Positions 1 to 64,000 of a DNA stretch of 64,000 bases are shown one piece after another. The translations under genes and the position numbers were made by a program. Numbering within the stretch: position 1 is the stretch's first letter; the number at the start of each line of letters is the position of its first letter. The stretch comes from Desulfovibrio sp. (lineage in GTDB: Bacteria > Desulfobacterota > Desulfovibrionia > Desulfovibrionales > Desulfovibrionaceae). Below the pieces are notes generated by a model that saw nothing but the letters and a program-made list of their open reading frames with translations, was not told the origin of the DNA and did no database searches. The DNA lies in assembly GCA_016218665.1 (NCBI GenBank), contig JACRDI010000036.1, forward strand, positions 62,001-126,000, read 5' to 3'.

Positions 1-285
1 GCCGTCGTAGCTGTTCAGGTCCGGCGCTGCGGAGAGCTCCATGGTCAGCCCGCGGGGCAGGTAGCTCCACTTCACGGCGTCCGGGGTGGCGGCCTTTTGG
101 GGCACCTCGTAGGGTTTGGGCGGCGGGGCCTGCTTGCCGCCGCAGGCGGCCAGGACAAGGATGAGGAGAACGGCCAGGCAGCGCGGCAGCGCGGAAGCCG
201 GACGCGTGAAGACGCGCCGCAGCGGGGACTCCGGCCTCCCGTTCCGCGTGCTCCGGCACAGCATCCGCACCCCGCTTTTTTCCAT
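1..285 (-). CDS. tssJ: TssJ-like type VI secretion outer-membrane lipoprotein (3' end cut by window edge)
   Basis: Reading leftward from ATG 285-283, 95 codons are open to the window edge. The N-terminus is a long basic stretch, then a hydrophobic core ending in the lipobox VLAAC followed by GGK. This is a type II signal peptide with a lipidated Cys near residue 47 and no +2 Asp, so an outer-membrane lipoprotein is expected. The later residues MELSAAPDLNSYDG resemble the first beta-strand of the TssJ/VasD family, which anchors the TssLM membrane complex to the outer membrane. It is the last visible gene of the operon, 13 nt after the preceding stop. AAGGGA abuts ATG 285 too closely for good spacing, so the in-frame ATG seven codons on is an alternative start. 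The fragment is too short to be certain beyond lipoprotein plus context. Confidence 0.75.
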   Translation of the reverse strand, partial: MEKSGVRMLCRSTRNGRPESPLRRVFTRPASALPRCLAVLLILVLAACGGKQAPPPKPYEVPQKAATPDAVKWSYLPRGLTMELSAAPDLNSYDG

Positions 286-298
286 TCCCTTGAGTACC

Positions 299-1066
299 CT
301 ATGCCAATTGAACAGTAAAGACGCTGGCGTCGTCCTCGTCCGGGAAGGAGCCGAAGACGATGGCCTCCGGCGCGGCGGTGAGGCGCACGAAGTAGGACTC
401 CGCCACGCTGAGGTCGTTCTTCACGCCCCAGGCGTCGAACTCGCGCTCGCCCAGGGCCAGCTTCATGCCGCGCACCGGGTAGTGCAGGGTCGAGGTCTGC
501 GGGATGCTGCCCGCCGGGCCCACGCCGTGGGCATCGGGCTCGGCCCCGGCCGCGCCCAGCATGGCGCCCTTCCAGGGGTCGCCGCCGGGCCCCACCTCCA
601 GCCAGAAGCCAAGGCCCGGCAGGGGGTGCGGGTTCAGGCGGTATTCCGGCCTGTCCGCGCCGCGCGGGGCGTTGGCCTTGGCCACGGCCTTGACCCCGAG
701 GCCGGAGGGAACCACCTCGGCCCCGCCCAGCGGCGTGGGCAGACTGGCGGCGTCCACCTTGCCGCCCGAGGGCGAGAGCAGGATGGGGAAGCCGTGTCCG
801 TGGGCGGCCTGGGCGGCCAGGGCCAGGTACGAGAGCCCCTGCCGCGTGGCCTTTTCCGCAAAGCGCCCCGCCTGGCCGATGACGGCCCAGCAGGCGCACG
901 CGGGATCGCACAATTCCGGGATGGCCCCGCTCCAGGCCATGTTCGGCAGGTCGTCCACCCAGAAGTGGCCGCCCGGCTCCAGCCCGTAGCGGACCATCTC
1001 CTGGAACATGAGCTTGGCCAGGCCCTCGTCCTTGTCCAGCATGGTCAGGAAGATGCGCTTCTTCAT
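299..1066 (-). CDS. Unrecognised protein encoded inside the type VI secretion operon
   Basis: A 255-residue open frame, 13 nt after tssH and 13 nt before tssJ, with a purine-rich AAGGGGG ribosome site ahead of ATG 1066. I do not recognise a family. No signal peptide or membrane segment is visible, so it is probably cytoplasmic. It has a Cys-rich patch (CDPACAC near residues 53-59), a Gly/Pro-rich middle and an acidic C-terminal part (FPDEDDASVF). Base composition and codon style match the flanking tss genes, so it looks like a settled operon member. Possible roles are an accessory baseplate or assembly factor, or an effector or immunity-type protein; the sequence does not decide. The reading frame is well supported; the function is unknown. 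Confidence 0.75.
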   Translation of the reverse strand: MKKRIFLTMLDKDEGLAKLMFQEMVRYGLEPGGHFWVDDLPNMAWSGAIPELCDPACACWAVIGQAGRFAEKATRQGLSYLALAAQAAHGHGFPILLSPSGGKVDAASLPTPLGGAEVVPSGLGVKAVAKANAPRGADRPEYRLNPHPLPGLGFWLEVGPGGDPWKGAMLGAAGAEPDAHGVGPAGSIPQTSTLHYPVRGMKLALGEREFDAWGVKNDLSVAESYFVRLTAAPEAIVFGSFPDEDDASVFTVQLA

Positions 1067-1079
1067 GGGGGCCCCCTTG

Positions 1080-3728
1080 TTAGGCGAAGCTCATGGTGAA
1101 TCCGCCGTCCTCGCCCACATCCAGGGCCACGGAGGACGGCATGCCCGCGCCGGACATGTGCGACAGAATCTCCTGGGACATGCGCGGCAGGATGGTTCCG
1201 GAGAGGATGTACTCGATGTTGCGCGCGCCGGTCTCCACCTCGGTGCAGCGGGCGGCGATGGTCTCGGGCACCTTGTCCGTCCAGCTGAGGGCCATCTTGT
1301 TGTTGGCCATGAGGCGGCGCTTGAGGGCCTCCAGCTTGAGCACGGCGATGCGGCCCAGGGCCTCGGCCGAGAGGCTGCGGTAGGGCACCACGGCCATGCG
1401 CGCCAGCAGTGCGGGCTTGAAGTGCTCGGACAGAAGCGGCCGCACGGCCCCAAGCAGGGTGTCCAGGTCCAGTTGCGCGCCTCCGCCGGTCATCTCCTGG
1501 ATGACGTCGGAGCCGAGGTTCGAGGTGAGCATGATGACGGTGTTGCGGAAATTGATCTCCTTGCCCTCGCCGTCGGTCAGCGTGCCCTTGTCGAACACTT
1601 GGTAGAACAGGTTCAGCACGTCGATGTGGGCCTTTTCCACCTCGTCCAAAAGCACCACGGAGTACGGGCGCTGGCGCACGGCCTCGGTGAGCATGCCGCC
1701 CTCGCCGTAGCCCACGTAGCCCGGGGGCGAGCCGATGAGGCGCGACACGGTGTGCTTTTCCTGGAACTCGCTCATGTTGATGGTGACCACGCACTTCTCG
1801 TCGCCGAAGAGCATGTCCGCCAGGGTAAGGCCGGTCTCGGTCTTGCCCACGCCGGAAGGCCCCACGAGCAGGAACACGCCCGCGGGCTGGTCGGGCGAGC
1901 GCAGGCCCGCCTTGCTGGCCTTGATGGCCTGGGTCACGGCGGCGATGGCCGCCTCCTGGCCCTTGATGCGCTCGGCGAGCCGGTTCTCCAGGTCGGCCAC
2001 CAGGGCCGCCTGCTCACGGGCCACCTTGCCCAGGGGGATGCCCGTCCAGTCGCTGACCACGCGGGCCACCACGTCGGGGGTCACCTCGATGGACACCAGG
2101 CCGTCGCCCCAGCGGGCGGCCTCGAAGTCCGCCCTGGCCTTGGCCACGGCCTCCTTCACGTCCGCCGGAATCTCGCCGCCCTCCGCGCCCTTCATGGCCT
2201 CGGCCTGGGCGGCGCGGGCGTCCACGAGCAGGTTGGCCGCGGCCAGCTCGCGCTGCCAGCCCGCCTGGATCTCCTCGGCCTGCTGCCGCGCCTGCTCGAT
2301 GATCCCGGCCAGCTCGTCGATGCGCGCGGCTTCCACGGGCGCGCCGTTGGCCTGGTCGCGCAGAAGGGCCTTGCGCTCGCGCTCGGCCGCCTGCCCCGCC
2401 CGCTCCTTGTCCTCCAGCTCGCCCGGCTTGGACGAAAGGCTGACCTTGACCCGCGCGCAGGCGGTGTCCAGCAGGTCGATGGCCTTGTCCGGCAGGAAGC
2501 GGCCGGTGATGTAGCGGTGGGCGTACTCCGCCGCCGCTGCGATGGCGTCGTCGCGGATGACCACGCGGTGGGCCTTCTCGTAGGAATCGCGGATGCCGCG
2601 CAGGATGAGGGCGGCGGTCTGCGCGCTGGGCTCGTCCAGCTTCACCAGCTGGAAGCGCCGGGCCAGGGCCGGGTCCTTCTCGAAGTACTTCTTGTATTCC
2701 TTCCAGGTGGTTGCCGCGCAGGTCTTGATCTCGCCGCGCGCCAGGGCGGGCTTGAGCAGGTTGGCCGCGTCGGACCCTCCGGCCGCGCCGCCCGCGCCCA
2801 CAAGGGTGTGGGCCTCGTCGATGAACAGCACGATGGGCTTCTCCGAGCTCTTGATCTCGTCGAGCACGCCCTTCAAGCGGCGCTCGAACTCGCCCTTCAT
2901 GCCCGCGCCGGCCTCCAAGAGGCCCATGTCCAGGCCGAGGAGCGTGACGCCCTTCAATATCTCGGGCACGTCGTCCTCTATGATGCGCAGGGCCAGGCCC
3001 TCGATGACCGCGGTCTTGCCCACGCCGGGCTCGCCCACCAGGATGGGATTGTTCTTGCGCCGCCGGGCCAGGATGTCCACGATCTGCCGTATCTCGGCGT
3101 CGCGCCCGAACACGGCGTCGATCTTGCCGCCCTGCGCCTTGGCGGTGAAGTCCTCGCAGAATTTGGCGATGAAGCTCTCCCCGCCGGGGCCGGGGGCTCC
3201 GGCAACGCCGCCGGCCAAAGCCGCCGCGCCGCCCTCGCGGCCCTCGCCGCCGGTCTCAGTGGACGCCTTGGTCAGATCCCAGAAGGTCTTCTGCAAGTCC
3301 TCGCGGTTCACGGGGCCCAGGATCTCCGTGTACGACCCCTGGGCGTAGAAGCTGGGCTTGCGCAGAAAGGCCAGGAGCGCCGAGCCCGAGCGGATGCGCG
3401 AGAGGCCCAGGTCCACGGAGCTCACCAGCCAGGCGGCCTCCAAAAGCTCCACCAGCATGGGCGAGAACACCGGCCGGCCGGAATTGCCCGCCCGGAAGTC
3501 CTCGGTGGCGTCGTTGACGGCCTTCTTGAGTTTTCCCGCATCCACGCCGAAGCGCGCCAAAGCCAGGGAGGCGTCGCAGGACGGGTCCTCCAGGCAGGAG
3601 AGCAGGAAATGCTCCACCGTGACCTCGTAGTGGGTGCGGTTCACGGTGAGCCCGGCCGCCGCGTGCAGGGCCTGGGTGCAGAAGACGTTGCACTTCTCAA
3701 GCAGGGCCTTCATGTCCACGCCGATCAT
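1080..3728 (-). CDS. tssH: TssH (ClpV) sheath-disassembly AAA+ ATPase
   Basis: An 882-residue Clp-type double AAA+ ATPase. The N-terminal Clp_N repeats span about residues 10-150. A low-complexity Gly/Ala linker (about 160-183) precedes AAA1, whose Walker A GEPGVGKTA lies near 232-240 with FIDEAHTLVGAGG as Walker B and sensor region. The coiled-coil middle domain covers about 400-540. AAA2 has GPSGVGKTE near 615, LLDEVEKAH and a D2 C-terminal domain. In type VI secretion ClpV pulls on TssC of the contracted sheath to recycle it. Location between tssG (ATGA overlap) and other tss genes separates it from housekeeping ClpB. All nucleotide-binding motifs look intact, and the length is normal for TssH. 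Confidence 0.95.
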   Translation of the reverse strand: MIGVDMKALLEKCNVFCTQALHAAAGLTVNRTHYEVTVEHFLLSCLEDPSCDASLALARFGVDAGKLKKAVNDATEDFRAGNSGRPVFSPMLVELLEAAWLVSSVDLGLSRIRSGSALLAFLRKPSFYAQGSYTEILGPVNREDLQKTFWDLTKASTETGGEGREGGAAALAGGVAGAPGPGGESFIAKFCEDFTAKAQGGKIDAVFGRDAEIRQIVDILARRRKNNPILVGEPGVGKTAVIEGLALRIIEDDVPEILKGVTLLGLDMGLLEAGAGMKGEFERRLKGVLDEIKSSEKPIVLFIDEAHTLVGAGGAAGGSDAANLLKPALARGEIKTCAATTWKEYKKYFEKDPALARRFQLVKLDEPSAQTAALILRGIRDSYEKAHRVVIRDDAIAAAAEYAHRYITGRFLPDKAIDLLDTACARVKVSLSSKPGELEDKERAGQAAERERKALLRDQANGAPVEAARIDELAGIIEQARQQAEEIQAGWQRELAAANLLVDARAAQAEAMKGAEGGEIPADVKEAVAKARADFEAARWGDGLVSIEVTPDVVARVVSDWTGIPLGKVAREQAALVADLENRLAERIKGQEAAIAAVTQAIKASKAGLRSPDQPAGVFLLVGPSGVGKTETGLTLADMLFGDEKCVVTINMSEFQEKHTVSRLIGSPPGYVGYGEGGMLTEAVRQRPYSVVLLDEVEKAHIDVLNLFYQVFDKGTLTDGEGKEINFRNTVIMLTSNLGSDVIQEMTGGGAQLDLDTLLGAVRPLLSEHFKPALLARMAVVPYRSLSAEALGRIAVLKLEALKRRLMANNKMALSWTDKVPETIAARCTEVETGARNIEYILSGTILPRMSQEILSHMSGAGMPSSVALDVGEDGGFTMSFA

Positions 3729-4867
3729 TGCGCCACGCTCCTTTGCTGTTTGCAGTCACTGTAGTCCCGCAGATCGCTGAACAGCGCCCGCGGATCATCC
3801 ACGCCATCCGCCCCGAGCCAGGTGTCGCAGCCCAGGCGGGACCAGTCCCCGGCGCCCAGGCGCGCGCCCTGGGCCTCTTCCGGGTCCATGTGCAGCAGCA
3901 CGTCGAATTCCAGCGGCTCTGTGCAGTAGAAGCGCACCAGCCGCACGCAGGCCGTGTGCCACACCCCGCCAGGGATGATCTCCCCGAAGGTCTTGGCGCT
4001 CAGCGGCCCTATCTCCAGGCGGATCTTGCCGGTGTCGTCGCGCGCCTGGCTGCCCAGCCAGGCGTTTTCGCCCAGTTGCGCGGTATCCAGGCCCAGGCCG
4101 CAGCGCTGGTCCTGCGGGATGGCCACCCAGCGCGACACGCACTGCTCGATCCTGACCGGTGCGCCCACGCGGTCGGACACCAGGCCGCGCAGGCCGGCGG
4201 CGGAACGCGGGAACTGCGTGAGCAGGCCCGTGGCCCGCAGCATCAGCCCCGGGCTGTTGAAGATGTTGCGCACCTCCGGGTCGCCCAGGCCCACCAGGCT
4301 GTACAGGCGCTCCATGGTGGCCGGGTCGCGCTCCTCGCAGGTCTTGAGGGACAGCCGGTGCCGCGCCCAGGCCAAGAAGAACAGCGTAAAGAAGCCGTCG
4401 CCCACCACGTCCAGGAAGTCGCGGCTGACCGAGCGGTCCTCGGCCTGCTCGTCCAGCAGCTCCTCGGTGTAGAAGGTGGGCAGCGGCGACGAGGGGCCGT
4501 AAAGCCCGAGGAAGGTGGCCGTGAGGCGGAAGCGCTCTCGCTCCGCGCCGTGGCCGGCGTCCAGGGGCGGCAGTTCCTCCAGGTCGGCCAGGTCCGTGGC
4601 GGGGAAGCCCAGGGACAGCAGCGCGCGCACGCGCAGCCGCTCGCGCAGGAAGTGCTCGCCCCGGTCCCCGCCCTTTCCGCCGTAGGTCTGCCGCAGGATG
4701 CGCACCGCCTGCACAAAGGAGAAGGCGCGCGGGTTGGCGCGCAGCTCGTCGATGGGCAGCGGCGCGCGCGGCGGAGCGCCGCCGCCGTCCCTGGGGGCGA
4801 CGGGCGCCTCGACCGGGGCCTGGCCCGGCGCTACAGCAGGGGCCTGTCGCCCAGCCTCTCCGGCCAT
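3725..4867 (-). CDS. tssG: TssG type VI secretion baseplate protein
   Basis: 380 residues, matching the TssG/VasB family in length, in position directly after tssF, and in motifs such as the N-terminal NPRAFSFVQAVRIL and a later GFPATDL strand region. TssG joins two TssF copies in the baseplate wedge with TssE and TssK. The first 35 residues are Pro/Ala-rich and lie in a 37-nt overlap with the end of tssF, which suggests translational coupling. A later start is possible, but no better Met precedes the conserved block. The gene ends in an ATGA overlap with tssH. No transmembrane segment is seen, as expected for a cytoplasmic baseplate part. Confidence 0.93.
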   Translation of the reverse strand: MAGEAGRQAPAVAPGQAPVEAPVAPRDGGGAPPRAPLPIDELRANPRAFSFVQAVRILRQTYGGKGGDRGEHFLRERLRVRALLSLGFPATDLADLEELPPLDAGHGAERERFRLTATFLGLYGPSSPLPTFYTEELLDEQAEDRSVSRDFLDVVGDGFFTLFFLAWARHRLSLKTCEERDPATMERLYSLVGLGDPEVRNIFNSPGLMLRATGLLTQFPRSAAGLRGLVSDRVGAPVRIEQCVSRWVAIPQDQRCGLGLDTAQLGENAWLGSQARDDTGKIRLEIGPLSAKTFGEIIPGGVWHTACVRLVRFYCTEPLEFDVLLHMDPEEAQGARLGAGDWSRLGCDTWLGADGVDDPRALFSDLRDYSDCKQQRSVAQ

Positions 4868-6564
4868 GCGAAACGCTCCTTGCGCAGGGTGTCCTCCGCG
4901 GTCAGACGGGTGAAGGAATTGACGGCGGCGTAGTTGCCCAGAAACACGTCGAGCACGGAGCCGAAGAGGAACATGTCGCCCTCACCGGCGAAGCCCTGGC
5001 GGTCGAGGACGAGGGTGATGTCCTGTCCGCGCGCCACGCGGCCCTTGACGAAGCGCTCCGCCGCCTTGACCGTGAGCCCGGCGATGCCCTCCACCCGGCG
5101 GGTGTTGGCCAGCACGGCCACGCGGTCGCGCGTCTCGGTGAAGATGTACAGCTTGAGCATGGAGCGCAGGTTGTCCGCCGTGGCCATGGAAAGGTAGTTC
5201 AAGTACATGTGCGACAAGAGCCGCCAGAGCATGTTCTTGCCCAGCGGCGGCTGCACGGGCGCGGTGGGCGGGCGGATGCTGGTGAACTCCGCAAGTTCCG
5301 GCGAGGTCTCCGTGGGCAGGCGCACGTCGCCCGCGCGCAGGGTCTCCGGCAGGGAGGCGTTGGTGCACAGGATGTCGATGGACAGGGTTTCCTGCCTGGG
5401 CGTTTCCTGCGCGCCGGGGTAGGCCACGGAGAGGTGCAGCTCGGCGTTGCCGCCCAGGGGCGAGAGCCGGTGGTGCAGCGAATAGACCGGCGTGGCCTCC
5501 ACCTGGGGGTTGAACATCTCAAACGGCAGGTATTCCCGCTCCTGCACGGTGCCCTGCACGAAGCCGGTCACCCTGTTCACGTTGAAGACCTGGTAGTGCT
5601 CCCGGTTCTGGGCCGAGGGGCGGATGGCGTACTCCGGCCGCTTGTGGTCCAGCAGGATGGGGTCGGCGTGGTAGGGGAAGAGGTTCAGCGCCGGGGTGAC
5701 ATAGAGCTGGAAGTGCTCGGCGCGCAGGGGCGGCAGCTCGCCTGGCAGGTTGTCGAAGCGCAGCTCCACGCTGAACTTCGAGCCCTGGCCGCGCGTGTGC
5801 CAGCCTTCCAGGCCGGTCAGGTCGAAGAAAAGAAATTTTTCCGGCAGGATGAAGTACTCCTGCAGCACGCGGTAGCCGGGGAAGGAACGCGCCGGGAAGG
5901 GGATGAGGGCCTCCTCCTCCGCAAAGCCCACGGGCTTGAGGCAGGACGGACGCAGGCTCAAGGGCTCGCCGCCCTCGCCGGGCACCAGCCGCACCTCCGT
6001 GAGCCGCGTGAAGAGCAGCCAGTAGCGGCGCGTGGCCTCGGCGTAGTCGCCCCCAAGGTGGAAGCGCAGCCTGCCCGCCTTGAGGGCGGAGAGCGGCAGG
6101 TTCTGCGCCATGGAGAGGTTCAGCGTCATGCGGCCGGTGTTGCCGCGGGCTTCGAACCCGCCGCCCGCCACCGAGAGCGGGTGCAGGTCCACGTCGTAGC
6201 TGGTGGTGAAGGTGCAGCGCGTGCCCTCGCTCTCGATGGAGTCGATGGCTGTGCCGGCCTTCACCCGCACGGTCTCCATAAGGCTTTTCTTGGGCGTGAA
6301 GCGGATGAGCGTGGAGGACGGGATGGGCCGCAGATAGTGCGGAAAGATGAGCTGGATGAGCCCGTGGACGATCTCCGGGAAGTCCTCGTCGAGCTTCTCG
6401 TACACCATGCCGGAGAGAAACGCCGTGCCCTCCAGGATGCGCTCCACATCCGGGTCGGCCGAGGAGCCTGACAGAAGCGGCGCCACGGCCGGGTGGGCCT
6501 TGGCGAACTCCGCGGCCAGGTCGCGCAGGTGCGAAAGCTCGCGCTGGTAGTACTTCTCGATCAC
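4831..6564 (-). CDS. tssF: TssF type VI secretion baseplate protein
   Basis: 577 residues starting MIEKYYQRELSHLR, the usual TssF/VasA opening, followed by a block around residues 30-80 (LSGSSADPDVERILEGTAFLSG, then DFPEIVHGLIQLIFPHYLRP). The rest carries phage-baseplate gp6-like beta segments, including DLTGLEGW and NLFPYHADPI. TssF forms the dimeric arms of the baseplate wedge that hold the VgrG spike. It sits 16 nt after tssE and overlaps tssG by 37 nt at its 3' end. Length is normal for the family and no disruption is seen. Confidence 0.95.
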   Translation of the reverse strand: MIEKYYQRELSHLRDLAAEFAKAHPAVAPLLSGSSADPDVERILEGTAFLSGMVYEKLDEDFPEIVHGLIQLIFPHYLRPIPSSTLIRFTPKKSLMETVRVKAGTAIDSIESEGTRCTFTTSYDVDLHPLSVAGGGFEARGNTGRMTLNLSMAQNLPLSALKAGRLRFHLGGDYAEATRRYWLLFTRLTEVRLVPGEGGEPLSLRPSCLKPVGFAEEEALIPFPARSFPGYRVLQEYFILPEKFLFFDLTGLEGWHTRGQGSKFSVELRFDNLPGELPPLRAEHFQLYVTPALNLFPYHADPILLDHKRPEYAIRPSAQNREHYQVFNVNRVTGFVQGTVQEREYLPFEMFNPQVEATPVYSLHHRLSPLGGNAELHLSVAYPGAQETPRQETLSIDILCTNASLPETLRAGDVRLPTETSPELAEFTSIRPPTAPVQPPLGKNMLWRLLSHMYLNYLSMATADNLRSMLKLYIFTETRDRVAVLANTRRVEGIAGLTVKAAERFVKGRVARGQDITLVLDRQGFAGEGDMFLFGSVLDVFLGNYAAVNSFTRLTAEDTLRKERFAWPERLGDRPLL

Positions 6565-6580
6565 GCTTTCCGCTCTCCCC

Positions 6581-6997
6581 TTACTCCAGCACGGTGATGC
6601 GCCCGTCGGGGTTCAGTATGGTCTCGAAGACCACGGGGGTCTTCTGCCCCTCGGTGGCCAGCTGGGCAGACAGCTTGAAGGCCAGGGCGAAGGGCTTGTC
6701 CTGCTGCGGCTCGAAACTCACCTGCACGCCGGTGAGCCTGGGCTCGTACTTGCGGATGACGTTCAGGATGGCTCCCTCCACCTGGGCCACGGTCTCCGAC
6801 CCGAAGCTGGTGGCCAGGGAGGTGAAGTCCGGCACGCCGTAGTCCTGCGAGATGGGCGCGCTGCCCTGCCGGGTGTTCAGAATGCGCACGATGTGCGACA
6901 GCACGGAGTTGAGCGCCGCGGCCTGGTCGGCCCCGCCGCGCCAGTCCGGATCAAGGTCCACGGCCCTGAGCCGCTCAAGCAGCCTTTTCTCGCGCAT
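6581..6997 (-). CDS. tssE: TssE gp25-like type VI secretion baseplate protein
   Basis: 138 residues of the GPW/gp25 lysozyme-like baseplate family. The opening MREKRLLERL is followed by an LNSVLSHIVRILNTRQGSAPISQDYGVPDF block, the hallmark of TssE, and an EPRLTGVQVSF strand near residue 95. TssE helps start sheath polymerisation at the baseplate. It lies between hcp (77 nt away) and tssF (16 nt). Size and motifs are standard. Confidence 0.94.
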   Translation of the reverse strand: MREKRLLERLRAVDLDPDWRGGADQAAALNSVLSHIVRILNTRQGSAPISQDYGVPDFTSLATSFGSETVAQVEGAILNVIRKYEPRLTGVQVSFEPQQDKPFALAFKLSAQLATEGQKTPVVFETILNPDGRITVLE

Positions 6998-7074
6998 CGT
7001 GTCCCGGCTCTCCCCTCACCTTCCTGCAATTCGCCGCGGCGCACCGTTGCCCGGCGCGCCGCGGCGCTTATGGC

Positions 7075-7554
7075 CTAGGCCTTCCAATTGTCCGTGTACT
7101 CAATGTTGCCGTCGTTGTAGGTCCACGTGATCTTGGAATACGTGAAGGAGATTTCCTCCATATCATGATAGGGCTTGCTATCGGGCAGGAAGGAAAGCGG
7201 CGAGTAGGCCCGGGCGGAAACCACGATCGCATCATCCAGCTTCACCGTGAAAAACTTCTCCTCTTGGCCAGCAGGAGTGATGCGGTAGTAGTCGAGGGAA
7301 ACCGCGCACTGCTCGCCGGTGCAGCACGCCTTGAACAGCTTGGGGCTGGCCTGGTCCTTGTGCTTGGTGACCGTGAGCGGACGGTGCACGCGCTGCCCCG
7401 TCGGCAACCCCGTATGCTCGTCCTTGGGAATCTCGACAGTATGGTCGGAGCCATACACAAGGATCTTGTCCTTCTTGTCACCGCCCTGGGGGCTGTCCCC
7501 CTTGATGTCGCCCTGGGTCTTGCCCTTGACAGCCATGTACGCGATCATAGCCAT
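7075..7554 (-). CDS. hcp: Hcp (TssD) type VI secretion inner-tube protein
   Basis: 159 residues with the Hcp fold pattern. It opens MAMIAYMAVKGKTQGDIKG, followed by HTVEIPKDEHTGLPTGQRVHRPLTVTKHKDQASP and ending KITWTYNDGNIEYTDNWKA, the typical C-terminal beta strand of Hcp. Hexameric Hcp rings stack into the tube expelled by the TssBC sheath. A CCTGEQC motif near residues 81-87 is unusual and could form a disulfide after secretion. The gene lies within the structural cluster, 40 nt after tssC. Its third positions are visibly less G/C-rich than those of neighbouring tss genes, which may reflect high expression or a different origin. Confidence 0.95.
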   Translation of the reverse strand: MAMIAYMAVKGKTQGDIKGDSPQGGDKKDKILVYGSDHTVEIPKDEHTGLPTGQRVHRPLTVTKHKDQASPKLFKACCTGEQCAVSLDYYRITPAGQEEKFFTVKLDDAIVVSARAYSPLSFLPDSKPYHDMEEISFTYSKITWTYNDGNIEYTDNWKA

Positions 7555-7594
7555 TGGGAACTCCTCCTTGATGCAGGGTGTTTGGGCCGCGGAA

Positions 7595-9076
7595 CTATTC
7601 CTTGTCCAACTTGCCGACGAGAGACAGGGTGAAGCTCGCCCCCATGTACTTGAAGTGGGGACGGGCCTTGAGCGTTACCGAGTACCAGCCCGGATCGCCC
7701 GCCACGTCGTTGACCTCGATCTTGGCCAGGCGCAGGGGCCGCTTGCTGCGGGTGGTGGGGTCGGGGTTGTCCATCTCGGTCACGTACTGGCTCACCCACT
7801 TGTTCAGCTCGCTCTCAAGGTCGGTGCGCTCCTTCCAGGTGCCGATGTTCTCGCGCTGGATGACCTTCACGTAGTGGGCCAGGCGGTTCATGATCATCAT
7901 GTACGGCAGCTGGGTGCTGAGCTTGTAGTTGAGCTCGGCCTCCTTGCCCTCCGTGGTGTTGGCGAAGACCTTGCTCTTCTGGGCCGAGTTGGCGGAGAAG
8001 AAGGCCGCGTTGTCCGAGCCCTTGCGCATGGTGAGCGCGATGAAGCCCTCCTCGGCAAGCTCGTACTCGCGCCGTTCGCTGATGAGCACCTGCGTGGGGA
8101 TCTTGGTCTGGATCTGGCCCATGGCCTCGAACTGGTAGAGCGGCAGGTTCTCCACCGCGCCGCCGCCCTGCGGGCCGATGATGTTGGCGCACCAGCGGTA
8201 CTTGGCGAAGCTGTCCGTAAGGCGCGAGGCGAAGGCGAAGGCCGTGTTGCCCCAGCAGAAGTCGTCGTTGTCCTCGGCCCTCTCTTGGAAGTTGAAGCTC
8301 TTGGCCGGAACGGTGTTGGCCCCGTAGGGCAGGCGCAGCAGGAACTTGGGCAGGGTGAGGCCCACGTAGCGCGCGTCCTCCGACTCGCGGAAAGAGCGCC
8401 ACTTGGCGTACTGCGGCATCTCGAAGATGGAGTGCAGGTCCTTCAGGTTCGGCAGCTGCTCCCAGGAGTCCACGCCGAAGAAGTCCTTGCCGGCGGCGGC
8501 GATGAACGGCGCGTGCGACATGGCCGCGGCCGAGGCCACGTACTGCAGCAGCTGGATGTCCTGCGGGCCGGGGCCGAAGTCGTAGTTGGCCACCATGGCG
8601 CCGATGGGCTGGCCGCCGAACTGGCCGTACTCCGCGGTGTAGATCTGCTTGTACAGGCCGCTTTTCACCACTTCCATGGAGTCTTCGAAGTCCGCCAGGA
8701 GGTCTTCCTTGGAGACGTTCATGAACTCCACCTTCACGTTCTGGCGGAAGTCCGTGCGGTCCACCAGGAATTTGAGCGAGCGCCAGGCGGATTCGAGCTT
8801 CTGGAACTGCTCGTCGTGCATGATGGCGTTCACCTGGGCGGAGAGCTTGCCGTCGATCTCGGCCAGCATGTCGTCCACCAGCGCGCCGGAGACCTTCACC
8901 TCGCCCCCGGCCTGCACCAGCTGCGAGAGGAAGGCCTGCAGCCCGGCCTTGGTGGCGCTGAACCCCTCGTCCGTGGGCTTCAGCTTGGAGGCCTCAACGA
9001 TCTGGTCCAGGAGGCTTTCGCCCTCCCCGGTCTGGGCGGCCTGCCCGCCCGCTGCCTGAAGCTGTTCGTCAGCCAT
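7595..9076 (-). CDS. tssC: TssC (VipB) contractile sheath large subunit
   Basis: 493 residues matching TssC/VipB/EvpB. The sequence contains the family block WRSLKFLVDRTDFRQNVKVE near residue 92 and a C-terminal region with NDVAGDPGWYSVTLKARPHFKYMGASFTL. TssC interdigitates with TssB to form the sheath that contracts around the Hcp tube and is later dismantled by TssH. It starts 17 nt after tssB and its length is normal. A RBS of the type GGGAGGAG precedes ATG 9076. Confidence 0.96.
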   Translation of the reverse strand: MADEQLQAAGGQAAQTGEGESLLDQIVEASKLKPTDEGFSATKAGLQAFLSQLVQAGGEVKVSGALVDDMLAEIDGKLSAQVNAIMHDEQFQKLESAWRSLKFLVDRTDFRQNVKVEFMNVSKEDLLADFEDSMEVVKSGLYKQIYTAEYGQFGGQPIGAMVANYDFGPGPQDIQLLQYVASAAAMSHAPFIAAAGKDFFGVDSWEQLPNLKDLHSIFEMPQYAKWRSFRESEDARYVGLTLPKFLLRLPYGANTVPAKSFNFQERAEDNDDFCWGNTAFAFASRLTDSFAKYRWCANIIGPQGGGAVENLPLYQFEAMGQIQTKIPTQVLISERREYELAEEGFIALTMRKGSDNAAFFSANSAQKSKVFANTTEGKEAELNYKLSTQLPYMMIMNRLAHYVKVIQRENIGTWKERTDLESELNKWVSQYVTEMDNPDPTTRSKRPLRLAKIEVNDVAGDPGWYSVTLKARPHFKYMGASFTLSLVGKLDKE

Positions 9077-9093
9077 GTGCCATCTCCTCCCTG

Positions 9094-9579
9094 CTAGCCC
9101 TTGATGCCGAGTTCAGCGAGCAGCCGTTCGCGCGCGCCGGGGTCCTTCACCAGCTCCTGCACCTTCTTGCGGAACTCCGGCACGTTGGCCAGGGGTCCCT
9201 TGAGGGCCTTCAGGGCCTCGCGCAGCTCCATGAGCTTGGCCAGCTCGGGCACGCTGCGCACCATGGCGTCCGGGTCGAAGTCCTTCAGGCTCTCGAACTT
9301 CATGTTCACGGCCAGCTGCTCGTCCTCCTTGCCGGAGAGGCGGTTGGGCACGTTGAGCTTGAGCTCCAGCCCCTGGCCCTTCAAGACGTCGTTGAAGTTG
9401 TCCTTGTCGATGGACACCGGGTCGCGGTCCTCCACCATGCGGTCGTCGGGCTTCAGGGTGAAATCCCCGAGCACCATGAGCTTGAGGGGCAGCTCGACCT
9501 CTTCCTTGGCGTCGCCCGTGGCCGGCCTGTACACGATGTTGACCCGTTCCTTGGGGGCAACAGAACCTTCCTGCGCCAT
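9094..9579 (-). CDS. tssB: TssB (VipA) contractile sheath small subunit
   Basis: 161 residues of the VipA/TssB family. The N-terminus MAQEGSVAPKERVNIVYRPATGDA is followed by the conserved strand VELPLKLMVLGDFT and the segment LKLNVPNRLSGKEDEQLAVNMKFESLKDFDPD. The C-terminal third is helical (ELAKLMELREALKALKGPL, then a Val/Arg-rich end) and supplies the part that packs on TssC. It forms a tight operon pair with tssC. AAGGAGGAGC stands before ATG 9579, a strong ribosome site. Nothing irregular is seen. Confidence 0.96.
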   Translation of the reverse strand: MAQEGSVAPKERVNIVYRPATGDAKEEVELPLKLMVLGDFTLKPDDRMVEDRDPVSIDKDNFNDVLKGQGLELKLNVPNRLSGKEDEQLAVNMKFESLKDFDPDAMVRSVPELAKLMELREALKALKGPLANVPEFRKKVQELVKDPGARERLLAELGIKG

Positions 9580-9650
9580 GATGCTCCTCCTTCGAACCTT
9601 CAGATTCTCCGCCTGCCGGGGGTCGCGTCCCCGGCCGTCCCGTCACGCCG

Positions 9651-11204
9651 TCAGCCCGCCAGGTGCAGCGCGGCCGATGGCCGGATGCGCGCCGCCCAGG
9701 AGGCGAAATTCCCCGCCTTGGAAAGCCCGGTCTCCCCGCCCAGGCCCATGCCCACCTCCCGCGCGGCGAGAAGCGCCTCCACCGCCAGGTCCGGGTCCCA
9801 GTCCTCCAGGCCCCGGCGCTCCACCTCGGCCACAACTTCCTCCGCCAGGGACATGGCCACCGGCCAGTGCCCGGCCCGGCCCAGGAGCGACATCTGCGCC
9901 AGCTTGAGCCTGAGCCGCGCGGGGCCGTCGGTGGCGCGCCGCGCCGCCTGCCCCAGAATGTCGAGGGCGCCGGCCACGTCCTGCCGGGCGAAATGCTGTT
10001 CCGCTTCCGCCCTGGCCTTGGCGGCCTCGACCATCCCGGCCGCGTCCGTGGCCGCAGCCCCCACATGGCCGTCCGCCCCTTCTTCGCTGGAAGCGAGGGA
10101 TGCCAGCCAGGCCTTGGTGTCCGGGTCGGCGAAGGGCGTGCCGTCGGAGAAGGCCAGGTCGGCCACGCCGGGCAAGAGCCGCAGAAAAAGACGCACCTCG
10201 GCGCAGAGCGCGGCGTGGGCGCGGGCGTAGTCCGGGCCCAGGGCCTCCAGCGCCTTGGCGGCCACGCGGTGGGGATCGAGCCAGAACAGCCAGGCGCTCA
10301 CCTGCTCCTCGGCCATCTGGGCGGCCAGCAGGGGGTTGCCCTGGGTCAGCAGGTTCAGCAGGGCGTTCTTGACCGCCTGCTCCGGCGGAGGAAGCAGGGT
10401 GCGCCCGCCCTCGGCCGGGGGCAGGCCCTCCAGCCGGGCCCAGGCGCCGATGCGCGAGGCGCGCCACGCCCAGGGATCGGCCGGGTCCTCGCGCCCGGCC
10501 AGCGCAGCGAGGTTCAGCGCGGCCTCGGCCAGTTGCATCCGGGCCTGGCGGGCATCTTGAGGGGCCGACTGCGCCGGGACAGCGGCCTGCGCCGCAGCCG
10601 GCCGCTGAGCCTGCCCGGCCGGAACGTCGGCGGAGGCTTCGGGCGCGGGCGCGGCGGAGGGATCGGGCAGCACGTCCAGCCGGTTCAGCAGCTCCAGCAG
10701 GTCGCGCATGGGGGGAAAATCGGGCAGCAGGCCGCCCAGGGTCTCGTCCAGGGCGCGCACGTCGGCGGTCAGGGCGCGGTGGGCCTCCGCGGCAAGGGGC
10801 GGCAGGTCCGTCGCTCCGCGCAGCCAGGCCATGGTCTTCTCCTGCCACCAGGCGAAGGCGGCCATGCGTCCGCGCAGGCGGTTCTTCGGCGGGGTGCAGG
10901 CATCCCAGAAGGTCGTGGCCAGGTCGTTCAGGATGCGCGCGCCCAGGGCCAGCCCGTCCAGGCCCCTGGTCTGCGTAAGGCCCGCGCCAAGGTAGGCCGC
11001 GGCGGTCAGGTCCTTGGCCAGGGTGGAGAGCACCTCCCCCGCGAGGTCGACGACACGGGTCCAGTCCACCGCGCCCCCGGCGGTGACCGAGGACAGCTTG
11101 TCGATCTCCGCCTGGAGTTGGGCGAAAGCCGGCTCGTAGTGCGCGTCCTGCCCTGCCGGCAGGGGAGTCGGTATGGGCGTGCGTCCGATGTCGTCCAGGT
11201 TCAT
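9651..11204 (-). CDS. tssA: TssA-like (ImpA-domain) type VI secretion protein
   Basis: I chose ATG 11204 (MNLDDIGRTPIPTPLPAG), preceded by GGAGCGGAGAAGGG, over an upstream in-frame Met that would add 17 unrelated residues; this gives 517 residues. The N-terminal part (about 1-210) is an ImpA_N-type domain with the usual VDWTRVVDLAGEVLSTLAKDL and a WWQEKTMAWLRG segment. An Ala/Pro-rich linker near 195-235 separates a helical, VasJ-like C-terminal half (RRATDGPARLRLKLAQMSLL near 445). TssA proteins prime and cap the growing sheath and tube. It is the first gene of the operon. Members of this family vary in the C-terminal half, so the exact TssA subclass is uncertain. Confidence 0.88.
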   Translation of the reverse strand: MNLDDIGRTPIPTPLPAGQDAHYEPAFAQLQAEIDKLSSVTAGGAVDWTRVVDLAGEVLSTLAKDLTAAAYLGAGLTQTRGLDGLALGARILNDLATTFWDACTPPKNRLRGRMAAFAWWQEKTMAWLRGATDLPPLAAEAHRALTADVRALDETLGGLLPDFPPMRDLLELLNRLDVLPDPSAAPAPEASADVPAGQAQRPAAAQAAVPAQSAPQDARQARMQLAEAALNLAALAGREDPADPWAWRASRIGAWARLEGLPPAEGGRTLLPPPEQAVKNALLNLLTQGNPLLAAQMAEEQVSAWLFWLDPHRVAAKALEALGPDYARAHAALCAEVRLFLRLLPGVADLAFSDGTPFADPDTKAWLASLASSEEGADGHVGAAATDAAGMVEAAKARAEAEQHFARQDVAGALDILGQAARRATDGPARLRLKLAQMSLLGRAGHWPVAMSLAEEVVAEVERRGLEDWDPDLAVEALLAAREVGMGLGGETGLSKAGNFASWAARIRPSAALHLAG

Positions 11205-11297
11205 CCCTTCTCCGCTCCGGGAAAATGCCCAACAAATCTGGGTGAACAAGGCCATGCGGCGCTGGGCCGAAAGGCCAAGTGCAATGTACGCAACTTT

Positions 11298-11326
11298 AGA
11301 CTACCCAACAAGGCACCCCAAGTAAA
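11298..11326 (-). promoter_or_regulatory. Candidate sigma-70 promoter for the type VI secretion operon
   Basis: On the minus strand TTTACT (11326-11321) is followed by a 17-nt spacer and TAGTCT (11303-11298), about 94 nt ahead of tssA. Each hexamer departs from consensus, so this is only a plausible promoter. I found no GG-N10-GC sigma-54 element between 11205 and 11641 on this strand. The stretch 11205-11641 holds no gene that I can support. Besides this candidate and the plus-strand promoter near 11546, I see nothing definite in it. Confidence 0.3.
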
Positions 11327-11545
11327 CCCCTCGAATCCCAGCCAGATGAAGGCCATGACCCCGGTTTGCGCACGCGCCAGCCAAGCGCCGGCGGAGACGG
11401 ACCCTCCTCCGCTTCTCTGACTCTCTTGTGCCCCGAGTACCCCAAAAAGCCAAGCTCTTTTCTTGCGGCCGCCGACAAGCTGCCCGGCCACGCGCCACCG
11501 GCGGAAAATATACGCAGTTTTGGCCCGCCACGTACCTCCAGACTC

Positions 11546-11575
11546 TTGCGCCCGGTTCCTCCCCTGCGCTACAGT
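11546..11575 (+). promoter_or_regulatory. Candidate promoter for the solute-binding protein/kinase operon
   Basis: TTGCGC (11546-11551), an 18-nt spacer and TACAGT (11570-11575) form a moderate sigma-70-like match 66 nt upstream of ATG 11642. It is the best candidate in the gap, but untested. Confidence 0.3.
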
Positions 11576-11641
11576 TCCTACAAACGGAGCCCCATGGGCC
11601 GGCCCCGCCCTCTCCGGACGGCGCGACCGAAGGAGCGCGAA

Positions 11642-12535
11642 ATGCACGCAGCTTCACGGTTTCTCAATTTCCTGCTGGCCGTCTGCCTTGTCCTGGCGGC
11701 AACGGCCGGCGCCAGCGCCGCCCCGCGCGACCTGCCAGAGGTGAAAGCCAGCGGCGAGCTGCGCCACCTGGGCTTTGCCTACGCCAACTTCATCACCGGC
11801 CAGGGCGACGGCTTGGACGTGGACCTCATGCGCCTGTTCGCCAAGCACCTGGGCGTGCGCTACGTTTTCGTGCCCGCGGACTGGGACACCCTCTTCCCGG
11901 ACCTCACGGGCCGCAAGATCAGGCTCCAAGGCGCGGAAGTGGAGATTCTGGGCGAGGCGCCAACCAGGGGCGACGTCATCGCCAGCGGGCTCACCGTGCT
12001 GCCCTGGCGGCAAAAGCTGGTGGACTTCTCCACCCCCACCTTTCCCACCCAGGTGTGGCTGGTGGTGAAGGCCGAGTCCAAGGTCACGCCCATCACCCCC
12101 AGCGGCGACATCAGGAAGGACATGGAGCGCACCCGGGCCAAGCTGCGCGGCCTGACGCTCCTGTGCAAGAGCGGCACCTGCCTCGACCCGGCCCTGTTCA
12201 ACCTGGAACCCACCGGCGCCAAGCCCAGGCTCTTCCAGGGCAGCCTGAACGACCTGGCCCCCGCGCTCATCCTGAAGGACGAGACCGACGCCATCCTGCT
12301 TGACGTGCCCGACGCCCTGGTCGCCCTGCAGAAGTTCCCGGGAAAGATGAAGATAATCGGCCCGATGAGCGACAGGCAGGACATGGCCGTGGCCTTCTCC
12401 CGGCAGTCCCCCCGCCTGCGCGAGGAGTTCGAGCGCTTCTACGCCGGGCTCAAGCGAAGCGGCGAGTATGAGCGGATGATCAAGCGGTATTATCCCTTCG
12501 TGGGGACATACTTCCCCAACTACTTCAAGAGGTAG
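11642..12535 (+). CDS. Periplasmic amino-acid-type solute-binding protein (SBP_bac_3-like)
   Basis: AAGGAG lies 7 nt before ATG 11642, which fixes the start over longer in-frame extensions; the product has 297 residues. A cleavable signal peptide (MHAASRFLNFLLAVCLVLAATAGASA) leads to a mature chain of the type-2 periplasmic binding fold. GELRHLGFAYANFITGQGDGLDVDLMRLFAKHLG matches the first lobe, followed by GRKIRLQGAEVEIL and a second lobe with DETDAILLDVPDAL. A CKSGTC pair could form a disulfide. No permease or ATPase gene is nearby. Instead a membrane histidine kinase starts 10 nt downstream, so the protein may act as the ligand receptor for that kinase rather than in transport. The ligand cannot be read from the sequence. 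Confidence 0.85.
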   Translation: MHAASRFLNFLLAVCLVLAATAGASAAPRDLPEVKASGELRHLGFAYANFITGQGDGLDVDLMRLFAKHLGVRYVFVPADWDTLFPDLTGRKIRLQGAEVEILGEAPTRGDVIASGLTVLPWRQKLVDFSTPTFPTQVWLVVKAESKVTPITPSGDIRKDMERTRAKLRGLTLLCKSGTCLDPALFNLEPTGAKPRLFQGSLNDLAPALILKDETDAILLDVPDALVALQKFPGKMKIIGPMSDRQDMAVAFSRQSPRLREEFERFYAGLKRSGEYERMIKRYYPFVGTYFPNYFKR

Positions 12536-12545
12536 CAGCCCAAGC

Positions 12546-15317
12546 ATGGCCGCTGGCGGAGGTACGGGGTTGGATCGGGACGGGCTGTTGCGCCACGCGG
12601 GCAGATTTCTGCGGCCAAGGCATCTGCTGCCGGCCGCCGGGGTGCTGCTCACATGCCTCATCCTGGCCATGCTCTGGTCCATGCACGCGTCCTCCGTGGC
12701 CAAGGAACGGGAGACCACCCTGCGGCTCATCGAGGACGTGCGCGGCGCGGCCGACACGGTGGGCTATTTCTTCTACGAGCGCGCCAACGACATGCGCACC
12801 GCGGCGGACAACCGCCAGATCCTGGCCTATTTCGAAAACAAGGCCCTGGGCATGTCCGAGGAGTATGGCCTGCTGGCCAGCCGTCTGGCCATAGGCGAAC
12901 ACCTGGCCAAGATCCTGCGCGACAGGCGCCTGCGCGACGCGCCCATCTACTCCGGCCTGGCCCTGCTGGACACGGCCGGCACGGTCATCGCCGAAAGCGG
13001 GGCCGAGTCCGGTTTCGGCGCGGGCAGCCCCTGGCGCAGCTTCCTCTCCGCCGGCGACCCCGGCCACTCCCTGTTCACCGTGGACTACGCCGCCGCGCCC
13101 CCGGCCGCGGTGCTCCGCCAGCCGGTGGTCCTGGGCGGCCAGTTGGCCGGGCACGTGCTGGCGCGCATCCCCCTGGAGCGGCTGCTGCCGCACCTGTTGC
13201 GCGCGCCCGCGGCCAACGCGCACTTCACCTGCATCACCGACGGCCGCCATCCCGTGGCCAGGCTCGCGGGGCATTACACGCCCTCCCTGGTGAACGAGGT
13301 GCCCGAGCCCAAGGCCGGCGAGCCCTACATCGCCCGCCGCCTGGACGCCGCCAGCAGCGGCGACGAGGGAACCGAGCACTTCGCCGTGTGGGCGCCGGTG
13401 GAGCACACCCCCCTGCGGGTCCTCACCATCGTGGAGGCGGAGGAGCTCCTGGGGCCGTTCACGCCCTGGCTCGTCACGGCCGTGGCCGGGCTGCTGTGCG
13501 CCTTCACCCTGGCCGCGCTGGTGCTGGCCTGGCGCGCCGGCTCGAAGCAGCTGGTGCTCTCCGCCCGGCTGGAGGAGAAGACCCAGGCCGAGGCGGCCAT
13601 ACGACAAAAGGCCAGCGAGCTGGAGCAGCTGCTGGACAGCCTGCCCGGCTACGCCTTCTTCAAGGACGCCCAGGGCCGCTACCTGATGGGCAACGCCAGC
13701 CTGCGCCGCATGGTGGGGCTGACGCCGGAGGAGCTTTGCGGCCGCAACGACCGCGAGCTCTTCCCCCCGGAGCTGGCGGAAAAATACATGGCTGATGACA
13801 CGCGCATTCTCTCCGGCCGGGAGGAACGGCTGGAAACCGAGGACAGCGTGCCCGACGCAGACGGCTTCCGCGACGTGCTGACGCGCAAGGTGGCCGTGCG
13901 CGGCGACGCGGGCCAGGTCATCGGCCTCATCGGCCTGGGGTACGACATCACCGAAAAGAAGCGCGTGGAGCGCGAACTGACCGCGGCCTACGCCGAGATG
14001 GAGCAGCGCGTGGAGCAGCGCACCCGGCAGCTGGCCCGCACCAACGACCTGCTCCTGGCGGAGATAGCCGAGCGCAAGCAGGCCCTGCGCGAGGTGAACC
14101 TGGTGCTCTCGTCCATCTCGGCCATGCTGGTGGGCGTCGATATGGAAGGCCGCGTGCGCAAGTGGAACGAGGCCGCGGCCGGGGTGTTTCAGATGCCGGA
14201 GGAACGCTGCCTGGGGCGCGAGTTCTCCGCCCTGCCCCTGCCCTGGGACTGGGACCGCGTGCTCGCCGCCCTGGGGAGCTGCCGGGCCGAGCGCCGCGCC
14301 GTGAAGCTGAACAACCTGTGGTACGAGCGCGCCGACGGCAAGGACGGCTTCCTCTTCCTCACCGTGAGCCCCATCCTGGACGAGGACGGCGGCTTCGAGG
14401 GCGTGCTCGTCCTCGGCACGGACATCACCGACTTCAAGGTGCTGGAGGCGCAGCTGGCCCAGGCCCAGAAGCTGGAGTCCATCGGCCAGCTGGCCGCGGG
14501 CATCGCGCACGAGATCAACACCCCGACCCAGTACGTGGGCGACACCATGACCTTTCTGCGCGACGCCAACGCCGACCTGCTGCGCGTGCTGGACATGGTG
14601 GCCCCCCTGGCCCGCGCCGCCCGGCCCGGCCAGGCCGATCAGACAGGCCAGGCCGATCAGCCCGTTCAGGCAGATCAGGCAGACCGGCAAGGCCTGCGGG
14701 CCGTGGCCGCCGCCCTGGAGGACATCGAGTACCCCTTCCTGCGCGAGGAGATGCCCCTGTCCTTCACCCGGGCCAAGGGCGGCATAGAGCGCGTCAGCGG
14801 CATCGTGCGGGCCATGCGCAGCTTCTCCCACCCCGGGCAGGGCGAGAAGAAGGGCGTGGACCTGAACGAGGCCCTGGTCAACACCATCACGGTCTCGCGC
14901 AACGAGTGGAAGTACGTGGCCGAGATGGAGACCGACCTGGACCCCGGCCTGCCGCGCGTGGTGTGCCTGCCGGCGGAGATGAACCAGGTGTTCCTGAACA
15001 TCATGGTCAACGCCGCCCACGCCGTGGGGCAGGCCGTGTACGGCACGGACCGGCGCGGGGTCATCCGCGTGCGCACCGCCCAGGAGGAAGGCGGGGTGGT
15101 GGTGTCCATCTCCGACACGGGCACAGGCATACCCGCTGCCGTGCAGGGCAAGATCTTCGACCCCTTCTTCACCACCAAGGAGGTGGGCAAGGGCACGGGC
15201 CAGGGCCTCACCCTGGCCTACGACATCGTGGTCAACCGTCACGGCGGGACCATCACCTTCGAGACGGAGGAAGGCCGCGGCACCACCTTCCACATCCACC
15301 TGCCCCTGGGCTGGTGA
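12546..15317 (+). CDS. Membrane sensor histidine kinase with two PAS domains
   Basis: 923 residues. One membrane helix near 28-47 and another near 316-336 bracket a periplasmic sensor region of about 270 residues. Two PAS domains follow (about 370-480 and 525-640), separated by a coiled coil. The HisKA phosphoacceptor is H655 in AAGIAHEINTPTQYVGD. The ATPase has NQVFLNIMVNAAHAV (N box), DTGTGIP (G1) and FFTTKEVGKGTGQGL (F/G2), all intact. A repeat-derived Gln/Ala/Asp-rich insert (residues about 695-715) sits between the two DHp helices. The gene follows the solute-binding gene by 10 nt and precedes two response-regulator genes by 16 nt, so the likely phosphotransfer partners are those regulators. 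The stimulus is unknown. Confidence 0.92.
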   Translation: MAAGGGTGLDRDGLLRHAGRFLRPRHLLPAAGVLLTCLILAMLWSMHASSVAKERETTLRLIEDVRGAADTVGYFFYERANDMRTAADNRQILAYFENKALGMSEEYGLLASRLAIGEHLAKILRDRRLRDAPIYSGLALLDTAGTVIAESGAESGFGAGSPWRSFLSAGDPGHSLFTVDYAAAPPAAVLRQPVVLGGQLAGHVLARIPLERLLPHLLRAPAANAHFTCITDGRHPVARLAGHYTPSLVNEVPEPKAGEPYIARRLDAASSGDEGTEHFAVWAPVEHTPLRVLTIVEAEELLGPFTPWLVTAVAGLLCAFTLAALVLAWRAGSKQLVLSARLEEKTQAEAAIRQKASELEQLLDSLPGYAFFKDAQGRYLMGNASLRRMVGLTPEELCGRNDRELFPPELAEKYMADDTRILSGREERLETEDSVPDADGFRDVLTRKVAVRGDAGQVIGLIGLGYDITEKKRVERELTAAYAEMEQRVEQRTRQLARTNDLLLAEIAERKQALREVNLVLSSISAMLVGVDMEGRVRKWNEAAAGVFQMPEERCLGREFSALPLPWDWDRVLAALGSCRAERRAVKLNNLWYERADGKDGFLFLTVSPILDEDGGFEGVLVLGTDITDFKVLEAQLAQAQKLESIGQLAAGIAHEINTPTQYVGDTMTFLRDANADLLRVLDMVAPLARAARPGQADQTGQADQPVQADQADRQGLRAVAAALEDIEYPFLREEMPLSFTRAKGGIERVSGIVRAMRSFSHPGQGEKKGVDLNEALVNTITVSRNEWKYVAEMETDLDPGLPRVVCLPAEMNQVFLNIMVNAAHAVGQAVYGTDRRGVIRVRTAQEEGGVVVSISDTGTGIPAAVQGKIFDPFFTTKEVGKGTGQGLTLAYDIVVNRHGGTITFETEEGRGTTFHIHLPLGW
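14628..14690 (+). repeat. 18-bp tandem repeat within the histidine kinase coding sequence
   Basis: GGCCAGGCCGATCAG occurs at 14628-14642 and again at 14646-14660, an 18-bp period. A decayed third copy ends at 14678 and traces of a fourth follow. In frame it encodes GQADQT, GQADQP and VQADQA, a polar insert in the dimerisation domain. Because the unit is a multiple of three, copy-number change would keep the frame. Confidence 0.85.
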
Positions 15318-15333
15318 TTCCCGGGACACGGAC

Positions 15334-16548
15334 ATGGCCAAGCCGCGCATACTTTTCGTGGACGACGAGCAGGACGTGCTGGACAGCCTGCGCCTTTTGC
15401 TGCGGCCCCAGCGCCAGCGCTGGGACATGGCCTTCGCGGCCGGCGGGCCCGCCGCCCTGGCCCTCATGGCCGGGCAGGACTTCGACGTGGTGCTGAGCGA
15501 CATGCGCATGCCCGGCATGGACGGGGCGCAGCTTTTGGCCGAGGTGGCCCAGCGCTCGCCCAACACCGTGCGCATGGTCCTTTCCGGCTATTCCGACAAG
15601 GAAACCGCGCTGCGCACGGTGCGCCTGGCCCACCAGTACCTCACCAAGCCCTGCCCCCCGGAGGAGCTGATCCAGGCCGTGGACAAGGCCCTGAGCCTGC
15701 GCGGCGTCATCAACAGCGACCGCCTCAAGCGGCTCATCCACCGGGTGGACACGCTGCCCGCCCTGCCCCCGCTCTACCAGCGCCTCATGGGCGAGCTCTC
15801 CAAGGACAACGCCTCCCTCAAGCACGTGGGCGACATCATCTGCCGCGACACGGGCATGTGCACAAGCATCCTGCGCATGGTGAACTCGTCCTTCTTCGGC
15901 CTGCCGGCGCATGTTTCCAGCGTGCACCACGCGGTCAAGCTCCTCGGGGTGGAGACCATCCGCGCCCTGGTGCTCACCTTCGAGCTTTTCTCCACCACGG
16001 CCGCCGGACCCGCCGTGCCCGGCGCGTGGCTGGAATCCCTGGGGGCCCACAGCCTGCGCACGGCCTGCTACTGCCGGGCCATGGCCGAGGCCGAGCTCTC
16101 GGACGCCACCGGGCGCGACGACAGCTTCATCGCCGGACTGCTGCACGACCTGGGCAAGCTGGTGCTGGCCAGCGCCCTGGGCGACGAATACGCCGGGACG
16201 CGGGCGGCCGCCCTGCGCCAGGGCCGCCCCCTGCACGAAGCGGAGCGCGAGGCCTTCGGCGCGAACCATGCCGAGGCCGGAGCCTATCTGTTGAGCCTCT
16301 GGGGCTTCAAGGACGCCATCACCGAGGCCGTATGCGCCCACCACGACCCCGGCCGCCTGCACTGCGCGGAGTTCTCCCCCCTGGTTGCGGTTGCAGTAGC
16401 CAACCATTTCGACCACGAGCTTTCACCCATGCTGGCCGGACCGGAATCCGGCGGGCACGTGCTGCCCGGCATCAGCCGGGGGGACTACGCGGAGAGGCTC
16501 AAGCAATGGCGCAGCCTGTGCCTGGGCGCGCGCGACGAGGAGGACTAG
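15334..16548 (+). CDS. Response regulator with HDOD output domain
   Basis: 404 residues. An N-terminal receiver (1-125) has the acidic pair D10/D11, phosphoacceptor D56 in VVLSDMRMPGMDG, and YLTKPCPPEEL around the conserved Lys. Residues about 140-340 form an HDOD domain: TLPALPPLYQRLMGELSKDNASLKHVGDIICRDTGM, then NSSFFGLPAHVSSVHHAVKLLGVETIRALVL, and IAGLLHDLGKLVLA with the HD-like pair. HDOD domains act as signalling platforms, usually without confirmed hydrolase activity. It lies 16 nt after the kinase gene and abuts the next regulator, so it is probably a direct target of that kinase. Confidence 0.92.
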   Translation: MAKPRILFVDDEQDVLDSLRLLLRPQRQRWDMAFAAGGPAALALMAGQDFDVVLSDMRMPGMDGAQLLAEVAQRSPNTVRMVLSGYSDKETALRTVRLAHQYLTKPCPPEELIQAVDKALSLRGVINSDRLKRLIHRVDTLPALPPLYQRLMGELSKDNASLKHVGDIICRDTGMCTSILRMVNSSFFGLPAHVSSVHHAVKLLGVETIRALVLTFELFSTTAAGPAVPGAWLESLGAHSLRTACYCRAMAEAELSDATGRDDSFIAGLLHDLGKLVLASALGDEYAGTRAAALRQGRPLHEAEREAFGANHAEAGAYLLSLWGFKDAITEAVCAHHDPGRLHCAEFSPLVAVAVANHFDHELSPMLAGPESGGHVLPGISRGDYAERLKQWRSLCLGARDEED

Positions 16549-17706
16549 GTGACGAAGAGAATCCTGTTCGTCGATGACGAGGAGGCGGTGCTCGACAGCT
16601 TCCGCCACATGCTGCGCAGGCAGTTCGAGGTCTACACGGCACTGGGCCCCGTGCAGGGGCTCAAGGCCATCCAGGGCTCGGAGCGCTTCGCGGTGGTCGT
16701 CTCCGACCTCAAGATGCCCAGCATGGACGGCATCACCTTCCTAAGCCGCGTGCGCGACCTCTCGCCCGATACTGTGCGCATCATGCTCACCGGCTTCGCC
16801 GACGTGGAAGTGGCCATGAGCGCGGTGAACGAGGGCCAGGTGTTCCGCTTCCTCACCAAGCCCTGCCCGCAGGAGACCCTGACCAAGGCCCTTTTGGCCG
16901 GGCTGGAGCAGCACCGCCTGCTCATGGCCGAGCGCGAGCTTCTGCGCGGCACCCTGCGCGGCAGCATCCAGGTGCTCACCGAGGCCCTGAGCCTGGCCAA
17001 CCCCGAGGCCTACGGCCGGGCCCACCGCATCAAGAGCATCGTGCGCAGGCTGGCCCAGGCCGCGGGCATCCCCGTGACCTGGGAGCTCGACCTCGCGGCC
17101 ATGCTCTCGCACATCGGCTGCATGTCGCTGCCGCGCACCGTGTTGGAAAAGATCGCAGGCGGCCAGGACCTGACGCCCGAGGAGCGCGCCCTGTACGACA
17201 GCCACCCCGCCGTGGGCGCGGCGCTCTTGGAGCACATCCCCAGGCTTGCGCCCGTGGCCGAGATCATCGCCCTGCAGCACGAGCGCCACGACGACTGCGC
17301 CTGTCCGGGCAAGCACCTGCCGGCCCGGCTGCTCAAGCTCGCCACGGACTACGACATGCTGGAGAGCCGCGGCATGCCCCCGGCGGACATCCTGAAGAGC
17401 ATGGAGGCGGACCTAAGCGGCTACGACCCCGTGCTCTTCCAGGCCCTGGCGCAGTCGTACGGCCAGATGGCGGACACGGTCCTGCGCCGCGTCATGATCA
17501 ACGAGCTGGCCGAGGGCATGGTGCTGGAGGAAGGCATCGTGTCCGAGCAGGGCCTGCTGCTACTGGCCAAGGGCACGGAGATCAACGCCGTCTCCATCCA
17601 GCGCATGCGGCAGTCGGCCCAGCGCTTCCAGGTGGTGGAGCCGGTGACCGTGCGCATGCCCGCGCACCAGGAGCACCCGGCCGGGGCCGCGCCAGCCGCT
17701 ACTTGA
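16549..17706 (+). CDS. Response regulator with degenerate HD-GYP-like output domain
   Basis: Start GTG 16549 immediately follows the previous stop; GAGGAGG just upstream supplies the ribosome site. 385 residues. The receiver has D9/D10, D53 in VVVSDLKMPSMDG and FLTKPCP. The output domain (about 140-300) follows HD-GYP order (GRAHRIKSIVRRLAQAAG, LDLAAMLSHIGCMSLP, LTPEERALYDSHPAVGAALL). However, the catalytic LHDIGK is LSHIGC, and the HHE..DGxGYP block is QHERHDDCACPGKHLP. The metal-binding His-Asp pair and the GYP triad are therefore lost, so c-di-GMP hydrolysis is unlikely. A signalling or binding role for the output domain is inferred. Its last 8 nt overlap the convergent permease gene. Confidence 0.9.
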   Translation: MTKRILFVDDEEAVLDSFRHMLRRQFEVYTALGPVQGLKAIQGSERFAVVVSDLKMPSMDGITFLSRVRDLSPDTVRIMLTGFADVEVAMSAVNEGQVFRFLTKPCPQETLTKALLAGLEQHRLLMAERELLRGTLRGSIQVLTEALSLANPEAYGRAHRIKSIVRRLAQAAGIPVTWELDLAAMLSHIGCMSLPRTVLEKIAGGQDLTPEERALYDSHPAVGAALLEHIPRLAPVAEIIALQHERHDDCACPGKHLPARLLKLATDYDMLESRGMPPADILKSMEADLSGYDPVLFQALAQSYGQMADTVLRRVMINELAEGMVLEEGIVSEQGLLLLAKGTEINAVSIQRMRQSAQRFQVVEPVTVRMPAHQEHPAGAAPAAT

Positions 17707-18811
17707 GCCCCTTGCGGAAGAACCAGCCCGCGAGCGAGAGCGTCACCACGGCGATGACCGCCAGCGGCCAGATGGTGGCCAGCACGGTGGAAAGCGGCAT
17801 GCCCTTGAGCATGATGCCGCGCACAGCCACCAGGAAGTGCCGCATGGGATTGGCCAGGGACACCACCTGCAGAAACGCGGGCATGGTCTCGATGGGCGTG
17901 GCGAAGCCGGAGATGAGCGTGGCCGGCATCATGAAGGTGAAGGTGCCCAGGATGGCCTGCTGCTGCGTGTTGCACAGGGACGAGATGAACAGGCCGAAGC
18001 CCACCACCGAGAGAAGAAAGAGCACCATGGCCAGGGCCAGCACCAAGAGCGAGCCCTCGCACGGGATGCCGAAGACCAGGATGGCCACGGTGACGATGAG
18101 CACGCTCTCCACCGCGCCCAGGATCATGGCCGGCAGGGTCTTGCCCGCCAGTATCTCCCGCGGGGAAAGGGGCGAGACCAGCAGCTGGTCGAAGGTGCCC
18201 AGCTCCCGCTCCCGCGCCACGGAAAGCGCCGTCACGATGAGCGCCACCACCATGGTCAGCATGCCGATCAGGTTCGGCACCGTGAACCACAGGTAGTCCA
18301 GGTTGGGGTTGAACCAGTTGCGCGCAACCAGCGTGGCCGGGGGCGGGGCAAGTCCGTAGCGCTCCACCAGGTCGCGGTTGTACTGTTCAACTATCCGCTG
18401 GGCGTAGCCCTGCACGATCTGCGCGGCGTTGCTGCGCCGGCCGTCCAGCAGGATCTGCGCGCTGGCGGGCCGGCCGGCCGCCACATCGCGCGAGAAGCCT
18501 TCCTCCAGCACCAGCACGGCCATGGCCTTCTCGTCCTCCAGGGCCGGGGCCACGCCGCCCTGCGCGCGCAGGGGGTATACCCGCTTGAAGTAGGGCGAGC
18601 CGGAGAAGCGCTGCACCAGTTCCGTGGCCGCCTTGCCGCCGTCCTTGTCCAGCACGGCCAGCTCGATGTTCTTGACCTCCAGCGTAGCCGCGAAGGCGAA
18701 GATGGTGAGCTGCAGAAGCGGCGGCAGGATGAGCACCGTGCGGCTCTTCCTGTCGCGCAGCACGGCCAGCAGTTCCTTGATGACCAGGGCCTTCACGCGG
18801 ACGAGGTTCAT
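17699..18811 (-). CDS. ybhR: ABC-2 type permease, YbhR-like
   Basis: 370 residues of the ABC-2 export permease family (YhhJ/YbhR group). One N-terminal helix (about 25-44) is followed by a large periplasmic domain to about 175. Five C-terminal helices follow, including PNLIGMLTMVVALIVTALSVARERELGTFDQLLVSPLSPREI with the family ELGT..LL.SPL motif. The start overlaps ybhS in ATGA. In Escherichia coli YbhS and YbhR form the heteromeric membrane part of YbhGFSR, implicated in export of some antibiotics. Gene order here is the same, which is the main reason for assigning R rather than S. The 3' end overlaps the convergent response-regulator gene by 8 nt. Confidence 0.88.
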   Translation of the reverse strand: MNLVRVKALVIKELLAVLRDRKSRTVLILPPLLQLTIFAFAATLEVKNIELAVLDKDGGKAATELVQRFSGSPYFKRVYPLRAQGGVAPALEDEKAMAVLVLEEGFSRDVAAGRPASAQILLDGRRSNAAQIVQGYAQRIVEQYNRDLVERYGLAPPPATLVARNWFNPNLDYLWFTVPNLIGMLTMVVALIVTALSVARERELGTFDQLLVSPLSPREILAGKTLPAMILGAVESVLIVTVAILVFGIPCEGSLLVLALAMVLFLLSVVGFGLFISSLCNTQQQAILGTFTFMMPATLISGFATPIETMPAFLQVVSLANPMRHFLVAVRGIMLKGMPLSTVLATIWPLAVIAVVTLSLAGWFFRKGLK

Positions 18812-19935
18812 GCCACCGTCCTCGCCGTGTTCTTGAGGGTGAGCCCCAGCAGCACCGCCGCGATGAGGGCCATGCCGCCCATGTTGGGCAACAGCAGGGC
18901 CCAGGCGTCACCCGCCAGGAACAGCGTCTTCAGGCAGGACACGTAGTAGCGTGCGGCGATGGCGCGCGAGAGCAGCTCGATGGGCCAGGGCATGCCCGAG
19001 GGCTCGAACACGTAGCCGGAGAGGAAATAGGCGGGCAGAAAGGCCGAGAGGATGGCCGCCTGGGAGGCCACGAACTGGTTGCGCGCCACGGAGGAGATGA
19101 ACAGCCCCAGCCCCAGGGCCGAGAGCAGAAACACGGAGGACACCGCCACCAGCGCGGGGATGGACCCCCGGAAGGGCACGCCGAAGAGCGCGATGGTGAT
19201 GCCCAGGCAGATGAACATGGCCGCCATGCCCAGCAGGAAATAGGGAACCAGCTTGCCGATGAGCATCTCCACCGGGCTCACCGGCGTGGCCAGCATGGCC
19301 TCCATGGTGCCGCGCTCCCACTCCCGCGCCACCACCAGCGCGGTCAACAGCGCGCCGATGAGGGTCAGGTTGATGGCCATGCCGCCGGGCATCAGGCTGT
19401 TCAGGCTCACCAGCTCCTGGTTGAACCAGGTGCGCGGCAGGAGGTTCGCGGGCTGGCGGAACTCCGCGCCCTTGCCCTCGGCGCGCACCGCCATCCAGGA
19501 AAGCCACACCCCTTGCGCGTAGTTTTGCAGAAACTGCGCCGTGTTGGGCTCGGAGCCGTCGGCGATGACCTGGAAGGGCACGCTCTTGTCGGCCCGGGCC
19601 AGGTCGCGGCTGAAGGTCTGGGGGATGACCACCAGCCCGCGCACCTTGCCGGATACCAAATCCGCGGCGAACTCGCGCCGGTCGTGGCCCACGCGGGGGT
19701 CGAAATACTTGCTGGCCAGGAAGGAGGCGGCCAGGTCCTGGGCCTCGGGCGAGGAATCCTCCAGCACGATGCCCACGCGCAGGTGGTCCAGGTCCAGGTT
19801 GGTGGCGTAGCCGGAAAGAAGCGTCAGGAACACCGGCAGGATGAAGCCGATGAGGATGGAGGAGGGATCGCGCACGATCTGCAGGCCCTCCTTGACGATG
19901 ATGGCGGCCAGGCGCCGCAGGGCAGGGCTCGTCAT
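18808..19935 (-). CDS. ybhS: ABC-2 type permease, YbhS-like
   Basis: 375 residues, sister of the downstream permease: an N-terminal helix near 26-45 (SILIGFILPVFLTLLSGYA), a periplasmic region to about 185, then helices beginning GGMAINLTLIGALLTALVVAREWERGTMEAMLATPVSPVEM. The GTMEAMLATPVSP motif marks the ABC-2 permease elbow. Start and stop both overlap neighbours in ATGA arrangements, indicating one translationally coupled operon. It should pair with YbhR under the dual ATPase encoded upstream. Confidence 0.88.
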   Translation of the reverse strand: MTSPALRRLAAIIVKEGLQIVRDPSSILIGFILPVFLTLLSGYATNLDLDHLRVGIVLEDSSPEAQDLAASFLASKYFDPRVGHDRREFAADLVSGKVRGLVVIPQTFSRDLARADKSVPFQVIADGSEPNTAQFLQNYAQGVWLSWMAVRAEGKGAEFRQPANLLPRTWFNQELVSLNSLMPGGMAINLTLIGALLTALVVAREWERGTMEAMLATPVSPVEMLIGKLVPYFLLGMAAMFICLGITIALFGVPFRGSIPALVAVSSVFLLSALGLGLFISSVARNQFVASQAAILSAFLPAYFLSGYVFEPSGMPWPIELLSRAIAARYYVSCLKTLFLAGDAWALLLPNMGGMALIAAVLLGLTLKNTARTVA

Positions 19936-21827
19936 GCCGCCCTCCCCTTGCCGCCGGGCAAACTCGCGGACGGGCTCTCCGCCTTGGCGCGCGCCGCGTC
20001 GTCGCGCTGCACCAGCTCCACGAAGGCGTCCTCAAGGGTCGGATCGGCCACCGCAGGCGTGCGCACCCCGTCCTTGAGCGCGTCCGGCGAGCCCAGGGCG
20101 ATGACCCTGCCCCGGTACACAAGGGCGATGCGGTCGCAGTACTCGGCCTCGTCCATGAAGTGCGTGGTCACCATCACGGTGACGCCGCGCTCCACCATGC
20201 CGTTGATGTGCGTCCAGAACTCGCGCCGGGTGATGGGGTCCACGCCGCTGGTGGGCTCGTCCAGAAAGAGCACCGGCGGCTCGTGCATCACCGCGCAGGC
20301 CAGCGCCAGCCGCTGCTTGAAGCCCAGCGGCAGCTCGTCGGCCGAGGCCGACAGATAGGGCGCAAGGGCGAAGGTCTCGATCATGCCCTCCACGGCGCTT
20401 TTGCGCGCCGCCCCTTCCAGGCCGTACACGCCGGAGAAGAAATCCAGGTTCTGCCGTACGGAGAGCGTGCCGTAGAGCGAAAACTTCTGCGCCATGTAGC
20501 CGATTCGCTCCCGCGCCGCGCCCCTGCTCTTGCCCAGCACCAGCCCGTCCACCAGGGCCTCCCCGGCGGTGGGCTTCAGCAGCCCGCACATCATCTTGAA
20601 GGTGGTGGACTTGCCCGCGCCGTTGGGCCCCAGCAGGCCGAAAATCTCGCCCTGGCGGATGGCGAAGTCGATGTCCTGGGCCGCGGTGAAGTCGCCGAAG
20701 CGCTTGGTGAGCTGCCGCGCCTCCACAACACTGTTCGCGTTGGGCGGCTTGTTCTGCATGCGCGCCGCCAGGGGGGACACGCCCCCCGGCCCGCCGCCCA
20801 GGATGTCCAGGAAGGCGTCCTCGAAGCGCGGCGGCACGGGCACAAGCTCCGCGCCATGGCCCGCGCGCATGGCGGCCAGGTCCGGCGCCTGGGCCCCCTG
20901 CCCGAGCACCAGGCGCACGTGGCGGCCCTGGATGACGCCGTCGATGACGCCGGGCAGGCCCAGGGCCCGGCGCAGCACCCCGCGTTTGCGCCCGCCGCCC
21001 GATTCGCCACCCGATTCGCCGCCCAATTCGCCGCCCGATTCGTCGGGCTCGCTGCCGGGCGAGCCGCCTTGCGGGGGGCCGTCCAGGCCGCGCACCTGCA
21101 GCACCCGGCCCCGCACCCGGCCCGTGAGCTCGCCGGGCCTGCCGGAAAAAAGCAGCCGCCCGCCGGAGAGCAGCAGCACCTCGTCGCAGGCTTCCGCTTC
21201 ATCCAGGTAGGACGTGCTCCAGACCACGCCGATGCCCTGCCCGGCCAGCTCGCGCACCATGCGCCACAGCTCGCGCCGGGAAATGGGGTCCACGCCCACG
21301 CTGGGCTCGTCCAGCAGCAGCAGCTCCGGGCGCTTGATCATGGCGCAGGCCAGGCCCAGCTTCTGCTTCATGCCGCCGGAGAGCCGCCCGGCCAGACGCG
21401 AGGTGAAGTCGGCCAGGCCGGTGAAATGCAGGAGCCGCTCGAAGGTGGCCGCGCGCTCCGCCGGGGGCAGGCCGCGCACCTCGGCATACAGGCGCAGGTT
21501 CTCGCCCACGGAGAGGTCCTCGTACAGGCCGAACTTCTGCGGCATGTAGCCGATGCGCTCGTGCAGGGCGCGGGACTGCGGGCCGGGGTCCAGACCCAGC
21601 ACGCGGAGTTCGCCCGCGCTGCGCAAAAGCAGCCCGGCCATGAGCCGGATGAGGGTGGTCTTGCCTGCGCCGTCCGGCCCCACAAGGCCGGTGACGAGGC
21701 CAGGCCGGATGTCCGCGTCGATGGCGTCCAGGGCGGGTGCGCCGGAAGGCGCAAAGCGCATGGCCAGGCCGCGCGCCGTGACCAGCGCCGCCGTTTCCTG
21801 GCCTGCCATGCCCGCGTCGGCGTCCAT
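19932..21827 (-). CDS. ybhF: Fused dual-ATPase ABC exporter subunit, YbhF-like
   Basis: I took ATG 21827, which shares its first base with the upstream stop, rather than the GTG one codon earlier; 631 residues. Two ABC domains lie in tandem. NBD1 has GPDGAGKTT near residue 52, LSGGMKQKLGLACAM and LLLLDEPSVGVDP. NBD2 has GPNGAGKST near 400, LPLGFKQRLALACAV (LSGG replaced by LPLG) and VLFLDEPTSGVDP. Between them runs a low-complexity GGES repeat linker encoded at 20995-21060. It would energise YbhS/YbhR on the cytoplasmic face. The altered second signature is seen in YbhF/RbbA-type fused ATPases and may mean that only one ATP site is fully active. Confidence 0.9.
   Translation of the reverse strand: MDADAGMAGQETAALVTARGLAMRFAPSGAPALDAIDADIRPGLVTGLVGPDGAGKTTLIRLMAGLLLRSAGELRVLGLDPGPQSRALHERIGYMPQKFGLYEDLSVGENLRLYAEVRGLPPAERAATFERLLHFTGLADFTSRLAGRLSGGMKQKLGLACAMIKRPELLLLDEPSVGVDPISRRELWRMVRELAGQGIGVVWSTSYLDEAEACDEVLLLSGGRLLFSGRPGELTGRVRGRVLQVRGLDGPPQGGSPGSEPDESGGELGGESGGESGGGRKRGVLRRALGLPGVIDGVIQGRHVRLVLGQGAQAPDLAAMRAGHGAELVPVPPRFEDAFLDILGGGPGGVSPLAARMQNKPPNANSVVEARQLTKRFGDFTAAQDIDFAIRQGEIFGLLGPNGAGKSTTFKMMCGLLKPTAGEALVDGLVLGKSRGAARERIGYMAQKFSLYGTLSVRQNLDFFSGVYGLEGAARKSAVEGMIETFALAPYLSASADELPLGFKQRLALACAVMHEPPVLFLDEPTSGVDPITRREFWTHINGMVERGVTVMVTTHFMDEAEYCDRIALVYRGRVIALGSPDALKDGVRTPAVADPTLEDAFVELVQRDDAARAKAESPSASLPGGKGRAA
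20995..21048 (-). repeat. 12-bp tandem repeat encoding the GGES linker of the ABC ATPase
   Basis: On the plus strand four consecutive 12-bp units lie at 21001-21012, 21013-21024, 21025-21036 and 21037-21048. They are variants of GATTCGCCRCCC; the last is the most decayed. In the gene they encode repeated Glu/Ser/Gly-Gly units in the linker between the two nucleotide-binding domains. Confidence 0.8.
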
Positions 21828-23107
21828 CACCTGGCTTCCTTCGCCCCTGCGGCCGGGGCGGGAGCGGAGGCCGGGGCGCTTGTCGTCGCGTTCGTTGCCG
21901 CGCTCGTTGCCGCGCCCGTTGCCGCGCTCGTCGTCGCACTGGGAGCCGCCTTGGACACCGTCCTGGAGGTCGCCTTGGCCGGCGCGGGGACAGTGGAGTT
22001 GCCGGCGGCGCTTGCTGCCGCGCTTGCAGCCACGTTGGCTGTCGCGCCGGCTGTCGCGCCAGCTGTCGCATTGGCTGCGGGCGCGGCGGCGGGTTCCTGG
22101 GACGGCACGGGCCGGTCCGGCGTGCCCGCGGGCGCGGCCTTCACCGTCACCGGCATGCCCTGGCGGATGCCCTCGTCCGGGTCCTCAACCACAATGCGCA
22201 GGCGGTACACAAGGTCCGTGCGGAGCGCCTCGGTCTCCACGTTCTTGGGCGTGAACTCCGCCACCGGGGAGATGAAGCCCACCGTGCCCGCATAGGGCTT
22301 GTTCGGACGGGAATCGGTGTACACCAGCACGGGCATGCCCAGGTGCACCTTGCCCAGGGAGGGCTCGGACACGTAGGCCCGCACCCACACCGGCCGGTGC
22401 AGGGAAAGCACCAGCACCGTGGCCCCGGCGCTGGCCATGGAGCCGGGCTCGCGCACGCGGGAAAGCACCCTGCCGTCGCTGGGCGCGATGATCTCGGTGT
22501 CCGCCAGGTCGGTCATGGCGGCGGCCACGCCCGCCTCGGCCGCGCGCATGGAGGCCTCGGCCCCGCGCACGTCCTCAGCGCGGAAGCCCGACGCCTGGAG
22601 CTGCAAGCCCTTGCGGGCGCTCTGCAACTGGGCCAGCAGGCTGTCGCGCTGGGCCACGGCGTCGTCGCGCTCCTGGGCGGAGATGGCCCCGCTCTTCAGA
22701 AGCTCCTCCCGGCGGCGGGCAATGCGCGCGGCGTTCTCCACCTGGGCCGCGAACTGCTCCACCTGGGCCCTGGCCTGGGCCACTTCCTCGCTGCGGTAGC
22801 CGGCCTGGAACTTGGCCATGTTGGCCGCGGCCACATCGCGGTCGCCCACGGCCTTGGCCAGGGCGTCGCGGTAGCGCTGGGCGTCCAGCGTGGCCAGCAC
22901 GTCGCCCGCCTTCACCGTGTCGCCCTCGTCCACGTTCACCTTGGCCACGCGGCCCGGCACCCGGAACGACAGCTCCACCTCGCGGATGTCCACGTTGCCG
23001 TAGAGCTTCAGCTCCTTGCCGTCGCCCCGGCCGCGCAGCAGCGCGAAAAGCGCCAGCCCGGCCACGGCCGCCGCCGCAAGCGCAATGACGATCTTCTTCC
23101 TGTTCAT
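21827..23107 (-). CDS. ybhG: HlyD-family membrane fusion protein, YbhG-like, with long low-complexity tail
   Basis: ATG 23107 (MNRKKIVIAL) overlaps the TetR-gene stop in ATGA; longer in-frame extensions are unrelated. 426 residues. An N-terminal helix or signal anchor (5-24) leads to the lipoyl half-motifs GNVDIREVELSFRVPGRVAKVNVDEGDTVKAGDVLATLD. A helical hairpin (about 75-180), the second lipoyl half (IIAPSDGRVLSRVREPGSMASAG) and beta-barrel segments follow. It should bridge the YbhSR pump towards an outer-membrane channel. From about residue 340 the C-terminus is an Ala/Thr/Pro-rich low-complexity extension of about 86 residues, absent from typical YbhG. Operon position between the repressor and the ATPase gene matches cecR-ybhGFSR. 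Confidence 0.9.
   Translation of the reverse strand: MNRKKIVIALAAAAVAGLALFALLRGRGDGKELKLYGNVDIREVELSFRVPGRVAKVNVDEGDTVKAGDVLATLDAQRYRDALAKAVGDRDVAAANMAKFQAGYRSEEVAQARAQVEQFAAQVENAARIARRREELLKSGAISAQERDDAVAQRDSLLAQLQSARKGLQLQASGFRAEDVRGAEASMRAAEAGVAAAMTDLADTEIIAPSDGRVLSRVREPGSMASAGATVLVLSLHRPVWVRAYVSEPSLGKVHLGMPVLVYTDSRPNKPYAGTVGFISPVAEFTPKNVETEALRTDLVYRLRIVVEDPDEGIRQGMPVTVKAAPAGTPDRPVPSQEPAAAPAANATAGATAGATANVAASAAASAAGNSTVPAPAKATSRTVSKAAPSATTSAATGAATSAATNATTSAPASAPAPAAGAKEAR
21838..22090 (-). repeat. Low-complexity Ala/Thr-rich coding repeat in ybhG
   Basis: A run of degenerate GCx-based units encoding stretches such as ATAGATAGATANVAAS and SAATGAATSAATNATT. The units are short (6-15 bp) and imperfect. 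It fills the last fifth of the membrane fusion protein and looks like slippage-driven expansion. Confidence 0.75.
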
Positions 23108-23823
23108 CTGCCGTCTCCCGGCGCGCCGCCCCCGGCAGGGTCCTGGTCCTGGCACGCGGGGGCAAAGCCCGCCACCATGGCCTCCACCTGCTGGATGCAC
23201 AGGCGCGATATGCATTCAAGATGCTCATCGGTCAGTTTGTCGCCGCCCACTACCCGCAAAACGCCGGTCATGCCCACGCGGAAGATGACCAGCTGGCCCA
23301 TGACCGAGAGCGCCCGGAGCCGCAGCTCCAGGCAGTCCTCCATGCCGAAGAGCCGGCCCAGCAGCGCGCACCATACCGCGTGAATGCGCGAAAAGAAGCC
23401 CTCGTGAAAGAGGTCGAAGGCCGCGGTGGGCGCTATCTGCTCCTGCATCATGATCTGGCTGAAGGAGCGCGACTCCGGGTTGCCCAGCATGACGCGCACC
23501 ATGGTGCGCACCATCTCGCCCATGGCGGCCAGCAGGTCATCGCGCGTGCTGGCCGGGTTGCCGCAGGCGGCCATGACCGTGAACACGCCCTGGCCCACCT
23601 CCTCCAGCTTCCGGCTGATGCCCTGCTCCAGCACGGCCCGGTACAGCCCTTCCTTGCCGCCGAAATGGTACAAAATGGCCGAGAGGTTCACCCCGGCCTC
23701 CTGGGCCAGGGCGCGGGTGCCGGTGGCCTCGTACCCGTGCAGGCCGAAGAGCCGCAAGCCCGCCTGGATGAGCCGCTGCCGGGTCTCGGTGTCGCTCGCC
23801 TTGCCGTTCTGCCGCGTCGCCAT
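23104..23823 (-). CDS. cecR: TetR-family repressor of the CecR (YbiH) type
   Basis: Start chosen at ATG 23823 (MATRQNGKAS); the upstream in-frame extension is Pro/Gly noise. 239 residues. The N-terminal HTH runs TRQRLIQAGLRLFGLHGYEATGTRALAQEAGVNLSAILYHFGGKEGLYRAV, the canonical TetR motif. The C-terminal part (about 75-215) resembles the CecR/YbiH ligand domain, with SFSQIMMQEQIAPTAAFD. It is first in the operon and overlaps the ybhG-like gene in ATGA, as in cecR-ybhGFSR. A 20-bp imperfect palindrome over its predicted promoter suggests autorepression of the whole operon. Confidence 0.9.
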   Translation of the reverse strand: MATRQNGKASDTETRQRLIQAGLRLFGLHGYEATGTRALAQEAGVNLSAILYHFGGKEGLYRAVLEQGISRKLEEVGQGVFTVMAACGNPASTRDDLLAAMGEMVRTMVRVMLGNPESRSFSQIMMQEQIAPTAAFDLFHEGFFSRIHAVWCALLGRLFGMEDCLELRLRALSVMGQLVIFRVGMTGVLRVVGGDKLTDEHLECISRLCIQQVEAMVAGFAPACQDQDPAGGGAPGDGR

Positions 23824-23855
23824 GCACCCCCCGCCGGGGGGGCCCGGCAATATTT

Positions 23856-23875
23856 ATTCGTTCGATTGAACTAAT
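23856..23875. promoter_or_regulatory. Palindromic operator for the TetR/CecR-type repressor
   Basis: A 20-bp imperfect palindrome, 16 of 20 positions symmetric, of the form ATTnGTTCnATnGAACnAAT. It lies 33 nt upstream of the repressor start and covers the predicted -10 element. Size, symmetry and position are typical of a TetR-family autoregulatory site. Confidence 0.75.
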
Positions 23876-23896
23876 ACGCAGAAGCCAGTCTGTCAA
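23868..23896 (-). promoter_or_regulatory. Promoter of the cecR-ybhGFSR-like operon
   Basis: On the minus strand a perfect TTGACA (23896-23891) is followed by a 17-nt spacer and TAGTTC (23873-23868), the latter inside the operator palindrome. The weak -10 beside a perfect -35 suits a repressed promoter. From 23897 to 24126 I see no gene and only modest GC-rich inverted repeats. Confidence 0.65.
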
Positions 23897-24126
23897 CCTT
23901 GGCCGCTGGTTGTATCTCCGGGCGGACTCACAAGAAAAGAAGCCCAGGATGCTTCGGCAGAGGAGGCCAGGCGAAAGGTTCTGGCGGATGGTTCTGGCGA
24001 GAAATTCAGATGGAAGGTGCTGACGCAAGGGCCAGACAGAAGGAGCCGCCGGGCGGCGGCGCCGGGCAGCGCCCGCGGACGGCAGCCGCAGCAGGAGGCG
24101 GCGGGGGAAGCCTGCGCGCGGACCGG

Positions 24127-25542
24127 CTAGCTCTGGGGCATCGCGGGCGGGCGGGGGCTCCTGCGGCCGGAGACGATGTCCTCCATGCCCTGCAGCATGG
24201 CCTCCAGGTCACTGGTGAAGTAGCGGCGGAAGATCGCGCCCAGTGCTTCCTTGAGGGCTCCCTCGTCGCAGTCGGACACGCCCTCGTACAGGTCCTTGGC
24301 AATGCCCCGGAAGGCGTCGAAAACGGCGGGGTCGAAACGGGTGCCGCGCTCCAGCTCCAGCAGGCGCATGGCCTCCCCGAGGGGATAAGGCTCCTTGTAA
24401 GGCCTGCGGGAGGTCAGGGCGTCGAACACGTCGGCCACGGTGAAGATGCGCGCCGCCAGGGGGATGGCCGCGCCCGCCAGGCCGCGATCGTAGCCGCCGC
24501 CGTCGTAGCGCTCGTGGTGGCATCCCACCACGTCCATGGCGTCGGCCAGCCAGCCGGCCTGGGACACGATGTCGCGCCCGTGCTGCACGTGCTCCTGCAT
24601 CTCGTGGTACTCGCCGTCCGTCAAGGCGCCGGGCTTCAGCAGCACAGCGTCGCGGATGCCGATCTTGCCGACGTCGTGCAGCATGGCCCCCTTCACCAGG
24701 GGCCGTATGGAGGCGTCCGGCAGGCCCAGGGCCTCGGCCAGGCGCACGGAATAGATGGTGACGCGGTAGTTGTGGCGGTCGGTGTCGCTGTCGCGCTTGG
24801 CGATGGCGCTGCCCAGCACGCGCAGGGTCTCCAGGTTGGCCTCCTGCAGGTGGACGGAAAGGCGCGTCACCCGGCGCAGCAGCCGCACGATGACCGGGTA
24901 GAGCAGCAGCGTGGCGGCCAGCGCCACGAGCACCACCAGCCCCACGGTGCGCAGTGCCCCGGCGGCCACGTCCTCCAGCACACGGCCGGACACGGCGTAG
25001 ATGCTCTCGGCATAGGCCGCCACGCGGCCCTGGCTGTCCGCCAGGGACACGGCCAAGTGCAGGTGCGGCCTGCCGCCGATGCTGACCAGCCGGCTGCTCT
25101 GCACGGCCTGGCCGGGCCTGAAGGCGTAGGGGCGCGCATCGAAGTAGGCGGCCACCTCGCGGGCCAGGCGGTAGTTCGTGGCGGCGCGGCGGGCCACCGG
25201 CCTCGCCTGGCCGTCCAAAATGCGCACCGAGGCGGTGAAGCCCAGGCGGGAAGCCGTGCGGCCCTCGCTGGGCAGGGCGTCCAGCACCTGCTGGATGCGC
25301 CCGCCCTCCTCCGGTCCCAGGGGGGCGGCCGCGTCCAACTGGGGCAGGATGAGGGCGCGGAAGTCCTCCGCCCCGGCCAGGGAATACTCGATGATGGCCT
25401 CGTCGTAGCGGGCCAGCTGGTGCAGATAGGCCGCGCCGCCCAGAACCACGCAGATGACCGCAGTCATGACCACCAGCCGCCGGATGAGCAGGCTGTGCAG
25501 CGAGGCCACAATCCCCCGGCGGGAGGTCCGGGCGGCGTCCAT
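24127..25542 (-). CDS. Membrane HD-GYP domain protein (candidate c-di-GMP phosphodiesterase)
   Basis: 471 residues. Membrane helices near 22-42 and 198-217 enclose a periplasmic sensor of about 150 residues. The HD-GYP domain runs about 235-430: H289-D290 in MLHDVGKIGI, LKPGALTDGEYHEMQEH, and HHERYDGGGYDRGL at about 342-355. The metal-binding residues are present, but the signature GYP is GYD, so activity is probable yet not certain. It begins 15 nt after the stop of the RND pump gene, so the two may share a transcript. The C-terminal extension (430-471) has no recognised motif. Confidence 0.9.
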   Translation of the reverse strand: MDAARTSRRGIVASLHSLLIRRLVVMTAVICVVLGGAAYLHQLARYDEAIIEYSLAGAEDFRALILPQLDAAAPLGPEEGGRIQQVLDALPSEGRTASRLGFTASVRILDGQARPVARRAATNYRLAREVAAYFDARPYAFRPGQAVQSSRLVSIGGRPHLHLAVSLADSQGRVAAYAESIYAVSGRVLEDVAAGALRTVGLVVLVALAATLLLYPVIVRLLRRVTRLSVHLQEANLETLRVLGSAIAKRDSDTDRHNYRVTIYSVRLAEALGLPDASIRPLVKGAMLHDVGKIGIRDAVLLKPGALTDGEYHEMQEHVQHGRDIVSQAGWLADAMDVVGCHHERYDGGGYDRGLAGAAIPLAARIFTVADVFDALTSRRPYKEPYPLGEAMRLLELERGTRFDPAVFDAFRGIAKDLYEGVSDCDEGALKEALGAIFRRYFTSDLEAMLQGMEDIVSGRRSPRPPAMPQS

Positions 25543-25557
25543 GTTCCCCTCCCCGGG

Positions 25558-28500
25558 CTAGGAGCCCTCCGGCCCCTGCCCGGCGGACTTCTTCCCGGCC
25601 AGCCGCTCGGAGAACTTCTGGATGACGCTGTACAGCACCGGGATGAGCACCACGCCGATGGCCGCCGCGAAGAGCATGCCGCCGAACACCGCCGTGCCCA
25701 TGGTGTTGCGCGCGGCCGCGCCCGCGCCCTTGGCCAGGGCCAGGGGCACCACGCCCAGAATGAAGGCGAAGCTGGTCATGAGGATGGGCCGGAAACGCGC
25801 CAGGGCGCCCTCCAGGGCGGCCTCGTCCGTGGGCATGCCGGCCTCGCGCCGGGCCTTGGCGAACTCCACGATGAGGATGGCGTTCTTGGCCGCCAGGCCG
25901 ATGAGCACCACCAGGCCGATCTGGGCGTACACGTTGTTGTCGAAGCCCCGGACCATCTGCGCGGCCATGGCGCCGAAGACGCTGGTGGGGATGGACAGGA
26001 TGACCGCGAAGGGAATGGACCAGGACTCGTACTGGGCCGCCAGCACCAGGAAGACCATCAAGAGGCCCATGCCGAAGGCCACCATGGCCTGGGCCCCGGC
26101 CTGCTTCTCCTGGAAGGCTATGCCCGTCCACTCCATGCCGTAGCCCTGGGGCAGGGTCTTGGTCACGGCGCGCTCCACCGCGCCCATGAGCTCGCCCGTG
26201 CTGTGGCCCGGGGCCACGCCGGTGGTGAACTCCACCGAGCGGTACAGATTGTAGCGGCGGATGTACTCCGGTCCCTTGATGCTGGTTCCGGTGCCCAGGG
26301 TGTTCAGGGGCACCATGCCGCCCGAGGAATTGCGCACGAAGAACCGCGCGATGTCCTCCTCCGTGGCGCGGTACTGGGACTCCGCCTGGAGCATGACCCG
26401 GTAGGTGCGGCCAAACTTGTTGAAGTCGTTCACGTACTTTCCGCCGAGCATGATCTGCAGGGTGCTGAACACGTCGTTCAGGATCACGCCCTGGGTCTTC
26501 ACCTTGGCGCGGTCAACATCGAAGAAGTACTGCGGCACGCTGACGCTGAAGTCCGTGAACACGCCGCCCACGGCCTTGTCCGCGGCCACGGTCTTCCACA
26601 GGGCGCCCATGTTCTTGCCCAGGTCGGCTATGGACTTGCTGGAGCGGTCCTGCATCTCGAACTGGTAGCCGCCGGTGCTGCCCATGCCGGGCACGGTGGG
26701 CGGCGGAATGCAGATGATGCGGCCTTCGGGCATCTGGCTGAAGGCCGCCTGGGCGCGGCCGATGGCCGCCGCCAGGGAGAGCTCCCTGGTCTGGCGCTCG
26801 TCCCAGGGCTTGAGCACCACGAACAGGCAGGAGGTGTAGGAGCTGTACCCGCCGGTGAGGATGTTCAGGCCGCCCAGCACGATGGTGTCGGCCACGGCCG
26901 GGTCCTGGGTCAGCACGGCCTCCATCTTCTTCACCAGCGCGTCGTTGCGCTTGAGGGACGCCGCCTCGGGCAGGTTCACGGAAACGATGTAGTAGCCCAT
27001 GTCCTCCGAGGGCACGAAACCCGTGGGCAGCACCTTGAGCACGCCGCCCGTGGCCGCGAAGAGCCCCAGCAAAGCCAGGAGCACCATGGCCGACATGCGG
27101 ATGCCCTTCTTCACCAGCGCGCCGTAGCCCGCGGTGAAGGCGTCGAAGCCCCTGTTGAACCCGCCGAAGAAGCGGCCGATCAGGCCGGTCTTCTCCTTGG
27201 CGGGCCGGAGCAGGATGGAGCACAGGGCCGGGCTCAAGGTCAGGGCGTTCAGGGCGGAAATGCCCACGCTGACCGCCACGGTGACGGCGAACTGCTGGTA
27301 CAGGCGCCCCGTGGTGCCGCTCATGAAGGCCGAGGGCAGAAACACGCTCATGAGCACCAGCGAGATGGCCACGATGGGCCCGGCCACTTCGCCCATGGCC
27401 TTTTTCGTGGCCTCCAGCGGCGGGAGCTTCTCGTGGTCGATCTTGTGCTGCACGGCCTCCACCACCACGATGGCGTCGTCCACCACGATGCCGATGGCCA
27501 GCACCATGGCGAAGAGCGTTATGGTGTTGATGGAGAAGCCGAGCAGCGGAAAGGCTGCGAAGGTGCCGATGAGCGCCACCGGCACGGTGATCATGGGAAT
27601 GAGCGTGGCGCGCCAGTCCTGCAGGAAGATGAACACCACGACGAGCACCAGGATGACCGCCTCGAACAGCGTGTGCAGCACGCTCTCGATGGAGGCGCGC
27701 ACGAAGCGGGTGGTGTCGAAGGGGATCTTGTACTCCATGCCCTCGGGGAAGCTCTTGGAGCGGTCGGCCATCAGCGCGCGCAGCTGGTTGGCCAGGTCGA
27801 TGGCGTTGGCCCCGGGCAGCTGGTAGATGCAGATGGTTGAGGTGGGCTGGGCGTTCAGCCTGGTGTAGCCGCGGTAGCTCTCGCTGCCCAGTTCCACGCG
27901 GGCCACGTCCTTCAGGCGCACGATGTTGGCGCCGGTGCCCGCGCGCAGGATGACGTTCTCGAACTCCGCCGGCTCGGCCAGGCGGCCCTTCACCTGCACG
28001 GTGATCTGGAAGGGGACGTTCCCCGGCGAGGGCTGCTGGCCCAGCTGACCGCCCGGGGCCTGCACGTTCTGCTCGGAAAGGGCGTTGGCCACGTCCACGG
28101 CGGTAAGGCCCAGCTGCGAAAGCTTGTTGGGATCGAGCCACACGCGCATGCCGTAGGTGAGGTTGGCCGCCAGCACCACGTTGCCCACGCCGGGAATGCG
28201 GCTGATGGCGTCCACCAGGTTGATGCGCGCGTAGTTCTCCAGGAACAGCGAGTCGTAGATGCCCTTGGGCGAGGTGAGGTTCACCACCAGCACCATGTCG
28301 GGCGACTGCTTCATCACCGACACGCCCGCGCGGGTGACGTCGGCCGGGAGGCTGGGCGCGGCCAGCTGCACGCGGTTCTGCACGTCCACGGTGGCCAGCT
28401 CCAGGTCGCGGTCGGCCTCGAAGGAGACGTTCAGCACCATGCGGCCGTCGTTGGAGCTCACGGAGTTCATGTACAGCATGCCCTGGGCGCCGTTCACCTG

Positions 28501-28704
28501 CTGCTCGATGGGCGCGGCCACGGTCTCCTCCACCACCTGGGCGCTGGCGCCGTTGTAGCTGCCCACCACCTGCACGGTGGAGGGCGCGATGCGGCTGGGG
28601 AACTGCGACACCGGCAGCACCGCTATGCACAGCCCGCCCACGATGGTGATGATGATGGAGATGACCGCGGAGAAGATGGGGCGTTGGATGAAGAAGTTGA
28701 CCAT
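25558..28704 (-). CDS. RND-family multidrug efflux pump, inner-membrane transporter (AcrB/MexF-like)
   Basis: 1048 residues, standard for HAE1 RND pumps. It begins [24 protein letters not shown]. The proton-relay pair DD lies in [17 protein letters not shown] within TM4, and the family motif [23 protein letters not shown] follows. Two large periplasmic loops, 12 expected helices and the C-terminal FVLI-type end are intact. The membrane fusion partner is encoded 103 nt upstream; no TolC-type outer-membrane gene is present, so the pump probably borrows one. Substrates cannot be predicted from the sequence. Confidence 0.95.
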
Positions 28705-28807
28705 GCAGGGCTCCCTTGGCGGCGCGTGCGCGCGGGAATTGTGTGCTGCAGGATGAGATTCGGCCGGGGCGGGGGCGCTCCCTCCCCGGCCGGTGTCGCC
28801 GCTTCGG

Positions 28808-30025
28808 CTACTGCTTGGGAGCCGCCGCAGCAGGGGCGGCGGGCTGGCCCTGGCCGGGCGCGGCCGCAGGGGCGGCGGGCGCCGCCACCACCGGGGTGCC
28901 GGTGCGCACCTTCTGCCAGCCGTCCACGATGATGGTCTCGTCGGCGTTCAGGCCCTTCTCGACGATGAAGCCCTCGGGCACCTTGATGCCCAGGGTCACG
29001 GGACGGCTGTCGGCCTTGCCGTCCTTGCCCACCACGAAGACGAACTTGGTTCCCTGGATGTCGTTCACGGCCTGCTCAGGCACCAGAATGGCATCCTGGG
29101 CCACGCCGACCTCGATGCGCACCTTGGCGAACAGGCCGGGCTTGATGAGGCCGTCGGGGTTGGGGAACACGGCGCGCACGGGCAGGGTGCCGGTGCTGGG
29201 GTCGATGGCCCGGTCGGCCATGTCGATGGAGCCCTGCTGGGGGTACACGGTGCCGTCGGCCAGGATCACCGTGGCCGGAAAAGGCTTGGAGGGCTGGCCC
29301 TTGGCCTTGGCCTCGGCCGCCCACTTGGCCACGGCCAGGTAGTTGCGCTCGGTGATGTTGAAGGTGACGGTGAAGTTGTCCGTGGCGGAGATGGTGGCCA
29401 GCAGGCTGTTCTCGCCCGGGCCCACCAGGTCGCCCACCTTGAAGTTGCTCTTGCCGATGCGGCCGGACTGCGGGGCCAGCACCCGGGTGTAGCCCAGGTT
29501 GACGCGGGCCTCGCTGGCGGTGGCCGAGGCGGCGGCCACGCTGGCGGCCAGCTGGCGCTCGTTGGTCACCTTGGCGTCGTACTCCTGCTGGCTCACCGCG
29601 CCCTGCTTCACCAGCGCCTCGAAGCGCTGGCGCTCCTTGCGGGCGTATTCCAGCTGGGCCTTGCCCTGGGCCACGTCGGCGCTGGCCTTGGCCATGGTGT
29701 TCTCCTGCTCCACGGGATCGATGACGAAGAGCAGGTCGCCCTGCTTCACCAGGGAGCCTTCGCGGAAGTTTATCTTCTTCAGGAAACCGTTGATGCGCGC
29801 CCGGAGCTCCACCGTGGACTGGGAATCCGTGCGGCCCGTGAACTCCGCCACCAGGGGCACGCTCCTGGGCTGCACCGTCTGCATGGTCACGGGCACGGGC
29901 TTGGCCCCCTGGGCGTCCTTGTCGTCGCCTTTGCCGCAGGCGGAAAGGGCAAGGGCCAGCAGCACGCAGAGCGCAAGGCGGCAGGCCAAGGGGGATTGCT
30001 GGGCGGAGCATGGACGCTTCGTCAT
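28808..30025 (-). CDS. RND efflux membrane fusion lipoprotein (AcrA/MexE-like)
   Basis: AGGAGG ahead of ATG 30025 fixes the start, giving 405 residues. A lipoprotein signal ([14 protein letters not shown], lipidated Cys near residue 28) precedes [36 protein letters not shown], the AcrA beta-barrel/lipoyl start. A helical hairpin (about 105-165), the lipoyl return ([21 protein letters not shown]) and a membrane-proximal domain follow. The last 35 residues are Ala/Pro/Gln-rich. It anchors in the inner membrane and couples the RND pump to an outer-membrane channel. Confidence 0.94.
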
Positions 30026-30337
30026 GGAAGATCCTCCTGCAGGGTGCTCGCCGATGGTCAGCGCATCAGGACGGGGGCACGCTTCATCGACTGCCGGCTG
30101 TGAATACGCATTTTTACTATGACACGTCGCACTGGTCGGGGCAAGGGGGCCCGTGCGGTCTTTTCCCGCCCCTGCGCAAGCCCCCCGCGCCGCATCCCAC
30201 GAGCAGCCCGACAGGGAAAACCTCCCGCTTGCGGGAAAGTCTCCCGGCGCTTCTCCGCCATGGTCCCTCGGCAAATGGCGCATCCACCTATTTCCCCTGC
30301 CCGCGCGCGGGGATAACAAAGTCAGCGGCAGGAGTCT

Positions 30338-30368
30338 TTCCCGCCGCCGCGCAGGTGCGCGGCGGGAA
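30338..30368. promoter_or_regulatory. GC-rich inverted repeat in the 30026-30393 gap, upstream of a small gene
   Basis: TTCCCGCCGC (30338-30347) and GCGGCGGGAA (30359-30368) are perfect 10-nt arms. An alternative register gives a 9-bp stem with AGGT loop (30344-30365). It lies just ahead of the ribosome site of the 64-codon gene. The wider gap 30026-30393 carries the octamer TTTCCCGC or its complement at 30162, 30231 and 30337, and a 12-bp CG palindrome at 30300-30311, but no gene I can support. No clear promoter for the pump operon was found there. Confidence 0.45.
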
Positions 30369-30393
30369 TGTGCGAAACCAAGCTGGAGGGGAT

Positions 30394-30588
30394 ATGCCGA
30401 GCAACTCCGAGTATGCCCAGAGGCAGTTCCGGACAGAGGCGGCAGGCCGGGCCGAGCGGGAGATTATCGAGCGTGAGCTGCGCGAACTGCGCGGCAGGCT
30501 GCGGGCCCTGGAGGAGAAGGTCGCCTTCCTGACCAGCCAGATTTCCTCGCGCAAGGCAGACCAGGACCCCCCGCGCGGGTTCTCCTAG
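30394..30588 (+). CDS. Small coiled-coil protein of unknown function
   Basis: 64 residues from ATG 30394 behind a strong GGAGGGG site. The sequence is highly charged and helical: REIIERELRELRGRLRALEEKVAFL (residues about 22-46) has heptad spacing of Leu/Ile/Val and should form a coiled coil. No signal peptide or membrane helix is visible. It is 123 nt ahead of the glutamate-synthase-like gene and in the same direction. I do not recognise a family. The ribosome site and amphipathic pattern support it as real, though a chance frame cannot be excluded in such GC-rich DNA. Confidence 0.6.
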   Translation: MPSNSEYAQRQFRTEAAGRAEREIIERELRELRGRLRALEEKVAFLTSQISSRKADQDPPRGFS

Positions 30589-30711
30589 GCGGCGGGGCAG
30601 GGTCGAGGCGCGCCGGCGGCCGGGCGACGGGGGGTGTGCCCCCGCGAGGGCCGCGCGGCGGTTTGGGCATGGCCGCGGCCGTGCCGGGCAATCATTTCAC
30701 CTGGAGGGAGT

Positions 30712-32352
30712 ATGTCGCAGTGGTCCAAAAGCAATGACGTCCTGAACACCGTGAACCGGGGCAACCCGTGCGAATCCGGCCTGTGCACCCTGTGCCGGGC
30801 CGACTGCTCCGGCAAGTGCGAGACCTGGCTGTCCAGCCTCAAGGGCCGCAGCCTGCTCTACCCCCGCGACTTCGGCGCCGTGACCGCGGGCAGCGGCAAC
30901 ACCTGCCACGTGGGCGTGAGCTACAACTCCCTGCGCATCCAGGGCTACAACTACGGGGCCGACGGGCTGGCCAAGGGCGTGTCGAGCTCGCCGGACAACT
31001 GCCTGTTCACCCGCGTCGGGCTGGAGACCTCCTTCGGCCGCCAGGACCCCGTGAAGTGCCGGCTGCCGCTCATGACCGGGGCGCTGGGCTCCACCTTCAT
31101 CGCCGCCAAGTACTGGGACTCCTTCGCCATCGGCGGCTCGCTGGCGGGCATTCCCGTGGTGGTGGGCGAGAACGTCGTCGGCGTGGACCGCGAGAGCAAG
31201 CTCACCGCCAAGAAGATCACCAAGGCCCCGGAGCTGGACCGCCGCGTGGAGACCTACCTGCGCTACAACGACGGGTATGGCGCCATCATCGTGCAGATGA
31301 ACGTGGAGGACACCCGCAACGGCGTGGCCGAGTACGTCATCGGCAAGTACGGCGACAAGGTCTGCCTGGAGCTCAAGTGGGGCCAGGGCGCCAAGAACAT
31401 CGGCGGCGAGATCGAGGTCGCCAGCCTGGACTACGCCCTGTTCCTGAAAAAGCGCGGCTACCTTGTGGACCCCGACCCCGAGGACAAGAAGGTCCAGGAG
31501 GCCTTCAAGAGCGGGGCCGTGCGCGGCTTCGCCCGGCACAGCCGCCTGGGCTACACCGACCTTTCCTGCGAGGCCCAGGTGCGCGAGAGCTTCATGGAGT
31601 CCGTGGCGTACCTGCGCAAGCTGGGGTTCAAGCGCATCTCCCTCAAGACCGGCTCCTACGGCATGGAAGCCCTGGCCATGAGCATCAAGTACGCCACCGA
31701 CGCCGGCCTTGACCTCTTGACCATCGACGGCTCCGGCGGCGGCACGGGCATGAGCCCCTGGAACATGATGGAGACCTGGGGCGTGCCGAGCATCCTGCTG
31801 CACGCCAAGGCCCGCGAGTACGCGGCCCTGCTCGCCGCCCGCGGCCAGAAGGTGGTCGACATGTCCTTCGCCGGCGGCTTTGCCCGGGAGGACCACGTGT
31901 TCAAGGCCATGGCGCTCGGCGCGCCCTTCGTGAAGCTCATCTGCATGGGCCGCGCCATCATGATCCCCGGCTTCCTGGGGGCGAACATCGAGGGCGCGCT
32001 GCACCCCGAGCGCCGGGCCAAGGTGCACGGCAACTGGGACGCCCTGCCCAAGACCGTGAGCGACCTGGGCAAGAGCCCGGAGCAGATCTTCGCCTGCTAC
32101 GAGGACGTGAAGAAGCGCGTGGGCGCCAAGGAAATGAAGAACATCCCCTACGGGGCCATCGCCTTCTGCACCCTGGCGGACAAGCTCTCCGCGGGGCTGC
32201 AGCAGCTCCTGGCCGGCGCGCGCCGCTTCAACCTGGGGCAGATCAGCCGCAACGACATCGCCGCCGCCAACCGCGAGACCGCGCTGGAGACCGGCCTTCC
32301 CTTCATCACCGACGTGCAGGACGAGACCGCCAGAAAGATCCTGGAAGCCTAG
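30712..32352 (+). CDS. Stand-alone glutamate-synthase-like (GltB central-domain) protein with N-terminal Cys cluster
   Basis: CTGGAGGGAG places the start at ATG 30712; 546 residues. The body resembles the FMN/2-oxoglutarate domain of glutamate synthase, a TIM barrel: GFKRISLKTGSYGMEALAMS, LLTIDGSGGGTGMSPWNMMETWGVPS, then VDMSFAGGFAREDHVFKAMALGA and GRAIMIPGF. No amidotransferase domain and no canonical GEGGE motif are present; the equivalent region reads GENVVG. The N-terminus carries C20-x4-C25-x2-C28-x3-C32-x3-C36, a likely iron-sulfur site. It could be a divergent glutamate-synthase large-subunit domain or an oxidoreductase of different substrate. A strong hairpin follows the stop. Confidence 0.82.
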   Translation: MSQWSKSNDVLNTVNRGNPCESGLCTLCRADCSGKCETWLSSLKGRSLLYPRDFGAVTAGSGNTCHVGVSYNSLRIQGYNYGADGLAKGVSSSPDNCLFTRVGLETSFGRQDPVKCRLPLMTGALGSTFIAAKYWDSFAIGGSLAGIPVVVGENVVGVDRESKLTAKKITKAPELDRRVETYLRYNDGYGAIIVQMNVEDTRNGVAEYVIGKYGDKVCLELKWGQGAKNIGGEIEVASLDYALFLKKRGYLVDPDPEDKKVQEAFKSGAVRGFARHSRLGYTDLSCEAQVRESFMESVAYLRKLGFKRISLKTGSYGMEALAMSIKYATDAGLDLLTIDGSGGGTGMSPWNMMETWGVPSILLHAKAREYAALLAARGQKVVDMSFAGGFAREDHVFKAMALGAPFVKLICMGRAIMIPGFLGANIEGALHPERRAKVHGNWDALPKTVSDLGKSPEQIFACYEDVKKRVGAKEMKNIPYGAIAFCTLADKLSAGLQQLLAGARRFNLGQISRNDIAAANRETALETGLPFITDVQDETARKILEA

Positions 32353-32366
32353 TCCCAGCTGGGCCA

Positions 32367-32408
32367 GGCCGGCTCCTTTCCCGCCGCGGGGGGGGAAAGG
32401 GGCCGGCC
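32367..32408 (+). terminator. Strong hairpin terminator after the glutamate-synthase-like gene
   Basis: Arms 32367-32382 and 32393-32408 pair over 16 bp with a single G-T type mismatch and a 10-nt loop. There is no T-tract, so termination efficiency is inferred from stem strength. Confidence 0.65.
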
Positions 32409-32533
32409 CCTGTTGCCGGCCTGGGCGGGGCGGGCGGGGTTGGCGCGGCCGGAAGGGCGTGCTACCCTGAAACCGTTTCCCGGCGCGAAAGCCGCCCCGG
32501 AGCAAGAGCCAGGCAAGGCCCAGGCGAAACACC

Positions 32534-33724
32534 ATGTCCGACATGCGCAAGACCAAGGCCCAGCTCGTGGAGGAGCTTACACGCCTGCGCGAGGAGGGGG
32601 CCTGCGCCGCCGTGCCCGAGCACGAGCGCGTGCTGCGCGCCCTGCGCGAGCGCGTGAAGGAGCTGAACTGCCTGTACGGCATCTCCCGCCTGGCCCAGAA
32701 CCGGGAGCTCTCCCTGGAGGAGCTCATCCGCCAGGTGTGCGGACTGGTGTGCGAGTCCTGGCAATACCCGGAGATCACCTGCGCGCGCATACGCCTCGCC
32801 CCGGTCAAGGATGCGCTGGAGGAGGGCCTGGACTGCGCCACGCGCAACTTCGGCCCCTCGCGCTTCGCGCAGAAGAGCGCCATCGAAATCGGCGGGGAGC
32901 TGCTGGGCGAGATCGAGGTGCGCTACCTGGAAAAGCGGCCCAAGAGCGACGAGGGCCCGTTTTTGCGCGAGGAGCGCCACCTGCTGGACGCCGTGGCCGA
33001 CAAGCTGGCCCGCCTGGTGGAGGCCGCCCGCACCGAGGCCCGCATGCGCGTGCTCTCGCGCGAGCTCATCAAGGCCCAGGAGAAGGAGCGCCTGCGCATC
33101 GCCACCGAGCTGCACGACCACCTGGCCCAGGATCTGGCCAGCCTGAAGATGGAGCTGGGGGGCCTGACCGACCCCAGGCCGCCCGCGGGCAGGGAGCTCA
33201 AACGCAGGCTCGCGGCCATGGAGGAGCGCCTCTCCGGCGTCATCGCGGGCATCCGCGACCTGGCCTACGACCTGCTGCCGCCGGGGCTGGAGGATCTGGG
33301 CCTGGTGCGCACCCTGGCCCGGCACTGCGCGGACGTCTCGTCCCGCGCGGGCCTTCCCGTGGAGTTCTTCGCCGACGGCATGGAGGGCCTGCGGCTCACC
33401 TTCGAGGCCCAGATCAACATCTACCGCATGGTCCAGGAGGCCCTGGCCAACGTGCGCAGGCACGCCCAGGCCAGCCAGGCGACGGTGCGGCTCATCCTCT
33501 CGCACCCCAAGCTCATCCTGCGCATAGAGGACGACGGACAAGGCGTGGACCTGGAAGAGCGCCAGGACGAGATCCGGGAATCCCGGCGCATGGGCCTGTG
33601 GAGCCTGCGCGAACGCGCGCGCCTGCTGGGGGGAACCCTTTCCTTACGCTCGCGCCCCGGCAGGGGCATGCTCGTGCACATCGAAATACCAGTGGAGAAC
33701 CGCAATCATGGCGACGAAGTATAA
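32534..33724 (+). CDS. Cytoplasmic NarL-partner histidine kinase (HisKA_3)
   Basis: 396 residues without membrane segments. An N-terminal coiled coil (1-50) leads into a GAF-like sensor region (about 55-165: LSLEELIRQVCGLVCESWQYPEITCARIRL). HisKA_3 carries phosphoacceptor H194 in IATELHDHLAQDLASLKME. The ATPase has MVQEALANVRRHAQAS, IEDDGQGVD and MGLWSLRERARLLGG. The gene overlaps the downstream LuxR/NarL-type regulator by 17 nt, so they form a cognate pair. Signals are probably cytoplasmic, perhaps redox or ligand binding in the GAF-like part, which has three Cys. Confidence 0.93.
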   Translation: MSDMRKTKAQLVEELTRLREEGACAAVPEHERVLRALRERVKELNCLYGISRLAQNRELSLEELIRQVCGLVCESWQYPEITCARIRLAPVKDALEEGLDCATRNFGPSRFAQKSAIEIGGELLGEIEVRYLEKRPKSDEGPFLREERHLLDAVADKLARLVEAARTEARMRVLSRELIKAQEKERLRIATELHDHLAQDLASLKMELGGLTDPRPPAGRELKRRLAAMEERLSGVIAGIRDLAYDLLPPGLEDLGLVRTLARHCADVSSRAGLPVEFFADGMEGLRLTFEAQINIYRMVQEALANVRRHAQASQATVRLILSHPKLILRIEDDGQGVDLEERQDEIRESRRMGLWSLRERARLLGGTLSLRSRPGRGMLVHIEIPVENRNHGDEV

Positions 33725-34382
33725 GCTGCTCATCATCGACGACCACCCCATGTTCCGCGACGGCCTCAAAACCATCGTGCGCCTGAACCCGGCCTACGAG
33801 ATCGCCGGGGAGGCGGGAAGCTGCGCCGAGGGCCTGGCCCTGGCCCGCAGCGCCCGCCCGGACCTGGTCATCGTGGACATCTCGCTCCCCGACGGCAACG
33901 GCATCGACCTGGCCCGGGACATCCTCTCCCAGGTGCCCATGGCCCGCGTGGTCATGCTCAGCATGCACTCCAAGGTGGATTTCATCGCCACGGCCTTCCA
34001 GGCCGGGGTCTCGGCCTATCTGGCCAAGGAATCCAGCCGGGAACAGCTGCTGCAGGCGCTGGACGCGGTGATGGCCGGCCGGCAGTACCTGGACGGCTCC
34101 CTTTCGCCCCGTGTGGTGACGGAGCTGCTCTCGCGCCCCAGCGAGGAGACGCGCATGGCCGACGCGGCCTACGCCAAGCTCTCCCGCCGGGAGCAGCAGG
34201 TCCTGCGCCTGCTGGCGGAGGGTCTGGCCCCGGCGGTCATCGCCGAGCGGCTGTTCATCTCCCGCAAAACGGTGGAGAACCACCGCACCAACATCCTGAC
34301 CAAGCTGGGCATAAAGAGCCCGGTGGCCCTGGTGCGCTACGCCGCCCGCCTGGGCCTCATCGACCTGGACAACGACGAATAG
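33708..34382 (+). CDS. NarL/FixJ-family response regulator
   Basis: 224 residues. The receiver has D11/D12, phosphoacceptor D57 in LVIVDISLPDGNG and a YLAKESSREQL switch Lys. The LuxR-type HTH is LSRREQQVLRLLAEGLAPAVIAERLFISRKTVENHRTNILTKLGIKSPVALVRYA. It is translationally coupled to the kinase gene (17-nt overlap). It binds DNA as a dimer after phosphorylation; its targets are unknown. Confidence 0.95.
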   Translation: MATKYKLLIIDDHPMFRDGLKTIVRLNPAYEIAGEAGSCAEGLALARSARPDLVIVDISLPDGNGIDLARDILSQVPMARVVMLSMHSKVDFIATAFQAGVSAYLAKESSREQLLQALDAVMAGRQYLDGSLSPRVVTELLSRPSEETRMADAAYAKLSRREQQVLRLLAEGLAPAVIAERLFISRKTVENHRTNILTKLGIKSPVALVRYAARLGLIDLDNDE

Positions 34383-34390
34383 CGCGCCCG

Positions 34391-35542
34391 CTAGCGCTCC
34401 GGGCTCTGGGCGGCGCCTTCCGCCTGCAGCGCCACGCCGCTCTCGATCTCCTTGCCGTCGCGCAGGATGGTGAGCTTCACCGTGTCGCCGGGGCGGAAGT
34501 CGTCCAGCCGGGAAAGCAGGGCCGGCACGGAATCCACCGGCTTGCCCTCCACCTTGAGGATGATGTCGCCGGGGATGAAGCTGCCCTCGCGGTCGAAGCG
34601 CGCGCCCTTGAGTCCGGCGGCCTGCGCGCCGGAGCCCGGCCGCACGCGCAGCACCAGCACGCCCTTGACGCCCAGGTTCTCTGCGGCGGTCTCGTTCACG
34701 CGCTGGTCAACCTCGATGCCGAGGGCCGGCCGCGCGTAGCGCCCCTTGGCGATGAGCTGCGGCACCACGCGGTTCACCGTGTCCACCGGCACGGCGAAGC
34801 CGACGCCCGCCGACGCCCCGGAGGGGCTGTAGATGGCCGTGTTGACTCCGATGAGCCGGCCGGCGGAATCCAGCAGCGGCCCCCCCGAATTGCCCGGATT
34901 GATGGCCGCGTCGGTCTGGATGAGGTGCTCGATGACCCCGTTGTCATCGCCCTTGAGCGAACGGTCCAGGGCGGAGACGATGCCCGTGGTCAGGGTCCAG
35001 TCCAGGCCGAAGGGGTTGCCGATGGCGTAGACCTTCTGCCCCACCTTGAGATCGGCCGAGGTGCCCAGGGGAACCGGGGCGCGCTTGACGCCGGTGTCGA
35101 TCCTGAGCACGGCCAGGTCGTGCATGGGGCTCGCCCCCACCAGGGTGGCGGTGAGTTCCTTGCCGTCGGAGAAGCGCACCCGGGCCTCGGCCGCGCCGGC
35201 GATGACGTGGAAGTTGGTGACCACGTGCCCCTTGTCGTCCCAGATGAAGCCGGAGCCCGCGCCGCGCGGAATGGTGAAGATGTTCCGGCTCCAGAACTCC
35301 ACCACGCGCTGGGTGGTGGTGATGAACACCACCGCGTCCTTGGAGCGTTCGAAGAGGTCGATGGTGCTCTTCTCGTCGGCGGCGAGGTCTCCGCGCGGCG
35401 TCACCGCGCGGGGCACGGCCGTCTCGCGCCAGAACAGGCGCGTGGCCATGGGGGCCAGCTGCCACGCGGCAATGACCAGGATGATCGCCGCCACCGTCCA
35501 CTTGAGCCTGCGCAGGTAGGCGTCGCCGCCGTTCTTGTCCAT
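34391..35542 (-). CDS. DegS/HtrA-type membrane-anchored serine protease with one PDZ domain
   Basis: 383 residues. A single N-terminal helix (about 15-36) anchors it with the protease in the periplasm. The trypsin-like domain has the triad H112 (TNFHVIAG), D142 (MHDLAVL) and S219 (GNSGGPLL). One PDZ domain spans about 270-370 (GVLVLRVRPGSGAQAAGLKG, then FIPGDIILKVEG). A membrane anchor and single PDZ fit DegS-like regulated proteolysis better than DegP/DegQ. No RseA or RseB gene is nearby, so the substrate cannot be named. It is convergent with the response-regulator gene (8 nt apart) and divergent from the GGDEF-EAL gene. Confidence 0.93.
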   Translation of the reverse strand: MDKNGGDAYLRRLKWTVAAIILVIAAWQLAPMATRLFWRETAVPRAVTPRGDLAADEKSTIDLFERSKDAVVFITTTQRVVEFWSRNIFTIPRGAGSGFIWDDKGHVVTNFHVIAGAAEARVRFSDGKELTATLVGASPMHDLAVLRIDTGVKRAPVPLGTSADLKVGQKVYAIGNPFGLDWTLTTGIVSALDRSLKGDDNGVIEHLIQTDAAINPGNSGGPLLDSAGRLIGVNTAIYSPSGASAGVGFAVPVDTVNRVVPQLIAKGRYARPALGIEVDQRVNETAAENLGVKGVLVLRVRPGSGAQAAGLKGARFDREGSFIPGDIILKVEGKPVDSVPALLSRLDDFRPGDTVKLTILRDGKEIESGVALQAEGAAQSPER

Positions 35543-35684
35543 CCGGTCCCCTCCTTGTGCTGTTGCCGTCCGCTTCCGGCACTGAATGTAACGCTTCCCG
35601 CCGTCAATTCAAGGGGATGCCCCCCCCGGAAAGGACAGTTTTTTTCCGAGGCGCCGTTCATCCATTGAAATACACTTTACCGCC

Positions 35685-38600
35685 ATGCGCCAGCGGTGGT
35701 ATGCAGTGCGCATGCGCCGGATTACGTACTTCATCCTCCTGCTCCTGGCCACCGTGGTGTGCGGAGGGCTCCTTTTCGGCGCATACGCGGTGGCCCGGCA
35801 GGAGGCCGTGCGCAACCTCCAGACCCAGCAGCTCATCCTGGCCAGGCAGGCGACCCAGGGCATCCAGGACTTCTTCACCCACAGCAGAAGCCTGGTGGAG
35901 TCCATGGCCCAGAACCAGCACGTCATCCGGCTGGACGCCGAGGGCCAGGAATACCTCGACACCATACAGCGCGACAACTCCCGCGAGCTGCGCGCCATAA
36001 CCCGCGTGGACGAGCGCGGCGTCATCCTCTTCTCCACTCCGGACAACTCCGTGGCCGGGCGCGACGTGTCCGGCCAGGACCATGTCCGGCGGGTGCTGGT
36101 CAACCACGGCCCCACCCTGAGCGACGTCTTCACCTCGGTGCAGGGCTACCGCACCATCGCCCTGCACGTTCCCGTGATCGAGGGCGAACGCTTCCGCGGC
36201 ACCCTGGCCCTGCTGCTGGACTTCGACTCCATCACCCGGCGCTACCTGGAAGGCGTGCGCGTGGCCGAAAGCGGCTACCCCTTCGTCTACAGCCGGCAGG
36301 GCGTGCTGCTGTACAGCCCCGTGAGCGGACTGGCGGGGAAGAGCTTCGAGGAGATCAGCGCGGGTTTCCCCGAGCTCCGGGCCGTGGTGGAGGCCATGCT
36401 GCGCGGCGAGACCGGGGAGTCGCGCTTCCACTTCGACCGCGTGCTCGACCAGAAGCCGGAACGGGTGCTCAAGCACGCCGTGTACATGCCCATCAAGCTA
36501 GAGGACACTTTCTGGAGCATCTGCATGGCCACGCCCGAGCAGGAGATAACGGCCACGCTCTGGCGCTTCGGCCTGTACCTGCTGCCCCTGGCCGTGGTGC
36601 TGCTGCTGTGCACGGTTTTCGGCGTCACCATGGGCCTGCGGCACTTCGTGCTGGAGAAGGAAATCGTCCTCCGGCGCGACACCGAGGCCGCCCTCAAGGA
36701 AAGCGAGGAGCGCTACCGCTCGGTCATCGAGAACATTTCCGACGTGTTCTACCGCACGGACAACGAGGGCCGGCTGGTCATGATCAGCCCCTCGGGCGTG
36801 GCCCTGGCCGGCTACGACCGCCAGGAGGACATCCTCGGCCGCAACATCGCGGAGTTCTGGCGCAACCCGGAGGAGCGCCTGCGCATGGTGCAGATCATCC
36901 AGGCCAACGGCTCCGTGCGCGACTACGAAGTGGAGCTGGTGGCCCGAAACGGCGAGCCCATCTACGTGGCAACCTCGTCCAATTACTACCGCGGCAAGAA
37001 CGGCGAGATCCTCGGCGTGGAGGGCATCTTCCGCGACATGAGCCAGCGCAAGCGCGACCGCGAGGCCCTGGAGGAGAGCGCCCGGCGCTTCCACTCCCTG
37101 TTCGACAACATGGCCGAGGGCGTGGCCCTGCACACCCTGGTGCGCGGAGAGGACGGCCGCGCCCTGGACTACCGCATCGAGGAGGTGAACCACAGCTTCG
37201 AGCGGATCTTCGGCGCGAAGGCGGCGGATCTGGCGGGCAAGACCGTCACCGAGGCCTTCCGCCTGCCCTTCCCTCCGCACCTGGAGGAGTTCGCCGCACT
37301 GGTGGCCACGGGCCGCAGCCTGCAGACGGAATCCTTCCTGACCAACGTGGGGCGGCATGTGGCCATTTCAGCCACACCCCTGGGAGAGGACGGCTTCGCC
37401 GCCATCTTCACGGACATCACCGAGCGCAAGCACATGGAGGAGCAGCTGCTCTTCCGCGCCCTGCACGATCCCCTCACCGGCCTGGCCAACCGCACCCTCT
37501 GCCTGGACCGCATCGCCCTCGCGGGCGAGCGCGCCCGGCGCAGACCCCAGCCCGGCTACGCCGTGGTGTTCATGGACCTGGACCGCTTCAAGCTCATCAA
37601 CGACAGCCTGGGGCACGAGGCCGGCGACCAGCTGCTGCGCGAGGTGGCCGGCAGGCTGCTGGCCTGCACGCGGCGCATGGACACCGTGTGCCGCTACGGC
37701 GGCGACGAGTTCGCCCTGGTGCTGGAGGAGCTGCCCGCCCGGGCCGTGCTGCGCACCCTGAAGCGCATCCGCGAGAGCCTGAAGACGCCCATCGCCATCG
37801 GCGGCCACAACATCCAGGTGGAGGCCAGCTTCGGCGTGGCCTACCCGCCGCCCGGCCCCATCGGACCGGAGGACATCCTGCGCAACGCCAACATCGCCCT
37901 GCACCGCGCCAAGCAGATGGGCCGCAACCGCGTGGTGGTGTACAAGCCCAGCATGCACGAGGCCGCCATCCAGGTCATGAGCCTGGAGAACGACATCCGC
38001 CGGGGCCTGGCCGCGCGGGAGTTCTTCCTGCTCTACCAGCCCATCTTCGACCTCAAGGCCAGGCGCCTTTCCGGCTTCGAGGCGCTCTTGCGCTGGCGCC
38101 ACCCGGAGCGCGGCACGGTGAACCCCTCGGAGTTCATCCCCGTGGCCGAGGAGTCCGGCCAGATCTTCGAGCTGGGCAGCTTCGCCCTGGAGGAAGGCTG
38201 CCGCCAGGTGGCGGAGCTCATGCGCAGGACCCCGGCCGCGCAGGGCCTCACCCTGGCGGTGAACCTCTCGCCGCGGCAGTTCTCGCGCCAGGGCCTCACC
38301 GAGCAGATCGACCGGGCCCTGACGGAAACCGGCCTGCCGCCGGAGGCGCTGGTGCTGGAAATCACCGAGTCCTCCATCATGAAGCACCCGGAGGCCTCTG
38401 CCAACATCCTCACGCGCATCAAGGCCCGCGGCGTGAACATCGCCCTGGACGACTTCGGCACGGGCTATTCGTCCCTAAGCGCCCTGCAGCACCTGCCCCT
38501 GGACCGCATGAAGATCGACATGAGCTTCGTCTCGCGCATCACCCACAGCGCAGAGGACCGCGAGATCGTGCGCGCGGCCATAACCCTGGCCCGCAGCCTG

Positions 38601-38765
38601 CACCTCGTCACCGTGGCCGAGGGCATAGAGACCGAGGCCCAGCGCGCCATCCTCACCGAGCTCGGCTGCGACCAGGGCCAGGGCTTCCTGTGCGCCCCGG
38701 CCATGCCCCTGGAAGACGCCCTGGACTCCCTGGACCCCAATACCTGCGGCACGGCTGCCCGCTAG
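35685..38765 (+). CDS. Membrane PAS-PAS-GGDEF-EAL protein (c-di-GMP turnover)
   Basis: 1026 residues. TM1 (about 13-35) and TM2 (about 287-310) flank a Cache-like periplasmic sensor. Two PAS domains follow (about 340-460 and 465-585). The cyclase domain has GGDEF at 672-676 in CRYGGDEFALVLE, with an upstream RRMD inhibitory-site motif. The phosphodiesterase domain has EAL at 799-801 (SGFEALLRW), plus NLSPRQF, EITES and DDFGTGYSSL. Both active sites look complete, so the net direction of c-di-GMP turnover depends on the sensors. The start is uncertain: there is no good ribosome site before ATG 35685, and an in-frame ATG lies at 35712. Confidence 0.95.
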   Translation: MRQRWYAVRMRRITYFILLLLATVVCGGLLFGAYAVARQEAVRNLQTQQLILARQATQGIQDFFTHSRSLVESMAQNQHVIRLDAEGQEYLDTIQRDNSRELRAITRVDERGVILFSTPDNSVAGRDVSGQDHVRRVLVNHGPTLSDVFTSVQGYRTIALHVPVIEGERFRGTLALLLDFDSITRRYLEGVRVAESGYPFVYSRQGVLLYSPVSGLAGKSFEEISAGFPELRAVVEAMLRGETGESRFHFDRVLDQKPERVLKHAVYMPIKLEDTFWSICMATPEQEITATLWRFGLYLLPLAVVLLLCTVFGVTMGLRHFVLEKEIVLRRDTEAALKESEERYRSVIENISDVFYRTDNEGRLVMISPSGVALAGYDRQEDILGRNIAEFWRNPEERLRMVQIIQANGSVRDYEVELVARNGEPIYVATSSNYYRGKNGEILGVEGIFRDMSQRKRDREALEESARRFHSLFDNMAEGVALHTLVRGEDGRALDYRIEEVNHSFERIFGAKAADLAGKTVTEAFRLPFPPHLEEFAALVATGRSLQTESFLTNVGRHVAISATPLGEDGFAAIFTDITERKHMEEQLLFRALHDPLTGLANRTLCLDRIALAGERARRRPQPGYAVVFMDLDRFKLINDSLGHEAGDQLLREVAGRLLACTRRMDTVCRYGGDEFALVLEELPARAVLRTLKRIRESLKTPIAIGGHNIQVEASFGVAYPPPGPIGPEDILRNANIALHRAKQMGRNRVVVYKPSMHEAAIQVMSLENDIRRGLAAREFFLLYQPIFDLKARRLSGFEALLRWRHPERGTVNPSEFIPVAEESGQIFELGSFALEEGCRQVAELMRRTPAAQGLTLAVNLSPRQFSRQGLTEQIDRALTETGLPPEALVLEITESSIMKHPEASANILTRIKARGVNIALDDFGTGYSSLSALQHLPLDRMKIDMSFVSRITHSAEDREIVRAAITLARSLHLVTVAEGIETEAQRAILTELGCDQGQGFLCAPAMPLEDALDSLDPNTCGTAAR

Positions 38766-38845
38766 GCCCGTCCGGCCGGCCCGCTCCCGCCCGCCCTGCC
38801 TGCGGCCGCGGGATGGCGCAGGGCCATGGACGCCCCTGACGGCAC

Positions 38846-38878
38846 TTGACCGTTCCGGTGAAGTTGCATACAGCAACC
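38846..38878 (+). promoter_or_regulatory. Promoter with overlapping MarR-type operator
   Basis: TTGACC (38846-38851), a 17-nt spacer and TACAGC (38869-38874) form a sigma-70 promoter. The palindrome GTTGC-ATACA-GCAAC (38863-38877) covers the -10 box. The TTGC-N5-GCAA form is usual for MarR-family sites. Transcription would start about 7 nt past the -10, at or next to ATG 38881. Confidence 0.6.
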
Positions 38879-38880
38879 AC

Positions 38881-39342
38881 ATGTTCGCCACCACATCGCA
38901 CTATCTGCTGAAGGACTCCCTGGGGCACCTGGCCACGCAGTTCTCCAAGGCCGCGCTCAGGCGCATCAACCAGGAGCTTGCCGCGCAGGGGCACCCGGTC
39001 ACCAGCGAGCAGTGGACCGCGCTGGTGCACATATGGAACCAGGAAGGCCTGACCCAGCAGGAGCTGGGCGAGAAGCTCCTGAAGGACAAGACCAACATCG
39101 CCCGGCTTGCCGCCGGGCTGGAGCGGCTGGGCTACATCCGCCGCGACACGGGCAGCCGCGACCGCCGCGAGCGCTCCTTGCGGCTCACGGAATCCGGCCG
39201 CGACATGATGCCCAGGCTTGCCGCCCTGGTGCAGGGCGTGCTGCACGAGGCCTGCGCCGGCATAGACGAGCATTCCCTGTACATTTGCCGGCAGGTGCTG
39301 CGCAAGGCGCGCCAGAACCTGGCTCCCTCCTCCGCCGAATAG
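38881..39342 (+). CDS. MarR-family transcriptional regulator
   Basis: 153 residues. A winged HTH spans about 40-110: TSEQWTALVHIWNQEGLTQQELGEKLLKDKTNIARLAAGLERLGYIRRDTGSRDRRERSLRLTESG, the complete MarR pattern with the DxRxR wing. No Shine-Dalgarno sequence precedes ATG 38881 and no other start codon lies close upstream in frame. With the promoter placed as it is, the mRNA may be leaderless. The palindrome over the -10 suggests autorepression. The downstream DUF554 gene (59 nt) may be co-regulated. Confidence 0.92.
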   Translation: MFATTSHYLLKDSLGHLATQFSKAALRRINQELAAQGHPVTSEQWTALVHIWNQEGLTQQELGEKLLKDKTNIARLAAGLERLGYIRRDTGSRDRRERSLRLTESGRDMMPRLAALVQGVLHEACAGIDEHSLYICRQVLRKARQNLAPSSAE

Positions 39343-39401
39343 TCTCCATCCACAACGATTCCGCCGGCGGCTCCCGCCCTGGCTCCTGAAGGAAGCTCCC
39401 G

Positions 39402-40109
39402 ATGCTCTCCACCTTTGCGTTTTTCCCTGCGCCGCTGGGCGCGCTGCTCAATTCCGGCGCCATCCTCTTGGGCGGCGTCATCGGCATGACCCTTGGCCGG
39501 CGCATGCCCGAGGCGATGCGCGCCTGCATCTTCCAGGGGCTGGGGCTCTCGGTGCTGGCCGTGGGCATCAAGCTCACCCTCAAGACCGCCAGCCCGGTGA
39601 TTCTCATCACCAGCATCGTGTGCGGGGCGGGCATGGGCGGCCTGCTGCGGCTGGAGGAGCGCATGGCCGCAGCCAGCCTGTGGGCCAAGGCCAGGCTGCG
39701 CGCCAGGGATCCCAGGTTTTCCGACGGACTGGTGGCGGCCACAACCATCTTCTGCTGCGGTTCGCTGGCGGTGCTGGGCCCGCTGGACGAGGGCGTGCGC
39801 GGCGACCTGACGCTTTTGTCCACCAAGAGCTTTCTCGACGGGCTGACCACCATCGCCTTCGCCTCGGCCTACGGGGTGGGGGCGCTGGTCTCCTGCGTGC
39901 CGGTGCTTTTTTACGAGGGGTCGCTGACCGTGCTGGCGGTCAAGCTGGCGGGGTCCATAGACCCGAAGGTGGTGACGGAGCTCTCGGCCGTGGCCGGGGT
40001 GCTCACCATGGGCACTGGCGTGAACCAGCTGGAGCTCAAGCGCATCAGCCTGCCGAACATGCTGCCCGCCCTGCCCATCTGCGTGGCCCTCGTCAGCTGG
40101 TTCGGGTAG
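39402..40109 (+). CDS. DUF554 family membrane protein (YdfK-like)
   Basis: 235 residues with about seven hydrophobic segments. Family motifs seen are GALLNSGAILLGGVIGMTLG at the N-terminus, FCCGSLAVLGPLDEG in the middle, LLSTKSFLDGLTTIAFAS and an end with GTGVNQLELKRI. The family resembles YdfK/YqgA; its function is not established. GAAGGAAG precedes ATG 39402. It is 59 nt behind the marR-type gene and convergent with the HD-GYP gene (12 nt between stops). Confidence 0.9.
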   Translation: MLSTFAFFPAPLGALLNSGAILLGGVIGMTLGRRMPEAMRACIFQGLGLSVLAVGIKLTLKTASPVILITSIVCGAGMGGLLRLEERMAAASLWAKARLRARDPRFSDGLVAATTIFCCGSLAVLGPLDEGVRGDLTLLSTKSFLDGLTTIAFASAYGVGALVSCVPVLFYEGSLTVLAVKLAGSIDPKVVTELSAVAGVLTMGTGVNQLELKRISLPNMLPALPICVALVSWFG

Positions 40110-40121
40110 GCGGAAGCCCCG

Positions 40122-41141
40122 CTACTTCTTGTTCCCCAGCATGACCATGGCCTGCAGGACGCGGGAATATTCCTGGTCGTAGGCGGGGTCCTGGGCCAGC
40201 TGCGCGGCGGCCTTGGCCTGCTCCATGGCCTCGGCGTAGGGGCGCTTCACGGTCATGGCGCAGAAGGAATCCACCAGGGCGCACAGGCGGCCCAGGTCGC
40301 CCACGGCCTGGCCCTGCTTCTTCTGCGGGTAGCCGGAGCCGTTCAGGCGCTCGTGGTGGTCCATGACGCACTCCTCCACCTCGGGGAAGCGCAGGTCCAG
40401 CTTGGCCAGCATCTCGTAGCCCACCTGCGTGTGGCGCTGCACCTTGGCCCTGTCCTCCCCGGTGAGGGGCTTGTCCTTCTCCACCAGGAAGGCCGGCACC
40501 TTGCTCATGCCCAGGTCGTGCAGAAAGAGCCCGGCGGTCAGGTGGTCCAGGATTTTGCGCTTCACCTCGCCGGCCTCGTACTGCTTGGTGTGCGCCTTGA
40601 TGTGCAGGGCCAGGCCCATGACGCCGCAGTTGAAGGAGTGGTTGGCCAGGCTGTGCGTGGCGTGCAGCCGGCGCGAAAGTGCGCGGATGCGATGCGGATC
40701 GGCGTAGAGGTACTCGGTGAGCACCATCATGTCCGTCCACAGCTTGGCGAAGACCATGGGCACGGGCTGCTCGAAGAACTCGCCCAGGCGGCGGGTGAGG
40801 GCCTGGGCGAAGATGTCGGCGATCTCGCTCTCGTGCAGGTTCTTGTCCACCAGCACCAGGTCCAGCTGATAGCTGATGTGCTTGACGTAGATGGGATGGT
40901 CCGCGCGGGAGACGAAGATGAGCCCCTCTTCCACCAACTGCGCCAGCTGCTCCACCTGCTCGTTGGACAGGCGCTCCCCGGCCTTGCAGTACGACAGCAC
41001 GCGCGCCACGTCCTCCTTGAACCGGAACAGGTTCAGGGGCGGGCGGTACTTGCTGAAGCTCTCCAGTATGTCCAGGTTGATCTGGTAGTACTGCTCATCC
41101 AGCGCATCGGCGATGCTCGCCTTCTTGTCAGCCGCCGCCAT
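40122..41141 (-). CDS. Cytoplasmic HD-GYP domain protein next to pyruvate kinase
   Basis: 339 residues, no membrane segment. The N-terminal 130 residues are unrecognised. The HD-GYP part (about 155-320) has H208-D209 in LFLHDLGMSKVP (the usual GK is GM), LTGEDRAKVQRHTQVGYEML and DHHERLNGSGYP with GYP intact. Candidate activity is c-di-GMP hydrolysis; the Lys change could affect it. Its start lies 3 nt from the pyruvate kinase stop, so the two are almost surely co-transcribed. Confidence 0.88.
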   Translation of the reverse strand: MAAADKKASIADALDEQYYQINLDILESFSKYRPPLNLFRFKEDVARVLSYCKAGERLSNEQVEQLAQLVEEGLIFVSRADHPIYVKHISYQLDLVLVDKNLHESEIADIFAQALTRRLGEFFEQPVPMVFAKLWTDMMVLTEYLYADPHRIRALSRRLHATHSLANHSFNCGVMGLALHIKAHTKQYEAGEVKRKILDHLTAGLFLHDLGMSKVPAFLVEKDKPLTGEDRAKVQRHTQVGYEMLAKLDLRFPEVEECVMDHHERLNGSGYPQKKQGQAVGDLGRLCALVDSFCAMTVKRPYAEAMEQAKAAAQLAQDPAYDQEYSRVLQAMVMLGNKK

Positions 41142-41144
41142 GAG

Positions 41145-42563
41145 CTATTTCTCGTACACCTTGACCACGTTGGTCTGGGTCTGCAGCTGGCCGCGCTTGG
41201 GCTGGCCGGCGGTAACCACCACCACGTCGCCGCTGGCAAACAGCGGGGACTCGCGCACGAAGCGCTCGGCCCGCTCCTGGTGGTTGTCGTCCTCGGCTAT
41301 GGGCGACACGGGCGTGACGCCCCAGGACAGGTTGGTGAAGTGCCGCACCCGCGAGTCCGGGCTCATGGCGAAGATGGGCTGCTTGGGCCTGCAGGCCGCC
41401 AGGATGCGCCCGGTGGAGCCGGAGGTGGAGTGCGTCACCAGGGCCTTGGAGCGGGTCTTCTGGGCCAGCAGGCAGGCGCAGTAGGCCAGGAACTTGGCCG
41501 GGTGCTCCTGGTCGCTTGGCGGCTTGGGCGCGGCGCCCTCGTCCTCGAAGTAGAACTCCTCGGCCATGGTGGCGATCTTGCGCATGAAGCCCACGGCCTT
41601 GTCCGGGTACTTGCCGATGGCCGTCTCCTCGGAGAGCATGATGCAGTCGGCCCCGTCCAGGATGGCATTGGCCACGTCGGTGGTTTCCGCGCGGGTGGGC
41701 ATGGGGCTTGAGACCATGGACAGAAGCATCTGCGTGGCCACGATGACCGGCTTGCCCGCGGCGTTGGCCGCGTTGATGATGCGCTTCTGCAGGGCGGGCA
41801 GCTGGGCCAGCTCGCACTCAAGGCCAAGGTCGCCTCTGGCCACCATCACGCCGTCGCTCTCCTCCAGGATGCGGTCCAGCCCGATGATGGCGCTCTGGCG
41901 CTCCAGCTTGGCGATGACCGGCAGCACCCGGCCCATGTTCCTCATCTCCGACTTCAGGTGGCAGATGTCGTCGGCCTTCTGCACGTAGGACAGGGCCACC
42001 ACGTCGACGCCGAGCTCCATGCCGATGGCCAGGTCCTCCTTGTCCTTGGCGGTGAAGGCCGCCAGGGGGGTGGTCTTGCCGGGGAAGGCTATGCCCTTGC
42101 GCGCCGGGGCGATGCCGGAGTTCTCCGCCCGCAGGCGCACAAGCAGGTCGCCCTCGCGGGCGATGACGTTGAACTGGAGCATGCCGTCGGACAGGGCCAC
42201 GGTCTCGCCCACGTTGATGCTGCGCAAAAGCGCGGGCTGGTCCAGGCAGATGAAGGGCTCGTCGCGGCCTTCCTCCTGTCCGGGCGTGCCCAAAAGCACC
42301 TCGGCCCCCTTGGCGATCTCAAGGGTGCCGCGGCCGATGTCGCAGGTGCGGATCTTGGGCCCGGAGAGGTCCTGCAGGACGGTCAGCGTCAGGCCGGTTT
42401 TCTGCTCCAGCGCGCGGATGATGCCCACCAGCTTCACGAATCCTTCCTTGCCGCCGTGGGAAAAGTTGAGCCGGAAGATGCGCGCCCCGGCCTCCACCAG
42501 GGCGGTGATGGCCTCTTCGGTCTCCGTGGCGGGGCCCAAGGTGGCGATGATCTTGGTGTGCAT
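41145..42563 (-). CDS. pyk: Pyruvate kinase
   Basis: 472 residues, normal for bacterial PK. It has the opening TKIIATLGPAT, the K+/phosphate-binding RLNFSHG, the active-site block VIAKLERQSAIIGLDRILEESDGVMVARGDLGLE, and TRAETTDVANAILDGADCIMLSEETAIGKYP. A C-terminal domain (about 350-470) contains TSGSTGRILAACRP. It converts phosphoenolpyruvate and ADP to pyruvate and ATP. AAGGAG precedes ATG 42563. It is divergent from the dcw cluster. Confidence 0.96.
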   Translation of the reverse strand: MHTKIIATLGPATETEEAITALVEAGARIFRLNFSHGGKEGFVKLVGIIRALEQKTGLTLTVLQDLSGPKIRTCDIGRGTLEIAKGAEVLLGTPGQEEGRDEPFICLDQPALLRSINVGETVALSDGMLQFNVIAREGDLLVRLRAENSGIAPARKGIAFPGKTTPLAAFTAKDKEDLAIGMELGVDVVALSYVQKADDICHLKSEMRNMGRVLPVIAKLERQSAIIGLDRILEESDGVMVARGDLGLECELAQLPALQKRIINAANAAGKPVIVATQMLLSMVSSPMPTRAETTDVANAILDGADCIMLSEETAIGKYPDKAVGFMRKIATMAEEFYFEDEGAAPKPPSDQEHPAKFLAYCACLLAQKTRSKALVTHSTSGSTGRILAACRPKQPIFAMSPDSRVRHFTNLSWGVTPVSPIAEDDNHQERAERFVRESPLFASGDVVVVTAGQPKRGQLQTQTNVVKVYEK

Positions 42564-42723
42564 TTGCGATCTCCTTCTATTTTCTGCCCAAAAATTTCGC
42601 CCGTCCGCCTATGGGATGGGATACCCCAAGCGTCCAGTATTCTTTGCTCTTCCCAACAGGCCGGAAAGCCGCGCCGGTGTTGGCTTGATTACTAACCGAA
42701 TTTCTATGGGAAGCAAATCTTTT

Positions 42724-42755
42724 TTGTGTTGACTTTCAGCTGGAATTCATAAAAA
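42724..42755 (+). promoter_or_regulatory. Candidate promoter of the dcw cluster
   Basis: An A/T-rich island between pyk and mraZ. TTGACT (42729-42734) is a good -35, but the partner -10 is ambiguous (TAAAAA at 15-nt spacing). TTGTGT (42724) with CATAAA (42748) at 18 nt is an alternative. It lies immediately before the first MraZ box, the expected arrangement. Confidence 0.45.
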
Positions 42756-42756
42756 G

Positions 42757-42800
42757 GTGGGGCGAAGTGGTAGAACGTGGAAAATTGTGGTTGAGTGAGG
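42757..42800 (+). promoter_or_regulatory. MraZ-binding direct repeats, five boxes at exact 10-bp spacing
   Basis: GTGG occurs at 42757, 42767, 42777 and 42787, and GAGG at 42797, each exactly 10 bp after the last, so all face one side of the helix. MraZ of other bacteria binds GTGG-type direct repeats with this spacing ahead of its own gene. The last box doubles as the ribosome site of mraZ, so binding could also affect translation initiation. Confidence 0.85.
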
Positions 42801-42807
42801 GAAAAAC

Positions 42808-43257
42808 GTGAGACTCCTGGGCCATGCACACCGCAGTCTGGATCCGAAGGGCCGGCTTATGCTGACCCCGGAGTTCCGCGACCAGTTCCTGGCGGAAACG
42901 CCGGACGGGCGGCTTGTGCTGACCATCTACCAGGGGCAGATCATCGGCATCACCCCGGCCCAGTGGGACGCCTTCGTGGCCGAACTGGAGAAGCCCGCCA
43001 CTCCCTCCCCCACCCTGCAGAACATCCGCCGCGTGGCCTTTGCCGGCTACGTGGAAGTCGTGCTGGACAAGCAGGGCCGCATCCAGCTGCCCAGCCACCT
43101 GCGCAAAAGCGGCAGGCTGGAGCGCGACGTGGTTCTGGTGGGCGCCGGCAAGAGCATGGAAATCTGGGACAAGGAGCGCTTCGAGGCGCTGCTTGAACAG
43201 ACGCCCGAGGACGTCTCCACCGAGATGGCCCAGGCCAACATAAAGCTTCCTTTCTAG
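42808..43257 (+). CDS. mraZ: MraZ transcriptional regulator of the dcw cluster
   Basis: 149 residues starting at GTG 42808 (MRLLGHAHRSLDPKGRLMLTPEFRDQF). Two SpoVT/AbrB-type halves are visible, each with the D.KGR..LP pattern (LDPKGRLMLTP and LDKQGRIQLPSHLR). MraZ forms ring-shaped oligomers that bind the GTGG boxes just upstream and tune dcw expression. GAGGGAAAAAC provides the ribosome site. It is first in the cluster and 13 nt ahead of rsmH. Confidence 0.96.
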   Translation: MRLLGHAHRSLDPKGRLMLTPEFRDQFLAETPDGRLVLTIYQGQIIGITPAQWDAFVAELEKPATPSPTLQNIRRVAFAGYVEVVLDKQGRIQLPSHLRKSGRLERDVVLVGAGKSMEIWDKERFEALLEQTPEDVSTEMAQANIKLPF

Positions 43258-43270
43258 CGGGAGAGAGCAC

Positions 43271-44245
43271 ATGTCCGCCAACGACAAGGTCCCCCACATT
43301 CCAGTGATGCTGGATGAGATCGTGGGGTACCTCTCTCCCCGGCCGGGCGGCCGCTACCTGGACGGCACCCTGGGCCTGGCCGGGCACAGCCTTGGCCTTT
43401 TGCGCGCCAGCGGCGGCCAGGCCGAGCTTTTGTGCCTGGACCGCGACGAGCAGGCGCTTTCCCTGGCGCGCAAGCGGCTTGAGGAATTTCCCGGCCGGGC
43501 GCTGAGCTACCACACGCCCTTCAGCGGCTTCGAGGAGGCCATGGAGGACGCCGGGTGGGAGATGCTCGACGGCGCGGTGCTCGACCTTGGCGTCAGCTCG
43601 CTGCAGTTGGACGAGGCCGCGCGCGGCTTCAGCTTCAACGCCGACGGCCCGCTGGACATGCGCATGGACGCCACCAGCGGCATGGATTCGGCCAAGGTGC
43701 TGGTGAACCGCGGCCACTACGAGGAGCTCAGAAGCATCATCCGCGACCTGGGCGACGAGCCCCTGGGCGGCAAGATCGCCCGGGCCATCATCCGCGCGCG
43801 TGAGGAAGCCGAGATTACCACCACGTCAAGGCTTGCGGAAATCGTGTTCAGGGCGTACCCCCCCGACCGCCGCCGCGAGGCGAGAAACCACCCGGCCACG
43901 CGCACCTTCATGGCCCTGCGCATGGCGGTGAACAACGAGATCGGGGAGTTGCGGGAATTTTTGTCGCGCATTGTGCGCCACCTGAAGCCGGGGGCCCGCG
44001 TGGCCATCATCTCCTTCCACTCCGCGGAGGACCGCGAGGTGAAGGAAAGCTTCCGCCATTGGGCCAAGGGCTGCCGCTGCCCCATGGAGCAGGCCATCTG
44101 CACCTGCGACCGCACCCCGGTGCTGAAGGTGCTGACGAAAAAGCCCCAGCTGCCCACCCAGCTGGAGATGGACCGCAACCCCAGAAGCCGCAGCGCCAAG
44201 CTGCGCGTGGCCGAGAGGCTGCCCTTCGCGGAGGCCGCGGCATGA
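43271..44245 (+). CDS. rsmH: 16S rRNA (cytosine-1402-N4)-methyltransferase RsmH (MraW)
   Basis: 324 residues. The sequence holds HIPVMLDEIVGYLSPRPGGRYLDGTLGLAGHS (SAM-binding motif I), DGAVLDLGVSSLQLDEAARGFSF, and the C-terminal block RVAIISFHSAEDREVKESFRHW with KKPQLPTQLEMDRNPRSRSAKLRVAER. RsmH methylates N4 of C1402 in 16S rRNA with RsmI. The stop overlaps the ftsL start in ATGA. Confidence 0.97.
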   Translation: MSANDKVPHIPVMLDEIVGYLSPRPGGRYLDGTLGLAGHSLGLLRASGGQAELLCLDRDEQALSLARKRLEEFPGRALSYHTPFSGFEEAMEDAGWEMLDGAVLDLGVSSLQLDEAARGFSFNADGPLDMRMDATSGMDSAKVLVNRGHYEELRSIIRDLGDEPLGGKIARAIIRAREEAEITTTSRLAEIVFRAYPPDRRREARNHPATRTFMALRMAVNNEIGELREFLSRIVRHLKPGARVAIISFHSAEDREVKESFRHWAKGCRCPMEQAICTCDRTPVLKVLTKKPQLPTQLEMDRNPRSRSAKLRVAERLPFAEAAA

Positions 44246-44538
44246 GCAAGCTCAAAGGCTGGGTGGCGGCGTTCTTCTTCAGCATCGCCGGGGCGCTGGT
44301 GCTGGGCCTTTCCAGCGTGTGGCTGAACATAGAGCGCATGGACCTGGCCTACGACCTGAACAAGCTGGAGAAGGAACTTGCCAGCCGCACGGCCCTGGCC
44401 GCCAAGCTGGAGCTTGAACGGAACAATCTCATCTCGCCCTACCGCCTCAAGCGGCTGGCCTCCGTGTACGGGCTGGTGCCCGTGGGGCCGGGGCAGATGC
44501 GCATCATGACGGGCCAGGACAAGGCCCCCGACAAATAG
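44242..44538 (+). CDS. ftsL: FtsL-like division protein
   Basis: 98 residues from ATG 44242, overlapping the rsmH stop. A cytoplasmic tail of 6 residues precedes a membrane helix (about 7-28), followed by a periplasmic coiled coil (NIERMDLAYDLNKLEKELASRTALAAKLELERNNL) and SPYRLKRLASVYGLVPVGPGQMRIM. This architecture and its place between rsmH and ftsI identify FtsL, which with FtsB and FtsQ activates FtsWI. The sequence is weakly conserved, as usual for FtsL. Confidence 0.88.
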   Translation: MSKLKGWVAAFFFSIAGALVLGLSSVWLNIERMDLAYDLNKLEKELASRTALAAKLELERNNLISPYRLKRLASVYGLVPVGPGQMRIMTGQDKAPDK

Positions 44539-44581
44539 CCGGAAACATTAGACGGACAAACGCGGCAAGGAACCATGGACG

Positions 44582-46582
44582 ATGGCGGTCAGAAGTCGCA
44601 TCGAGCGCAAGCGGCCCAAGGAGGCCAGAAGCAAGACCGACCTGGGCAAGCTCAAGCTTGTCCTGGTGGCCTTGGTGTTCGCCTCCATCTGGGTGATCCT
44701 GTGGGGCCGCGCCGCCTACGTGCAGCTGATGCTGGGTCCGAAGCTCTCGGAGGCCGCGGGCAAGCAGAACCTGGCAACGGAATTCGAACTGGGCGAGCGC
44801 GGGCGCATCTACGCCAGCAACAACGCCCTGTTGGCCACCAGCGTGGAGAGCAAGAGCGTGTACGCCTCGCCCGTTGAGATCCAGAACCCGGCCCAGACGG
44901 CGCAGGCCCTGGCCCAGATCCTTGGCACGCCCAGGAAGAATCTGGAAAAGGACCTGGGGTCGAGCAAGGGCTTTGTCTGGGTCAAGCGCCAGATAGACGA
45001 CCGCGAAGCCCAGGAGCTGGCCAAGGCCAACCTGCCGGGCATCCACCTGACGAGCGAGTTCCGCCGCATGTATCCCAACCGCCACCTGGCCGGCCAGGTG
45101 CTGGGCTTTGTGGACGTGGACGGCAAGGGCCTGGAGGGCATCGAGTCCCTCTTCGAGGAGCGCATGGCCGGCGGCAAGGCCAAGTTCGTGGTCCAGCGCG
45201 ACGCCTCCGGCCGCAGGCTCTACCTCGACGCCCAGGGCAAGGAGATGAACATCAAGGGCCAGGACGTGCGGCTCACCATCGACACCGTCATCCAGGACGC
45301 GGCCGAGCAGGCCCTGGCCGAGTCGGTGAACAAGTACAACGGCCGCTCCGGCATGGCCATCGTGGTCAAGGTGGACACCGGCGACATCCTCGCCCTGGCC
45401 CACTACCCCTACTTCAACTCCAACAGCCCGTCCGACTCCAAGGCCGCCGCGCGCAGAAACCGCGCCGCCATGGACATCTTCGAGCCGGGCTCCACCATGA
45501 AGCCCTTCGTCTTCGCCGCCGCGCTGGAGCAGAAGGTCATCGACGCCAACAAGGTCTTCGACTGCGAGAACGGCAAGTGGATGCTGCGCGGCAAGACCAT
45601 CCGCGACACGCACCCATACCGCTGGCTTTCGGCCAACCGGGTGCTGCGCTACTCCAGCAACATCGGCTCGGCCAAGATCGGCCTGGCCCTGGGCGCGCAG
45701 CCCTACTACACCGCCCTGCGCAAGCTTGGCTTCGGCGAACGGCCGGGCCTGGGCCTCGCCAGCGAGTCCCCCGGCATGCTGCGCCAGCCCAAGGAATGGA
45801 GCGAATTCGACCTGGCCGCCATCTCCTTCGGCCAGGGCATCGGCGTCACCGGGCTACAGATGGCCAAGGCCTACCTCTGCCTGGCCAACAAGGGCGTGCT
45901 GAAGCCCCTGCGCCTGGTGACGGAGCCGCCCCAGGAGAACGTGCCCGAGCCTACGCGCGTGTTCAGCACCAACACCGCAGAGACCGTGCTCTCCATGATG
46001 CGCGAGGTGGTGGAGGAGGACGGCACGGGCAAGGTGGCCCGCATCCCCGGCATCGCCATGGCCGGCAAGACAGGCACCGCCCAGAAGGTGGGCGGCGCGG
46101 CAGGCAAGGGCTACGGCGAGGGCATCGTGGCCAGCTTCGTGGGCCTTGTTCCGGCGGACAAGCCGGAGTTCCTGTTCATGGTCGCCGTGGACGAGCCCAC
46201 CCCGGTCACCTACGGCGGCATCGTGGCCGCCCCGGCCGTGCGCGACATCGCCATCAAGACCCTTTCCTACTACGGTCGCCTGCCCGAGGCCAAGGGCGCG
46301 CCCGACGCCAACGCCACCGAGCACAGCATGACCGCCAAGGCCACCCACCCGCCCACCGCCGAAGGCGGCGGGGCCACGGTGCCCAACCTGGTGGGCCTTT
46401 CCGTGCGGCGCGCCCTGGAAGTGCTGGGCAAGCGCGGCATCGTGCCCTCGCTCAAGGGCGGCGGCATGGAGATAACCAACCAGAAGCCCGCCCCCGGCGA
46501 GCCCTGGCCCGATGGCGACGCCGCCAAGGGAGAGGGCTTCGTGCTCTGGCTCGGCCACTCGGACAAGGAGAAGAAGCAGTGA
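44582..46582 (+). CDS. ftsI: FtsI septal peptidoglycan transpeptidase with C-terminal PASTA domain
   Basis: 666 residues. TM near 27-46, a pedestal domain to about 230, then the transpeptidase with S304-T-M-K307, S358-S-N360 and K496-T-G-T499. A PASTA domain (about 595-660: ATVPNLVGLSVRRALEVLGKRGIVPSL) follows a Pro/Thr linker; Escherichia coli FtsI lacks it. It cross-links septal peptidoglycan in complex with FtsW. Start ATG 44582 uses AAGGA upstream; an out-of-frame ATG 7 nt before is ignored. Its stop overlaps the murE GTG start. Confidence 0.96.
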   Translation: MAVRSRIERKRPKEARSKTDLGKLKLVLVALVFASIWVILWGRAAYVQLMLGPKLSEAAGKQNLATEFELGERGRIYASNNALLATSVESKSVYASPVEIQNPAQTAQALAQILGTPRKNLEKDLGSSKGFVWVKRQIDDREAQELAKANLPGIHLTSEFRRMYPNRHLAGQVLGFVDVDGKGLEGIESLFEERMAGGKAKFVVQRDASGRRLYLDAQGKEMNIKGQDVRLTIDTVIQDAAEQALAESVNKYNGRSGMAIVVKVDTGDILALAHYPYFNSNSPSDSKAAARRNRAAMDIFEPGSTMKPFVFAAALEQKVIDANKVFDCENGKWMLRGKTIRDTHPYRWLSANRVLRYSSNIGSAKIGLALGAQPYYTALRKLGFGERPGLGLASESPGMLRQPKEWSEFDLAAISFGQGIGVTGLQMAKAYLCLANKGVLKPLRLVTEPPQENVPEPTRVFSTNTAETVLSMMREVVEEDGTGKVARIPGIAMAGKTGTAQKVGGAAGKGYGEGIVASFVGLVPADKPEFLFMVAVDEPTPVTYGGIVAAPAVRDIAIKTLSYYGRLPEAKGAPDANATEHSMTAKATHPPTAEGGGATVPNLVGLSVRRALEVLGKRGIVPSLKGGGMEITNQKPAPGEPWPDGDAAKGEGFVLWLGHSDKEKKQ

Positions 46583-48033
46583 ACGGACCCCGCCTGAACG
46601 AGCTTGTGGCCCTGGTGGCCCGCGGACTCATGGTCCGCACGGACTCCCGCCAGGTCCAGCCCGGCGAGGTCTTCGTCCTCATGCCCAGCGCGGCCGGGCA
46701 GTCCGCCGCGTTCCTGGCCGACGCCCTTGCGCGCGGGGCCGGCTGGGTGGTGCTGGACCAGAACGAACCCGTGCCCGGCGACATGGCCGCCGCGCTGGTG
46801 CGCGTGGACGACCCCGCCGCCACCCTGGGCATGCTGGCCGAGGCCCACTTCCGCACGCGCGAGCAGGCCATGCAGGTGGTGGCCGTCACCGGCACCAACG
46901 GCAAGACCACCATCACGTATCTGCTGGAGGGCCTGCTCTCCGCCTGCGGCCGCAAGGTGGGCGTGCTCGGCACCGTGGCCTACCGCTGGCCCGGCAAGCA
47001 CATCGACGCCAGCCTGACAACCCCGGGCTGCTGGCGCCTGCACGAGCTCTTCGCCCAGATGAGCGCCGACGGCGTGGACACGGTCATCATGGAGACCAGC
47101 TCCCACGCCCTGCACCAGAAGCGCGTGGCCGGCCTTGAGTTCGACGCCGCGGTGCTGACCAACCTGACCCAGGATCACCTGGACTACCACGGCGACTTCG
47201 AGGGCTACTATCAGGCCAAGCGCCTGCTCTTCGGCTCCTACCCGCGCGCCGACAAGCACAAGGCCGCCAATGCCGACGACACCTACGGCGTGCGCCTGCT
47301 GAAGGAATTTCCCGACGCCCTGGGCTTCACCCTCAAGGACGCGGCGGGCCCCGGCAACAGCATGCTCAAGGGCACCCTCGTGGAGTGCACGGCCAAGGGC
47401 ATGCTCCTGCGCATGGAGTGGGAAGGCAAGTGCTGGAGCCTCAACTCCGGCCTGGTGGGCGCGCACAACGCCAGCAATCTTCTGGCCGCGCAGGCCGTGG
47501 CCCTGGGACTGGGCATGGGCCCGGCCGACATGCAGCCCCTGGCCCCCTTCACCGGCGTGCCGGGACGGCTGGAGCGCGTGATGAACGCCCACGGCCTCGA
47601 TGTCTTCGTGGACTACGCCCACACCCCGGACGCACTCATCAACGTGCAGCGCGCCCTGCGCGACGCCGGGTTCAAGCGCCTGGTCACGGTGTTCGGCTGC
47701 GGCGGCAACCGCGACCGCACCAAGCGCCCGCTCATGGGCCGCGCCGTGGCCGACATGTCCGACGTCTGCGTGCTCACCTCGGACAATCCGCGCCACGAGG
47801 ATCCGCTGGAGATCATGGCCGACGTGCGCCCCGGCCTGAGCGACGCGAAGCAGGTCATCGAGGACGCCGACCGCTACCAGGCCATGGTCAAGGCGGTCAG
47901 CCTCATGCAGCCGGGCGACGCCCTGCTCATCGCCGGCAAGGGGCACGAGGCCTACCAGCAGGTGGGCGACGTGAAGCACCCGTTCTCCGACGTGGACGCG
48001 GCCGCAAAGGCCATTCGCGAGGTACGCGGATGA
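46579..48033 (+). CDS. murE: UDP-MurNAc-L-Ala-D-Glu:meso-diaminopimelate ligase MurE
   Basis: Start GTG 46579 overlaps the ftsI stop (GTGA), with AAGGAG upstream; 484 residues. The ATP site is VTGTNGKTTITYLLEG; TTPGCWRLHELF and METSSHALHQKRV follow. The specificity loop DNPRHEDP matches the DNPRxEDP signature of enzymes that add meso-diaminopimelate. So the peptidoglycan is of the diaminopimelate type. The stop overlaps murF in ATGA. Confidence 0.97.
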   Translation: MNGPRLNELVALVARGLMVRTDSRQVQPGEVFVLMPSAAGQSAAFLADALARGAGWVVLDQNEPVPGDMAAALVRVDDPAATLGMLAEAHFRTREQAMQVVAVTGTNGKTTITYLLEGLLSACGRKVGVLGTVAYRWPGKHIDASLTTPGCWRLHELFAQMSADGVDTVIMETSSHALHQKRVAGLEFDAAVLTNLTQDHLDYHGDFEGYYQAKRLLFGSYPRADKHKAANADDTYGVRLLKEFPDALGFTLKDAAGPGNSMLKGTLVECTAKGMLLRMEWEGKCWSLNSGLVGAHNASNLLAAQAVALGLGMGPADMQPLAPFTGVPGRLERVMNAHGLDVFVDYAHTPDALINVQRALRDAGFKRLVTVFGCGGNRDRTKRPLMGRAVADMSDVCVLTSDNPRHEDPLEIMADVRPGLSDAKQVIEDADRYQAMVKAVSLMQPGDALLIAGKGHEAYQQVGDVKHPFSDVDAAAKAIREVRG

Positions 48034-49418
48034 AGCTGACCCTGCGCGACGCCATCCTGTGCCTGAACGGCAGCGTGTACTCCGGCCCCGAGGCGGACCG
48101 GATGATCAACGCCGTGCGCACGGACAGCCGCGCCGTCGCCACTGGCGACCTCTTCTTCTGCCTCAAGGGCGAGCGCTTCGACGCCCACGACTTCGCCGCG
48201 GACGTGGCCCGGGCCGGGGCCATCGCCATCGTGGCCAACCGCGAGCTGCCCGGCATCGCGTGTCCGGTCATCCTTGTGGAGGACACGGAAAAGGCCCTGG
48301 GCTGGCTTGCGCGCGACTGGCGCGACCGTTTCGCCAAGAACGGCGGCACGGTGGTGGCCGTCACCGGCACGGCCGGCAAGACCACGGTGAAGGAGCTGCT
48401 GGCCCAGACCCTGGCCAGCGTGTTCCCCGTGGCCAAGAACCACAAGAATTTCAACAACCAGGTGGGCCTGCCCCTGTCCATCCTCGCCGCGACGGGTGAG
48501 GAAAGGGCCTGGGTCATGGAGGCCGGCATCAGCAAGCCCCACGACATGGCCGAGCTGGGCGAGATCATCGCCCCGGACCTGGCGCTGGTGCTGAACATCG
48601 GCCCCGCGCACCTGGAGGGCCTGGGCGACATCTCCGGAGTCGCCCGCGCCAAGGCCTCGCTTCTGAAGCACCTGAAGCACGGCGGCATGGGCCTGTGCAG
48701 CATGGACTACCCCGAGCTCTGGGCCGAGGCCCGGGCCATTCTGCCCGGCGTGCACGGTTTCTCCGCCCGGGACTCCTTCGCCAAATTCTACGCGCGCTTC
48801 GAGGAAGCCCTGCCCGGCGGGCGCGGCCTGTTCGAGATCATCGTGGACGGCCAGGCCTTCTGGGCCGAGCTGCCCGCCTGCGGCGCGCACTTCGCCGAGA
48901 ACGCCGCCGCCGTGGCCGGGGCCTGCCACCTGCTGGGCCTCACCACCGAGCAGATGACGGCCGGACTTTCCGCCGCCGCCCTGCCCGACCAGCGCTTCTG
49001 CTGCGTGGAGGCCGGGGGCTGGCGCGTGCTGGACGACACCTACAACGCCAACCCGCTGTCCATGCGCCGCAGCATCGAGGCCGCGCGCCTCATGGCGGGC
49101 GAGGGCGCGCTGGTGCTGGTGCTGGGCGACATGAAGGAACTGGGCGCGGGCGCTGCCCTGGCCCATCGTGAGCTGGGCGCGGTCATCGCGGATGCGAAGC
49201 CCGAGGCGGTGTTCTTCCAGGGCGAGTTCGCGGCCGAGGTGGCCGCCGGTTCCGGTCTCGCCGTCACCGCCGTCACCGGGCCCGACCAGGTGCTTGAGGC
49301 CCTGCGCGGACTTTCCGGTGGCGTGGCCCTGGTCAAGGGCTCGCGCTCCTGCCGCATGGAAGTGTACGCCAAGGCCCTGAACGAAGAACTTTCCAAGACC
49401 GGCGGGGGGTGCGCATGA
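48030..49418 (+). CDS. murF: UDP-MurNAc-tripeptide:D-Ala-D-Ala ligase MurF
   Basis: 462 residues from ATG 48030. It has [27 protein letters not shown], the P-loop [48 protein letters not shown] and [11 protein letters not shown], all MurF hallmarks. It adds D-Ala-D-Ala to complete the pentapeptide. No ddl gene lies in this cluster, so that dipeptide must come from elsewhere. The gene overlaps murE and mraY by 4 nt each. Confidence 0.97.
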
Positions 49419-50491
49419 TCTATCATCTGCTCGTCCCTCTGGCGACCAAGTTCACGCTGTTCAACGTCTTCCGCTACATCACGTTCCGCAGCGTCTACGC
49501 GCTGTTGACCGCGCTGGTGATCTCCGTGCTGCTGGGACCCAAGCTCATCGAGTGGCTCAACGCCCTGCGCTGCCGCCAGCACATTCTGGAAGAGGTCACC
49601 TGCCACCAGGCCAAGGAAGGCACCCCCACCATGGGCGGCCTGCTCATCGGCGCGGCGCTGGTGCCCAGCGTGCTCCTCTGGGCCGACCTGACCAACGTGT
49701 ACGTGTGGCTCTGCCTGCTGGTCTTCGTGGGCTTCGGCGCGGTGGGCTTCTGGGACGACTACACCAAGGTGGTGAGGAAGCAGAACAAGGGCATATCCCC
49801 CCGGGCCAAGCTGGCGGGACAGCTCCTTGTGGCGGGCGCGGCCATATCCATCCTCATCTTCCAGCCCGCGTACTCCACGGTGCTCTCGGTGCCCTTCTTC
49901 AAGAACGTGCACCCGGACCTGGGCCTGTTCTACCTGCCCTTCGCCGTGCTGGTGCTGGTTGCCGCCAGCAACGCCGTGAACCTCACCGACGGCCTGGACG
50001 GCCTGGCCATCGGACCCGTTGTGGTCAGCGCGGGCTGCTTCGCCCTGTTCATCTACGCCGCGGGCAACGCGGTCATCGCCCAGTACCTCAACATCACCCC
50101 GGTGCCCGGCGTGGGCGAGGTGACGGTGGTGTGCGGCGCGCTGGTGGGCGCTGGCCTTGGCTTCCTGTGGTTCAACGCCTATCCGGCCCAGGTGTTCATG
50201 GGCGACGTGGGCTCCCTTTCCCTGGGCGGCATCCTCGGCTTCATCGCCGTGCTGGCCAAGCAGGAGCTCATCCTGGCCCTGGTGGGCGGCGTGTTCGTAT
50301 TCGAGACCCTCTCCGTCATCCTGCAGGTGGGCTACTTCAAAATGACGGGCGGCAAGCGCATGTTCCGCATGGCGCCGCTGCACCATCACTTCGAGCTCAA
50401 GGGCATCCCGGAATCCAAGATCATCATCCGCTTCTGGATCCTCTCCATCCTCATGGCCCTGATGGCCCTGAGCACGCTGAAGCTTCGCTAG
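49415..50491 (+). CDS. mraY: Phospho-MurNAc-pentapeptide transferase MraY (lipid I synthase)
   Basis: 358 residues from ATG 49415; the GTG two codons upstream is not needed. About ten membrane helices are visible. Signatures are [54 protein letters not shown] and the HHHFELKG loop. It transfers phospho-MurNAc-pentapeptide to undecaprenyl phosphate at the inner membrane. The start overlaps the murF stop. Confidence 0.98.
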
Positions 50492-50500
50492 GTGGACGGC

Positions 50501-51865
50501 ATGGACAGGAGAGCAGCCATCTTCCAAAGTCTAAAGATTTTTGAGAACAGGCAAACCGTTGTGGTCGGCGCCGGGGTCTCCGGGCTGGCCGCCTGCCGCT
50601 TCCTGCTCTCCCTTGGCGCGCGAGTGCGCCTGGTGGACGCCAAGGCCGACCTGCCCCAGGACGTGCTGCTCAAGGTCCACGAGAACCCGGCTTCCGTCGG
50701 CCTCACCCTTGAGGCCGGCGCCCACAGCCCGGCCCAGTTCGCCGATGCGCACCTCATCGTGCTCTCCCCCGGCGTGCCGGTGAAGAAGCTGGCCCACGTG
50801 CTGCAGGAGGTCGACCCGGCCCGCGTGGTGGCGGAGATGGAGTTCGCCTCCTGGTTCCTGTCCGAGCCGGTCATCGCCATCACCGGCACCAACGGCAAGA
50901 CGACGACCACCACCCTGGTGGGGCACATTCTGGAGCATGCGGGCCTGTCCACCTTCGTGGGTGGCAACATCGGCACCCCGCTGTGCGACTACCTCATGAG
51001 CGAAAAGCAGGCCGACGTGCTGGTCATCGAGATATCGAGCTTCCAGCTGCAGAACTGCCGCAGCTTCAAGCCCAGGGTGGCCGCGCTTTTGAACTTCTCG
51101 GCCAACCACCTGGACTACCACCTGGACATGGAGGAGTACCTCCAGGCCAAGCTGCAGCTCTTCGCCCGCCAGGACCACGCCTGCGTTGCCGTGATCCCCG
51201 AGGCCATGCGCGAAGAGCTTGCGGCCAGGAATTTCACCAAGGCGCGCATCGACGCCTTCACGGCCGAGGCGCAGTTCGACGTCAAGTTCGACTGTCCGGG
51301 CCTGCCCGGCGCGCACAACCGCGAGAACATCGCCGCGGCCTGGCGCATGGTGCGGCCCTTCGGCGTCACCGAGGAACAGGCCCGCGCGGCCATCGCGGCC
51401 TTCCGCGCCCTGCCCCACCGCATCGAGCCCGTGGGCGAGGCCGGCGGCGTGCTCTTCGTCAACGACTCCAAGGCCACCACGCTGGATTCCGTGTGCGCGG
51501 CGGTGAAGAGCTTCGAGCGCCCGGTGCGCCTGCTGCTGGGCGGCGTGTTCAAGGGCGGCGACGTGGCCTCGCTCCTGCCGGTGCTCACCGGCCGGGTGGC
51601 GTCCATCGGCCTCTTCGGCGCCAGCCGCGAGGTGTTCGAGCCCGTGCTGGCCCCGCACTTCCCGCTGAGCTGGGACGCCACGCTGGAAGCCGCCGTGCGC
51701 CGCCAGTTCGCCCAGGCCAGCCGGGGCGACGTGATCCTGCTCTCCCCCGCCACGGCCAGCTTCGACGCCTACACGGGCTACACCGCCCGCGGAAAGGACT
51801 TCGCCCGCGTGGCCCAGGACATCGCCGCCGAAACCGGCCAGGACGGCACGGGAGGCGGCAAATGA
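50501..51865 (+). CDS. murD: UDP-MurNAc-L-Ala:D-Glu ligase MurD
   Basis: I prefer ATG 50501, which AGGTGG precedes by 5 nt, to the GTG at 50492; 454 residues. The N-terminal Rossmann motif is VVVGAGVSGLAACRFL. The ATP site is ITGTNGKTTTTTLVGHIL with EISSFQLQNC and NFSANHLDYH. The C-terminal domain has PHRIEPVGEAGGVLFVNDSKATT and LLLGGVFKGGD. It adds D-glutamate to UDP-MurNAc-L-Ala. It overlaps ftsW by 4 nt. Confidence 0.96.
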   Translation: MDRRAAIFQSLKIFENRQTVVVGAGVSGLAACRFLLSLGARVRLVDAKADLPQDVLLKVHENPASVGLTLEAGAHSPAQFADAHLIVLSPGVPVKKLAHVLQEVDPARVVAEMEFASWFLSEPVIAITGTNGKTTTTTLVGHILEHAGLSTFVGGNIGTPLCDYLMSEKQADVLVIEISSFQLQNCRSFKPRVAALLNFSANHLDYHLDMEEYLQAKLQLFARQDHACVAVIPEAMREELAARNFTKARIDAFTAEAQFDVKFDCPGLPGAHNRENIAAAWRMVRPFGVTEEQARAAIAAFRALPHRIEPVGEAGGVLFVNDSKATTLDSVCAAVKSFERPVRLLLGGVFKGGDVASLLPVLTGRVASIGLFGASREVFEPVLAPHFPLSWDATLEAAVRRQFAQASRGDVILLSPATASFDAYTGYTARGKDFARVAQDIAAETGQDGTGGGK

Positions 51866-52977
51866 ACGTGAACCAGCGCCGCAACGTGCAATACTACCCC
51901 ATGGACTACTGGCTGCTCTTCAGCGCGCTGCTGCTGGCGGGCATCGGCCTGATCATGGTCTTCTCAAGCTCGGGCATCATGGCCGAGCGCTTCTACCACG
52001 ACAAGTACCTGTTCTTTAAGAAGCAGGCCGCCTTCGCCGTGGTGGGCACCCTGGTCATGGTGTTCTGCGCGCGGGTGAACCGACGCTTCTTCTACGACCT
52101 GACCTACGTGTGGGTGGCGCTGGTCATCGTGCTCCTGGTGCTGACCAAGGTCATCGGCGCCACGGTGGGCGGCGGCAAGCGCTGGATCCACCTGGGCCCC
52201 TTCTCGCTGCAGCCGCTGGAGTTCGCCAAGATCGCCCTGGTGTTCTACCTGGCCTTCTTCTTCGCCAAAAAGCAGGAGCTGGTGCAGACGCGCACCTTCA
52301 CCGTGGGCGTCATTCCGCCGTTTCTCGTCACGGGCGTCATGTGCCTGCTGCTGATGATGCAGCCGGACTTCGGCGGCACGGCCTTCCTGTGCTTCATCCT
52401 GTTCTGCATGTGCCTGGTGGGCGGCACGCGGGTCATCTACCTGGCGCTCTCGGCCGTCATCGGCGCGTGGGCGGGCTGGATGCTCATCGCCCGCGAGCCT
52501 TACCGGCTCAAGCGCTGGACCGCCTTCCTCGACCCCTTCGCCGTGGCCAAGGACGAGGGCTACCAGCTGGTGCAGTCCCTGTACGCCTTCGGCTCGGGCA
52601 AGTTCTTCGGAGCCGGGCTTGGCGCGGGCAAGCAGAAGCTCTTCTTCCTGCCAGAGGCCCACAACGACTTCATCATGGCCGTGGTGGGCGAGGAACTGGG
52701 CTTCTTCGGCATCTCGCTCATCTTCCTGCTGGTGGGCTTCCTGCTCGTGCGCGGCTTCCGCGTGGCCTTCCTGCAGGAGGACCTCATGGACCGCTTCACC
52801 GCCTTCGGCATGTGCGTGATTTTGGCCCTGGGCTTCTGCCTGAACCTGGCGGTGGTGCTGGGCACCGTGCCGCCCAAGGGCGTGCCCATGCCCTTCATCA
52901 GCTACGGCGGCAGCTCGCTCATCGCCTCCTTCATCTGCGTGGGCGTGCTCTTGAACCTGTCGAGGAACCGCTCATGA
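51862..52977 (+). CDS. ftsW: FtsW septal glycosyltransferase (SEDS family)
   Basis: 371 residues from ATG 51862, about ten membrane helices. SEDS motifs are GGGKRWIHLGPFSLQPLEFAKIAL, YQLVQSLYAFGSGKFFGAGLG, and LPEAHNDFIMAVVGEELGF with the catalytic Asp, then VPMPFISYGGSSL. It polymerises lipid II into septal glycan strands with FtsI. The start overlaps murD and the end overlaps murG, each in ATGA. Confidence 0.96.
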   Translation: MNVNQRRNVQYYPMDYWLLFSALLLAGIGLIMVFSSSGIMAERFYHDKYLFFKKQAAFAVVGTLVMVFCARVNRRFFYDLTYVWVALVIVLLVLTKVIGATVGGGKRWIHLGPFSLQPLEFAKIALVFYLAFFFAKKQELVQTRTFTVGVIPPFLVTGVMCLLLMMQPDFGGTAFLCFILFCMCLVGGTRVIYLALSAVIGAWAGWMLIAREPYRLKRWTAFLDPFAVAKDEGYQLVQSLYAFGSGKFFGAGLGAGKQKLFFLPEAHNDFIMAVVGEELGFFGISLIFLLVGFLLVRGFRVAFLQEDLMDRFTAFGMCVILALGFCLNLAVVLGTVPPKGVPMPFISYGGSSLIASFICVGVLLNLSRNRS

Positions 52978-54059
52978 GCGCGAAAAAGCACATCTCGCGC
53001 CTGGTGGTGACCACCGGCGGCACGGGCGGGCACATCTTCCCGGCCCTTTCCGTCGCGGCGGAAGTCAGGCGCCGCAACCCGGCTGCCAAGGTGCTCTTCC
53101 TGGGCGGCAGCGGCCCCGAGGGCGCGCTGGCCGAGAAGGCCGGCCTGGACTTCCAGGCCCTGCCCGCCAGCGGGGTGCTGGGCAAGGGCGTCAAAGGCCT
53201 GCTCTCCATCTTCTGGGTGGCGCGCGGGGTGGTGAAGGCCTGGGCCGCGCTCAGAAATTTCAAGCCCGAGGCGGTCATCGGCTTCGGCGGGTACGCGGGC
53301 TTCTGTCCGGTGCTGGCGGCGGCCCTGCGGCGCATCCCCTGCGCCGTGCACGAGCAGAATTCCGTGCCCGGCGTCACCAACCGCATCCTGGGCAAGGTGG
53401 TGGACCGCGTGTTCGTGTCCTTCGACGACCGCTTCGGCAGCTTCCCGGCGGTGAAGGTGACCCGCACAGGCAACCCCGTGCGCGCGGAGATCGCCGCCGC
53501 CAGGCGTTCCGAGGACAACGGCCGCAGGAACCTGCTCATCCTGGGCGGCAGCCAGGGCGCCCGCGCCATCAACGACGCCGTGGTGGCCGCCCTGCCGGAA
53601 CTTCTGGCCGCGCGGGTGAACATCCTGCACCAGACCGGCGCGGCCGACGAGGCCCGCATCCGCGAGGCCTACGCCAAGGCCGGGGCCGATCCCCAGTGCG
53701 TGCACGGGTTCATCGAGGGCATGGCCCAGGCCTACGCCTGGGCGGACCTGGCCCTGTGCCGGGCCGGGGCGTCCACCATCTTCGAGCTGGCGGCCACGGG
53801 CACTCCCAGCGTGCTGGTGCCCTTCCCCCACGCCGCCCACGACCACCAGCGCGTGAACGCCGAGCACCTGGCCCACCTGGGCGCGGCGGAGCTCATCGAC
53901 CAGAAGGAACTTTCCGCCCCCGCCCTGGCCGCCCTTGCTGTCGGGCTTCTGGGCGACACGGCCCGCCTGGCCTCCATGAGCCGCGCGGTCAGAACCTTCG
54001 CCAGACCCGAGGCCGCGAGCCGCATCGCGGACGGGCTGGAGGAGCTCCTGGCGGCCTAG
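52974..54059 (+). CDS. murG: UDP-GlcNAc transferase MurG (lipid II synthase)
   Basis: 361 residues from ATG 52974. The GT-B family motifs are TTGGTGGHIFPALSVA, VIGFGGYAGFCPVLAA, HEQNSVPGVTNR, LLILGGSQGARAIND and CRAGASTIFELAATGTPSVLVPFPHAAHDHQRVNA. It adds GlcNAc to lipid I on the inner face of the membrane. It overlaps ftsW by 4 nt and lies 27 nt ahead of murC. Confidence 0.97.
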   Translation: MSAKKHISRLVVTTGGTGGHIFPALSVAAEVRRRNPAAKVLFLGGSGPEGALAEKAGLDFQALPASGVLGKGVKGLLSIFWVARGVVKAWAALRNFKPEAVIGFGGYAGFCPVLAAALRRIPCAVHEQNSVPGVTNRILGKVVDRVFVSFDDRFGSFPAVKVTRTGNPVRAEIAAARRSEDNGRRNLLILGGSQGARAINDAVVAALPELLAARVNILHQTGAADEARIREAYAKAGADPQCVHGFIEGMAQAYAWADLALCRAGASTIFELAATGTPSVLVPFPHAAHDHQRVNAEHLAHLGAAELIDQKELSAPALAALAVGLLGDTARLASMSRAVRTFARPEAASRIADGLEELLAA

Positions 54060-54086
54060 GGCCGCCGGGAAGCGAGAGGACACGAC

Positions 54087-55511
54087 ATGGACGACACGAA
54101 ACGCATCGCAGTACCCGGCCGCAGCGCCAGCCCCGCCATGTACAGCCGCGTGAGCACCGTGCACATGGTGGGCATCGGCGGCGCCGGCATGAGCGGCATC
54201 GCCGAGGTGCTGCTGAACATGGGCTTCACCGTCACCGGCTCGGACATGGCCGCGGGCGCCGCGGTGCAGCGGCTCCAGAAGCTGGGCGCGCAGGTGTTCA
54301 TCGGCCACGGGGCCAACAACCTGGGCAAGGCCGACGTGGTGGTCAAGTCCACCGCCATCCAGGACACGAACCCCGAGCTGGTGCGCGCCCGCGAGCTCTC
54401 CATCCCCATCATCCCCCGCGCGGAGATGCTGGCCGAACTCATGCGCATGCGCACGGGCATCGCCGTCGCCGGCACCCACGGCAAGACCACCACCACGTCG
54501 CTTTTGGCCACCATCTTCACCGAGGCCGGGCTGGACCCCACGGTGATCATCGGCGGCAGGCTGAACACCTACGGCTCCAACGCCCGCCTGGGCGAGGGCG
54601 AGTTCCTCATCGCCGAGGCCGACGAGAGCGACGGCTCCTTCCTCTGCCTCTCGCCCATCATGACCGTGGTGACCAACGTGGACCGCGACCACATGGATTT
54701 CTACGCCGACCAGGCGGCCATCGACCGCTCCTTCACCACCTTCATGAACGCCATCCCCTTCTACGGCGTGAACGTGGTCTGCGGCGACGACCCCGGCGTG
54801 GCCCGGCTGCTGCCCGCCATCAAGCGCCCCTGCCTGACCTACGGCCTGGGCGCGAAGAACCGCCTGCGCGGCGAGGTGGTGGCCACCTCCCTGCGCAGCA
54901 TCTTCAACGTGACCCTCGACGGCGAGCCCTGGGCCCAGGTGACCCTTGCCCACCCCGGCCTGCACAACGTGCTCAACTCCCTGGGCGCCATCGGCGTGGC
55001 CCTGGAGGCCGGGCTGCCCAAGGAGGCCATCCTGCAGGGGCTGGCCAACTTCGGCGGCGTGGGCCGGCGTTTCGAGAGAAAGGGCGAGCGCGGCGGCGTG
55101 CTCGTGGTGGACGACTACGGACACCACCCGGCCGAGATCAAGGCCACCCTCGACACCGCCAAGGCCTGCTTCCCGGACCGCAGGCTGGTGGTGGCCTTCC
55201 AGCCGCACCGCTTCTCGCGCACGCAGGCGCTCTTCGGCGAGTTCTGCACCGCCTTCACCCAGACGGACCTGCTGCTGTTGACCGAGATCTATCCGGCCAG
55301 CGAGGCCCCCATCCCCGGCGTCAACGGCATGAGCCTGGCCCAGGGCATCAAGCAGGTGAGCAAGACCAGGGTGCGCTTCTTCCCGGACTTTGCGGGCATG
55401 CAGCGCCAGCTGAAGGAGATTTTGAAGCCCGGCGACCTGTTCCTGACCCTGGGCGCGGGCAGCATCTGGAAGATCGGCGAAGAGTGGCTGAACGAAACCG
55501 AGGACAAGTAG
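54087..55511 (+). CDS. murC: UDP-MurNAc:L-alanine ligase MurC
   Basis: 474 residues; GAGAGGA precedes ATG 54087. The N-terminal motif is [17 protein letters not shown]. The ATP site is [17 protein letters not shown], with [23 protein letters not shown] and [16 protein letters not shown]. MurC adds the first L-alanine to UDP-MurNAc. About 18 residues precede the conserved start, a little longer than in many homologues. murB follows after 13 nt. Confidence 0.97.
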
Positions 55512-55524
55512 AGGACGCAGCAGC

Positions 55525-56412
55525 ATGACCCTGGCCCTGATCCGCAGTCCGCGCCTGAATGAGCGCACCACCCTTCGCCTGGGCGGCACCGCCCTGGCCG
55601 AGGCCGTGGTGTTCTCCGAGGCGGCCCTGGATCAGCTGGCGCGCGAGCTGCCGGGCCTGGGCGGCCGCCCCCTGGCGCTCGGCGCGGGCAGCAACCTGCT
55701 GGCCCTGGACGGCGAGCTGCCCCTGGTGCTGGTGCGGCCCGTGAACAACGCCGCCCCGGACGTGCGGCGGCTGCCCGGCGGCGCGGTGCTGCGCGCGGGC
55801 GCGGGCTTCGGCCTGCCCCGGCTCATCGGCCTGTGCCAGCGCCTGGGCCTGTCCGGGCTGGAGAACCTCACCGGCATTCCCGGCCGCGTGGGCGGCGCCG
55901 TGGCCATGAACGCGGGCTCCTACGGCATGGAGACTGCCCAGGCCCTCTCCCGCGTGCGCCTGTGGACGCCGGAGGCCGGGCTCTTCTGGCGCGAGGCCAA
56001 GGACTGCGCCTTCGGCTACCGGCGCTTCGACCCCTGCCTGGGCGCGGCCTCCTCCCTGTGTCTCATCTGGGAGGCGGAGTTCCTGCTGGCCGCAGACGAG
56101 CCCGCGAACATCCGCGCGCGCATGGAGGCCACCTACGCCCGCAAGAAGGCCAGCCAGCCCGTCACCGCCAGGAGCGCCGGCTGCGTGTTCAAGAACCCGG
56201 AGGGCATGAGCGCGGGCAGGCTGCTGGACGAGGCCGGGCTGCGCGGCAAGGTCCTTGGCGGCATGGCCTTCTCCGGCATGCATGCGAATTTTCTGGTGAA
56301 CCAGGGCGGCGGCACCTCGGCCCAGGCCCTGGAGCTCATCGACATGGGCCGCAGCGCCGTGCGCGCGCGCTTCGGCGTGGACCTCGAACTGGAAGTGGTG
56401 GTGCTCAAATGA
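55525..56412 (+). CDS. murB: UDP-N-acetylenolpyruvoylglucosamine reductase MurB
   Basis: 295 residues with the FAD-binding motifs LGAGSNLLALDG and GLSGLENLTGIPGRVGGAVAMNAGSYGME, then SAGCVFKNPEGMSAGRLLDEAGLRG and SGMHANFLVNQGGGTSAQ. The short length and C-terminal pattern suggest a type II MurB. It reduces enolpyruvyl-UDP-GlcNAc to UDP-MurNAc with NADPH. The stop overlaps the ftsQ start. Confidence 0.96.
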   Translation: MTLALIRSPRLNERTTLRLGGTALAEAVVFSEAALDQLARELPGLGGRPLALGAGSNLLALDGELPLVLVRPVNNAAPDVRRLPGGAVLRAGAGFGLPRLIGLCQRLGLSGLENLTGIPGRVGGAVAMNAGSYGMETAQALSRVRLWTPEAGLFWREAKDCAFGYRRFDPCLGAASSLCLIWEAEFLLAADEPANIRARMEATYARKKASQPVTARSAGCVFKNPEGMSAGRLLDEAGLRGKVLGGMAFSGMHANFLVNQGGGTSAQALELIDMGRSAVRARFGVDLELEVVVLK

Positions 56413-57266
56413 ACCTGCGTCCCGGTGGAATGCAGCGCAGAACGCAGCCGGCCCGCAAGGCCCCGGTGCGCATCAACCGGCCCCGCAAGGAGCCGGGCGG
56501 CGGGCCCTCGCTGCCCATCAACCCCGGCGGCGCGGTGAAGGGCTTCATGTTCTTCATGGCCTCGGTGCTGATTCTGGGCGTGCTGGGCACGGGCCTCATC
56601 TACACCTACCGCCTCGTCACCACCACGCCGGCCCTGGGCCTCACGGAAATCAGCGTCACCGGCAACCAGCGGCTGGCCTACGGGCAGGTGCTGGAGATCG
56701 CCGGGCTGCGCCTGGGGCAGAACAGCCTGGGCGTCAACGTGACCCGCGTGGAGGCCGCGCTCTCCCAGAACCCCTGGGTGGAGTTCGTCACCGTGCGGCG
56801 CGAGCTGCCGGACAAGCTCTTCATCACCATGGTGGAGCGCCAGCCCAGCTTCTGGGTGCGCCAGGACGGCCAGCTCTACTTCGCCGACGCGGAAGGCAGG
56901 ATCATCACCCAGCTTGCCCCCGGCGACTCGGCCTCGCTGCCGCTGCTGGAGATCGCCCCCGAGCTGGGCGACCGGCACCTGGTGGTGGCGGCCATGGTGG
57001 CGCGCATGAACAAGCAGGACCTGCCCTTCGCCCTGGGGCAGATGGCCTGGGTCAAATTTACCGAGTCCGGACTGGTGGAGCTGTACCTGGACGCACTGCG
57101 CCTGCGCGTGCGCGCGGAGCTCTCGGACTGGGACACGCATTTTCGCCGCATCGAAATCGTCTGGCGCGACCTGAAGCTGCGCGGGGAGACCGCACAGGTC
57201 GCCGCCATCGAGGCCAGCGGCGGGAAGGTTTACGTGGAAAAGAGGCTAAGGCCCGGCAATTCCTGA
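56409..57266 (+). CDS. ftsQ: FtsQ-like division protein
   Basis: 285 residues from ATG 56409. A basic Pro-rich cytoplasmic tail (1-45) precedes a TM helix (about 47-68). A POTRA domain follows (ALGLTEISVTGNQRLAYGQVLEIAGLRLGQNSLGVNV), then NPWVEFVTVRRELPDKLFITMVERQP and the FtsQ beta domain. It scaffolds FtsL/FtsB and links the early and late divisome. FtsQ is poorly conserved, but architecture and position between murB and ftsA are clear. Confidence 0.93.
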   Translation: MNLRPGGMQRRTQPARKAPVRINRPRKEPGGGPSLPINPGGAVKGFMFFMASVLILGVLGTGLIYTYRLVTTTPALGLTEISVTGNQRLAYGQVLEIAGLRLGQNSLGVNVTRVEAALSQNPWVEFVTVRRELPDKLFITMVERQPSFWVRQDGQLYFADAEGRIITQLAPGDSASLPLLEIAPELGDRHLVVAAMVARMNKQDLPFALGQMAWVKFTESGLVELYLDALRLRVRAELSDWDTHFRRIEIVWRDLKLRGETAQVAAIEASGGKVYVEKRLRPGNS

Positions 57267-57320
57267 CGGGGAAGAATAGGGAAGAACCGGATTCTGGCGA
57301 GTAAAACAAGGGAGGAAAAC

Positions 57321-58562
57321 ATGGCCAAGAGCGACATCATCGTCGGCCTGGACATCGGCACCACGAAGATTTGCGCCGTGGTGGGCGAGGTCAAGGAGGA
57401 CGGACTGGTGGACATCATCGGCGTCGGCACGAGCCCGTCCACGGGACTTCGGCGCGGCGTGGTGGTGAACATCGAGCAGACCGTGCAGAGCATCAAGAAA
57501 GCCTTGGAGGAGGCGGAATTGATGGCCGGCTGCGAGATCCACTCGGTCTACGCCGGCATAGCCGGCAGCCACATCAAGGGTTTCAACAGCCACGGAGTCA
57601 TCGCCGTCAAAGGCGGCGAGGTGACCCAGAAGGACGTGGACCGCGTCATCGAGGCCGCCAAGGCCGTGGCGATCCCCCTGGACCGCGAGGTGATCCACAC
57701 CCTGCCCCAGGAGTTCATCGTCGACGACCAGCGCGGCATCGCCGATCCTCTCGGCATGGCCGGCGTGCGGCTTGAGGTGAAGGTGCACATCGTCACCGGC
57801 GCGGTCACAAGCGCCCAGAACATCGTGCGCTCGTGCCACCGCTCGGGCCTCGACGTGGCCGACATCGTGCTTGAGTCCCTGGCCTCCAGCAAGGCCGTCC
57901 TCAGCGCCGAGGAGCGCGAGATCGGCGTGTGCCTGGTGGACCTGGGCGGCGGCACCACCGACATCGCCATCTTCTCCAAGGACTCCATCAAGCACACCGC
58001 GGTGCTGGCCCTTGGCGGCAACAACCTGACCAACGACATCGCCTTCGGCCTGCGCACGCCCATGACCAGCGCCGAAAAGATCAAGATCGAGCATGGTTGC
58101 GCCCTGGCCGAGATGGTCAAGGTCGACGAAAGCATCGACGTTCCCTCCGTGGGCGGCCGCGAGAGCCGCGCCATGAGCAAGCGCGTCCTGGCCGAGATCT
58201 GCGAGCCCCGGTGCGAGGAGATCCTGGCCCTGGTGGACCAGGAGCTCATCAAGAGCGGCTTCAAGAACCAGATCGCGGCGGGCGTCGTCCTCACCGGCGG
58301 CACCTCCCTCATCCACGGCATGCAGGACCTGGCCGAACAGGTCTTCGACCTGCCCGTGCGCATCGGCTACCCCGAGTACGTGGGCGGCCTGTACGACATG
58401 GTCAACAACCCCAAGTACGCCACGGCGGTGGGCCTTCTGCTCTACGGAGCCGAGAAGCGCCAGGTGACGCCTTCAGGCGGCGGGGACTTCCGGATCCGCG
58501 AAGACAACGTCTTCAACCGGATCCTGGGCCGCATGAAGAAATGGTTCGTCGACATCGCCTAA
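57321..58562 (+). CDS. ftsA: FtsA actin-like divisome protein
   Basis: 413 residues behind AAGGGAGG. Actin-family motifs are VGLDIGTTKICAVVGE (phosphate 1), the SHI-motif GIAGSHIKGFNSHGVIAV in the 1C domain, LVDLGGGTTDIAIF and VVLTGGTSLIHGM. The C-terminal RMKKWFVDIA is an amphipathic membrane-targeting helix. It tethers FtsZ to the membrane and recruits late division proteins. It is 54 nt after ftsQ and 64 nt before ftsZ. Confidence 0.97.
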   Translation: MAKSDIIVGLDIGTTKICAVVGEVKEDGLVDIIGVGTSPSTGLRRGVVVNIEQTVQSIKKALEEAELMAGCEIHSVYAGIAGSHIKGFNSHGVIAVKGGEVTQKDVDRVIEAAKAVAIPLDREVIHTLPQEFIVDDQRGIADPLGMAGVRLEVKVHIVTGAVTSAQNIVRSCHRSGLDVADIVLESLASSKAVLSAEEREIGVCLVDLGGGTTDIAIFSKDSIKHTAVLALGGNNLTNDIAFGLRTPMTSAEKIKIEHGCALAEMVKVDESIDVPSVGGRESRAMSKRVLAEICEPRCEEILALVDQELIKSGFKNQIAAGVVLTGGTSLIHGMQDLAEQVFDLPVRIGYPEYVGGLYDMVNNPKYATAVGLLLYGAEKRQVTPSGGGDFRIREDNVFNRILGRMKKWFVDIA

Positions 58563-58626
58563 TTTCGGGCGCGTGAATCTTGGGGAAGATACAGCACACG
58601 AGCAAATGCTCCGGGAGGAGGAACCC

Positions 58627-59859
58627 ATGGCACATTTCGAAATCGAGAACGACATGAGCGCGAAAATCAAGGTCATCGGCTGCGGCGGCGGCGGCGGCAA
58701 CGCCATCAACAACATGATCCAGTCGCGCCTGACCGGCGTGAGCTTCATCGCCGCCAACACCGACGCCCAGGATATCGAGAAATCCCTGGCCGACCACACC
58801 ATCCAGCTGGGCGGCAAGCTGACCAAGGGCCTTGGCGCGGGCGCGAACCCGGAAGTGGGCCGCAACGCCGCCCTTGAGAGCATCGACCAGATCCGCGAAG
58901 TGATCCAGAACACCGACATGGTGTTCATCACCGCGGGCATGGGCGGCGGCACCGGCACCGGCGCCGCCCCGGTCATCGCCCAGGCCGCCAAGGAGGCCGG
59001 GGCCCTCACGGTGGCCGTGGTCACCAAGCCCTTCTACTTCGAGGGCCGCCGCCGCATGCAGCAGGCCGAGAAAGGCATCGCCGAACTGCGCCAGGTGGTG
59101 GACTCCATCATCACCATCCCCAACGACCGCCTGCTGCAGATGGCGGCCAAGAAGGCCGGCTTCGGCGTGATGCTCAAGAAAGCCGACGAGGTCCTGTACT
59201 ACGCGGTCAAGGGCATCGCCGACCTCATCACCGTGCACGGCCTCATCAACCTGGACTTCGCGGACGTGAAGGCCATCATGACCAATTCCGGCCTGGCCCT
59301 CATGGGCACGGGCATCGCTTCCGGCGAAAACCGCGCCCGCGAGGCCGCCCTCAAGGCCATCACCAGCCCGCTCCTGGAGGACGTCTCCATCGCCGGCGCG
59401 CGCGGCGTGCTGTTCAACATCACCGCCAGCGAGGACATGAGCACCGACGAGATCCAGGAAGTGTCCGACCTCATCAGCAAGGAAGCCCACGAGGACGCCA
59501 ACATCGTCTTCGGCGTGGTGGCCGACCCCAACGCCGGCGACGAGATGTGCGTCACCGTCATCGCCACCAGCATCGACCAGCGCGAGGCCGCTCCCAAGCC
59601 GGAGAAGGAGACCAAAAGCATCCTGAACCCGGTGCCCCTGGCCCCGCAGCGCGCCGCCTCGCGCCGCAACACCATCTCCAGCGTCATCGCCAGCAGCAAC
59701 CGCGACCTGCCCGCCTACGTGCGGTACGGCGCGGCCAAATCCGGCGAGGAGCGTCCGGCCCATTCCTCCCTGCGCGCCATGGGCGCCGGCGAGGAAGAGT
59801 TCCTCTTCGAGGACGAGGCCCTGGACACGCCCGCGTTCATCCGCCGCAACGCGGACTAG
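58627..59859 (+). CDS. ftsZ: FtsZ tubulin-like cell-division GTPase
   Basis: Start ATG 58627 (MAHFEIEND) behind GGGAGGAGGAA; upstream in-frame residues are rejected. 410 residues. It has the glycine loop CGGGGGNAINNMI, the GTP signature AGMGGGTGTGAAP, the NTDAQ motif and the T7 loop NLDFADVKAIM. A short, partly Arg/Ser-rich linker leads to the C-terminal peptide DTPAFIRRNAD, which should bind FtsA. It polymerises into the division ring. Confidence 0.98.
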   Translation: MAHFEIENDMSAKIKVIGCGGGGGNAINNMIQSRLTGVSFIAANTDAQDIEKSLADHTIQLGGKLTKGLGAGANPEVGRNAALESIDQIREVIQNTDMVFITAGMGGGTGTGAAPVIAQAAKEAGALTVAVVTKPFYFEGRRRMQQAEKGIAELRQVVDSIITIPNDRLLQMAAKKAGFGVMLKKADEVLYYAVKGIADLITVHGLINLDFADVKAIMTNSGLALMGTGIASGENRAREAALKAITSPLLEDVSIAGARGVLFNITASEDMSTDEIQEVSDLISKEAHEDANIVFGVVADPNAGDEMCVTVIATSIDQREAAPKPEKETKSILNPVPLAPQRAASRRNTISSVIASSNRDLPAYVRYGAAKSGEERPAHSSLRAMGAGEEEFLFEDEALDTPAFIRRNAD

Positions 59860-59868
59860 GCGCGGGAC

Positions 59869-61608
59869 ATGGCACGCCCTTCCGGGGCGGAGCGCTCGCG
59901 TCCGAAAGGGCGCGGGCGCATCCCCCGACCCGGATCGGCCCGCCCGCAGCCGCCGGACCACGGAGGCCGCCTTCCCGCGGCGCTCCTGATCCCCGGCGAC
60001 GAGGGCATGGGCCTCTCGGCCCTGGGCTGGCAGGTGGCTTTCCGCCTGCTCTCCAGCGAGCCGGAGATAGCCGTGGAGCGCTTCTTCCTCGGCAAGGGCT
60101 TCCATGCGCCGAAATCCGCTGACAGCGGCAGGGATTTAACGCTCTTCCCCTTGATGGCGGCGAGCGTCTCGTTCGAGGAGGACTTCCTCCCCCTCCTCAG
60201 GACGCTCGCCGCAGCGGGCGTTCCGCCTTCGCGGGCGGAACGCCCGGACTACCCCCTGGTGCTGGTGGGAGGACCAGTGGCCTTCCTGAACCCGGCTCCG
60301 CTGGCGCCCCTGGCCGACGCGTTCTGGGTGGGAGAGGCCGAGGCCGGCCTGGCCGATTTCTGCCTGGCGCTCAAGCGCGCCGTGTTCGAAGGCGTGCCCA
60401 AGGCCGATTTTCTCGCATCCGTGGCCCACATGCCGGGCCTGTACGTGCCCGGCCTGACCACAACCCCGGTGCGCCGCGTGGTGGCGCTTGACGCCGATTC
60501 CACCCTGCTCGCCTGCCCCGCGGCCTCCGTGTTCACCGGTCCGCAGGCGGCCTTCCCGGACGCCCTGCTCCTGGAGATCAACCGGGGCTGCCCGCACGCC
60601 TGCCGCTTCTGCGCGGCCGGGTTCGTGTACCGCCCGCCGCGCCACGCCCGCCTGGACGACCTCGTCGCCCTTGTGGAGGAGGCCGCCCCGCCCAAGGTGG
60701 GCCTTGTGGGCACCGCCCTCACGGACTGGCCGGACCTGCTGCCCTTTCTGCGCTGGCTGGCCGAGCGCAAGACCAAGTTCTCCCTGTCGTCGCTGCGGGC
60801 CGATGGCCTGACCGAGGAGCTGCTGGTCTTCCTGCGCCAGGTGGGCATCCGCACCATCACCCTGGCCCTGGAGGGCGCAAGCGAGCGCCTGCGCCGCGCA
60901 GCCAACAAGAAGCTCGACGCGGAGGTCTTTCTCCAGGCCGTGGAGCGCTGCGCCAACCTGGGCGTGAACCACCTGCGCGTGTACCTCATCATCGGCTGGC
61001 CCTGGGAAGGGCCGCAGGACTATGACGAGTTGGAAGCGTTCCTGGCCCGCGTGGTGGAAGCCCGCGACCGCGGCCACGGCGCGCGCACCCGCGAGTTCAT
61101 GCGCATCACCGTTGGCGCAAGCTGCCTGGTGCCCAAGCCCTTCACGCCCCTGCAGTGGGCCCCAATGACGAGCGAGGAAGGGCTCATCGCCGGGCAGAAG
61201 CGCCTGGCGGAGATGGTCAAAAAGCTGCGAGGGGTGGCCCTCAACGTGGACGCGCCCTTCCAGGCCCGGTTGCAGGGCGTGCTCTCCCGAGGAGGCGAAG
61301 AGACCTTCCGGCTGGTGGAAATGGCCGCGGCCGAGGGTGGCTGGAAGAAGGCCATGCGCCGCTTCGAGGCCGAGACCGCGGACATTCTGGACCGCGAACG
61401 CGCGGCCGACGAGGCGTTCCCCTGGGAGGTCATCGACCTGGGCGTGACGCGCAAATCCCTGCGGCGCGAGTACGAGCGCGCCGGGCGCTTTCTGCACACG
61501 CCGGGCTGCCCGCCCAAAGGCTGCCCCGACTGCGGCCTGTGCGGCATGGACGAGTGGCTCGCCCCAGGCGCGGATGTTTCGACGGCTCCGGACCGGAGCC
61601 AGGGCTGA
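59869..61608 (+). CDS. Radical SAM protein of unknown substrate, downstream of ftsZ
   Basis: 579 residues, 9 nt after the ftsZ stop. The N-terminal part (to about 230) resembles a B12-binding-type Rossmann domain (VLVGGPVAFLNPAPLAPLADAFWVGEAE) as in B12-radical-SAM proteins. The cluster motif is C241-PHA-C245-RF-C248, the CxxxCxxC class, with TLALEGASERLRRAANKKL and a GWPWEG motif in the barrel. A C-terminal CPPKGCPDCGLCGM adds four Cys and may bind a further Fe-S cluster. This arrangement resembles uncharacterised families such as TIGR03960. Substrate is unknown; no MiaB-type TRAM domain is seen. Confidence 0.87.
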   Translation: MARPSGAERSRPKGRGRIPRPGSARPQPPDHGGRLPAALLIPGDEGMGLSALGWQVAFRLLSSEPEIAVERFFLGKGFHAPKSADSGRDLTLFPLMAASVSFEEDFLPLLRTLAAAGVPPSRAERPDYPLVLVGGPVAFLNPAPLAPLADAFWVGEAEAGLADFCLALKRAVFEGVPKADFLASVAHMPGLYVPGLTTTPVRRVVALDADSTLLACPAASVFTGPQAAFPDALLLEINRGCPHACRFCAAGFVYRPPRHARLDDLVALVEEAAPPKVGLVGTALTDWPDLLPFLRWLAERKTKFSLSSLRADGLTEELLVFLRQVGIRTITLALEGASERLRRAANKKLDAEVFLQAVERCANLGVNHLRVYLIIGWPWEGPQDYDELEAFLARVVEARDRGHGARTREFMRITVGASCLVPKPFTPLQWAPMTSEEGLIAGQKRLAEMVKKLRGVALNVDAPFQARLQGVLSRGGEETFRLVEMAAAEGGWKKAMRRFEAETADILDRERAADEAFPWEVIDLGVTRKSLRREYERAGRFLHTPGCPPKGCPDCGLCGMDEWLAPGADVSTAPDRSQG

Positions 61609-61623
61609 GGCCCGTTACGCGCC

Positions 61624-61845
61624 TCAGCTGAAGCCGCCGCCCCCGCACCCGCCGCCCATGGGCGGCATGGCCGGCTCCGAAGCGCCGCCGCCCTCCCCCA
61701 TGCGCACCGCACAGGCGGAGAGCCTGCGCTCCGGAGCATCCGCCCCGCAGACCGGACAGGCCACCCCTGCCTCGTCCTGCGCGTTGCGCACCAGTTCCTC
61801 AAAGCATTTTCCGCACTTGCGGCAAGCGTATTCATAGATGGGCAT
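61624..61845 (-). CDS. FmdB-family zinc-ribbon protein
   Basis: 73 residues from ATG 61845, with GGAGG about 9 nt upstream. MPIYEYACRKCGKCFEELV begins the FmdB/CxxC_CXXC_SSSS family, and the second pair is CPVCG, giving CxxC...CxxC for one zinc. The end is Gly/Met-rich (MPPMGGGCGGGGFS). Family members are linked to regulation or metal handling, but the function is unproven. It converges on the radical SAM gene with 15 nt between the stops. Confidence 0.9.
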   Translation of the reverse strand: MPIYEYACRKCGKCFEELVRNAQDEAGVACPVCGADAPERRLSACAVRMGEGGGASEPAMPPMGGGCGGGGFS

Positions 61846-61939
61846 GGCCGTGGTCCTCCGTTGCCAATGCTGGGGGCATATGTGCGCACGCCGGGCAAAC
61901 CAGTCAAGACCGGCTCCACGCGCCAAGCCCTTGCGCAGG

Positions 61940-61993
61940 CTTGTGCAGCCCCCTCCCCCGGGCACTTGTGCAGAGATGTGCAACAGGTTGCAC
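61940..61993. promoter_or_regulatory. Likely enhancer sites for a sigma-54 activator
   Basis: A perfect palindrome GTGCAAC-AG-GTTGCAC fills 61978-61993, and the 9-mer CTTGTGCAG is repeated at 61940 and 61965. They lie about 80-130 bp before the predicted sigma-54 start site, the usual enhancer distance. Between them and the promoter is an A/T-rich stretch (61995-62036) that could bend. Confidence 0.65.
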
Positions 61994-62046
61994 GCAAAAG
62001 CCTTTAAACAGTATTTTAATACACTGGATTTGTTTGTGAAACACTT

Positions 62047-62062
62047 TGGCACGGCACATGCT
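62047..62062 (+). promoter_or_regulatory. Sigma-54 (RpoN) promoter of the ZraP/Spy-like gene
   Basis: TGGCACG-GCAC-ATGCT matches the -24/-12 consensus TGGCACG-N4-TTGCW with one change, and GG to GC spacing is exactly 10 nt. Perfect 7-nt inverted arms GAAACAC (62038-62044) and GTGTTTC (62067-62073) flank it. Transcription is predicted near 62073. Confidence 0.8.
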
Positions 62063-62141
62063 TCGCGTGTTTCAATCGACACGGCGCGCACCCCCCCTTT
62101 GCGCAAGGCCGCACATGTTTCAAACCTTGGAGGAACAGATC

Positions 62142-62621
62142 ATGAAGAGAAACATCATCGCCCTGGTGGCCGTGGCCGCCCTCGTGGCCCTGTCCGCGGT
62201 GGCCTTCGCCGCTCCGCGCGGGGGCAGGGGGGCCGCCCAGACCGCCATCACCCCGGAGCAGCGCGCCACCATCCAGAAGATCATCGAGTCGCGCCAGGAG
62301 AAGCTCTACGAACTGCGTGAGAAGATCTGGGCCAAGCACGCCGAGCTGCAAGCCCTGTCCAATTCCGGCAAGGGCGAGAAGGCCGACATCCAGAACCTGG
62401 TGGGCGAGATTTCCAAGCTGCGTGACGCCATGCACAAGGAGCGCCTGGCCATCCGCAGCGAGATTGAGAAGCAGACCGGCCTCAAGGGCTTCGGGCCCGA
62501 GGGCTACCACCGCGGCGGCATGGGCTACGGCATGGGCTACAACGAAGACTGCGGCACCGGCGGCGGCATGGGCCGCGGGTTCGGCAGCGGCGCGGGCTGC
62601 CCTGGCGGCGTCTGCAACTAG
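62142..62621 (+). CDS. ZraP/Spy-like periplasmic metal-linked protein
   Basis: GGAGGAACAGATC precedes ATG 62142; 159 residues. The signal peptide (MKRNIIALVAVAALVALSAVAFA) is followed by a helical core typical of ZraP/Spy/CpxP: ITPEQRATIQKIIESRQEKLYELREKIWAKHAELQAL and ISKLRDAMHKERLAIRSEIEKQTGLKGF. The tail is Gly/Met/His/Cys-rich (GYHRGGMGYGMGYNEDCG, later GCPGGVC), fitting metal binding. ZraP is a zinc-binding periplasmic protein under ZraSR and sigma-54 in enterobacteria; the sigma-54 promoter here agrees. I keep the symbol blank because Spy-type homologues look alike. Confidence 0.85.
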   Translation: MKRNIIALVAVAALVALSAVAFAAPRGGRGAAQTAITPEQRATIQKIIESRQEKLYELREKIWAKHAELQALSNSGKGEKADIQNLVGEISKLRDAMHKERLAIRSEIEKQTGLKGFGPEGYHRGGMGYGMGYNEDCGTGGGMGRGFGSGAGCPGGVCN

Positions 62622-62639
62622 GAGCAATCCGTCCTCTGC

Positions 62640-62678
62640 GGCGGCCCGGCAAGTCCCGTACGGACAGGCCGGGCCGCC
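62640..62678 (+). terminator. Two-tier hairpin terminator after the ZraP/Spy-like gene
   Basis: Arms GGCGGCCCGGC (62640-62650) and GCCGGGCCGCC (62668-62678) pair perfectly over 11 bp. An inner GTCC/GGAC stem caps the structure. Only a short TTT follows. Confidence 0.75.
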
Positions 62679-62730
62679 TCGATTTGCCGGGGGCCACTTC
62701 CCACGCCTGGCGCAGCAAGGGCGCAGCCGG

Positions 62731-62760
62731 TTGACACCCAGGGCTCATGCGGCCTAGCAG
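62731..62760 (+). promoter_or_regulatory. Candidate promoter of the right-edge sensor kinase gene
   Basis: A perfect TTGACA (62731-62736) with TAGCAG at 18 nt, or CTAGCA at 17 nt. It lies after the terminator and 53 nt before ATG 62813, so the kinase gene can be transcribed separately from the upstream gene. Confidence 0.5.
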
Positions 62761-62812
62761 ACTGTGAGTTCCTCTTCGCACGCAACCCCACACCCCCGAG
62801 GACGACAACAGG

Positions 62813-64000
62813 ATGGAACTGCGCACCTTCAAGCGGGACAAGGGCCCGGTGCTGGCGGCCGTGGCCGCGCTGCTGGTCCTTGGCGTGGGCAGCATGTTCC
62901 TCACCTGGCAGAACATCCGCCGCCAAAGGGATCTCGTCGACCAGCACATGCAACTGGCCGGCAACGCAGTGGTGCACGGGGTGGAGGCCAACCTCATGCG
63001 GGTCATGCACTCGCTCAGGCGCTCGCCCGATGCCACGGCCCGCTTCTTTCCCAGCGTGCGCGAGCTGTTCAAGGAAATGACCGCCTCCGGCGAGGTGGTG
63101 TTCCTCGGCGTGTTCGACGAGGACGGCCGGCTGGTTGTGGCTTCCTCCGAGCAGGACGAGAAGAACGAACTGGTCCTGCCGGAGATCATCATCGCCGCCT
63201 TGGAGACCCAGGGCCAATGGTCCGGCCCGCTGGAGTACAACGGCAAGCCGGCCATCTTCTCCGCCATCCGCGCCAGGCCCACCCTCTCGGTGCTGAACGA
63301 GGGCGTGCGCCTGGGCCTGTCCATGCCGCCGGAGCCGCCCCGGCAGGACCAGCCCGGGCCCGGCGAGCAGACGAGCAGACAGACGAGCAGACAGACGGGC
63401 AGACAGGCGGGCAAGCAGGGCCGCGCCAGCGCCCCCGGCGCGGACAAGGCGCCCCAGCCCATGCCCGGCACCCTGCCCGGCAACCCGCCGGAATTCCTGG
63501 ACGACCTGCCGCCGCCGGGCCGCCAGGCACTCGGCCGATCGCCCGAATTTCCGTCCATGTTCATCATGGCCGGGCTGAACCCCCGCCGCCACCTGGACCA
63601 GTTCCAGGCCTACCGCCGCGCGGCCATCCTGCAGGCGGGCTACGTCTTCGGCGCGGCGAGCCTTTTGTGGGTGCTGGCCTTCGCCTACCTGCGCAGGCGT
63701 GACCAGGCCCTCAAGGCCGCCCGGCTGGAGCGCTTCCAGTCCAAGCTGCTGGACAACATGCCCGACGGACTGGTGACCCTCTCGGCCGACGGCTCCATCC
63801 TCGCGGCCAACGGGTCCGCCGCGCGCATCCTGCTGGGAGGCCACGGCACGGAGGCCCACACGGCCAGGGACAACGCCAAGGACAACGCCAAGGACGATGC
63901 CCTGGGCCTCACCGGCCGCAACTGGAGCGAGTTCCCCTTCGCCGGGCTGCTGTCCGGCAAGGAGCCGGCCAAGCCCTACCAGTGGCGGCAGTTCGAACAC
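62813..64000 (+). CDS. Membrane sensor kinase, ZraS-like (3' end beyond window)
   Basis: The frame from ATG 62813 (MELRTFKRDKGPVL) stays open for 396 codons to the edge. A membrane helix near 14-31 precedes a periplasmic sensor (about 45-275, with VFLGVFDEDGRLVVASS). A second helix (about 280-297) leads into a PAS-like start (LLDNMPDGLVTLSADGSILAANGSAARILLG). Kinase domains would follow outside the window, so the kinase call rests on architecture and context. Residues 187-202 are four TSRQ-type repeats. Together with the upstream ZraP/Spy-like gene and its sigma-54 promoter, a ZraS-like role is inferred. Confidence 0.75.
   Translation, partial: MELRTFKRDKGPVLAAVAALLVLGVGSMFLTWQNIRRQRDLVDQHMQLAGNAVVHGVEANLMRVMHSLRRSPDATARFFPSVRELFKEMTASGEVVFLGVFDEDGRLVVASSEQDEKNELVLPEIIIAALETQGQWSGPLEYNGKPAIFSAIRARPTLSVLNEGVRLGLSMPPEPPRQDQPGPGEQTSRQTSRQTGRQAGKQGRASAPGADKAPQPMPGTLPGNPPEFLDDLPPPGRQALGRSPEFPSMFIMAGLNPRRHLDQFQAYRRAAILQAGYVFGAASLLWVLAFAYLRRRDQALKAARLERFQSKLLDNMPDGLVTLSADGSILAANGSAARILLGGHGTEAHTARDNAKDNAKDDALGLTGRNWSEFPFAGLLSGKEPAKPYQWRQFEH
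63371..63418 (+). repeat. 12-bp tandem repeat inside the sensor kinase gene
   Basis: Four 12-bp units: two identical copies of ACGAGCAGACAG (63371-63394), then two variants to 63418. They encode TSRQ, TSRQ, TGRQ and AGKQ in the periplasmic part. A second 12-bp duplication encoding DNAK twice lies at 63869-63892 in the cytoplasmic linker. Confidence 0.85.

Follow-up and report, generated by a model that had tools for sequence, protein, structure and literature searches.

A conserved sigma-54 control region before a ZraP-like gene and its candidate regulon in Desulfovibrio

Genes and control elements of the zraP locus

The window analyzed here is a 64,000-nt stretch of a Desulfovibrio sp. genome (G000:C29:62001-126000; hereafter the own genome), and positions are counted from its first letter. 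Near its end, a forward-strand gene (62142-62621) encodes a ZraP/Spy-like protein of 159 aa with a Metal_resist domain (PF13801, E 3.2e-8, 34.2 bits, above the gathering cut-off of 29.2) and, as judged by eye, a signal-peptide-like N-terminus. The top PDB match of this protein is ZraP (3lay, E 4.5e-9), and the ZraP equivalog model NF008584 gives 30.8 bits against a cut-off of 200. On the reverse strand, a divergent gene at 61624-61845 encodes an FmdB-family zinc-ribbon protein (TIGR02605, 59.2 bits; PF09723, 55.1 bits), and the intergenic region between the two spans 61846-62141. Including the own genome, 43 of 59 genomes contain a ZraP match. Related ZraP proteins with 62-73% identity over the best segment were found in two Humidesulfovibrio MAGs, one Desulfovibrionaceae MAG, and one Proteobacteria MAG, which makes Humidesulfovibrio the probable genus. 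The genus set comprises 15 genomes, 13 of which (own included) were used for counts upstream of zraP; the 2 omitted are G007, whose zraP runs off the end of a contig, and G012, which yielded no ortholog.

Sigma-54 promoters follow the consensus TGGCACG-N4-TTGCW. The element TTGGCACGGCACATGCT on the forward strand at 62046-62062 lies close to it, with GG at 62048-62049 and GC at 62060-62061, and thus has the exact GG-N10-GC spacing. Scored with this consensus and our own weights, it is the sole site reaching at least 0.90 on either strand of the 64-kb window, and an equally high forward-strand score occurred in 3 of 2,000 order-1 Markov sequences modeled on the 296-nt intergenic region. A sequence-only reading of this DNA had placed a near-consensus -24/-12 element 80 nt ahead of the gene, and we count the same 80 nt to the ATG at 62142. 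Promoter geometry predicts a transcription start at 62073 on the forward strand, the position that reading had named. The element is kept in all 13 orthologs, scoring 0.88-0.96. RpoN was not found in the window's own assembly, which is 84% complete; it is present in 12 of the 15 genus genomes, including all 8 that are at least 90% complete.

Upstream of the promoter lies a predicted activator dyad, TGTGCA-N6-TGCACG (61977-61994, forward strand), with one mismatch to the consensus TGTGCA-N6-TGCACA. It contains the 16-mer at 61978-61993 that had been described as a perfect palindrome. The 7-bp arms of GTGCAAC-AG-GTTGCAC do pair, but the central AG is non-complementary, leaving 14 of 16 positions paired. 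The 16-mer, GTGCAACNNGTTGCAC, has a single exact copy in the own genome, at 61978-61993. Inverted repeats with arms of at least 7 and a gap of at most 2 arose in 180 of 2,000 simulated intergenic regions, so that the 16-mer by itself is not very surprising, whereas the 18-bp form TGTGCA-N6-TGCACA with at most 1 mismatch arose in 12 of 2,000. The 16-mer had also been proposed as a site to search for across the genome. This use failed: with up to 2 mismatches, it matched 12 places in the own genome against 29 for a reversed-pattern control, and it was dropped in favor of TGTGCA-N6-TGCACA, which at up to 1 mismatch matched 15 places against 2 for the control, 3 of the 15 being regulon sites. The inner AAC/GTT of the 16-mer differs among species, and judging from the orthologs, the conserved unit is TGTGCA-N6-TGCACA, offset from the 16-mer and looser than it. 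The case shows how a palindrome taken from one sequence can mislead.

The promoter and the dyad (at most 1 mismatch) occur together in 13 of 13 readable genus orthologs, with no dyad mismatch in nine and one in four. The distance from the dyad start to the GG is 69-72 nt in 12 of them and 81 nt in G010. Chance matches for both elements would agree with the frequency of 7-bp-arm repeats in the simulated regions, but they would have to account for conservation and spacing in all 13 orthologs and for control counts of 0 for the exact dyad, 0 in the family scan, and 2 for the dyad combined with the sigma-54 core; we consider this explanation extremely unlikely.

Two further half-sites flank the dyad upstream, as had been noted: both copies of the 9-mer CTTGTGCAG are there, each holding a TGTGCA. 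The distal half-site occupies 61942-61947 on the forward strand; counted from the start of the dyad, 12 of the 13 genus orthologs have TGTGCA or CGTGCA at -35/-36, and G006 instead has -44 and -50. The proximal one (61967-61972, forward strand) precedes the dyad by about one helical turn; its counterpart at -10/-11, again TGTGCA or CGTGCA, is present in all genus orthologs except G010 (12 of 13). The TGTGCA at 61977 is the start of the dyad itself.

The spacer between dyad and promoter is 69% A+T. An A/T-rich bend had been described there, but the best IHF-like match of this spacer was equaled in 117 of 200 shuffles. A comparison of the 13 orthologs revealed no IHF site conserved in the spacer. 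An IHF-like match as good was reached by at most 2 of 200 shuffles in 3 of the 13 (G004, G009, and G002) and by 11 of 200 in G006; with strong matches in few orthologs and not in the window, an IHF site was rejected as a conserved feature of the spacer. The spacer is overlapped by a sigma-70-like promoter directed toward fmdB, TTCACA-N16-TAAAAT (62013-62040, reverse strand), reported by the promoter scan with 10 of 12 matches against a mean of 0.2 in shuffles of the region. The regulator dyad would sit just past the transcription start of this promoter, and its occupancy could repress fmdB, which is at most a possible member of the regulon.

The kinase-regulator pair downstream of zraP

A ZraS-like sensor kinase with HisKA and HATPase_c domains is encoded on the forward strand at about 62813-64867, of which 62813-64000 falls within the window. 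The sequence-only reading had a kinase gene following zraP directly; it is indeed the next gene on the same strand, but a gap of 191 nt lies between them. That reading had also pointed past 64000 for an NtrC/ZraR-type activator, and one is encoded there, at about 64839-66251 on the forward strand, with the three expected domains (Response_reg PF00072, Sigma54_activat PF00158, and HTH_8 PF02954). Its receiver, AAA+ sigma-54 interaction domain, and Fis-type HTH, together with GAFTGA in the translation, are those of the NtrC family. Among the NCBIfam models, the kinase scores highest with ZraS, at 232 against a cut-off of 479. For the regulator, AtoC is the best model (455.7, cut-off 714) and ZraR the fourth (396.9, cut-off 760), each below its cut-off; both score above the GlrR models. 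Matches to the histidine kinase and the response regulator lie downstream of zraP on the same strand at 18 of 21 loci, including all 13 of the genus, and zraP, kinase, regulator, and dyad also stay together in loci of other genera.

The gap between zraP and the kinase gene contains two elements of its own. After the zraP stop, a GC-rich hairpin at 62640-62678 on the forward strand (11-bp outer stem, no T-tract) folds with -37.9 kcal/mol and a z of -4.46. It was not scored as an intrinsic terminator by the terminator scan and is a candidate attenuator or 3'-end stabilizer. A strong hairpin follows zraP in 13 of 13 orthologs, a count made without a shuffle control. Farther downstream, TTGACA-N17-CTAGCA (62731-62759, forward strand) is a candidate promoter of the kinase-regulator pair itself; its -10 element is poor, and it was not reported by the promoter scan. 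TTGACA is conserved, occurring in the gap of 12 of 13 orthologs against 160 of 13,000 shuffled gaps, the 13th gap (G003) being covered in part. A sigma-54 promoter and dyad of the pair's own was rejected, as neither was found in any of the 13 gaps, where lone half-sites appear in 2. Because the conserved hairpin and the TTGACA stand between zraP and the pair, the latter may be transcribed from its own promoter, apart from zraP.

Recurrence of the switch and the proposed mechanism

Of the 15 genus genomes, 13 carry the exact dyad, at 24 places in all; the reversed-pattern control has no match. A scan of the 15 genomes for the dyad core followed by the sigma-54 core, with a spacing range set from sites already seen, gave 47 matches against 2 for the control. 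Merging 5 overlapping matches left 42 distinct sites, which were assigned by tblastn and by the terminator of the small RNA candidate described below. Four target types account for 35 of the 42: zraP with its kinase and regulator genes (13), a second Met-rich/ZraP-like locus (9, one of them, at G009:C56, assigned by a signal-peptide-like protein only), a MacA-like efflux adaptor (7), and an sRNA candidate of about 145 nt (6). The other 7 have nothing related downstream. The own genome has all four types, with a one-mismatch dyad before zraP, before the sRNA candidate (C1:15051), and before consecutive genes for an HlyD-type adaptor, an ABC ATPase, and MacB_PCD/FtsX (C8:66549), and a two-mismatch dyad at the second Met-rich/ZraP-like locus (C12:117318; L074, C12:114500-119500). 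These targets form a coherent set. Less expected than the zraP switch itself is its recurrence, in related genomes, ahead of an efflux pump, of another protective protein, and of an undescribed candidate sRNA.

At L074, a Met-rich protein of 102 aa with a signal-peptide-like start is followed by a Metal_resist paralog with a Met/Gly-rich tail. Ahead of the MacA-like gene, L143 (G002) and L139 (G013) carry an ORF that by eye is possibly a MarR-type regulator. The single exact dyad of the own genome, C29:9279 (L076), has no sigma-54 promoter and adjoins an ORF that looks terminase-like by eye; it was put down to chance, like L077 and L079.

In the wider family, the strict combination of dyad and sigma-54 promoter is present in 48 of 199 genomes, with a control count of 0; the own genome falls outside these 48 because its dyad has a mismatch. 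Among 47 distinct family sites examined (L144-L192), 26 are followed by a ZraP-like match, 4 of them within the genus, and many have the kinase behind it. At L182 and L183 (G029 and G092), the dyad and promoter precede a small protein that by eye looks secreted and EF-hand-like.

The DNA itself shows the sites and how they are conserved, the genes, and the architecture they have in common. From these features we infer binding by this regulator, its phosphorylation, induction, and the kind of stress sensed. Very probably, the control region is genuine and belongs to a familiar type: a sensor-regulator pair acts through a sigma-54 promoter to induce a periplasmic protein with a protective role. 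We consider it highly likely that this region controls a ZraPSR-like envelope-stress system whose neighboring regulator acts on the dyad and has other targets elsewhere in the genome. The downstream sensor kinase would phosphorylate the adjoining NtrC-type regulator, which would bind TGTGCA-N6-TGCACA, aided by the two upstream half-sites, and loop to RNA polymerase-sigma-54 at 62046-62062. Looping would turn on zraP, whose product is a putative periplasmic chaperone or metal-binding protein. The same activator would probably drive the second Met-rich/ZraP-like locus, the MacAB-type efflux operon, and the RNA of about 145 nt. A sigma-70-type promoter of the pair itself probably sustains basal production of kinase and regulator, to which transcripts reading through from zraP may add.

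Adjacency and synteny are the grounds on which the neighboring regulator is assigned to the dyad. The own genome encodes about 24 sigma-54 activators (26 matches, two of them weak), and another one, or two, of these might read the dyad upstream of a genuine -24/-12 promoter. Such sharing would have a parallel in D. vulgaris, where DVU3381 and DVU0621 are both tied to DVU3384 (PMC4641369, PMC3333781) and several activator motifs share TGT/ACA half-sites 9, 11, or 12 bp apart (PMC4641369). We judge it very unlikely here, given that zraP, kinase, regulator, and dyad are together in 13 of 13 genus loci and in other genera, and that 26 of the 47 family sites have the ZraP-like match downstream.

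The link to a stress- or metal-sensing activator proposed in the sequence-only reading holds insofar as an NtrC-type regulator adjoins zraP; metal sensing itself is a conjecture, and the targets are more in keeping with envelope stress. A dedicated Zn or Cu sensor, in place of a general envelope-stress response, would suit the Metal_resist/ZraP family membership, the one His kept in 13 of 13 ZraP orthologs, their Gly/Met/Cys-rich tails, and the Met-rich second locus. It is unlikely in view of the C-terminal Cys motifs of ZraP, which are not conserved across the genus, and of the MacAB-type efflux among the targets. Furthermore, E. coli ZraR has been reinterpreted as an envelope-stress regulator (PMC7657598), and ZraP was the most downregulated gene of D. 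alaskensis G20 at 15 uM copper (PMC8836040).

The gene order of ZraPSR in E. coli and Salmonella differs from that of the locus described here. The two systems share a ZraP-like periplasmic protein (the top PDB match being ZraP 3lay), a membrane kinase, and a sigma-54 regulator, whereas the NCBIfam cut-offs for ZraP, ZraS, and ZraR are not reached here. The direct targets given for E. coli ZraR, zraP, zraSR, and mgtA, also differ from the four types found here (PMC7657598).

Another similar system is found in D. vulgaris, whose DVU3384 we take to be ZraP-like. In published work, DVU3384 is called hypothetical, and DVU3381 is a sigma-54 response regulator with the targets DVU3382-DVU3381 and DVU3384, placed under 'Envelope stress response' (PMC4641369); DVU0621, a second regulator, likewise targets DVU3384 (PMC3333781). 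Gel shifts were used to test the DVU3381 motif, and close relatives retain both the regulator and its sites (PMC3333781, PMC4641369). As here, a sigma-54 response regulator and a kinase lie beside a small target gene, and one D. vulgaris motif class has TGT/ACA half-sites 12 bp apart, as TGTGCA-N6-TGCACA would (PMC4641369). In contrast to the two operons reported there, which include the kinase-regulator genes, four target types are found here, and in front of the kinase and regulator genes there is a TTGACA element in place of a dyad and sigma-54 promoter. By analogy of gene order, from which orthology is drawn, the present system is most likely of the DVU3381 type. Its core is ordinary for Desulfovibrionaceae and resembles the DVU3381 regulon; the sRNA branch is the new part, although it may still prove to be the leader of the next gene. 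In the part of the literature covered on DVU3384, on ZraP/ZraSR in sulfate reducers, on Humidesulfovibrio, and on Desulfovibrio sigma-54 sRNAs, no title or abstract opening describes the sRNA or the four-target set.

A candidate small RNA among the targets

In the own genome, C1:15051-15319 (L193/L200/L234) contains a dyad, a sigma-54 promoter, the sRNA candidate with its terminator, and then a small ORF of the MGGGGG type. From the promoter at 15143, about 150 nt follow that end in AAAAAGGGCCG-CUGCAAC-CGGCCCUUUUU. Six copies were folded and gave z values of -3.1 to -5.3. A covariance model built from these six, themselves found through the sites or the ORF, identified one copy each in 11 of the 15 genus genomes; the four genomes without a copy are 73-87% complete. 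Five of the 11 copies are new finds of the model (G011, G004, G013, G009, and G005). A sigma-54 element (score 0.94-0.96) lies 10-16 nt before the modeled start in 11 of 11 copies, and a dyad matching the regular expression lies at -91 to -93 in 10 of 11, L206 having a weaker dyad. For the five new finds, these counts are 5 of 5 and 4 of 5, respectively. Copy lengths range from 141 to 153 nt with differences that are not multiples of three, which argues against a conserved coding frame. Rfam gave no match at the own locus up to E 1, and across the 11 genus loci it yielded nothing on the RNA at the gathering score and one tRNA beside one locus; a separate scan covering four sRNA loci agreed. 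Outside the genus, weak matches to the model were obtained in 14 genomes (E 7.5e-5 to 0.008); these were set aside, as neither a sigma-54 promoter nor a dyad was found at any of the 7 checked.

In the alignment fitted to the model, which is biased toward its own structure, 88.6% of the cells are paired and a two-sided change is seen in 11 of them, compared with a shuffled mean of 4.0 (reached by 0 of 500 shuffles) and 0-1 in slid controls. Counted by pairs, 5 show a two-sided change, a number reached by 81 of 500 shuffles, and there are 17 further pair types, reached by 73 of 500. An independent MAFFT alignment retains one pair with a two-sided change. Because shuffles reach the pair counts, the fitted alignment leans toward the structure, and MAFFT gives one pair, the 5' helix is only suggested. 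All 11 copies share the terminator and its flanks without a single difference, and an invariant terminator carries no covariation information.

We hold it somewhat probable that the zraP-adjacent regulator commands an undescribed sigma-54-dependent sRNA of about 145 nt, with a 5' hairpin, a C/U-rich linker, and an invariant terminator. In this reading, the ZraP-like proteins and MacAB-type efflux would form the activating side of an envelope-stress response, and the RNA its repressing side. Its predicted 5' hairpin is long, with a C-rich loop, and the predicted single-stranded linker CUCCUCCC could pair with Shine-Dalgarno sequences. The MGGGGG ORF had initially been taken as the direct target of the C1 site; the sRNA reading replaced it, and it was kept as a rival in which the RNA is merely the attenuated 5' leader of the ORF. 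That the two stay together speaks for a leader: ATGGGNGG marks an ORF start 151-182 nt past the terminator in 10 of 11 loci, and a protein match to the ORF was found at the own locus and at 4 of the 6 sites that the scan assigned to the sRNA. At the other two scan sites, the ORF is unmatched, and where matched, it is only 36-57% identical, compared with full identity of the terminator and its flanks in all 11 copies; the minimum-energy folds of the six copies, the only folds considered, also keep the terminator formed. A leader therefore seems rather unlikely, but far from negligible, as the weak statistics of two-sided pairs and the steady ORF behind the RNA weaken the sRNA reading and strengthen this one.

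For the sRNA reading, two described systems offer parallels. In enterobacteria, QseEF (GlrKR) is a sigma-54 response regulator system that responds to an envelope signal and activates the sRNA GlmY (PMC6075780). The combination of sigma-54 regulator, envelope signal, and sRNA target is similar, with the sRNAs likened by description, whereas the regulator here is nearer to the AtoC and ZraR models than to GlrR. D. vulgaris DVU1419 is an envelope-stress sigma-54 regulator with an ncRNA target and the further targets DVU0036 and DVU1418-DVU1419 (PMC4641369), a likeness drawn from description only. Confirmation of the sRNA would give Desulfovibrionaceae a sigma-54 equivalent of the envelope sRNAs of enterobacteria, GlmY being one example. 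The analysis yields a checkable predicted binding site, a small defined target set, and a candidate envelope-stress sRNA in sulfate reducers, and the sRNA candidate and the four-part target set are worth bench work.

In the family genus g50, what follows the dyad and sigma-54 promoter is another conserved stretch (L151, L152, L154-L158, and L176), for which Rfam gave no match in the three of these eight loci that were scanned. Its conservation may reflect the closeness of the species. It contains a strong GC hairpin with no clear gene immediately downstream and is perhaps a second, independently recruited sRNA.
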